Origin: Alphaproteobacteria bacterium
Lineage (GTDB): Bacteria > Pseudomonadota > Alphaproteobacteria > Micavibrionales > Micavibrionaceae
Direction: 5' to 3'
Assembly (NCBI GenBank): GCA_030426925.1
Contig: JAUHXT010000017.1
Coordinates: 1-34,029 of the forward strand
DNA: 34,029 bases
Shown: positions 1 through 34,029 of the stretch, in pieces
How positions within the stretch are numbered: the first letter of the stretch is position 1
Layout: each line of letters opens with the position of its first letter
Made by a program: the position numbers and the translations under genes
The notes under the pieces: model-generated
Told to the model about the DNA's origin: nothing
The model's database searches: none
The model's input: only the letters and a program-made list of their open reading frames with translations

Positions 1-406
1 CATATTCAAAAGGGAAAAACAGTTCACGATTGTCCCGTTCATGGCGAAACCGAAAGGTCAGCAACATCGGGTCTGTTTCGGGGTTATCGGGTCTGTCCAA
101 TTTTACCCGTGCCTTGCTTTTGACAACTATCAGATCCTGATTTGGATCGTAGCTTTTAAACGCAGTTTTTAAAAACTCACGCTGGCTGATCATTACGGCT
201 CTCCATTTTGCCTGCGGCGTAGACAAATACGGGTCGGAATTTTTGATCCAGCGATCGTAATTCGGGGTAGCATCCGCCGTTTTATAAAACGAAAAAGCGA
301 CATCCTGTCCACTGGAGCTTTGAATAAAAGACTGCGCCATACAAACGGACATGCCGGAAATAAAGCTTAGGGCGGCCAGTATCAGGAGGTTGGTTCTGGA
401 AATCAT
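1..406 (-). CDS. Secreted protein of unknown function, 3' part missing
   Basis: An open frame runs leftward off the window edge from an ATG at 406, giving about 135 residues. The first 24 residues look like a Sec signal peptide: MISR, then a hydrophobic stretch (LLILAALSFISGMSV), then a cleavage-like CMA-QS. The mature part is polar with several aromatics (FSFYKTAD, YDRWIKNSDPYL, FRFRHERDN) and shows no motif I can name. It is divergent from the Smr gene, with 71 bp between the starts. The start is chosen because it directly precedes the signal peptide; no strong Shine-Dalgarno is visible. The product is probably periplasmic or outer-membrane associated. I do not recognise the family, and the C-terminus lies outside the window. 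Confidence 0.6.
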   Translation of the reverse strand, partial: MISRTNLLILAALSFISGMSVCMAQSFIQSSSGQDVAFSFYKTADATPNYDRWIKNSDPYLSTPQAKWRAVMISQREFLKTAFKSYDPNQDLIVVKSKARVKLDRPDNPETDPMLLTFRFRHERDNRELFFPFEY

Positions 407-477
407 GATTGTTTTATCGTTACTTTTGCTTCTAATATTATGCCTGAAACCGGGCGAAAAAGACAAAGGCTGTTCGT

Positions 478-1080
478 ATGGATGATGAAAAAACGGGGAA
501 TAGTGATCCGGACGGCGCTATAAGTGATGCTGATGACGCGCTGTGGCGGCGTTTTAGCGCCGATATTACGCCATTAAAGGGGCGCGATACCCGTCAGCGG
601 CATGAAAAGCCAGGAAAAAACAAAATCCAGACAGAAGCGCGCCGCGCGAATGCAGAACGGGAGATGCCAGCCGCGCGTCCGCCTGCCAAGAAAGTGCGCG
701 GCAAAGGCATCGACGGCGCAACAGAGAAAAAATTGCGGCAGGGGAAAGTTACGCCGGAAGGTGTGCTTGATCTGCATGGCAAGACGCAGGATCAGGCGCA
801 GAAGTTAATCATTGATTTTATTGTGGCGGCGCAGCGGAAGGGAAAGAAGGTTGTTCTGATCATTACCGGAACAGGTGCACGTGCGGCGGCGCGTAGCGAG
901 GAACAAGACTGGCAGGACCGGTCCGCGCCGGGAATTTTGAAACAGCGCTTTCAGGAATTTATCAGTCATCCACATATCGATGACATTGTTTTGCATACGC
1001 AAAGCGCGCATAAGTCACATGGCGGTACAGGGGCGTATTATGTGTGTTTGCGCAGTATGCACAGGATGCCGAAGCCTTAA
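478..1080 (+). CDS. Smr/MutS2 C-terminal domain protein
   Basis: A 200-residue protein with a charged, probably disordered N-terminal half (residues 1-90, rich in K, R, D and E) followed by an Smr domain at about 95-195. Smr landmarks are LDLHG at 97-101, VLIITGTG at 126-133 and GTGAYYVCLR at 183-192. Smr domains bind or nick DNA or RNA; stand-alone bacterial versions (YdaL/SmrA type) are poorly characterised. AAAGG at about 464-468 precedes the ATG. Its stop overlaps the stop of the convergent M23 peptidase gene by four bases. In many alphaproteobacteria an smr gene sits close to hslU, as it does here. The family call is solid; the substrate is unknown. Confidence 0.88.
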   Translation: MDDEKTGNSDPDGAISDADDALWRRFSADITPLKGRDTRQRHEKPGKNKIQTEARRANAEREMPAARPPAKKVRGKGIDGATEKKLRQGKVTPEGVLDLHGKTQDQAQKLIIDFIVAAQRKGKKVVLIITGTGARAAARSEEQDWQDRSAPGILKQRFQEFISHPHIDDIVLHTQSAHKSHGGTGAYYVCLRSMHRMPKP

Positions 1081-2081
1081 TTAATTTCGATTGTCCGGGT
1101 TTGGAAGAATGTTTTTTCCGTACCATCGGGGTTTTTTCGATAGACTGTTACTTCGCCCAAATACGTTCCCGGTGCCAAGGGATTTTCTTCGAGGTTTTTT
1201 CCGATGTAATAAAAAACACGTGCGCGCGTTTTTGGCTGTTCTATCGAGCGTTGTGCGAGAATGGTTCCCGATGGGGATTTGATGACCATGTCTATCCGGT
1301 CATTTTCACGGATGCCAAAAGTAGCGGACCAGAAAACGAGTGCTTTTGCATCGGCTGTCGCTTTTTGAACGGGCTGCTCACCATTATCGATGGAGTCCAA
1401 TGTGGGTACGTTTGTACTGAACCCCGCATGGTATATATCAGTTGGGATGTACTGCATGTGAAGGTCGGGATGCCAGAGAGACTGGCGCACCGTTCCACAA
1501 CCCTGCGTATTCGATTGACCCGTAAAAGGGTCCATAATCGCGCCTTCCCACAAGATGCCGAAATGGACGTGGGGGAATTGGGTAACGCCGGACAAACCGA
1601 CCTGCCCGATAGGGTCGCCCGCTTTTACGTCTTGTCCCGGCTGCACGAGAACGCTGCCTTTCTTCATGTGGCAGTACATTGTTTTCAGTGCGTTGCCGTG
1701 GTCAATCAATACAGCATTGCCGCAGTCTTTGCCGGCTTCCTGGACGGCCCTGATATCTTCGGGGGTTTTGAAGGCATCGTCTTCGCCGTCACGGATTTTT
1801 TCGACTGTGCCGTCCATGGCAGCCAGGACATTTACGCCAGCATCCATTTCCGCCTTTGAGCGGATGGCGATATCCGTACCCTTATGCCCGTCATAGCCGC
1901 GATCCGCGCACATGGGGTCCTTGTAGGCATTGTCCGCCGGGTCCATATCAACGTAGTTCAGCAGCCAGCAATCCTGTCCCGGCGTACAGTCGATGGGGAG
2001 GCGGAATTCCGGCTTGTCGGCAGCGGAAACCGCCGAAGCAGAGATAAAAAAAGCCAAAAGGGATATCCAGAGTCTTTGCAT
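1077..2081 (-). CDS. Exported M23 (LytM-type) metallopeptidase
   Basis: A zinc endopeptidase fold expected to act on peptidoglycan cross-links in the periplasm, or to be a regulatory pseudo-peptidase. I place the start at the ATG at 2081, because the protein then begins MQRLWISLLAFFISASAVSA, a typical signal peptide. An upstream in-frame ATG at 2135 would bury it. M23 landmarks are HKGTD (H66, D70), a single His at 138 (YCHM) and HVH at 171-173, so the metal site (H66, D70, H173) and catalytic histidines (H138, H171) look complete. A sequence of about 100 residues after position 230 lies outside the peptidase core and may be a beta-sandwich. Cysteines at 32, 38, 58, 120, 137 and 195 suggest disulfides. 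It is divergent from the 418-residue unknown. EnvC/NlpD-like activator roles cannot be separated from direct hydrolysis. Confidence 0.88.
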   Translation of the reverse strand: MQRLWISLLAFFISASAVSAADKPEFRLPIDCTPGQDCWLLNYVDMDPADNAYKDPMCADRGYDGHKGTDIAIRSKAEMDAGVNVLAAMDGTVEKIRDGEDDAFKTPEDIRAVQEAGKDCGNAVLIDHGNALKTMYCHMKKGSVLVQPGQDVKAGDPIGQVGLSGVTQFPHVHFGILWEGAIMDPFTGQSNTQGCGTVRQSLWHPDLHMQYIPTDIYHAGFSTNVPTLDSIDNGEQPVQKATADAKALVFWSATFGIRENDRIDMVIKSPSGTILAQRSIEQPKTRARVFYYIGKNLEENPLAPGTYLGEVTVYRKNPDGTEKTFFQTRTIEIN

Positions 2082-2185
2082 GGCCCAGAAATAGCGAATA
2101 TAAGGAGGGAAAGCAAAGGTCAAATTAATTGACATAATTATATTTTTAGGTACAATGCCGGCGGTTATTAAGGGGCAGGAATGCT

Positions 2186-3442
2186 ATGCGGGCTGCGAAT
2201 GTATCTTTGGAATATGCCTACTTACGGGACCCCGAGAGCGGGTGGACCAGCCCACGCCCTGTGCGTGCATCTGATCTAAAGGCCGATATCATCGAAAAAT
2301 TACGCAGTGGCGATTTGCATGCTTTATGCCCGCATTGTCAGGACCAAAAGGGGCACCGTCACCGGTTAGGGTTTCGCGACGAGCATACACAGCCGATCAG
2401 CCGTGGGGTGCGTAATCCCGTGACATTGGAGATGGAAAATGCGGTGGCGCAGTTTTATTTTCCGCCGCGCTATTCCACCTGGCAGAATGAAGGTGAGCAC
2501 AAGTGTCATTTGAAAGCAGTGCTTGGCCGGTATGCACAGTTTGCCGGTAAGTATGCGAATGGCAGCGAACAAACAGAGGACGGACCGGTGCATGTTTTCA
2601 ATATCAATGTGCTGCGCGGCAACCGTCCGGCACGTCCGGCGTTGGCATCCGAGTTTCACCCGGCGGTGATTGCCGAAGACACGGATAAAATACCACGCCG
2701 TGCGGCGAAGCCCAGATCAAAAGGATTGAAAACAGTGGCGCAGTTTGCCGAGTTTATTGCGGCGGCAGACGATAACCTTGCGCTGATGTACACGGAACGT
2801 TTTCGCGACGGGCCGAAAATATACCAGCCGCGTGATGTCATTTTCACCGATGGTGATGTGGGTCTGTTCCAGCGGCTTCACGCCATTGCAGCGGAAGGGG
2901 AAAAGGCGCAGTTCACGGTTGCTTATTTTGAACCGCTGCCGCCACAGCTTTGGGGGAAATTCCGTACAGATAAATTCTCTATTCCTGGACGCGCCGCTGA
3001 AATGCGCGGCGATGGTGCGAGCGTCTATGTGGCGCAGATGCTGCGTTTTCCGACAGAAGCGCTTTATAAAGAAGCGCTGGCCATGATGACGGCACAAAGA
3101 CAGAGGGGACAGCCACAAAGATTGTTGATTGCCGCCGACCGTTCTATCAGCATGGCGGAGTATGATCGTAAGCTGAACGCTGTACGTACCAATGGCGGTA
3201 AAAGCACAGCAACGAAAAAGATTGAGGGAAAGGGGCAGGAGACACTTGATTTCGGAACTTCTGCTGGAGGGCAACAAGACAGGTCTGCGGATTGGCGGAC
3301 AGTGTGGATGCATTGCCCGGTAAATACACAAGCGCAGTTTATGCCTGCACCAACAGATGCACCGATACAGCGGCGTGCGGCGAATAATAACCGCCAACAA
3401 AACCAGCCGAACAGGCGTGAGCGTCAGCTCAGTCTTCTTTAA
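2186..3442 (+). CDS. Unrecognised 418-residue protein with a possible N-terminal zinc site
   Basis: I do not recognise this family. The start at 2186 is supported by AGGGGCAGGA at 2171-2180. The N-terminal 110 residues hold CPHC (48-51), a His/Arg-rich run (HRHR, 57-60), AQFYFPPRY (88-96) and EHKCHLK (104-110). The spacing of CxxC and H-x-C-H would fit one zinc-binding module. The middle (about 175-320) looks globular, with MTAQRQRGQPQRLLIAADR near the end. The last about 100 residues are low complexity, rich in N, Q and R, and probably disordered. The Cys pair followed by an aromatic/H-K-x-x-K segment faintly recalls CoiA-like proteins, but I cannot confirm this. It converges on hslU with a 6-bp gap. 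The ORF is long, has a good ribosome site and uses codons like its neighbours, so it is probably real. Confidence 0.7.
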   Translation: MRAANVSLEYAYLRDPESGWTSPRPVRASDLKADIIEKLRSGDLHALCPHCQDQKGHRHRLGFRDEHTQPISRGVRNPVTLEMENAVAQFYFPPRYSTWQNEGEHKCHLKAVLGRYAQFAGKYANGSEQTEDGPVHVFNINVLRGNRPARPALASEFHPAVIAEDTDKIPRRAAKPRSKGLKTVAQFAEFIAAADDNLALMYTERFRDGPKIYQPRDVIFTDGDVGLFQRLHAIAAEGEKAQFTVAYFEPLPPQLWGKFRTDKFSIPGRAAEMRGDGASVYVAQMLRFPTEALYKEALAMMTAQRQRGQPQRLLIAADRSISMAEYDRKLNAVRTNGGKSTATKKIEGKGQETLDFGTSAGGQQDRSADWRTVWMHCPVNTQAQFMPAPTDAPIQRRAANNNRQQNQPNRRERQLSLL

Positions 3443-3448
3443 CAAAAA

Positions 3449-4777
3449 TTACAGGATAAATTTACGCAGGTCGGCGTCTTCGGCAAGGTCGGACACGTTT
3501 TCCTTTACATCCTTTGCCGTGATTGTGATGCTTTCTCCGCCGCGATCGGACGCGGTATAGGAAATATCATCGAGCAGTTTTTCCATGACGGTTAGCAAGC
3601 GGCGGGCACCGATATTTTCGACCGTTTCGTTGACTTCAAACGATATGCGAGCGATTTCGTCGATGGCATCATCGTCAAATTCCAGATTTACTTCTTCTGT
3701 ACCAATTAATGCCTTATATTGTTTTATCAGGCAGGCGTCAGTTTCCACCAGAATCTTTTTGAAATCGTCTTGCGTCAGTGCGCGCAATGTTACACGGATG
3801 GGCAGGCGCCCCTGAAGTTCCGCTAACAGGTCGGAGGGCTTAGAGTAATGAAATGCGCCGGATGCGATAAACAGAATGTGATCGGTTTTGACCGTTCCGT
3901 ATTTTGTTGTAACGGTCGTCCCTTCGATCAAGGGCAGTAAATCACGCTGTACCCCTTCGCGGGAGACATCGCCGCCGCTACGGGCATCGTGGCCGTGGGC
4001 GATTTTGTCGATTTCATCCAGAAAGACAATGCCGTTTTGTTGTACCAGTTCCAATGCCTGCGCCACGACCTTGTCTTCATCCAGCAATTTATCGGATTCT
4101 TCGGTGACCAAAACGTCATAGCTTTCGGCGACAGTCATTTTTTTGCGTTTTTTCTTTTCCATGCTCTTGCCGAAGATATCGCCCATGGACACCATGCTCA
4201 TCGATGCGCCGGGCATGCCGGGAATGTCAAACATATTGCCCAGCGGATTGGAATTGTCCTGAACGTCGATTTCAATTTCCTTGTCGTTCAGTTCGCCGCC
4301 GCGCAAACGGTCGCGAAAGGATGCGCGGGTGGTTTCGCCCGCACCTTCGCCAACCAGTGCATCGAGCACGCGGTCTTCTGCATAGATTTCAGCCTGCGTC
4401 GTGACTGTGGTGCGCATTTTATCGCGTACCATATGCATGGCATTTTCCGTTAAATCGCGAATGATGGATTCGACATCCTTACCCACGTAGCCGACTTCGG
4501 TGAATTTTGTGGCTTCGACCTTGACGAACGGCGCCTGCGCCAGTTTTGCCAGGCGGCGTGCGATTTCGGTTTTCCCGACCCCTGTCGGGCCGATCATCAG
4601 GATATTCTTCGGGTAGACTTCTTCCTGTAACGCGGGATCAAGTTGCATACGGCGCCAGCGATTTCGTAAAGCAATGGCTACGGCGCGTTTTGCGTCGCTT
4701 TGCCCGATAATAAAACGGTCCAGTTCATGCACAATTTCACGCGGGGAAAAGGACGGAATGTTTATGGCGTCAGTCAT
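3449..4777 (-). CDS. hslU: ATP-dependent protease ATPase subunit HslU
   Basis: HslU is the hexameric AAA+ unfoldase that feeds proteins to the HslV peptidase in the cytoplasm. The 442-residue length matches the family. Visible features are the N-terminal start [16 protein letters not shown], Walker A GPTGVGKT at 63-70, the pore loop GYVG at 96-99, an I-domain insertion from about 108 to 240 containing a Met/Gly-rich stretch, and Walker B IVFLDEID at 250-257. The C-terminus ends LRKFIL, the conserved tail that inserts into HslV to open its pores. The gene is third in a leftward hslV - methyltransferase - hslU series, 45 bp after the methyltransferase stop. No strong Shine-Dalgarno precedes the ATG, but the N-terminus fits the family exactly. 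Confidence 0.98.
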
Positions 4778-4822
4778 AGAAGTGAGATGTAAGGCGCTTA
4801 CAGTGTTATTTCAACCCTTAAA

Positions 4823-5383
4823 TCATATGCGGTAGATATAGAGTTCTTTTTGATTTGGAGCCAATGTGCTGACATCTATAACTTCGCTGGGTTCATAGTC
4901 ACCGCCCAGCGGGAAGCGGTTGGCGGCGATGACGGCACCCGGTTTCAGCTCCTTAGAAAATTTTTCCCGTAATTCCGGCATAGAAGATCCGAGATGGAAT
5001 ATCGTGACGGCATTGGTGTCCGATAAATCGTAGTCGTAAAAGCTTTGCTGGAGGAAATCGGCATTTTTGATTTTTTTTACCGCGCGCCAGAACAAAGCTT
5101 TCCAGTGGGCGATGGCGTCAATTTCCAGCCCCGTGACTTTTGCGTTTGGGATGGATTCGGCCATCTGGCGGACAAAACCGCCATTGCCGCTACCCATATC
5201 GACGATTTCATAGGGTGCGTTGGCGGATTTTTCAGCTTCTGCGCTCAAGATTTCTATGATTTTCTTACGGATGGCCGGGGCGGTTGTGATGTTTGGTGTG
5301 CCCTTGTTCACCAGCAGGATGTATGCGTACCATAAAAGAACGTACAGGCAGAGCCAGTGCAAAATTTCATTGATAAGATCCAT
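4823..5383 (-). CDS. Membrane-anchored class I SAM methyltransferase, FAM173-like
   Basis: A 186-residue protein counted from the ATG at 5383, four bases after the hslV stop. An upstream in-frame ATG at 5437 would overlap hslV by 50 bp and seems less likely. Residues 8-25 (HWLCLYVLLWYAYILLVN) form one transmembrane segment. A Rossmann methyltransferase follows: motif I VDMGSGNGG at 61-69, acidic loop GLEID at 85-89, a helix with HWKALFWR, and ANRFPL at 154-159. A short TM helix plus a G-S-G-x-G motif and a late RFP segment resembles the FAM173 (ATPSCKMT-type) lysine methyltransferases; that is family recall, not a search. It lies between hslV and hslU and is probably cotranscribed with both. 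The substrate is unknown. Confidence 0.8.
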   Translation of the reverse strand: MDLINEILHWLCLYVLLWYAYILLVNKGTPNITTAPAIRKKIIEILSAEAEKSANAPYEIVDMGSGNGGFVRQMAESIPNAKVTGLEIDAIAHWKALFWRAVKKIKNADFLQQSFYDYDLSDTNAVTIFHLGSSMPELREKFSKELKPGAVIAANRFPLGGDYEPSEVIDVSTLAPNQKELYIYRI

Positions 5384-5387
5384 AAGT

Positions 5388-5909
5388 CTATAGCTTTTCC
5401 AGCGTGATGGTGTCGTTGGTGTAAACGCAGATATCACCAGCGATTTTTAATGCCTTTTGCGCAATTTCTTCCGCGCTTAAATTGTCCTGGTCGTACAGGG
5501 CGCGGGCGGCGGCCAGAGCGTAATTGCCGCCTGAACCGATGCCGATAATGCCGTCTTCGGGTTCCACAACATCGCCGGTGCCGGAGAGAATCAAAGACGT
5601 ATCCTTATTGCAAACGGCCATCAGGGCTTCCAGCTTGCGTAAATAGCGGTCGGTGCGCCAGTCCTTGGCCAGTTCAACACAGGCGCGGGTCAGTTGCCCC
5701 GGATGGGCTTCCAGCTTGGCTTCAAGACGTTCAAAGAGCGTGAAGGCGTCTGCCGTTGCCCCGGCAAATCCGGCGATGATGTCATTGTCCTTACCCAGGC
5801 GGCGGACTTTGCGGGCGTTGGCTTTGAGGACAGTCTGCCCCATGGAAACCTGCCCGTCGCCAGCGACGACGACCTGATCCCCTTTTCTGATTGCTACTAC
5901 GGTTGTCAT
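5388..5909 (-). CDS. hslV: ATP-dependent protease peptidase subunit HslV
   Basis: HslV is the threonine peptidase of the HslVU complex, a proteasome beta-type dodecamer. I chose the ATG at 5909 so that the protein begins [10 protein letters not shown]: removal of Met exposes Thr2, the catalytic nucleophile. It continues into the conserved [14 protein letters not shown]. This gives 173 residues, the usual length. Longer in-frame starts at 5921 and 5972 would add a short propeptide; none has a convincing Shine-Dalgarno. [16 protein letters not shown] near residues 120-135 is also typical. The gene heads the leftward hslV - methyltransferase - hslU run and is divergent from terC across 143 bp. 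Confidence 0.97.
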
Positions 5910-6052
5910 GCTTAATGACATGCATGCTATGGGGCGCGAGGTCAAGTCCCAAAGCCCGTTAAAACTTCGCAATCATCCTTTTCTATTTTCTAAAACCATC
6001 TAATATACATGGGAGAGGGTATCTCACTTGTTATTTCACCAAAGGGACAAAC

Positions 6053-7042
6053 ATGCTTGATTTGATGACCACAGACTTTGTCGGCCAGCCGTTATGGGTG
6101 TGGGGTACGTTTTTGGCCATTGTTGCAGTTATTCTATATGTCGACCTGGTGGTGTTTAACAAAAAAGACCATGTCATTGAATTTAACGAGTCGCTAAAGC
6201 TTTCCGCTATTTATATTGTGGTTGCGCTGATATTCGGGCTGTGGATCTGGTACGATATGGGGTCGGACGATGCGCTGAATTATTATACCGCCTATATTGT
6301 CGAAAAGAGCCTGTCGGTCGATAACCTTTTCGTTATATCGGTGATTTTTACGTATTTTGCCATTCCGCGGGAATTCGAACACAGGGTTTTGTTGTACGGA
6401 ATACTGGGTGTGCTGATCCTGCGCGGGGTTATGATTATTGCCGGCGCTGTTATCGTCCATGAATATGAATGGGTGCTGTTGTTGTTCGCTGCTATCCTGA
6501 TTTTCACCGGTATCAAGCTGGGCCTTAGCAAGGATGAAGAGGAAGAAAATATCGGCGATAAGTGGCTGGTTCGTTTTCTGACCAAAAACCTACCGTTTAC
6601 GCATAAATTCCACGGCCATAATTTCTGGGCGCGCGAACCGTCAACCAAAACCGGGAAAATGGTCTGGCATGCCACGCCATTGATGATGGCGCTGATTGTT
6701 ATCGAGCTGACCGATTTGTTGTTCGCGTTCGATTCCATTCCGGCGGTGCTGGCGATTACCACAGAGCCGTTCGTGGTGTTTACGTCCAATATTTTTGCCG
6801 TGATGGGATTGCGGGCGCTGTTTTTTGCCGTCGATGCGATTTTACACCGCTTCATTTACATGAAATATGCGCTGTCTATCATTCTTGTGTTTATCGGCCT
6901 GAAAGTCTTTTACGCGCATTTCTTCGACAAGGTGCCGCCGTATATTTCACTGGGTGTTACGATTGGCGTTCTGGCCGGCGGCATTATCCTGTCGATGATG
7001 AAGACCGGCGGGTTTTCCAAACCTAAATCCGATTCTCATTGA
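6053..7042 (+). CDS. TerC/Alx family integral membrane protein
   Basis: A 329-residue polytopic inner-membrane protein with about nine hydrophobic segments. TerC-family signatures are EKSLSVDN at 84-91 and ELTDLLFAFDSIPAV at 218-232, whose acidic residues lie within membrane helices and are thought to bind metal. A charged cytosolic loop (KDEEEENIGDK) lies at 160-170. Relatives include E. coli Alx and MntP-linked TerC proteins implicated in manganese export, metalation of exported proteins and tellurite resistance; the exact role cannot be read from sequence. AAAGGGA at 6041-6047 places the start. I looked for a yybP-ykoY manganese riboswitch in the 143-bp leader and did not see one. No ter operon genes lie nearby, so dedicated tellurite resistance is unlikely. 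Confidence 0.93.
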   Translation: MLDLMTTDFVGQPLWVWGTFLAIVAVILYVDLVVFNKKDHVIEFNESLKLSAIYIVVALIFGLWIWYDMGSDDALNYYTAYIVEKSLSVDNLFVISVIFTYFAIPREFEHRVLLYGILGVLILRGVMIIAGAVIVHEYEWVLLLFAAILIFTGIKLGLSKDEEEENIGDKWLVRFLTKNLPFTHKFHGHNFWAREPSTKTGKMVWHATPLMMALIVIELTDLLFAFDSIPAVLAITTEPFVVFTSNIFAVMGLRALFFAVDAILHRFIYMKYALSIILVFIGLKVFYAHFFDKVPPYISLGVTIGVLAGGIILSMMKTGGFSKPKSDSH

Positions 7043-7092
7043 GAAATTTTCGTTTTTCATATATGCTCTAAAGAAAAAACAGGGAGCGTAGA

Positions 7093-7389
7093 ATGAATAT
7101 TTGTGAGTTGCCGCATTGGGCGCGGCACGCAATCGACAGTGCGTCCGAATATGTACACGACGCCTGGGCCGGAGCAACCAATGCGAAGGCCATGCCCGCT
7201 CATCAACGTCATTTATGTGAATTTAAGCTGGCCGTCGGTATTCTGGCGACGACGTTTTGCCTTGCCGTGGATGAAAATTTACTGATTACGACGGCAACAG
7301 CCATTCCAGCGGTCGAAAGCATGCATGATTACATACAGGCGGGGGCGGAGTTTTTAAAAGCGCATCACCACCATGCACCGCATGCGTAA
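7093..7389 (+). CDS. Small protein of unknown function with one hydrophobic helix and a His-rich tail
   Basis: A 98-residue ORF with a clear Shine-Dalgarno (AGGGAG, 7081-7086) six bases before the ATG. An amphipathic N-terminal half leads to a hydrophobic segment at about 45-72 (KLAVGILATTFCLAVDENLL and onward). The C-terminus ends in a His cluster, HHHHAPHA (91-98). It lies 50 bp after terC in the same direction, so the two may share a transcript. It ends one base before the convergent hisCB stop. No family is recognised. The His tail could bind metal, which would fit the TerC neighbour, but that is speculation. Confidence 0.62.
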   Translation: MNICELPHWARHAIDSASEYVHDAWAGATNAKAMPAHQRHLCEFKLAVGILATTFCLAVDENLLITTATAIPAVESMHDYIQAGAEFLKAHHHHAPHA

Positions 7390-7390
7390 G

Positions 7391-9052
7391 TTATAGCACG
7401 CCCTTGGTGGACGGCAGGGCGTCGCCATCCTTGCGGATGGCTTGTCCCAGTGCGCGGGCGAACGCCTTAAAGCAGCCTTCGACCATGTGGTGAGTGTCTT
7501 CACCCTTTGCTGTGATGTGGATGGTCGCGCCCAGATTTTCACCAAGTGAGCGGAACACATGCGGGATGAGCGTGACGGGCAAGTCGCCGACATTGGCGTC
7601 AGGGAAATCGGCATCGAATTCCAGATGAAAACGGCCGGACAGGTCGATGGCCGCGGAGGCCAGCGTTTCATCCATCGGCACGGTGAAGCCGTAGCGACCG
7701 ATTCCTGCCTTGTCGCCCAGCGCTTCCTTTAACGCCTGACCGATGGCGATGGCGCAATCCTCCACCGTGTGGTGCGGGTCGATTTCGAGGTCGCCGTCAC
7801 AGTCCAGTTGCATGGAAAAGCCGCCATGTTTTGCCAGTTGGTCCAGCATGTGGTCGTAAAAGCCGATGCCGGTATTGATTTTAATCGGGGCCGTGCGGTC
7901 GAGATTTATTTTCACCGTAATTGCGGTTTCGTTGGTCTTGCGGATAATTTCGCCAACACGGCCGCCATTGCTGCGGGCAATGTTTTCGCCTTTGAAAACG
8001 GTCATCAGGTCATCCATCTGTTCCTTCGTGCCGATGGAAAAGCGTACGCAGCCGTCCATGTTTTTCTGGTAGGACTGGTCGCGTAAGACAAATCCGTTTG
8101 CTACGCAGCGTTTGATAATGTCGTCGGCATTTTTGAATTTTACAAAAAAGAAATTGGCTTGTGAGGGGAAAACGCGTTCAATGCTGTCAATTTTTTCCAT
8201 TTCTTTCGCGTAATGTTCGCGCATGGCGATGGTGTCTTTAATTTTCGCCTGTAATTTTTTGACGTTTTTATCGGACAGGATAGTCGCGACTGCCTGCGAT
8301 ACCGGAACGGGGGTCGGGTAAATCGCCAGAACCTTGCGCAAAAGCGCAATCACATCGGCGTTGGCAATCGCAACGCCACAGCGGATTCCTGCGGATGCGT
8401 AAGCTTTCGATAGACTGCGCAATACAACAAGGTTCGGGTACTGGTCGATTAAATCAATGCAGGATGGAATATCCGCGTATTCGTTATAAATTTCGTCCAG
8501 AACAACCAGTGCTTTGTCCTTCGCCGCTTTACAAATTTTTATGATGTCATCGCGTTCAATGATGTTTGCGGTCGGATTGTTTGGTGAACATAAAAATATC
8601 GCTTTCGTGTTGCCATCTATTGCGCTGATAACGCCGTCGATATTAACGTCAAAGTCAGGGGCGGGAAGCGGTACTTCTTTGACTGCCGTGTCCTGTAACA
8701 GCGCATAGTGCGCATACATCGGGAAGGTCGGCGGGCATATCACGATATTGTCCTCATGCGGTTCGCAAAAGGTGCGGATAATCACATCAATGGCTTCGTC
8801 CGCGCCGCGGGCGGCCATGATATTGCGGGAAGAAACATCGTAGATGCGGCACAGGGCGTCCATCATCGCCTTTGGCTGCTGGTCGGCATAGCGGGAATAG
8901 CCTTTCGCACCCACGAATGGTTCATAAGCACATTCGTTGGCATCGAGCAGGACCATATCGTCGTTGCTTTGCACCAGTGAGCGCGCGGACACGTATGGTT
9001 TCATGTCCAGTATGGTTTTACGGGCGCGGTTTATGATTGGCTGGTGGCTCAT
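7391..9052 (-). CDS. hisCB: Fused histidinol-phosphate aminotransferase (HisC) - imidazoleglycerol-phosphate dehydratase (HisB)
   Basis: One uninterrupted 553-residue ORF encodes two histidine enzymes. Residues 1-355 are a fold-type I PLP aminotransferase: SPNNPTAN 156-163, DEIYNEY 186-192 and LSKAY with the PLP lysine at 216. Residues about 360-553 are a complete IGP dehydratase: GFYDHMLD 397-404, HHTVEDCA 427-434, MDETLA 460-465 and HHMVEG 521-526, holding the manganese-binding His and Glu residues. The junction is near NIARSNGGRVGEI (357-369). Order in the pathway is dehydratase then aminotransferase, so the fusion joins consecutive steps. The HolPase domain of enterobacterial HisB is absent; hisN directly upstream supplies that activity. 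The ATG at 9052 lies inside the hisN 3' end (35-bp overlap), suggesting translational coupling. Confidence 0.95.
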   Translation of the reverse strand: MSHQPIINRARKTILDMKPYVSARSLVQSNDDMVLLDANECAYEPFVGAKGYSRYADQQPKAMMDALCRIYDVSSRNIMAARGADEAIDVIIRTFCEPHEDNIVICPPTFPMYAHYALLQDTAVKEVPLPAPDFDVNIDGVISAIDGNTKAIFLCSPNNPTANIIERDDIIKICKAAKDKALVVLDEIYNEYADIPSCIDLIDQYPNLVVLRSLSKAYASAGIRCGVAIANADVIALLRKVLAIYPTPVPVSQAVATILSDKNVKKLQAKIKDTIAMREHYAKEMEKIDSIERVFPSQANFFFVKFKNADDIIKRCVANGFVLRDQSYQKNMDGCVRFSIGTKEQMDDLMTVFKGENIARSNGGRVGEIIRKTNETAITVKINLDRTAPIKINTGIGFYDHMLDQLAKHGGFSMQLDCDGDLEIDPHHTVEDCAIAIGQALKEALGDKAGIGRYGFTVPMDETLASAAIDLSGRFHLEFDADFPDANVGDLPVTLIPHVFRSLGENLGATIHITAKGEDTHHMVEGCFKAFARALGQAIRKDGDALPSTKGVL

Positions 9053-9854
9053 TTTTTATTCTTTCTAAAATCTCGTCAATCAGTGCCTTGTCATGGCCGG
9101 CGATGATATCGTAATCGCGCTTGCCGTAACGGGCGAAATCATAGGTATAATCCCGATAATCGTTGCCGTCAAAGTCTACGATATGGGCGCCGGAGGCAAA
9201 GAGGACCGGCAGGGTGGCGGCGATATCGTGCAGGTTTAAGTCGGCTTCGATGACGACATCAATGTCCCCGGCGGCGACTTTGGCAAAGCCAATGCAGTTC
9301 ATCAGGCTGTATTCGGTGGCGATGGTATCCAGAACGCCGTTCAGGGCATCTTTGGCGGGCTTGTTTTTAAACATGGAGCGGTTGGTGCAGGTGATGGACG
9401 CATCTTTTAACGGTTTTACGCTGTGGGTTTGTATTTTGGCGATGGCGGTGTCCCATGTTTCACCGGAGATAGGGTCGTGGATGAGGCCATAGACCGGGCG
9501 GCCCTTAAAAAACAGGCCGATCAGCAGGCCGAAATGATGCGGGTTTTTGGTCAGGAATTCTTTCGTGCCGTCGAGGGGGTCGAGAATCCATACCCAGTCG
9601 CTGTCCAGCTGGTGGGTTCCGTATTCTTCGCCCCAGATGCCGTGGTCAGGATAGTGTTCGCCAATTAATGTGCGGATGGCGTTTTCGGCTTCGCGGTCGG
9701 CGGCAGAAGCGGGGCTGTTATCATCCTTTGTCTGGATATCAATGTCCGCGCCGTCGCAATAGGATGCGTAGGTGGCCTTCAGGATATCAGAGGCGGTGGG
9801 TAGTAAAGTTTCCTGTGCAAAAGCGGCCAGGGCATTCAGCGTTTCGGAATCCAT
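9018..9854 (-). CDS. hisN: Histidinol-phosphatase, inositol-monophosphatase fold (HisN)
   Basis: A 278-residue magnesium-dependent phosphatase expected to convert histidinol phosphate to histidinol, between HisC and HisD. IMPase motifs are GIWGEE at 72-77 (first metal ligand Glu), WILDPLDGTKEF at 89-100 (metal-binding Asp residues and GT) and ADLNLHDIAA at 204-213. In the last motif a His replaces the usual Trp before the conserved Asp. The location between hisD and hisCB makes HolPase the best call over inositol or CysQ phosphatase, which share the motifs. Its ATG directly abuts the hisD TAA (TAAATG at 9857-9852), and its end overlaps hisCB by 35 bp, so the three genes form one tight unit. 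Confidence 0.92.
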   Translation of the reverse strand: MDSETLNALAAFAQETLLPTASDILKATYASYCDGADIDIQTKDDNSPASAADREAENAIRTLIGEHYPDHGIWGEEYGTHQLDSDWVWILDPLDGTKEFLTKNPHHFGLLIGLFFKGRPVYGLIHDPISGETWDTAIAKIQTHSVKPLKDASITCTNRSMFKNKPAKDALNGVLDTIATEYSLMNCIGFAKVAAGDIDVVIEADLNLHDIAATLPVLFASGAHIVDFDGNDYRDYTYDFARYGKRDYDIIAGHDKALIDEILERIKNEPPANHKPRP

Positions 9855-11144
9855 TTACGACCGCCTTTTGGAAACGGCGCGTTTGTGGGCGTCCAGTCCT
9901 TCGAGTTCGGCCAATGTTTCGATGGTATCGCCCAGCGCGTTCAGGCCGTCTTTGGTCAAGGTCTGGAAGGTGATGGTTTTCTGGAAGGCTTCGACGCTCA
10001 GGCCCGAATAATTATTGGCGTATCCGTAAGTCGGTAACACATGGTTTGTGCCGCTTGCGTAATCTCCTGCGCTTTCGCAGGAATAAGGGCCAACAAACAC
10101 AGAACCGGCGTTCTGGATTTTTTGTTCGAGTTTTTCCGCCCCATCAAAACACAGGATAAGGTGTTCGGGCGCGTAAGCGTTGGAGATATCAACGGCTTCG
10201 TCCAGAGAGGCGCAGATGATGGCGCGACTGTTGTCGATTGCCAGCCGCGCGATATCTTTGCGTGGAAGTTCCTGTATCTGAAGTGCTAATTCCTGTAATA
10301 TCGCCTCACAGGTTTCTTCATCCGTGCATAGTAGAATGACCTGTGACATCGGGTCGTGTTCGGCCTGAGACAGAAGGTCTGCGGCGGCGTATACAGGCGG
10401 CGTTGTATCGTTTGCAATCACCAGAACTTCGGACGGTCCGGCCGGCATATCGAGGGCTGCGCCCTGCGGGTCGGCGGCACATAACGTTTTGGCTGCGGTG
10501 ACATAGGCGTTGCCGGGGCCGAAAATCTTGTCGCATTTTTTGATGCTTTCGGTTCCGTATGCCATTGCCGCAATAGCCTGTGCCCCGCCGGATTTAAATA
10601 TATGCATGATGCCACATTTTTTTGCGGCATATAAAATATGTGGGTTGATGTTGCCGTTCGCATCACAAGGAGTGCATAGCATACGGTGTTTGCATCCGGC
10701 GATTTGCGCGGGGATGCCGATCATCAGGGTTGTGGAGATCAGCGGCGCGCTGCCGCCCGGTACATAGAGGCCGACGGTATCGTAAGCGCGCACACGGCGG
10801 GCGCAGGAAATACCGTCCATGGTTTTAAGATCAAAGGGCTGGTAGCCCTGCTTTTTATGGAAGGTGGTAATGTTGTCATAGGCCTGGTCGATGGCGGCCC
10901 TGGCTTGCGCAGACATTTGTCCTTCGGCGGCATTCATTTCAGCATCCGTTACCCGGATATCGCCGATATCGGCTTTTTCGAAGCGTTTGATGTAGGTTCT
11001 CAGCGCGGAATCGCCGTTTTCACGAACATCGGCGATGAGATCACGGGTTGCGGCCATAACGTCCGCACCGGTGGATACGGACGGGCGCATTAATGCTTCT
11101 TTGCGTTGCTGTTCGTTTAAAGATGCCCAGTGATAACGATTCAT
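9855..11144 (-). CDS. hisD: Histidinol dehydrogenase
   Basis: HisD oxidises histidinol to histidine in two NAD-dependent steps with zinc. Starting at the ATG at 11144 gives 429 residues (MNRYHWASLN), the family length; an in-frame start at 11210 would add a non-conserved extension. Motifs are GLYVPGG 125-131, GPGNAYV 209-215, AGPSEVL 235-241, LSQAEHDP 258-265, YAPEHL 324-329 and SAGDYASGTNHVLPT 358-372. By correspondence with the E. coli enzyme, zinc ligands are Q260, H263, D361 and H420, and the catalytic pair is E327/H328; all are present. It is first in the leftward hisD-hisN-hisCB unit and divergent from hisH across 87 bp. Confidence 0.97.
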   Translation of the reverse strand: MNRYHWASLNEQQRKEALMRPSVSTGADVMAATRDLIADVRENGDSALRTYIKRFEKADIGDIRVTDAEMNAAEGQMSAQARAAIDQAYDNITTFHKKQGYQPFDLKTMDGISCARRVRAYDTVGLYVPGGSAPLISTTLMIGIPAQIAGCKHRMLCTPCDANGNINPHILYAAKKCGIMHIFKSGGAQAIAAMAYGTESIKKCDKIFGPGNAYVTAAKTLCAADPQGAALDMPAGPSEVLVIANDTTPPVYAAADLLSQAEHDPMSQVILLCTDEETCEAILQELALQIQELPRKDIARLAIDNSRAIICASLDEAVDISNAYAPEHLILCFDGAEKLEQKIQNAGSVFVGPYSCESAGDYASGTNHVLPTYGYANNYSGLSVEAFQKTITFQTLTKDGLNALGDTIETLAELEGLDAHKRAVSKRRS

Positions 11145-11179
11145 AATTTTGCATTTTTCCGGTTGTTTCGTCCGCGATA

Positions 11180-11193
11180 ATGTGAAATCACAT
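11180..11193. promoter_or_regulatory. Palindrome ATGTGA-AA-TCACAT between hisD and hisH, candidate operator
   Basis: A 14-bp perfect inverted repeat with 6-base arms and a 2-base centre lies near the middle of the 87-bp region between the divergent hisD (start 11144) and hisH (start 11232). Its position would let one regulator control both his units. The half-site TGTGA resembles CRP/FNR-type half-sites, but the 2-base spacer is too short for the usual 6-base CRP spacing. No regulator is named by the sequence, and I saw no second copy in the window. Confidence 0.4.
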
Positions 11194-11231
11194 GGGAGCG
11201 AAAAACTCAAGATTTTTCATGTTTGGAAGCC

Positions 11232-11903
11232 ATGTCCGATAGTATTGCCATTATTGATTACGGGTCCGGAAATTTGCGCTCAGCGGCCAAGGCGTTCGAG
11301 CATGTCCTGGCCGAATCAGGCCTTTCCCAGCAAGTTCTTGTAACCAGCGACGCCGATGTCGTGGCGAAAGCGGAGCGTATTGTCCTGCCCGGTCAGGGGG
11401 CGTTTGGCGATTGTATGCGCGGATTGCAGGCCGTGGACGGGATGGTGGATGCTATATCTGAGGCGGTCCTTCAACGCGGCACGCCGTTCTTTGGCATTTG
11501 CGTGGGCATGCAATTGATGGCATCACGCGGGCTGGAACACGGGGAGCATCAAGGGCTTGGCTGGATTGAGGGGGACGTGGTGCCGATTGCGCCAGCCGAT
11601 CCGGCCTTGAAGATTCCGCATATGGGCTGGAACGATGTGGATCTGACAGATGCGGGCGCGGCGCATCCCATGCTGCAAAGCATCACAAAAAGTGCGACGC
11701 AGCATGCAAATAATTTTTATTTTGTTCATTCTTTTATGTTTGACTGTAAAGATCAGGTTCATATTTTAGCAGTCACGGATTATGGGCATCCGGTCACCGC
11801 CATCGTCGGACGGGACAATATGGTCGGGATGCAGTTCCACCCGGAAAAAAGCCATGACAGCGGATTGGCCCTGATACGAAGTTTTATTGAGTGGAAACCG
11901 TAA
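11232..11903 (+). CDS. hisH: Imidazole glycerol phosphate synthase glutamine amidotransferase subunit
   Basis: HisH hydrolyses glutamine and passes ammonia to HisF for ring closure of imidazoleglycerol phosphate. The class I amidotransferase triad is complete: C90 in FFGICVGMQ, and H203 and E205 in GMQFHPEKS. The N-terminus IAIIDYGSGNLRS is typical. I use the ATG at 11232 (223 residues); an in-frame TTG at 11223 is an alternative. GGAAG lies unusually close, two bases before the ATG. The gene points away from hisD and lies about 2.7 kb from its partner hisF, on the opposite strand, whereas hisH and hisA/hisF are commonly adjacent. Confidence 0.95.
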   Translation: MSDSIAIIDYGSGNLRSAAKAFEHVLAESGLSQQVLVTSDADVVAKAERIVLPGQGAFGDCMRGLQAVDGMVDAISEAVLQRGTPFFGICVGMQLMASRGLEHGEHQGLGWIEGDVVPIAPADPALKIPHMGWNDVDLTDAGAAHPMLQSITKSATQHANNFYFVHSFMFDCKDQVHILAVTDYGHPVTAIVGRDNMVGMQFHPEKSHDSGLALIRSFIEWKP

Positions 11904-11941
11904 GGATATCTTTGAGTAGTAAAGTCAGTGAGGAGATAGAC

Positions 11942-12508
11942 ATGATGGACCAGACCCAGCGTAAGCCAGACAAACCGATTGCTACTGTCGAACATGTGAC
12001 AGAGCATCTTAGCGATGCAGATTTAAACGATTTGTGCGACGCGACCGACGCGGCCGTTGAAGGCGGCGGGGGTTTCGGGTGGGTCAACCTGCCGTCGCGG
12101 GAAATACTGGAGCGTTACTGGCAGGGTGTGGTGACGGCGCCGACGCGGGAATTATTTGTTGCCCGGCTGGACCATGTGATTTGCGGAACCACGCAGCTTG
12201 TGCTGCCGCCCAGTAACAACGAGGCGCAGGCGCATATGGTACAGTTGACCACCAATTTTGTGGCGCCGTGGGCGCGCGGACATGGTTTGGCGCGCACGTT
12301 GCTGGAAAAAGTCGAAGAATGGGCGATCCAGCAAGGGTATGGCGTGATTAACCTGGATGTACGTGAATCGATGGAAGCCGCCGTGCAGCTTTATGAAACG
12401 CTGGGTTATGAGAAAATCGGTACGCATCCATACGCGGTGAAGCTGGACGGTAAGGCCGTGAAAAGCATTTATTATTACAAGCTGATTAATTCCAAGATAT
12501 TTGAGTAA
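11942..12508 (+). CDS. GNAT family N-acetyltransferase
   Basis: A 188-residue acetyl-CoA-dependent acyltransferase. Motif A is VAPWARGHGLARTLL (107-121) with the R-x-x-G-x-A type pyrophosphate loop at 111-117. A later motif, YETLGYEKIGTHPYAVKLDG, fits GNAT motif B, where Tyr often acts as general acid. AGGAG at 11931-11935, six bases ahead, fixes the start at 11942; an in-frame start at 11891 would overlap hisH and lacks this site. It lies 38 bp after hisH and is probably cotranscribed. The substrate is not predictable; small molecules and protein N-termini are both possible. Confidence 0.88.
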   Translation: MMDQTQRKPDKPIATVEHVTEHLSDADLNDLCDATDAAVEGGGGFGWVNLPSREILERYWQGVVTAPTRELFVARLDHVICGTTQLVLPPSNNEAQAHMVQLTTNFVAPWARGHGLARTLLEKVEEWAIQQGYGVINLDVRESMEAAVQLYETLGYEKIGTHPYAVKLDGKAVKSIYYYKLINSKIFE

Positions 12509-12540
12509 ACCCCGCCCTTGCAGGCAAGGACAGGGTTTTT
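12507..12540. terminator. Bidirectional terminator-like hairpin between GNAT and pirin genes
   Basis: The segment starts within the GNAT stop codon. It can form a stem of AAACCC with GGGTTT, an internal mismatch, then CCTTG with CAAGG around a CAGG loop. It is followed by a T-run on the plus strand and, because of the A-run, a short U-run when read on the minus strand. It would serve both convergent genes. Confidence 0.6.
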
Positions 12541-12546
12541 CGGGAG

Positions 12547-13251
12547 TTAGAGTTCGATGACGAGAATTTCGGCATCGGACATGGCTTTGATCTCAATCAC
12601 ATCCTGTGCGGATATTTCGGCGCCATCGCCTTCTTCCATCACTTCGCCATCAAGGGCCACGGTTCCGTAAGATACGAGGACGTACGCCTGCTTTCCCCTT
12701 AAAATCTGGGTCAGGGCAGTTTCCTTCCCCAGTTTGCCGCCGAAAATGGCCGCATCCTGATTGATATGCAGGGCATTTGCGCCTTTATCCTCCGTCCGGC
12801 CGGATACCAGCAGGTTTAATGCCCCGGATACCGGAGTTTTCGGGAATTCAGCCTGATCCCATGCGGGTTCAAGCCCGGTTTCCCGCGGCTCGATCCAGAT
12901 CTGGTAGAGTTTTGTATCCTCAACGGCGTCTGCATCGGCGTATTCGGAATGGGCGATTCCCTTACCGGCAGTCATAACCTGTACGTCCCCGGCTGCGGTT
13001 TTTCCGTGGTTGCCCATGGAATCCTTATGAATAACGGTTCCGGTGCGGACATAGGTGATGATTTCCATGTTCCGGTGCGGGTGGGTCCCAAAACCGGAAC
13101 CGGCACGGATCAAATCGTCGTTCACGACCCGTAGATTGCCAAAACCCATGCGGTTTTCGTCCAGATAGTGGCCGAAACTGAAATGATGGCGGGTGTCGAG
13201 CCAGTCTGTTTGTACATGGCCCAGATCGCGTTTTTTGTATGTTTGTATCAT
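12547..13251 (-). CDS. Pirin family protein (YhhW-like bicupin)
   Basis: A 234-residue bicupin. The metal site is complete: H57 and H59 in GTHPHRNME, H101 and E103 in GIAHSEY. The C-terminal cupin (about 130-234) lacks such a site, as in YhhW-type pirins. Related proteins show quercetin 2,3-dioxygenase activity in vitro; the physiological substrate is usually unknown. Its Shine-Dalgarno AAGGAG (minus strand, 13264-13259) is strong. It is divergent from a LysR-type regulator across 110 bp, a common pairing in which the regulator responds to aromatic or electrophilic compounds and controls the pirin gene. A TATAAA at 13284-13279 (minus) could be a -10 element, without a clear -35. Confidence 0.93.
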   Translation of the reverse strand: MIQTYKKRDLGHVQTDWLDTRHHFSFGHYLDENRMGFGNLRVVNDDLIRAGSGFGTHPHRNMEIITYVRTGTVIHKDSMGNHGKTAAGDVQVMTAGKGIAHSEYADADAVEDTKLYQIWIEPRETGLEPAWDQAEFPKTPVSGALNLLVSGRTEDKGANALHINQDAAIFGGKLGKETALTQILRGKQAYVLVSYGTVALDGEVMEEGDGAEISAQDVIEIKAMSDAEILVIEL

Positions 13252-13361
13252 TGTGGGCTCCTTTCCTTGTGTGTAATCTTTATACGTTCTTCCCCGCAGT
13301 TTGTATTTATGGTATTCAGAACAAGATTTGTGAATTTCAGTTAATAATATGGGGCCGAGTG

Positions 13362-14264
13362 ATGCAGATTGAAACCCTTTCCGATATTCCGATTTTTTTG
13401 AGTGTGGCTCGGCAAGGGAGCTTTACGCAGGCAGCCAAGGACCTGAACTTAACGCCGTCGGCGATTTCCAAGCGCATTGGCACGATGGAAGAGCGCCTGG
13501 GCGTGCGGTTATTTAACCGGACGACGCGAAAAGTACGCCTTAGCGATGAAGGGGCGCTGTTTTACGATTATGCCGAGCGGATTTTCGAAGAAGCGGAAGC
13601 GGCCGAGCAGATGGTAAGTGACGTGACCGGCAAGCCGGCCGGTATTTTGCGTCTGGCCATGCCGGTTTCTTTTGGCCTGGCGGTTTTGAATCAGGCCGTG
13701 ACGGCCTTTGCCCGCGAATTCCCGGATATTTTAATCCATGCGGAGCAGGACGACCGCCCCGCCGATATGGTGGAAGGGCGCTTTGATGTCGCTATCCGCG
13801 TGGGGCGGTTGGAAGATTCGTCCCTGAAAGCCAAGAAACTGACCGATATCGACATGACGTTGTGCGCATCACCGCAATATTTGCGTGAAAACGGCACGCC
13901 GAAGGCACCGGACGACCTGAAAACCCATAAATTTCTGGCGTACCAAAACCACGTACGGCCAAAAGCATGGATTTACAAGGATCCGCGCGGGCAAAACGGT
14001 TCGGTGGCGATTCCGTGCCGGTTTACGTCGAATAACGGGGATATTCTGGTACAGGCGGCGAAAGACGGGCTGGGTGTTGTTCTGTTGCCGAGTTTCCTGA
14101 CCAAGGAGCCGATAGACAGCGGGGAGCTGGTACAATTGTTCGAGGATTACCAGAGCCTGCCGGAACGCGGTGTGTACGCATTGTACGCGCCATCACCAAA
14201 AACAGCGCCGAAAGTACGCGCTTTCCTCGATTTCATGGGGATGTGGTTCAGGGAAGAAGCCTAA
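13362..14264 (+). CDS. LysR family transcriptional regulator
   Basis: A 300-residue regulator counted from the ATG at 13362 (MQIETLSDIPIFLSVARQGS). A longer frame back to 13239 would add 41 hydrophobic, non-conserved residues and overlap the pirin gene, so I reject it. The winged helix-turn-helix is at about 18-60 (FTQAAKDLNLTPSAISKRI, then LFNRTTR). A periplasmic-binding-like effector domain covers about 90-295. It belongs to the large subgroup similar to DmlR/CrgA-type regulators. Its divergent orientation suggests control of the pirin gene. Its TAA overlaps the hisE stop in a 4-base tail-to-tail overlap. Confidence 0.95.
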   Translation: MQIETLSDIPIFLSVARQGSFTQAAKDLNLTPSAISKRIGTMEERLGVRLFNRTTRKVRLSDEGALFYDYAERIFEEAEAAEQMVSDVTGKPAGILRLAMPVSFGLAVLNQAVTAFAREFPDILIHAEQDDRPADMVEGRFDVAIRVGRLEDSSLKAKKLTDIDMTLCASPQYLRENGTPKAPDDLKTHKFLAYQNHVRPKAWIYKDPRGQNGSVAIPCRFTSNNGDILVQAAKDGLGVVLLPSFLTKEPIDSGELVQLFEDYQSLPERGVYALYAPSPKTAPKVRAFLDFMGMWFREEA

Positions 14265-14584
14265 TCCTTTTTACGGGCGGCTTTTTCATCATGGCCGGAG
14301 ACGCCGAAGCGTTCGGCAAGAATGCCGAACACATCATCCGGTTTAATACCAAAATGCGACCACATGACCATCAGGTGGAAGAGAAGGTCTGCGGATTCCT
14401 GTTTGATTTTCTTTTTCTTGCCCTTAACGATCTCAATCGCGACCTCGGTCGCTTCTTCCCCTATTTTCTGGGCCATTTTTTCCGGCCCCTTTTTGTACAG
14501 GGTCGCAACGTAAGAATCTTTGGGCTTGGCCGATTTGCGGTCCTCAAGGACTGCGGCCAGTTTATCGATAATATCTGTACTCAT
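14261..14584 (-). CDS. hisE: Phosphoribosyl-ATP pyrophosphatase
   Basis: HisE hydrolyses phosphoribosyl-ATP to phosphoribosyl-AMP, the second step of histidine synthesis. The 107-residue alpha-helical protein carries the MazG-like magnesium motif: E44 to E47 (EEATE) and E63 to D66 (ESAD), with SYVATLYKKG upstream. It is a separate protein, not fused to HisI as in enterobacteria; hisI was not found in the window. The gene ends the leftward hisA-hisF-hisE unit, two bases after the hisF stop. Confidence 0.96.
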   Translation of the reverse strand: MSTDIIDKLAAVLEDRKSAKPKDSYVATLYKKGPEKMAQKIGEEATEVAIEIVKGKKKKIKQESADLLFHLMVMWSHFGIKPDDVFGILAERFGVSGHDEKAARKKD

Positions 14585-14586
14585 GG

Positions 14587-15351
14587 CTAGGCGGCCTTTC
14601 TTACCGGTATTCCTGCGTTTTCCATCGCTGTTTTGGCTTCGTTTATGGTGTAAGTTCCAAAGTGGAAGATAGAGGCTGCCAAAACTGCGGACGCATGTCC
14701 ATCTTTTACGCCCTCAACCATATGATCGAGTGTACCGACCCCGCCCGAGGCGATCACCGGAATGGAGACTGAATCCGCGATGGTGCGGGTCAGGGTGATA
14801 TCAAAGCCGCTTTTGGTTCCGTCACGGTCCATAGAGGTGAGCAGCAGTTCGCCAGCCCCGTATTCGGTCATGCGCTGCGCCCATTCAACGGCGTCGATAT
14901 CCGTTTCATTGCGCCCGCCGTGGGTGAAAATTTTCCATTTGTTATCGGCAACCTGTTTGGCGTCGATGGCGACGACGATTGCCTGGCTGCCGCATTTATT
15001 CGCCGCTTCCTTCACAAATTCAGGGTTTTTAATGGCGGCGGAATTGATGGCGACCTTGTCGGCCCCGGCATTCAGCAAATTGCGGATATCATCGACCGTA
15101 CGGACGCCGCCGCCCACGGTTAAGGGGATAAATACTTCGTTCGCGGTGCGCTTTACGACATCAATGATTGTGCCGCGATTTTCGTGTGTGGCCGTGATAT
15201 CAAGGAAACACAGCTCGTCCGCGCCCTGATCATTATAGATTTTGGCCTGTTTCACAGGATCGCCAGCATCAATCAGGTCAATAAAATTGACCCCCTTGAC
15301 GACGCGGCCTTCATTCACGTCCAGACACGGTATGATGCGGGTTTTCAGCAT
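14587..15351 (-). CDS. hisF: Imidazole glycerol phosphate synthase cyclase subunit
   Basis: HisF is the (beta/alpha)8 barrel that uses ammonia from HisH to form imidazoleglycerol phosphate and AICAR. The 254-residue length is standard. Both catalytic aspartates fall at canonical positions, D11 (PCLDV) and D130 (AIDAK). Phosphate-binding loops are VGGGVRT (79-85) and [13 protein letters not shown] (172-184). The start shares a base with the hisA stop (TAATG), so translation is probably coupled. Confidence 0.98.
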
Positions 15352-16076
15352 TACGCCGCCGCCAGTTTCAGGGCTTCGGCCACGTCGATATAACCTTCGT
15401 AATAGGCCTTGCCGACGATGACCCCTTCGACGCCATGATCACAGGCGGCCTTCACGGCCTTTAAATCATCCATTGACCCGACACCGCCGGACGCAATGAT
15501 GGGGATGTTAACCGCATGCGCCAATTCAATGGTGGATGCCATGTTTAATCCCTTGCCCGTTCCGTCGCGTTCAATGTCGGTAAAGATAATTGCGGCAACG
15601 CCCGCATCTTCAAATTCCCGTGCAAGGTCAACAGCGTTGATATTGGAATCGGCGACCCATCCATCGACGGCGACGCGCCCTTCACGGGCGTCAATACCAA
15701 CGGCAATTTTTCCTGGAAATTCCTTACAGGCTTCACGTACCAGATCAGGATCGCGTACAGCAGCCGTTCCTAAAATCACGCGGGCGACGCCGGCATCCAA
15801 CCAGTGTTCAATATGTGCGCGGGTGCGGATGCCGCCGCCCAGTTGCACCGGTATGTCCACGCTTTTCAGAATATTACGCACAATGGACGCATCGGACGGC
15901 ATGCCGTTTTTCGCGCCATCCAGATCAACGACGTGTATCCACTGGAACCCTTCTTTTTCAAAAGTTTCCGCCTGCTGCGCTGGGTTGTCGTTGTAAATTG
16001 TCGGTGTGGTCAAATCGCCCTTATAAAGCCGGACGACCTTTCCATCTTGCAAATCTATGGCCGGGTAAATAATCAT
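15351..16076 (-). CDS. hisA: ProFAR isomerase (HisA)
   Basis: HisA is the (beta/alpha)8 isomerase that opens the ribose of ProFAR to give PRFAR, the HisF substrate. The 241-residue protein has the catalytic D8 ([13 protein letters not shown]) and D129 (GIDAREG). Phosphate loops are GGGIRT (80-85) and [12 protein letters not shown] (167-178). A tryptophan within GWVADS (139-144) is in the position used for substrate stacking. It leads the leftward hisA-hisF-hisE unit and is divergent from the HIT gene with only 47 bp between starts, so their promoters must overlap or be leader-poor. Confidence 0.97.
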
Positions 16077-16123
16077 GGTAGTGTTTTAACCAGATCAATA
16101 CCCGCAGACCAAGAGGTTTTTTT

Positions 16124-16489
16124 ATGAGCTACGACGATAACAATATTTTTGCCAAAATCCTGCGCGGCGAGATTCCGTGCGACAAGGTGTATGAAGATGA
16201 CTACGTACTGGCGTTCAGAGATATTGCCCCGCAAGCGCCGGTGCATATTCTTGTTATTCCCAAGGGTAAGTATGTGTCGATTGCCGATTTCGGCACGAAA
16301 GGCAGTGCAGACGAGGTTAAGGCTTTGTATGCCGCTGTTGCTAAAATAGCAGACGAAGAAGGCTTAACCGATGGCGGATTCCGGGTGATTGCGAATACGG
16401 GGCTGAATGGCGGGCAGGAAGTGCCACATTTCCATGTCCATATACTGGGCGGGCAGAAACTGGGCCCGATGTTGGTGAAAGCCGCATGA
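16124..16489 (+). CDS. HIT family protein, HinT-like
   Basis: A 121-residue histidine-triad hydrolase, expected to act on purine nucleoside phosphoramidates and adenylated lysine derivatives. The triad is HFHVHILGG at 102-110, with H104 the nucleophile. IFAKILRGEIPCDKVYEDD near the N-terminus and GQEVPHFHVH are typical of bacterial HinT. AGAGG lies before the ATG. In many alphaproteobacteria a HIT gene follows hisE in the same operon; here it is on the other side of the cluster and divergent from hisA. Confidence 0.94.
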   Translation: MSYDDNNIFAKILRGEIPCDKVYEDDYVLAFRDIAPQAPVHILVIPKGKYVSIADFGTKGSADEVKALYAAVAKIADEEGLTDGGFRVIANTGLNGGQEVPHFHVHILGGQKLGPMLVKAA

Positions 16490-16500
16490 TTTGCTTGTTT

Positions 16501-17088
16501 TTAGTGGATTGTGCCGGGAAACAGGATGACGTTTTCGGCAATATCCTCGGTTGTACGTACGTACGGCTCGTTCTGAATGTCGCAGCCCTGCAGCTCCTGT
16601 AGCACGAAATCCGCGATTTCCATGTGTGCACGTGCCTGTATGCTCAAAATATAGCACAGGTCCTTGATGGTCTGGTTGCTTTCGTCCAGTGACGCCATCA
16701 CAGTATCAAGGATATCAGCCAGCGCTTCCAGGTCTTCGGGTACGTGCTGCAGTACCTCAAACAATTTTATGCCTTCACGTGACGGATTACGGCCATCGGA
16801 ATGGGCCAGCCAGTCCGGGCCGTATTCTTCCAGCACTTTTTCGGCTTCCACCGTTAAAGCGCAGGAAACCGGCACGTCCGGGCATAATTGTGCGGAAATA
16901 TGACCGACACTCAAGGCAATGGCCAAAAGCGCGGTGTCCGGGTCCATTTCACTTAATGCTTCGTGCAGCGCATATTGAATGTCCGGCTCGATCGCCGCTG
17001 CGCTTTTAATCAGATCACCCACGGCAAACGGCACCACCAATTTGGTATGCAGCCGTGCCAGTTGATCACTGCTTAAGTTCGAAGACAT
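16501..17088 (-). CDS. Helical protein of unknown function
   Basis: A 195-residue, acidic, mostly alpha-helical protein. I do not recognise a family. No signal peptide, transmembrane segment or catalytic motif is visible. Leu/Ala/Glu-rich helices dominate (for example ALSEMDPDTALLAIALSVG and LEALADILDTVMASLDES), which would suit a structural or interaction role. Its 3' end lies 11 bp from the convergent HIT gene. The upstream region to comM is 208 bp and no strong Shine-Dalgarno is seen. Its length and the absence of any competing ORF support it as a real gene. Confidence 0.6.
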   Translation of the reverse strand: MSSNLSSDQLARLHTKLVVPFAVGDLIKSAAAIEPDIQYALHEALSEMDPDTALLAIALSVGHISAQLCPDVPVSCALTVEAEKVLEEYGPDWLAHSDGRNPSREGIKLFEVLQHVPEDLEALADILDTVMASLDESNQTIKDLCYILSIQARAHMEIADFVLQELQGCDIQNEPYVRTTEDIAENVILFPGTIH

Positions 17089-17296
17089 TTTTTTAAGACG
17101 ACCCTTGTTATAGATTAAGACGACACCCGCCGTTTATCCGGATATCTAAGCCTTATTTTTAGCGGCAAAAGGTGAAGAAGCGCTTAAAAGTCCGTCAACA
17201 AAGGGTTAAAGAAGATATTTTTTTAAACGGACGCTTGTTTCCGTTTTGTTCTTGTGTCATAGATAAAGCAGGATAGATACAACAGGATAGGTCGCC

Positions 17297-18823
17297 ATGG
17301 TCGCAACCGTGCGCACGATTGCTTTTCAAGGGGTGGAAGTTTGCCCCGTGGATGTGCAGGTGCAGATCGCATCCGGCATGCCAGCTTTTACGATTGTCGG
17401 CCTGCCCGATAAGGCCGTTGCAGAAAGCAAGGAGCGGGTGCGCAGCGCGCTGCATGCCATGGGAATTTCGTTGCCGCCCAAACGGCTGACCGTGAACCTT
17501 GCTCCCGCCGATGTGATGAAAGAAGGCAGTCATTATGATTTGCCGATTGCGCTTGGCTTGCTGGCGGCGATGGACATTATGCCCAAGGAAGAGTTGGCGG
17601 ATACCATTGTTCTTGGTGAGTTGTCACTGGATGCGACGATACGTGCCGTGGCGGGCGTTTTGCCCGCTGCGATCCATGCGGGATCCAATGACAATAAGCT
17701 GATATGTCCCGGTGATTGCGGAGGTGAAGCAGCGTGGGCCGGAAATATTGATATACTGGCACCTACCAATCTTTTGCAACTTATCAATCACATGAAAGGC
17801 ACGCAGGTAATGGGCCCGCCAACACCGAAGCTGGCGAATGACGATATGTTGCATGTGCCGAACCTGTCGAGCGTCAAGGGACAGGAAAGCGCAAAACGTG
17901 CGCTGGAAATCGCCGCCTGCGGCGGACATAATTTATTGATGGTAGGACCGCCGGGGTCCGGTAAATCAATGCTGGCATCCTGTCTGCCTGGTATATTGCC
18001 GCCGCTGTCCCCGTCAGAAGCGCTGGAAGTTTCGATGATTCATTCACTGGCCGGGACATTGCCGGAAGGCGGTTTGATGAAAACGCGGCCCTATCGCGAT
18101 CCGCACCATTCGGCATCGCTGCCCGCACTTATTGGCGGCGGGCATAAAGTGAAGCCCGGGGAAATATCGCTGGCGCATCGCGGGGTGTTGTTTCTTGACG
18201 AATTGCCGGAGTTTGCGCGATCGACACTGGAAGCGATGCGTCAACCACTGGAAACAGGAGAAACGCTGGTGGCACGGGCCAATATGCATGTGAAATACCC
18301 GGCGCGGTTCCAGCTGGTGGCGGCGATGAACCCGTGCCGATGCGGGCACCTGGGGGCACCAGACATGGAATGTACGAAAGCTCCGAAATGCGGAACGGAT
18401 TATCAGGCAAAACTGTCGGGGCCGCTTTTGGACCGGATTGACCTGCAGGTCGATGTGCCACCGGTTTCCGTGGCCGATTTATCGGCACAGGGCGGCGAGG
18501 ATTCGGCCATCGTGGCCGCGCGGGTGGCCAGAATTCGACAAATTCAGGAAAATCGTTATAAGTCATTGACCGAAAACGGAAAAATTCGCATGAATGCCGA
18601 TGCGGGCAGTGAATTGCTGGAACAGGTGGCGCCATTGGATTCCGCCGCAAAAAGTGTTTTAGATCAAGCAGTTGAGCGCATGAACCTGTCCGCCCGTTCC
18701 TATTTTCGCCTGATGCGCGTGGCACGCACCATTGCCGACATGGACGGCGCGCCGGATACGCTGTCGTCTGCCCATATCGCGGAAGCCATTTCGTATAAGC
18801 GCCTCACATATAGTCGTTTTTAG
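17297..18823 (+). CDS. comM: YifB/ComM family magnesium-chelatase-like AAA+ ATPase
   Basis: A 508-residue protein, the family length. In naturally transformable bacteria ComM is a hexameric helicase that drives branch migration during integration of single-stranded DNA; elsewhere its role is less clear. The N-terminal Lon-like (S5) domain is at about 20-165. The AAA+ module has Walker A GPPGSGKS at 217-224 and Walker B VLFLDELPEF at 297-306. A cysteine cluster, C347 and C349 (NPCRCG), C359 and C365, probably binds zinc. A C-terminal Mg-chelatase domain follows (ARSYFRLMRVARTIADM). AGGATAGG lies just before the ATG. No other competence gene lies nearby. Confidence 0.95.
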   Translation: MVATVRTIAFQGVEVCPVDVQVQIASGMPAFTIVGLPDKAVAESKERVRSALHAMGISLPPKRLTVNLAPADVMKEGSHYDLPIALGLLAAMDIMPKEELADTIVLGELSLDATIRAVAGVLPAAIHAGSNDNKLICPGDCGGEAAWAGNIDILAPTNLLQLINHMKGTQVMGPPTPKLANDDMLHVPNLSSVKGQESAKRALEIAACGGHNLLMVGPPGSGKSMLASCLPGILPPLSPSEALEVSMIHSLAGTLPEGGLMKTRPYRDPHHSASLPALIGGGHKVKPGEISLAHRGVLFLDELPEFARSTLEAMRQPLETGETLVARANMHVKYPARFQLVAAMNPCRCGHLGAPDMECTKAPKCGTDYQAKLSGPLLDRIDLQVDVPPVSVADLSAQGGEDSAIVAARVARIRQIQENRYKSLTENGKIRMNADAGSELLEQVAPLDSAAKSVLDQAVERMNLSARSYFRLMRVARTIADMDGAPDTLSSAHIAEAISYKRLTYSRF

Positions 18824-18848
18824 GGCCCAAATTTGTATTTAAAGCCCT
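18822..18848 (+). terminator. Weak hairpin after comM
   Basis: AGGGC pairs with GCCCT, and an inner AAAT pairs with ATTT around a TTGT loop, with a small asymmetric internal loop. No U-run follows, so it is a poor intrinsic terminator. It overlaps the candidate promoter of the next gene pair. Confidence 0.25.
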
Positions 18849-18862
18849 GATTCCCCTATAAT
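18833..18862 (+). promoter_or_regulatory. Candidate sigma70-type promoter for the two orphan genes
   Basis: A perfect -10 hexamer TATAAT at 18857-18862 lies 18 bases after TTGTAT at 18833-18838. The predicted start near 18869 would give a leader of about 50 bases to the ATG at 18921. It supports separate transcription of the two following genes from comM. Confidence 0.45.
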
Positions 18863-18920
18863 TAATCTGTAGAACCAAATGTGGTTACAGGTAAAAAATT
18901 ATCAGGGAAGTCAAAGACTT

Positions 18921-19799
18921 ATGAGTACGGAATCAACATATACAGTCGGTGAGGGATACGTTCCGGATGTCGGAGGCCATTCATCAGGCGGTGCTATTGC
19001 CGCCGCCGCACAGGCCGCCAACGCCGCCGCTGCAACGGTACGCGAAGAGGCCGCAAAAATAGAAACCGCCGCGAAAGACGCCATCGCCAAGGAAACAGAC
19101 CCGCAGGCACGCATGGCGGATGCTGATGCAGAAGGGCTGACACAATCCGGCGGACGGACGATCGATCTGGGCACTGACAAAGGAATGCGTGAGTTGAACG
19201 GGGAAATGACGGCGCGCGCAACCGGCATTGAACAGCATGCAAAAGACATGTCGAAAGCCCAGCCGGGCGTATACAGAAATGTTCCGTCCGGCGGCGTTAT
19301 TACAACGACGACCCTTGAAGACACCAGCAACAAATTATCTGGCGAGAATGTTTCCATTAAAGCCAAGGGCGGAAATTTAAAAGGCGGAACATCCTTAAGT
19401 GAAAAAACCGGATTAAGTGGTCAGAAACATGCACCTGGCCTGGCAGGTCCGCGCATGGCCGCAGTGCCAACCGGCCCCGGCGGAATGGGCGGCGGCGCAG
19501 CGATGATGGCGAAACGCCAGACAATCAGCACAGGCAGGGCAGACGAAAAGATTGCCCGCATTAACGGCGAAGTTGCAAAACGCGATCCAAACACACCGGC
19601 AGACATGTCACGCCACGATCACAATGCGATGAAATACCAGGACCGGCAGGGTGAGGACACATTCAAGCAACAGGAACGGTTTATGCCGAAAACTCCGGCC
19701 ACAGCGGCAATGCAAAACTCTATGTACGCGATGAAGATGGAGCTGAACGGCCCTACCCCACCGACCAACAAAATGTTTAAAGAAGATGGGACCGCATAA
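18921..19799 (+). CDS. Low-complexity protein of unknown function, first of a coupled pair
   Basis: A 292-residue protein with no Cys or Trp. AGGGAAG at 18904-18910 supports the ATG at 18921; an in-frame ATG at 18879 lies close to the predicted transcription start and lacks such a site. Residues 24-56 are an Ala-rich helix (AIAAAAQAANAAAATV, then Glu/Lys-rich). The middle is Gly/Thr-rich (GGVITTTTLED; GPGGMGGGAAMM at 185-196), and the C-terminus is Lys/Met/Pro-rich. Most of it is likely disordered. It has no signal peptide or membrane segment. Its TAA shares a base with the ATG of the next gene (TAATG). I do not recognise a family; a structural, secreted or scaffold role is possible, but nothing in the sequence decides it. 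Confidence 0.62.
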   Translation: MSTESTYTVGEGYVPDVGGHSSGGAIAAAAQAANAAAATVREEAAKIETAAKDAIAKETDPQARMADADAEGLTQSGGRTIDLGTDKGMRELNGEMTARATGIEQHAKDMSKAQPGVYRNVPSGGVITTTTLEDTSNKLSGENVSIKAKGGNLKGGTSLSEKTGLSGQKHAPGLAGPRMAAVPTGPGGMGGGAAMMAKRQTISTGRADEKIARINGEVAKRDPNTPADMSRHDHNAMKYQDRQGEDTFKQQERFMPKTPATAAMQNSMYAMKMELNGPTPPTNKMFKEDGTA

Positions 19800-20203
19800 T
19801 GTTGAATGAGCGCAGCCTGAATACACTTGGTGAGATTAGAGAGAATGGCACGGATTTTGGGGCATCCATGCCGGAAGTTACGCCGGAAAGCGTAGATCAG
19901 GAAGCAATTCAAACAATAAGCGAAAGAGCTTTGGGAGACACGCAGATAGGCGTTAGCATTGAAAATGCAAGTTACTCCATGGCAGAAAAAATGGGTATGA
20001 ACTCGGCGATCACGCTTCAAACTCCCCCTCCTTCCGCCGGTGATGGATTGGGCGCACTTTTAGGGCCGGTTAATGAGGTAACAACAGATATTCATGCGCG
20101 ATTACAAACGCAGCAGCCACAACCGCTTGCACAGCAGTTCGATGGTCAAGCCACCATGCAGCCGACTGCACCGCAACCGCAGCAACCGGGTTTATTCAGT
20201 TAA
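19799..20203 (+). CDS. Small low-complexity protein of unknown function, second of a coupled pair
   Basis: A 134-residue protein, again without Cys or Trp, starting in a TAATG overlap with the previous gene. An acidic N-terminal part (ENGTDFGASMPEVTPESVDQ) is followed by a Gln/Pro-rich C-terminal tail (from about 103, LQTQQPQPLAQQF, ending QPQQPGLFS). The composition matches its partner, so the two products may act together. The gene ends inside the 3' end of the convergent CDP-alcohol transferase-like gene (12-bp overlap). No homologous family is recognised. Confidence 0.58.
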   Translation: MLNERSLNTLGEIRENGTDFGASMPEVTPESVDQEAIQTISERALGDTQIGVSIENASYSMAEKMGMNSAITLQTPPPSAGDGLGALLGPVNEVTTDIHARLQTQQPQPLAQQFDGQATMQPTAPQPQQPGLFS

Positions 20204-20863
20204 ATCGTCTTCGGATTCATCATCATTGTTATTGAGTGCTGATGCGTCGCCCTCTTTGTGAACCGGGGGTGCGATTTTCAGTTCCTGCATCGTCGCAAAA
20301 ATCCGGCCGAAGGCCGTCACCCAGCACAGCAAGCCAAACAGCATGGAGATAGGAGCAAACATCCCGGGAAGAAGAAAAATCAGGGCCAGGTAAATGGTGA
20401 TTTCCGTTCCTTCCACCACGCTGCCCGGTGCGAATGATACCTTGCCAGCGGTTTGCGGTTTCTGGTCATTGCCGAGAATAATCGATGCGTAGTGCGTTGC
20501 GGTCATGGACATGAAACTGAAAATGACGAATGCGGCGGCCGTTCCCTGCCCCTGCCCGATGCCGAACATGAAAATCACAAGCCCAAAGAACACGATATTG
20601 GTGATGGCATTCATGTATGTGCCAAAGGCCGTACGTGTTCCGGCGTCGGCTACCGCATCATCCAGAACATCCGATGCGCGGTTGGCCAGCATCAGGATCA
20701 GGCCGATGCCGTAGGCCTGCATCCCCGCACAAAACGATGCGAGAACACCGACAACAAAACCGCCAAGTGTGATTTGTGTGGCCGTAAATTTATTGCCGTG
20801 AAGGTTTTTCCCAACCTGAGTGACGTATTTTTCGATATAAGGTTTTACAAAACTGTCGAGCAT
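20192..20863 (-). CDS. CDP-alcohol phosphatidyltransferase-fold membrane protein with degenerate active site
   Basis: A 223-residue protein with about six hydrophobic segments and an acidic C-terminal tail. The family motif is D-x2-D-G-x2-A-R-x8-9-G-x3-D-x3-D. Here the matching segment at residues 65-89 reads D65, D68, then D69 (for Gly), A72, D73 (for Arg), G81, N85 and N89 (for the last two Asp). So the first two aspartates remain, but the Gly, the Arg, the third metal-ligand Asp and the catalytic-base Asp are replaced, with one residue fewer before the second Gly. Fold and surrounding sequence (ANRASDVLDDAVA) still support the family. It may be inactive or have altered chemistry. It converges with the orphan pair. 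Confidence 0.75.
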   Translation of the reverse strand: MLDSFVKPYIEKYVTQVGKNLHGNKFTATQITLGGFVVGVLASFCAGMQAYGIGLILMLANRASDVLDDAVADAGTRTAFGTYMNAITNIVFFGLVIFMFGIGQGQGTAAAFVIFSFMSMTATHYASIILGNDQKPQTAGKVSFAPGSVVEGTEITIYLALIFLLPGMFAPISMLFGLLCWVTAFGRIFATMQELKIAPPVHKEGDASALNNNDDESEDDLTE

Positions 20864-20968
20864 AATTCATAATTCCTAAACTGTCTGGTGTTAGAATAAC
20901 GCTACTCGCTAGTCTTTTCATAGGCTATATATAGGGAAATACACAACACAATGGGTACAGGACTTACA

Positions 20969-21901
20969 ATGCGTCTTTCGGTTTTGTTGCTTTTACTATT
21001 TTTTCTGCCGTCACCTGCGCACGCATTTGCAGACGGACATATTGCGTATTGCGACGAAGCGGACAGTACCGCGGCGCTGCAGGATTGCGTCAACAAACAC
21101 CATGCAGCGGCGCAAAACAAGCTGAACCAAATATATGAAGAGCTGATCGCGAGCCTGGAAGGCGAAGCTGTGGAAAAGCTGCGTGAATTACAGGCAACGT
21201 GGCTGGAATACCGCGACGCGGAATGTGAGTGGGAAGCCAGCCGGGTGGAGACAGACGGGCTTATCAAAATTTATGAATTATCCTGTGAAGCGCGGATGAC
21301 GATTGACCGGGCAGAACTGCTGGAAGCCATTTACAAAAATGAAGATACGGAAAAACAGGCCGAGTTATCCGGCTTTCCGCGGTGGATGAACGCGCTGACG
21401 TCCGATTACCCGGATGTTTTCTGGCGTTTTGGCGAGCGCAAGCGCATGGACCTGAATTGTAACGGTGATGAGGAAGTGATTATGGTTGGGGCCGCCGTTT
21501 CCAGAATAAAAGTGCTGGAAGCCGCAGACGATACCATGGAAAAGGACGAAAAGGGGCGTACGCCTCATGCGCTGGATGTCGTTGTGGCCATAACAGAAAA
21601 CACACGTACGGGCCGTCCGAAATCGCAGCTGTTCCGTTTGCCAATTACGCAGACGCTGAACGGCCCGTCATTGTGTTCGGACAATGTATCGCTGGTTAGC
21701 ATTTTACCGGATGCAAAAGCTGAAAAGCCTGCCGACGAAGAGGCGCAGACGGAAGATGCAAATGCAAAAGAAGAGACGCCTGTTTGTGAAAACAAGATCG
21801 CAGTTCAGGCGAAAAACTGTCTGCCGGTTTTCCTGTCATGGTCGGGTAAGGACTATGTCCTGAGCGTTCCGGCAGAAGAAGAACCACAAGAAAATCAATA
21901 A
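20969..21901 (+). CDS. Exported protein with an LprI-like (DUF1311) N-terminal domain
   Basis: From the ATG at 20969 the protein has 310 residues and a signal peptide of about 19 residues ending PAHA. ACAGGA at 20957-20962 favours this start over the in-frame ATG at 20951. Residues about 25-110 match the lysozyme-inhibitor LprI-like pattern: a Cys (C28, YCDEA), a helix with LNQIYEELIASL, then LQATWLEYRDAECEWEA and a final Cys (C106). C28, C40, C86 and C106 would form two disulfides. The C-terminal 200 residues, with a Cys at both ends and an Ala/Glu-rich linker, are unrecognised. The protein is probably periplasmic; inhibition of lysozyme is family lore, not shown here. LOG follows after 3 bp. 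Confidence 0.8.
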   Translation: MRLSVLLLLLFFLPSPAHAFADGHIAYCDEADSTAALQDCVNKHHAAAQNKLNQIYEELIASLEGEAVEKLRELQATWLEYRDAECEWEASRVETDGLIKIYELSCEARMTIDRAELLEAIYKNEDTEKQAELSGFPRWMNALTSDYPDVFWRFGERKRMDLNCNGDEEVIMVGAAVSRIKVLEAADDTMEKDEKGRTPHALDVVVAITENTRTGRPKSQLFRLPITQTLNGPSLCSDNVSLVSILPDAKAEKPADEEAQTEDANAKEETPVCENKIAVQAKNCLPVFLSWSGKDYVLSVPAEEEPQENQ

Positions 21902-21904
21902 ATC

Positions 21905-22483
21905 ATGATCGAATCAGTTTGCGTTTATTGCGGGTCATCCGCGAATGTTGATGAAATTTACAAGCAATCCGCTACAGAGTTAGGACAATTGCTGGTTAAA
22001 GAGAAATGGACAACCGTTTATGGCGGGTCGTGTGTCGGGCTTATGGGACTTTTGGCCGATTCGGCGTTGGCTGCCGGAGGGAAAGTTGTCGGCGTTATGG
22101 CACAAAACCTTGTTCATTATGAACTGGACCACAAAAATCTTACCGAAATCCATATCGTACCGACGATGCACCAGCGCAAACAGATGATGGTGGATCTGGC
22201 CGATGCCTTTGTCGTTTTGCCGGGCGGAATTGGCACGATGGATGAATTTTTTGAAGTCATTACGTGGAAGCAAATCGGTTTACATGATAAGCCGATTGTT
22301 GTCGTCAATCTGGATAACTATTGGGACAAGCTGATTTCCCTTATCCACGGGCTTGGGAATAAGGGGTTTATGCGCCAAAACTATGACCATCTGTTTACCG
22401 TGGTTGATACGGTCGCCGATGTGCCGGACGCGTTGAAAGCCGCGCCGAAGGAACGGTTTGATCCAACCACAAAATGGATATAG
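21905..22483 (+). CDS. LOG family protein (cytokinin riboside 5'-monophosphate phosphoribohydrolase type)
   Basis: A 192-residue Rossmann-like protein of the TIGR00730 family. The signature motifs are present: VYCGSS at 7-12, MHQRKQMM at 88-95 and PGGIGTMDE at 106-114, which form the active site. Family members cleave the N-glycosidic bond of nucleoside 5'-monophosphates such as AMP; plant LOG enzymes release active cytokinin. In a free-living bacterium a nucleotide-salvage or stress role is more likely than hormone synthesis. The gene starts three bases after the LprI-like gene and is probably cotranscribed. Confidence 0.92.
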   Translation: MIESVCVYCGSSANVDEIYKQSATELGQLLVKEKWTTVYGGSCVGLMGLLADSALAAGGKVVGVMAQNLVHYELDHKNLTEIHIVPTMHQRKQMMVDLADAFVVLPGGIGTMDEFFEVITWKQIGLHDKPIVVVNLDNYWDKLISLIHGLGNKGFMRQNYDHLFTVVDTVADVPDALKAAPKERFDPTTKWI

Positions 22484-22629
22484 TTTTCATAAACGATTAA
22501 GTGTGATTTAAACCTTTTCGGGCAAACTGTTACTAAAGGCATAAAAGGGTTTTCTCCTGCCTTCTTTCATTGTTAATCTTACGTGAAGCTTTATGGCTTT
22601 ATTTTTTGGGACTATCGGGGACCACAACG

Positions 22630-23682
22630 GTGATATACGAACACGATATTGACAAGGCGAATGAAATTGCCAGCGCAGCGCTAGAGAAGCTGCATAAATT
22701 GACTATTGCGCCAAGTCCGGACAATTTTGAAGTCTGGTACGTTTATTACGCGCATCTGAACCCGAATCTTCGTGAAGAAATTGACGAAAAAATTAGAAGC
22801 GAAGGCAGCCTGAACGATAAGACTGTACGGGCGCTGTATGAAAAATATATCAGCGAAACCCGCCATCAGGATTTGTACAAGGAAGCCGGTGACCAGATTC
22901 ATTCCACAATTCAGGATGTATCCGGGCTTGTTTCAAACGTGAAGTCGGCAACGGACCAGTATTCCGAAACGCTGGAAGGTGTGAATAAGAAACTGACCGA
23001 GGATGCGGACAAGGAAGAACTTCAGGAAATCGTGAAGGCCGTTGTCGCCGATACGACCAAGATGCTGGACAATAACCGTCAATTGCAAGAGCAGCTTGAG
23101 CGCTCCTCAGTTGCGATGGCGGAATTGAAAAAAGACCTCGACCGCGTGCGTCAGGAAGCGATGACAGACGGTCTGACAGGTCTTGCCAACCGTAAAATGC
23201 TGGATGAGCGCATGGACCAGATGCTGGAATACGCGGTGCAGTCCGGACTTGGTTTTATTTTTATGATTCTGGATATCGACCATTTCAAAGCGTTTAACGA
23301 CAATTACGGCCACCAGGTCGGCGACCAGGTGTTACGTCTTGTTGCCCGTACGCTGGTTGACGGCGTGAAGGGGAAAGACCTTGTTGCGCGTTACGGCGGC
23401 GAAGAATTTGTTGTATTGTTGCCTGATACAAACATTCAGGCCGGTGTAGCAGTGGCTGATAATTTGCGCAAGGCGGTTGCCAATAAAGAGGTCATCAACC
23501 GTTCCACGGGCGAGCGTTTGGGGCAGATTACACTGTCAGCCGGTGTGGCCGAATATGCACAGGGCGATACTGTAGAAAGCCTGATTGAACGTGCCGATTC
23601 TGCACTATATACAGCCAAAAATAACGGACGGAACCAGGTTGCTTCATCACCGAATTCCGACAAAGCCGAAAAACGCGCTTAA
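22630..23682 (+). CDS. Diguanylate cyclase (GGDEF) with helical N-terminal domain
   Basis: Makes cyclic di-GMP from GTP. I place the start at GTG 22630, preceded by GGGGA at 22616-22620; the longer frame needs a TTG at 22570 with no ribosome site. The 350-residue protein has no signal or TM segment. Residues 5-80 form a helical module (PSPDNFEVWYVYYAHLNPNL) common in alphaproteobacterial GGDEF proteins. A coiled-coil-like stretch at about 110-178 precedes the catalytic domain (MTDGLTGLANR, DIDHFKAFND). The active loop is GGEEF at 256-260, so activity is expected. The inhibitory I-site position reads KGKD (247-250) rather than RxxD, so product feedback may be weakened. Confidence 0.92.
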   Translation: MIYEHDIDKANEIASAALEKLHKLTIAPSPDNFEVWYVYYAHLNPNLREEIDEKIRSEGSLNDKTVRALYEKYISETRHQDLYKEAGDQIHSTIQDVSGLVSNVKSATDQYSETLEGVNKKLTEDADKEELQEIVKAVVADTTKMLDNNRQLQEQLERSSVAMAELKKDLDRVRQEAMTDGLTGLANRKMLDERMDQMLEYAVQSGLGFIFMILDIDHFKAFNDNYGHQVGDQVLRLVARTLVDGVKGKDLVARYGGEEFVVLLPDTNIQAGVAVADNLRKAVANKEVINRSTGERLGQITLSAGVAEYAQGDTVESLIERADSALYTAKNNGRNQVASSPNSDKAEKRA

Positions 23683-23743
23683 AAAAACTTCTTTTCCAGC
23701 TAACGCATTGATTAGCGTTTACAGACAGTCTATGTCTTAAGGC

Positions 23744-25969
23744 ATGCAGAGTTCTATGCCTTTACAGCAATTTCCTTATCTTGACGGCCTTAACCCGGCG
23801 CAGCGCGAAGCGGTTGAAACGCTGGACGGGGCGCTGCTTGTTCTTGCCGGTGCGGGGACTGGAAAAACACGCGTGCTGACGACACGGCTTGCGCATTTGT
23901 TAACCACGGGACGTGCGTTTCCGGGGCAAATTCTGGCCGTTACCTTTACCAACAAGGCGGCGGCAGAAATGAAAGAACGAGTCAGTGCCCTTTTGGGCGG
24001 CCAGCCGGTTGAAGGGTGGTGGCTTGGCACGTTTCACGCACTGGCGGCACGGATGTTACGCCGTCATGCGGAGCTGGTGGGTTTAAGCGGTAATTACACC
24101 ATTATCGATCAGGACGATTCCGTGCGGCTGATTAAACAGCTGATGGAAGCCGGCAATATCGATACAAAAAAATGGGCGCCGAAAGCGGTGGCCGATGCGA
24201 TATCAAAATGGAAAGATCAGGGGAAACTGCCGTCCGATTTAAGTATGGATGATGCGGGAGAGATGGCAGGCGGGAAGCTGATTTCCCTGTATACGCAATA
24301 TCAGCAGCGGTTAAAGACCCTGAATGCCTGCGATTTTGGTGATTTGCTGTTGCATATGATCACGATTTTTAAAAACCCGGACAATGCGGACGTGCTGGCA
24401 GATTATCACCGGCGGTTTCATTATTTGCTGGTTGATGAGTATCAGGACACCAACGTCGTACAGTATTTGTGGTTGCGGTTATTGGCCAAGGGATCGAACA
24501 ATATCTGCTGTGTCGGGGATGACGACCAGTCGATTTACGGCTGGCGCGGCGCAGAAGTCGGAAATATTTTACGGTTCGAAAAAGATTTTCCGGGTGCGAA
24601 AATAATCCGGCTTGAAGAAAATTACCGATCGACAAAACATATATTGGCGGCTGCCAACTCTGTTATTGCGAATAACGAAGGGCGTTTGGGTAAAGACCTG
24701 TTTACGTCAATGGATAACGGAGAAAAAATTACAGTGCGGGGCCTTTGGGACGGTGAAGCGGAGGCACGCTGGGTCGGTGAAGAAATTGAAGCATTGCAAA
24801 GTAAGCAATGGTCGTTGAACCAGATGGCGATTCTGGTGCGCGCCGGATTCCAGACACGGGAATTTGAAGAACGTATGATCCAGCTCGGCCTGCCGTATAA
24901 AGTGATCGGCGGGCCGCGATTTTACGAACGGATGGAGATTCGTGATGCGCTGGCGTATTTACGGGTAACGGCACAAACGAATGACGATCTTGCGTTAGAG
25001 CGAATTATTAACACGCCAAAACGCGGGATAGGCGATGCGACGGTTCAGACATTATATGCGCATGCCCGTAACCGCGGGATCAGTTTATATCAGGCGATTT
25101 TAGATTTAACGCAAACCGATGAATTGCGACCAAAGGTCAAAGGCACGTTGATGAAATTAATCGATGATTTTGAACGCTGGCGGTCGATGCTTGATAATAC
25201 CAAACACACGGAACTGACCGGTATGATTTTAGACGAATCCGGTTATACGCAGATGTGGCAAGCCGATAAATCGCCGGAAGCGCCGGGCCGCTTAGAAAAC
25301 TTAAAAGAGCTTGTCGCCGGTATGGAAGAGTTCGAAAGCATGGCCGGATTTTTGGAGCATGTGTCGCTGGTCATGGAAAATCAAAACAATGCGAATGGCG
25401 AGTTTGTGACCATTATGACGCTGCATGCAGCCAAGGGGCTGGAATATGACGCGGTGTTCCTGCCCGGCTGGGAAGAGGGGTTGTTTCCATCCCAGCGGTC
25501 GATGGATGAAAACGGCCTGAAGGGATTGGAGGAAGAGCGCAGGCTTGCCTATGTCGGGATTACGCGCGCGAGGAAAAAATCATTCATCTCCTTTGCCGCC
25601 AACAGACGCATGTACGGGCAGTGGGTCAATGCGATTCCATCGCGGTTTGTCGATGAATTGCCGGAAGAGCATGTCGATGTGAATTCGGATTCAGGGCTGT
25701 ATGACCCCGGACGGTCACAGCACTGGGATTCGTCCGGTTTTCAGATGCGCGAACAGATGCAGCGCCAAACGCGATTCGCCCCGCGTGCCGCCTCGCGTCC
25801 TATGGCAGAGGTTGAAGGGCCTGTATTCAGCGCAGGCGAGCGGGTTTTCCACGATAAATTCGGAAACGGCACGATTATTCATGTCGATGGGCATAAGCTG
25901 GATATTCAATTTGACGGTTCAGACGGCAGTAAGCGTGTTATGGACAGTTTTGTTACCAAAAACCTGTAA
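23744..25969 (+). CDS. uvrD: UvrD/PcrA-type superfamily 1A DNA helicase
   Basis: A 741-residue 3'-5' DNA helicase that translocates on single strands in nucleotide excision and mismatch repair and in clearing transcription or recombination intermediates. Motifs are AGAGTGKT (35-42), TFTNKAAAEM (67-76), DEYQDTN (231-237), GDDDQSIYGWRGA (258-270), ENYRST, MTLHAAKGLEYDAVF and YVGITRARK. A C-terminal Tudor-like domain at about 690-740 (GERVFHDKFGNGTI) is of the type PcrA/UvrD uses to bind RNA polymerase. The ATG at 23756 is an alternative start; neither has a clear Shine-Dalgarno. It is 61 bp after the GGDEF gene. UvrD and PcrA cannot be separated by motif. Confidence 0.96.
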   Translation: MQSSMPLQQFPYLDGLNPAQREAVETLDGALLVLAGAGTGKTRVLTTRLAHLLTTGRAFPGQILAVTFTNKAAAEMKERVSALLGGQPVEGWWLGTFHALAARMLRRHAELVGLSGNYTIIDQDDSVRLIKQLMEAGNIDTKKWAPKAVADAISKWKDQGKLPSDLSMDDAGEMAGGKLISLYTQYQQRLKTLNACDFGDLLLHMITIFKNPDNADVLADYHRRFHYLLVDEYQDTNVVQYLWLRLLAKGSNNICCVGDDDQSIYGWRGAEVGNILRFEKDFPGAKIIRLEENYRSTKHILAAANSVIANNEGRLGKDLFTSMDNGEKITVRGLWDGEAEARWVGEEIEALQSKQWSLNQMAILVRAGFQTREFEERMIQLGLPYKVIGGPRFYERMEIRDALAYLRVTAQTNDDLALERIINTPKRGIGDATVQTLYAHARNRGISLYQAILDLTQTDELRPKVKGTLMKLIDDFERWRSMLDNTKHTELTGMILDESGYTQMWQADKSPEAPGRLENLKELVAGMEEFESMAGFLEHVSLVMENQNNANGEFVTIMTLHAAKGLEYDAVFLPGWEEGLFPSQRSMDENGLKGLEEERRLAYVGITRARKKSFISFAANRRMYGQWVNAIPSRFVDELPEEHVDVNSDSGLYDPGRSQHWDSSGFQMREQMQRQTRFAPRAASRPMAEVEGPVFSAGERVFHDKFGNGTIIHVDGHKLDIQFDGSDGSKRVMDSFVTKNL

Positions 25970-25984
25970 CCGGGCGGTTTTCGC

Positions 25985-26878
25985 CTATTCCTTATCCAAT
26001 TTTTGTTCCCGTGCGGCTTTTTCACGCGGATCAGTCTTTTTATCCGGTTTTTTACCGGCGGCGACGATGAGATCACCGTTCATGTGCTGAATCAGTGCTA
26101 CCCAGCCTCCTTGCTGGCGGCGGATGCTGTCATCAAAATGGGTTAAATCCACATCCAGGGTACGCGGATCACCGTACCAGCGCCCAACATGGTACATTCT
26201 TTTGACAATATTGGTGTAACGCACGATTTTCGGGGTGTCGCTGCCTTCCGGCGGCGGGATTTTCAGAACATCGCTATCAACATAACGAATCAGCCAGACG
26301 CCGTGCGATTTGCCATAGCGACCGACCAAGTGATCGCCCGCAGGCAGGTACAGGCGCATGTGGTCTTCGTCAATATCTTCAAAATATATCCACTCCGGGG
26401 CACGACGGCGTTCGTATGTAATTTTTATCTTGTTAAATATTTCGTACGCGTACAGGGCGCGGAATTTCAGATCTCCGTTGGTTACGAATTGCGGGGTCAC
26501 CAGCTCTGCCTCACCGTCCCAGCGATATGTATGATAGAACCACTGGCGGTGCGTACATTCTTCGCTGCCCGGATCCTTAAATCCGGCCACAGCGCCGAAA
26601 TAGTTCACGTGACAGCCCAACGCGATGATTTTGGGATGATCGCGGATTTTAAACAGGATGGAATCAGCCACCCCGCAGCCCGGACAATCTGTGGACGTGA
26701 ACAATTCTACAACCACAGGGTGATCCAGTTTATCCAGCCAGGCCAGATCTTCAATCAGTGCGCGCTCTTCCTCGTCCCGCCGGGCAAAAGCTTCATTTCC
26801 CATAAAACCTAAGGTTGAAAGGACGGAAAGCAGCAAAAAGAAAGCAAAAAACCATTTACGAATGCTTGTCATAGCCAT
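25985..26878 (-). CDS. Exported DUF1223 thioredoxin-like protein
   Basis: A 297-residue protein with a signal sequence (RKWFFAFFLLLSVLSTLGFM, residues 7-26). The mature part starts with a thioredoxin-like strand and motif: VVVELFTSTDCPGCGVAD at 55-72, with CPGC at 65-68. This matches the DUF1223 signature V-E-L-F-T-S-x-x-C-x-x-C-P-x-A-D, except that the proline after the second Cys is absent. HVNYFG and the spacing of TPQFVTNG also fit. The function of the family is unknown; a periplasmic redox role is a reasonable inference. The C-terminus is Lys-rich. It is convergent with uvrD (15-bp gap) and divergent from the NDUFA9-like gene. Confidence 0.87.
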   Translation of the reverse strand: MAMTSIRKWFFAFFLLLSVLSTLGFMGNEAFARRDEEERALIEDLAWLDKLDHPVVVELFTSTDCPGCGVADSILFKIRDHPKIIALGCHVNYFGAVAGFKDPGSEECTHRQWFYHTYRWDGEAELVTPQFVTNGDLKFRALYAYEIFNKIKITYERRRAPEWIYFEDIDEDHMRLYLPAGDHLVGRYGKSHGVWLIRYVDSDVLKIPPPEGSDTPKIVRYTNIVKRMYHVGRWYGDPRTLDVDLTHFDDSIRRQQGGWVALIQHMNGDLIVAAGKKPDKKTDPREKAAREQKLDKE

Positions 26879-26936
26879 ATCTTCATTATGCCAGAATTAG
26901 GATTAAAAATCACTTTTCTAACAATAGGATATCGCA

Positions 26937-27938
26937 ATGCCGGATCAATACAAAGTGGCCTCTGTATTTGGTGGGACAGGTTTTTTGGGAACCCAGGTGG
27001 TGAGGGAGCTCGCAGCCGCAGGTTTCCGCGTAAAAGTCGCCACACGTGTGCCTGAACGGGCCTATGATTTGAAGCCTTGCGGCGTTGTCGGACAGATTGT
27101 GCCCTGTGCCTGCCACTATAGCGATGAGGAGAGTATCCGTGCTGCGGTGAAAGGGTGCTGTGTGGTGATCAATGCGACGGGCATTTTGTTCGAGAAGGGA
27201 AAATCGACATTCGCGAAAGTGCATACTGATATTCCGGCAGCCATTGCAAAGACGTGCGCGGAAGAAAATGTCGAACGGTTTGTGCATATTTCTGCGCTGG
27301 GCGTTGAAGAAGCGCAGTCAAAATATGCACGTTCAAAAGCCGAAGGCGAAGACCGCGTGATGGAAGCGTTTCCGCACGCTACAATATTGCGGCCCAGTGT
27401 CTTGTTCGGGCCGGGTGACGATTTCTTTAATATGTTTGCGGAGTTTGCCCGGTTCGTCCCTGCTCTGCCGCTGGTGGGTGGCGGTAAAACAAAATTCCAG
27501 CCCGTGTTTGTCGGTGACGTCGCGGACGCGGTGATGAAGGCCGTTACATTGCCGCTGTCGGGTGAAAATAATCCGCAGGGGCGCGTTTACGAACTGGGCG
27601 GTCCGGAAGTTTTGAGTTTTAAGGAGCTTTATGAACGCATGTTTGCGTGTACCGGACAAAAGCGATATCTGGTATCTATTCCGTTCGGTATGGCAAAAAT
27701 GAAAGGCGCGATTATCAGTGGTGCGTCAAAGTGCGTGGGAATTATTACGGGTCTGACCCCGCGCCCGATGTTAACGGCGGACCAGGTTGAAACTTTAAAG
27801 ACCGATTCAGTTGTATCAGAAGGGGCGTTAAGCTTTAGCGAGCTGGGCTTGAAACCAACGGCCATGGCCGCTATCCTGCCGTCTTATCTTTCGCGATTCC
27901 GTAAGGGCGGGCGCTTTGGAGACAAGAAATCAGCATAA
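26937..27938 (+). CDS. NDUFA9-like NAD(P)-binding epimerase-fold protein
   Basis: A 333-residue atypical short-chain dehydrogenase/epimerase. The Rossmann nucleotide loop is GGTGFLG at 12-18, followed by INATGILFEKG, HISALGVE and YARSKAEGE, whose Tyr and Lys occupy the catalytic positions; ATILRPSVLFGPGDDFFNMF is typical. This pattern is the complex I NDUFA9 subunit family, widespread in alphaproteobacteria and ancestral to the mitochondrial accessory subunit. The bacterial protein may assist NADH dehydrogenase or quinone-related reactions; no nuo genes are near. AGGATA before the ATG supports the start. Confidence 0.88.
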   Translation: MPDQYKVASVFGGTGFLGTQVVRELAAAGFRVKVATRVPERAYDLKPCGVVGQIVPCACHYSDEESIRAAVKGCCVVINATGILFEKGKSTFAKVHTDIPAAIAKTCAEENVERFVHISALGVEEAQSKYARSKAEGEDRVMEAFPHATILRPSVLFGPGDDFFNMFAEFARFVPALPLVGGGKTKFQPVFVGDVADAVMKAVTLPLSGENNPQGRVYELGGPEVLSFKELYERMFACTGQKRYLVSIPFGMAKMKGAIISGASKCVGIITGLTPRPMLTADQVETLKTDSVVSEGALSFSELGLKPTAMAAILPSYLSRFRKGGRFGDKKSA

Positions 27939-27990
27939 ATTGGACATATTTTCATGCAGAATTTATGATCCGCCCAATGTAAGGATGATG

Positions 27991-28929
27991 ATGAAACATA
28001 TTGTATTGCTTGCTTTATTTTTTGTAACGGTAGCCTTGAGTCCGGCCATGGCCGAACGCTCTATGCGTATTGCCGCCGTTGTTAATGCTGACGCTATTAC
28101 GGAGTCCGATGTCGAAGAACGGCTGCGTTTGATCCTTGCCTCATCAGGTTTGCCGAATACAAAAGAAATTCGCGATAAAGCGATGCCGCAGGTTGTCAGC
28201 AGTCTGATCGAAGAGATGCTGATGCTCCAGGAAGCGGCACGTAACGACATAAGAATTACGGACGAAGAGAAAGAAGCCGGATTTGCGGAGATCGCGAAGC
28301 AAAATAATTTTACGGCTGAGCAGTTCGATGAAATTATGAAGCAAAGCGGAATTCCGAAGCGGACGTTGATGCGGCAGATTGAAGCGCAGTTAGGATGGAC
28401 CAAAGTGATCCAGACTGTTCTGCGTCCGAAAGTAAATGTGAAAGATACGGACGTTGATGTCCGTCTTGAGCGTTTACAAAACAATATCGGGCGTAATGAA
28501 TATGCCGTTGCGGAAATTTTCCTGCCGATCGATAAAGCCGATGAAGAAAGTGATGTGCGGAAGCTGGCCAATCAGCTGGTACAGGAAATGCGGGCCGGAA
28601 AAGCACAATTCCCCGCAGTCGCGCGCCAGTTTTCACGGGCTGCCGGCGCGGAGAGCGGCGGTTCTTTAGGTTGGGTCCAGGAAGGTCAGTTGCCGGAAGA
28701 ACTGGATGAAGTCGTGAAGACTATGCAAAAAGGCGAAATCAGTAATCCCACGCGCACAACTGCGGGCTTACATATCCTGACGTTACGTGACAGCCGTATT
28801 ATTGAAGAACGTATTATTCCCGGACGCGGCGCACTTATCAACCAGATCGGTATGGAGCGGCTGGACCGTTTACAGCGCCGCACCATGCAGGATTTAAAGG
28901 CCGAAGCCTTTATTGACCGGCGTGTGTGA
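27991..28929 (+). CDS. SurA-like periplasmic peptidyl-prolyl isomerase/chaperone
   Basis: A 312-residue protein from the ATG at 27991, preceded by AAGGA (27981-27985). Three ATGs in a row (27985, 27988, 27991) make the start uncertain by two codons. The signal peptide ends PAMA-ERS. An N-terminal chaperone-like helical region covers about 22-165 (VVNADAITESDVEERL). One parvulin domain follows at about 170-268 (AEIFLPID, FSRAAGAESGGSLGWV, GLHILTLRD). E. coli SurA has two parvulin domains, so this is the shorter type common in alphaproteobacteria. It aids outer-membrane protein folding. It overlaps rsmA, the partner found near surA in many proteobacteria. Confidence 0.92.
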   Translation: MKHIVLLALFFVTVALSPAMAERSMRIAAVVNADAITESDVEERLRLILASSGLPNTKEIRDKAMPQVVSSLIEEMLMLQEAARNDIRITDEEKEAGFAEIAKQNNFTAEQFDEIMKQSGIPKRTLMRQIEAQLGWTKVIQTVLRPKVNVKDTDVDVRLERLQNNIGRNEYAVAEIFLPIDKADEESDVRKLANQLVQEMRAGKAQFPAVARQFSRAAGAESGGSLGWVQEGQLPEELDEVVKTMQKGEISNPTRTTAGLHILTLRDSRIIEERIIPGRGALINQIGMERLDRLQRRTMQDLKAEAFIDRRV

Positions 28930-29752
28930 TCTATCCAACCTACCCCCTTTACGCGATGTGATTGATGCGCATGAATTGCGCGCCAAAAAATCACTGGGGC
29001 AAAATTTTCTTCTCGATTTAAATCTGACTGAAAAAATTGTGCGGCAGGCCGGAGAGTTATCCGGCTGTCATGTTTTTGAAATCGGTCCCGGCCCTGGAGG
29101 GTTAACCCGTGCGCTGGTAGAAAGTGATGCAAAAACGGTCACGGCGATCGAGTTCGATGAGCGCGCCATTACAGCATTGCAAAGCCTGGTCGATATTTCC
29201 GACGGACGTTTAAGAGTGATAGAAGGCGATGCGTTGTGCGCCGACCTTACGCAGCTTGGTGAAGCGCCGCGCGCGATTGTTGCCAACCTGCCTTATAACA
29301 TCGCAACGCCGCTGCTGATTGGCTGTCTGAAGCAGGTGCGTGATAATCCGGATGCTTATCGTTCAATGACATTGATGTTCCAAAAAGAAGTGGCGCAGCG
29401 CATTACGGCGCGCACCGGAGATAAACATTACGGACGGCTGGCGGTGATGGCGCAGTGGTTGTGTGATGTTGAGCGCGTGATGGATATTTCGCCGCAGGCC
29501 TTTACCCCACCGCCGAAAGTAACGTCCAGTGTTGTTCACCTGCTTCCTAAAAAACTGCCGGTAGACAGCCCTTCATTTAACAGTGTTGAGGCTGTGACTG
29601 CGGCGGCCTTTGGGCAACGGCGCAAAATGATCCGGTCAAGTTTAAAAGCCTATGCCGCGTTTTTTGATGCGTTGGGGTTAAACCCCGAAGCACGGGCTGA
29701 AACTTTGAAGGTTGAAGATTTTATCGCGCTGGCAAAAAGCGCGGAGGCTTAG
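28922..29752 (+). CDS. rsmA: 16S rRNA dimethyladenosine transferase (KsgA)
   Basis: RsmA dimethylates two adjacent adenosines near the 3' end of 16S rRNA during small-subunit maturation. The 276-residue protein, counted from the GTG at 28922, has GQNFL at 26-30, SAM motif I EIGPGPGGLT at 53-62, and NLPYN at 122-126, the catalytic loop of adenine-N6 methyltransferases. An in-frame TTG at 28913 is an alternative start; both overlap the end of the SurA-like gene (by 8 or 17 bp), so translation is coupled. pdxA, often found between surA and rsmA, is missing here. The TAG overlaps the gmk stop by four bases. Confidence 0.97.
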   Translation: MCDLSNLPPLRDVIDAHELRAKKSLGQNFLLDLNLTEKIVRQAGELSGCHVFEIGPGPGGLTRALVESDAKTVTAIEFDERAITALQSLVDISDGRLRVIEGDALCADLTQLGEAPRAIVANLPYNIATPLLIGCLKQVRDNPDAYRSMTLMFQKEVAQRITARTGDKHYGRLAVMAQWLCDVERVMDISPQAFTPPPKVTSSVVHLLPKKLPVDSPSFNSVEAVTAAAFGQRRKMIRSSLKAYAAFFDALGLNPEARAETLKVEDFIALAKSAEA

Positions 29753-30396
29753 GTGCCGTCAATCAGTCTGCGAACAAAATCGGAGAGGCCGACTTTACGG
29801 CGGCGCTTTAACCTCTCCGCATCTATGATCAGCTGGGCCTGATTGATCGACAAATCAATGTCTTCATTAATGATCACGTAGTCATATTCCAGATAGTGGG
29901 TCATTTCATCCGATGCCTTTTCCATGCGGCCACGGATTTCACGTTCGGATTCATTGGTATCGCGGGAGCGGTTGCGCAAGCGTTTTTCCAGTTCCTGTTT
30001 CGACGGGGGTAGAATGAAAACGGTTACCAGATCGTCACGGGCGATTTCTGACAATTGTTGCGTTCCCTGCCAGTCAATATCAAATATAACATCAAGACCG
30101 TTTGCCAGTGCTTCTTCCACCGGCCCGCGTGGCGTGCCGTAGTAATTGCCAAAGACTTTGGCGTGTTCCAGCATTTCACCATTGTCCACCATGTCGCGAA
30201 ATTCATCAGGCGTGGTGAAATAATAATCCTGTGCATGGACCTCACCAGCGCGGCGTGGGCGTGTTGTCGCCGAAATGGAGATGATCATGTCATCGTTGCG
30301 TTTTAAGAGTTCACGCGTAATGGTTGTCTTTCCTGCTCCTGACGGGGAAGAAAGAACATACATCATGCCGCGGCGTTTTATGGATGTGCCATTCAT
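29749..30396 (-). CDS. gmk: Guanylate kinase
   Basis: Gmk phosphorylates GMP to GDP with ATP. The 215-residue protein has the P-loop SSPSGAGKTT at 16-25, TTRPRRAGEVHAQDYYF for GMP binding, and DIDWQGTQQL. The ATG at 30396 gives a short N-terminal extension (MNGTSIKRRG); Met11 or Met12 could also start the protein, and no clear ribosome site decides. The gene is convergent with rsmA (4-base stop overlap) and divergent from the SDR gene. Confidence 0.96.
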   Translation of the reverse strand: MNGTSIKRRGMMYVLSSPSGAGKTTITRELLKRNDDMIISISATTRPRRAGEVHAQDYYFTTPDEFRDMVDNGEMLEHAKVFGNYYGTPRGPVEEALANGLDVIFDIDWQGTQQLSEIARDDLVTVFILPPSKQELEKRLRNRSRDTNESEREIRGRMEKASDEMTHYLEYDYVIINEDIDLSINQAQLIIDAERLKRRRKVGLSDFVRRLIDGT

Positions 30397-30470
30397 TTAG
30401 ACAGTGTAGCGTGCAAAAATTTGATGGCAACAGGCTTTCGTCTTCCTTTTGAAAAATGCTATAGGAAAAT

Positions 30471-31247
30471 ATGAATAATTCTCCCAAGCGAGTGTGGATT
30501 ACAGGCGCGTCCAGCGGTATCGGACGGGCGCTGGCGCTGCATTATGCGCGGGACGGAGTATTTCTGGCCTTAAGCGGACGGAACGAGGCACGGCTGCAAG
30601 ATGTCGCGCGGGCCTGTGAGGAAAAAGGGGCGCAGGTCGAGGTCGTTTTGCTGGACGTTACCTCCAGGGAAGAGATGATTCGGTACGGACAAACACTGTC
30701 GTCGGCCGGGGTTCCCGACCTTGTGATTGCCAATGCCGGTATTTCTGGCGGTACGGGAGCGGCCCCCGATGGTGAGCCGTTAGACCAGATGTTTGAGATT
30801 TTTGATGTCAACCTGACAGGTGTACTAAATACCGTAGCAGCGATCCTGCCGCATATGCTGAAAGACAATAAGGGGCAGATTGCCCTTATGAGTTCACTCG
30901 CCGGATTTTCCGGATGGCCGGGATCACCATCCTATAGTGCATCGAAGGGAGCGGTCCGGCTATATGGCGAAGCGCTACGCGGTAGTTTGCAGAATACCAA
31001 TGTACGGGTTAGCGTCATCTGTCCCGGCTTTATCCGTACACCGATGACAGATGTGAATAAATTTCATATGCCTTTTCTTATGGATGCGGAACAAAGTGCC
31101 AAAATAATCTGTCATGGCTTGCAAAAAAATAAAGTACGGATCGCATTTCCCTGGCCAACTTATGTTTTTTCCGGGTTTTTGGGGCTTCTTCCGGGCTGGT
31201 TGGGGCTATTTTTACTATCGAAATTTCCAACGAAACCAATGCAATGA
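30471..31247 (+). CDS. Short-chain dehydrogenase/reductase
   Basis: A 258-residue classical SDR. The cofactor loop is TGASSGIG at 11-18, with NAG at 88-90. The catalytic Ser is in LMSSLAG (141-142), and YSASK at 155-159 provides Tyr155 and Lys159. SGR at 35-37 after the second strand, with Arg at the position that contacts the 2'-phosphate, suggests NADP preference. The C-terminal about 30 residues are hydrophobic (YVFSGFLGLLPGWLGLFLL) and may anchor it to the membrane. AGGAAA directly precedes the ATG. Substrate unknown; SDRs of this type often act on lipids or sugars. Confidence 0.92.
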   Translation: MNNSPKRVWITGASSGIGRALALHYARDGVFLALSGRNEARLQDVARACEEKGAQVEVVLLDVTSREEMIRYGQTLSSAGVPDLVIANAGISGGTGAAPDGEPLDQMFEIFDVNLTGVLNTVAAILPHMLKDNKGQIALMSSLAGFSGWPGSPSYSASKGAVRLYGEALRGSLQNTNVRVSVICPGFIRTPMTDVNKFHMPFLMDAEQSAKIICHGLQKNKVRIAFPWPTYVFSGFLGLLPGWLGLFLLSKFPTKPMQ

Positions 31248-31285
31248 TCGGTTTTTGTAATTATCTTGCTTTTTCCCTGTTTCTT

Positions 31286-31314
31286 TTGACCATTATCAAA
31301 GACGGCGCTATAAG
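31286..31314 (+). promoter_or_regulatory. Sigma70-type promoter for the ArsR-type gene
   Basis: TTGACC (31286-31291) and TATAAG (31309-31314) are separated by exactly 17 bases, a strong match to the consensus. The predicted start near 31321 leaves a leader of about 117 bases before the ATG at 31438, AT-rich (including ATATATATA around 31346) and long enough for an operator or other control. It is the best promoter I see in the window. Confidence 0.6.
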
Positions 31315-31437
31315 AAAAGTGCATATTTACGTTGCATTTTTAATATATATACACGTGTTTTCTGATTTTTTTTACGAGGGATGCGCTGCCTGAGTTTGTG
31401 CTTTCTCTCTCTATGAATTTTTTTTGTAGTTGAGCAT

Positions 31438-31770
31438 ATGGACATAGAGAATATCGAAACAAAGCTTGACGATGTCGTGACGCTTTTAAAAGCTGTTTCC
31501 AATCAAAGGCGGCTGATGATTTTATGTGCTCTATGCAAGCAAGAGCGCAGTGTTGGCGACCTTGAGAAAATGGTGGGACTCAGCCAGTCTGCATTGTCGC
31601 AGCATCTGGCACGTTTGCGCCGTGACGGTTTTGTAAACACGCGCCGTGAAGCACAAACAATATATTATTCCACCGACAATCCGTATGTTTGCCAGTTGAT
31701 GGATTCATTGAATGAGATATTCATGGACGGCAAGGGCTGCGATATTTTTGCCGAGAAGCTAGACAGCTAG
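31438..31770 (+). CDS. ArsR/SmtB-family transcriptional regulator
   Basis: A 110-residue winged-helix repressor. The DNA-recognition helix is LSQSALSQHLARLRRDGFV (about 48-66), followed by the wing RREAQTIYYS. The pattern most resembles the BigR/SqrR-like branch, which senses sulfide or persulfide through a cysteine pair. Cysteines at 29 and 32 (ILCALC) and two more near the C-terminus (YVCQL, KGCDIF) are present. Neither metal nor sulfur sensing can be fixed from this. It sits alone: no arsenic, metal-efflux or sulfide-oxidation gene is adjacent. The 3' end overlaps the convergent glycosyltransferase gene by 12 bp. Confidence 0.9.
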   Translation: MDIENIETKLDDVVTLLKAVSNQRRLMILCALCKQERSVGDLEKMVGLSQSALSQHLARLRRDGFVNTRREAQTIYYSTDNPYVCQLMDSLNEIFMDGKGCDIFAEKLDS

Positions 31771-32682
31771 CTCAGGTATCGCTTTGCGTATTTCTTCTTC
31801 ATTTTTCTGATTGCACACAAGGGCATGTACCTTGCTGCCCAGCGGCGCGTGGCGTACCGGGTTTGAATGTTTCGTAAAAAGCACATAAGTCGGTGTGCCT
31901 GTCGGGCCGATCATGTGCATTGGTCCGGTATCGTTTCCGACGGTAAATACCGCTCCCCGCGCCAATGCTGCAATATCATATAAAGATGTTTTTCCGGTGA
32001 GATCCAGCGCGTATGGACATTGGCCAGCGATGGTTTGGGTAACATCCCTTTCGGCGTCTGTGCCGATTAAGACCGGCTGTATGTTTTGTTTATGCATGGA
32101 CGCACACAGAGCGGTAAAATTTTCAGCAGGCCACCGTTTTTCCGGCCTGTTCGGTGCGCTTCCCGGAATGACCAGTGCGTAAGGCCTTTTTAGTCCGAAG
32201 TGCGCAGTGTCGGCTTTGATCCAGTCGAGATTATCTATGGTTACTGTTTTAATGCCAGCCAAACCGAGTGTTTGTACATGCCCGTAAAATGCCAGGCTTT
32301 TTGTGCGTTCGGGTGACGTGTTGCGGTGTGACGCGCCGGGGGCCGCGCCGACCCATTGCGGCTTAGGGTTAAACAGTTTGAGATACATCGCTGTGCGGTC
32401 GTTATTTTGCAAGTCATACACGCGGGTGAAATTTTCACTGTTCAAACGGCTGCGCAATTTTATCCATGCCATCGGCTGGTGCCATTTGGGGCGGTCGTCC
32501 AGCCATATATCATTACAGTAACCGGATTTTTCCGCCATATCCCTGAACGGTTTTGTGGTCAGCAATGTGATGTGTGCGTCTTTGTGGTGGTCACGGATGG
32601 CCTTCATCGGCCCCAGTGCCTGAATGAAGTCGCCTAATGCGCCGAGCTTGATAATCAGTATTTTTTTATGAGCGTCCGGCAT
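31759..32682 (-). CDS. Glycosyltransferase family 9 (heptosyltransferase-like)
   Basis: A 307-residue GT-B glycosyltransferase. The N-terminus IIKLGALGDFIQALG has the conserved Asp (D18) after L-G-x-x-G. NRPEKRWPAENF (178-189) and VGNDTGPMHMIGPTGTPT (248-265) form the donor-binding site typical of the LPS heptosyltransferase family. It probably adds a heptose or related sugar to lipopolysaccharide or another surface glycan at the cytoplasmic face. It starts two bases after the stop of the GT4 gene, so the pair is one transcription unit. The acceptor is unknown, and classic waaC/waaF neighbours are absent. Confidence 0.92.
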   Translation of the reverse strand: MPDAHKKILIIKLGALGDFIQALGPMKAIRDHHKDAHITLLTTKPFRDMAEKSGYCNDIWLDDRPKWHQPMAWIKLRSRLNSENFTRVYDLQNNDRTAMYLKLFNPKPQWVGAAPGASHRNTSPERTKSLAFYGHVQTLGLAGIKTVTIDNLDWIKADTAHFGLKRPYALVIPGSAPNRPEKRWPAENFTALCASMHKQNIQPVLIGTDAERDVTQTIAGQCPYALDLTGKTSLYDIAALARGAVFTVGNDTGPMHMIGPTGTPTYVLFTKHSNPVRHAPLGSKVHALVCNQKNEEEIRKAIPELAV

Positions 32683-32684
32683 GA

Positions 32685-33881
32685 TTATTCGGCCGCGCGG
32701 CTTAGGTCCTGATGCTGTGAAAAACTAACGTAGCTGCTTTGCAGCAGTTCGGCATACACATTGAGTGTCTGATCGGCCATGACGTCGCGGGTGAAGTATT
32801 GCGCGATATGCGACATGGCGCGTGTGGCCAGAATAGCGCGCTGTGTCGGGTTCAGGGACAGGGCTTCGTTAATTGCTTCGGACAGAACCTTGGAATCATT
32901 GGGGGGAATTAGCCAGCCGGTTTCCCCGCGCAGGATTGTTTCCTGCGCCCCGCCGTGGTCGGTTGCAATAATCGGACGTCCCATGGCCTGCGCTTCCACA
33001 GGGATGCGACCGAACCCTTCCGGGTCAGTGGAAGCAGATACCACGACGGCAGACAGCATGTAGGCGGCCGGCATGTCATTACAATGTGGGATAATCCGTA
33101 CACGGCCTTCCAGGTTTTTATCACGGATGGCAGTTTCCAGTTCTTCCAGATATTCTTTTCTTCCCTGATGATCGCCGATAATAATGCAGAATACATCCTT
33201 GTTGGGCAGACGCGCCATGGCATCAATTAAAACCAGTTGTCCTTTCCAGCGGGTCAGACGTCCGGGCATCATCACGATGCTGGCTTCGTCCGGAATACGC
33301 CATTCGCGAGACAAGTTAATAACCCGGTCCGGCGTGACGGCTGTCGGATGGAATTTTTCGATGGCAATGCCGCGGTGAATGACACGGATTTTCTGCGGGT
33401 CTATTTTATAATGATGACGTATGTAATCAGCCACGTAATGGGAAATCGCAATTACGCGGTCCCCTTTTGCGATGGAAGAATTGTAAAAACGTTTGGCTTC
33501 GCTTTGTATATTATATGGTGCGTGGCAAGTTGTTACAAAATGCGTTTTGGTCGCCTGGCAAGCTTTATACGCGCTCCATGCCGGTGCGCGGGAACGGGCA
33601 TGGACAATATCGGCGTTATACTTGCTGATCAGGGCTTTCAGGCGGTGGATGTTGTTCCACATCACGATCGGATTTTTGGAATGAACAGGCATATTGATGT
33701 GGGTGGCGCCAGCACGCGCCAGTTCATGCACACGGTTGCCGCCATTTGACACGACGATGGATTTTGCGCCGGAGCGCACCAGTTCCGCAGCGATATCAAT
33801 GCAGCCCTGTTCGGCACCGCCCGCGCTCAGTTCGGGGATGACCTGTATGACTACGGGTTGTTTTTGACTTGAGCTATTCAT
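32685..33881 (-). CDS. Glycosyltransferase family 4 protein
   Basis: A 398-residue retaining GT-B glycosyltransferase. The N-terminal acceptor domain starts with IQVIPELSAGGAE (12-24). The C-terminal donor domain has PGRLTRWKGQ (206-215; R208 and K213 contact the nucleotide diphosphate) and the E-x7-E motif EGFGRIPVE (288-296). It is the first gene of a two-gene leftward unit with the GT9 gene. Together they suggest synthesis of LPS core, capsule or another surface polysaccharide. It is divergent from a partial hydrolase gene across about 95 bp. Donor and acceptor sugars are not predictable. Confidence 0.94.
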   Translation of the reverse strand: MNSSSQKQPVVIQVIPELSAGGAEQGCIDIAAELVRSGAKSIVVSNGGNRVHELARAGATHINMPVHSKNPIVMWNNIHRLKALISKYNADIVHARSRAPAWSAYKACQATKTHFVTTCHAPYNIQSEAKRFYNSSIAKGDRVIAISHYVADYIRHHYKIDPQKIRVIHRGIAIEKFHPTAVTPDRVINLSREWRIPDEASIVMMPGRLTRWKGQLVLIDAMARLPNKDVFCIIIGDHQGRKEYLEELETAIRDKNLEGRVRIIPHCNDMPAAYMLSAVVVSASTDPEGFGRIPVEAQAMGRPIIATDHGGAQETILRGETGWLIPPNDSKVLSEAINEALSLNPTQRAILATRAMSHIAQYFTRDVMADQTLNVYAELLQSSYVSFSQHQDLSRAAE

Positions 33882-33976
33882 GTCTGTTTGAAATCATAGG
33901 ATATTAAAACTTCCAAATGTCATAGCACAGGGAAGCCAAAACGAAAAGAAAATCAAGGCAAGATCAGGAGTGAAAT

Positions 33977-34029
33977 ATGACGCAATATCTGGACCGTGGC
34001 GGTAAGCCCAAACTGGCTTATGACTTTAC
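33977..34029 (+). CDS. Start of a gene, possible alpha/beta hydrolase, truncated by the window edge
   Basis: AGGAG at 33966-33970 lies six bases before an ATG, and the frame stays open to the edge. The 17 visible residues, MTQYLDRGGKPKLAYDF, resemble the first strand of alpha/beta-fold hydrolases (Y-L-x-R-x-G-x-x-L-A-Y). This is too short for a firm assignment. Confidence 0.45.
   Translation, partial: MTQYLDRGGKPKLAYDF

Follow-up and report, generated by a model that had tools for sequence, protein, structure and literature searches.

Genomic context of the methyltransferase gene

The window analysed here is a 34,029-nucleotide stretch of alphaproteobacterial DNA (contig JAUHXT010000017.1). 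On its minus strand, across positions 3449–5918, it carries the gene order hslV, MT, hslU, where MT encodes a membrane-anchored SAM methyltransferase of 186 amino acids. The three genes and the segments of the MT protein are listed below, with the evidence for each.

3449–4777, minus strand: hslU, downstream of MT (NCBIfam hslU, 599 bits, above cut-off)
4823–5383, minus strand: MT, membrane-anchored SAM methyltransferase, 186 aa (Pfam domain matches; pN/pS in relatives)
5388–5918, minus strand: hslV, upstream of MT and in the same direction (NCBIfam HslV, 278–288 bits, above cut-off)
5306–5380, minus strand: MT codons 2–26, single N-terminal transmembrane helix (predicted helix; 19-residue KD hydropathy 2.07; charge −2 before and +2 after)
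5213–5305, minus strand: MT codons 27–57, pre-MTase linker and helix with a G-x-P-N-I-x-T-A-P-A-I-R stretch (conservation across 21 sequences)
4826–5212, minus strand: MT codons 58–186, seven-strand-type SAM methyltransferase domain (Pfam, alignment, predicted structure, aKMT-like fold)

The hslV stop codon is followed after 4 nt by the MT start codon, and 45 nt separate MT from hslU. We place the MT start at the ATG at 5383 as it matches the start positions of relatives; an alternative GTG at 5437 would give a 204-residue protein and run into hslV. The original prediction had located the reading frame exactly (4823–5383, 4 nt past hslV). Its description of a SAM methyltransferase between hslV and hslU is also confirmed, since all three genes pass their Pfam or NCBIfam cut-offs, MT doing so for two Pfam models (Methyltransf_31 and Methyltransf_25). 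A promoter and terminator scan of positions 3300–6150 gave no clear excess over shuffled sequences (1 versus 3.1 and 5 versus 4.1), so the scan gives no support to shared transcription of hslV, MT and hslU.

MT is a real gene: 59 of the 142 genomes of the order have a match (its own genome included), and pN stays well under pS in each of three pairs of relatives compared (pN/pS 0.20/0.69, 0.14/0.70 and 0.13/0.63), which indicates purifying selection on the protein. Literature searches found nothing on this gene, or on any methyltransferase between hslV and hslU.

Domain organisation and membrane anchor

The structure predicted from the window protein and 17 relatives (mean pLDDT 89.7, pTM 0.78) comprises a helix at residues 2–26, a second helix at residues 36–52, and the methyltransferase domain from residue 58. 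The N-terminal helix reaches a 19-residue KD mean hydropathy of 2.07, so that both hydropathy and predicted structure back the single N-terminal transmembrane helix proposed originally. Across the 19 proteins measured, the N-terminal 19-residue stretch has a mean hydropathy of 1.65–2.76, with a net charge of zero or below before the hydrophobic stretch and of +2 to +5 after it. The positive-inside rule would put the catalytic domain on the cytoplasmic side.

Conservation across the 21 aligned sequences is concentrated in two regions. In the pre-MTase stretch, Gly28 and Pro30 are invariant, while Asn31, Thr34, Ala35, Ile38 and Arg39 are nearly so. The methyltransferase domain is marked by motif I (D62-x-G-x-G-x-G68), the acidic residue Glu87, and the stretch containing Asn155 and Phe157. 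The original prediction had drawn its family assignment from a G-S-G-N-G motif and a late RFP segment; motif I is indeed present, but within D-x-G-S-G-N-G only Asp62 and the glycines Gly64, Gly66 and Gly68 are invariant, and of the RFP segment only Phe157 is (nearly) conserved, together with the preceding, invariant Asn155.

Relationship to aKMT and FAM173 enzymes

Sequence and structure searches converge on one characterised enzyme, the lysine methyltransferase aKMT of Sulfolobus islandicus. Among solved structures, phmmer with the single sequence ranked it first (5fa8, 8.3e-10), and a profile of 21 sequences and a wider profile strengthened the match to 1.1e-20 and 1.4e-29. Foldseek with the predicted MT structure also ranked aKMT first (6.2e-12, 26% identity). 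Structural comparison gave a Z-score of 21.4 over 148 residues at 1.9 Å, followed by 5bxy (Z-score 21.1) and then by unrelated enzymes at about 17. The best NCBIfam family for the window protein is the archaeal protein-lysine methyltransferase (NF041081), which matches all 21 aligned sequences; with 43.5 bits the window protein falls short of the curated equivalog cut-off of 200 bits, which makes MT a distant aKMT relative, not an equivalog.

The likeness to aKMT (also aKMT4; PDB IDs: 5fa8, 5fad and 5jwj) spans the catalytic domain together with the preceding segment, with stretch 30–182 of the MT profile pairing with residues 6–156 of the aKMT chain at 26–28% identity. The two differ at the N-terminus, as the 161-residue aKMT chain starts at the pre-MTase segment and has no space for a membrane helix. 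aKMT is a soluble enzyme of broad specificity.

The mitochondrial enzymes FAM173B (ATPSc-KMT) and FAM173A (ANT-KMT) are, by published report, membrane-anchored proteins of the inner membrane that act on membrane substrates. Passages of PMC9006661 and PMC10238732 describe both as resembling aKMT or archaeal KMTs and as having alphaproteobacterial homologues, and in those passages no bacterial substrate is named for these homologues. The domain order outlined for FAM173B in part of PMC9006661 (putative transmembrane segment, pre-MTase, MTase) is the order we see in MT: helix 2–26, linker with helix 36–52, then the domain from residue 58. Asp62, invariant in the 21 sequences, would correspond by motif position to the human motif I aspartate, given as D94 in a passage of PMC5828452. 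The structure search that the original prediction had proposed thus places MT closest to aKMT, a relative of FAM173A/B according to these reviews, and the guess of a FAM173-type enzyme agrees with MT in fold and anatomy, FAM173 itself being compared here through published descriptions.

Distribution of MT and its subfamilies

The named homologue loci belong to Micavibrio-type and unclassified alphaproteobacterial MAGs. A tree of 38 hand-chosen rows (24 A and 14 B), in which the deep forks inside subfamily A are unresolved, splits the matches in the order into two clades with 100/100 support: A, which includes the window protein, and B. Subfamily A (MT-A) occurs in 21 genomes of the order, and the class-wide search added one further A-like protein (L190, in G242). 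At an E-value of 1e-6, the class-wide profile search matched 169 of 385 genomes, with a tail of ordinary methyltransferases; at 1e-20 or better there were 36 of 385, as counted from the listing.

Subfamily B proteins also have an N-terminal hydrophobic stretch and the same methyltransferase domain, but they form a separate clade, mostly carry a GSGWGG-type motif I, and have another linker instead of GVPNIRTAPAIR. The genome from which the window derives contains a second homologue, of subfamily B, on another contig (G000:C63:1149–1625; L028 and L038), with 32% identity in the match.

Micavibrio-like Alphaproteobacteria carry MT-A as an accessory gene, and it has come to lie in differing neighbourhoods. 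Six of its 24 rows lie between hslV and hslU, and the rest adjoin various genes, with no common neighbour outside close relatives. This was also the pattern in the 17 MT-A loci inspected outside hslVU, where neighbours were common only to a few close relatives. In one genome (G084), MT lies between genes that, by eye, we take to encode the large and small subunits of acetolactate synthase.

The hslV–hslU gap is a variable site

Of the 142 genomes of the order, 94 gave an hslV match and 91 an hslU match. The 48 genomes with no hslV match and the 51 with no hslU match include some that are near complete, which suggests repeated loss of the HslVU protease in the order.

Our survey of the intervening gap covered 79 hslV–hslU pairs on the same contig and strand; it excluded three contigs with opposite-strand genes and 13 hslV genes whose contig has no hslU. 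The original statement that the two genes are usually adjacent holds for 51 of the 79 pairs (gap below 250 nt), but gaps of 278–3751 nt occur in 27, and in the one remaining pair the genes are far apart and in the other order. MT occupies six of the 27 long gaps (G000, G023, G036, G060, G065 and G069). In seven others the cargo is a single TerC gene or a pair of them, on the opposite strand, and the remaining 14 hold, among others, an acyltransferase, a histone-deacetylase-like gene and open reading frames with no Pfam match. This usually tight gene pair therefore has a variable site in 27 of the 79 pairs (L087–L112), with varied and mostly unrelated cargo.

The linkage recurs beyond the window genome, being found in six of the 142 genomes, which represent four genera of a single family. 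One of these (G036) shows breaks in hslV, MT and hslU, and we take them for sequencing error; its contig title gives low coverage. Another (G023) encodes a 426-residue protein with weak methyltransferase similarity between MT and hslU (L108:1240–2517).

Association of MT with HslVU

The original prediction had also suggested that MT might modify the protease beside which it is encoded. The distribution speaks against a functional tie. In nine of the 21 genomes with MT-A, neither hslV nor hslU was detected at the thresholds used (G050, G090, G095 and G129–G134), and five of the nine are at least 96% complete, so MT-A does not keep to genomes with both genes as an HslVU-dedicated factor would. 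Among the 12 MT-A genomes that do have hslV, six carry MT elsewhere. The linkage is neither order-wide (six of 79 pairs, in one family) nor class-wide, as no hslV or hslU was present within the examined flanks of the 19 class-level loci inspected.

On the tree, the linked label needs three changes, yet the data do not reject a single clade of the six linked copies (p-AU 0.175, or 0.255 when L051, the unlinked copy of G067, is included). One old insertion with subsequent losses is thus possible, as are a few insertions, and under a single origin with long retention, selection could have kept the gene linked to hslVU. As a control we applied the same search to clpP and clpX, comparing genomes with both genes on one contig from the listing rather than by a full count. 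The two genes were more than 95 kb apart in seven genomes (G034, G029, G023, G010, G003, G022 and G077) and close in G041, so that gene order looks loose across the order.

The linkage is real, but it is limited to one family and is weak as evidence of shared function, and the placement of MT seems to reflect genomic drift, not cooperation with the protease. More generally, where a lineage rearranges quickly, close spacing within an operon says little about shared function.

Co-occurrence with the ATP synthase c subunit

ATP synthase was examined as the source of a candidate substrate. A PF00137 match was present in all 43 genomes searched, comprising the 21 MT-A genomes and 22 with no homologue, the latter hand-chosen from the 83 such genomes of the order. 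We take the lysine of an RNPxxK motif (ARNPxxK in the human loop) to occupy the Lys43 position. With the second c-like protein of G134 left out of the count, this lysine was found in two of the 21 MT-A genomes (G000 and G067) and in six of the 22 with no homologue (G004, G005, G007, G034, G061 and G072), a trend opposite to that expected if AtpE were the substrate. We therefore rejected AtpE as a general substrate of MT, and the suggestion of the original prediction in this direction did not hold up in this comparison. MT-A thus departs from the FAM173 enzymes in that co-distribution lends no support to an ATP synthase substrate. Methylation of the c subunit is possible in the window genome itself, where MT-A and the RNPxxK lysine occur together.

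Within the family, the AtpE loci (L144–L187) encode two main kinds of c subunit, one with RNPxxK and an IEALGIIPIG-like segment, the other with a GRNPxxxxLLDKK-like segment and TEALAIFAL.

Interpretation

Taken together, MT is a real, selected, accessory membrane methyltransferase of the aKMT/FAM173-like kind, and is probably specific for protein lysines. The explanation that we favour, with somewhat better than even confidence in it as a whole, is that of an accessory single-pass membrane lysine methyltransferase with a membrane-near protein substrate other than HslVU. With its catalytic domain in the cytoplasm, such an enzyme would use SAM to methylate lysine side chains on a protein that sits at the inner membrane or close by, an activity modelled on its fold relatives aKMT and, by published report, FAM173A/B. 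In the one family where MT occupies the hslV–hslU gap, its close spacing would probably let it share the expression of hslV, and HslVU would not be its substrate despite this position.

The shared fold does not in itself have the power to show the substrate of MT. An enzyme of the same fold might instead methylate an RNA, lipid or small-molecule target at the membrane, and many RNA and small-molecule methyltransferases do match the MT family at lower scores; 5bxy, one of the three best structures, is moreover labelled an RNA methyltransferase. That label is the depositor's name, however, and the clearly best match among characterised enzymes, in sequence and in fold, is a lysine methyltransferase, so we consider this alternative rather unlikely. 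That MT corresponds in bacteria to ATPSc-KMT, with the c subunit as its target, is very unlikely: the domain order is that given for FAM173B in part of PMC9006661, and the corresponding lysine is present in the c subunit encoded by this genome (ARNPEAK), but that lysine is scarcer among MT-A carriers than among the non-carriers compared. Most improbable of all, in our judgement, is that MT owes its operon position to modifying HslV or HslU, or to regulating the protease. Its presence between the two genes in six genomes of four genera, and a single clade of linked copies that is not rejected, would fit such a role; against this stand the MT-A genomes with no detectable hslVU, the hslV-bearing genomes that keep MT elsewhere, and the other cargo that fills the gap in 21 further genomes. 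HslVU was accordingly set aside as the best reading of the substrate.

Returning to a membrane-near lysine methyltransferase as the preferred reading, one extension of it, which we regard as quite improbable, is that MT-A is the present-day alphaproteobacterial counterpart of the FAM173 ancestor, methylating inner-membrane proteins from a cytoplasmic site, along with the c-ring where AtpE has the presumed Lys43 lysine. MT is ordinary in kind, yet as a compact membrane-anchored candidate from a defined family it offers a useful bacterial model for the mitochondrial FAM173 enzymes and makes the origin of mitochondrial membrane-protein methylation testable in bacteria.

Other genes near the locus

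A TerC-family gene (Pfam, 2.5e-45) lies at 6053–7042 of the window, divergent from hslV. At 7391–9052, a 553-residue open reading frame appears by eye to be a fusion of HisC-like (histidinol-phosphate aminotransferase) and HisB-like (imidazoleglycerol-phosphate dehydratase) parts, and it adjoins reading frames that, again by eye, are presumably hisN-, hisD- and hisH-like.
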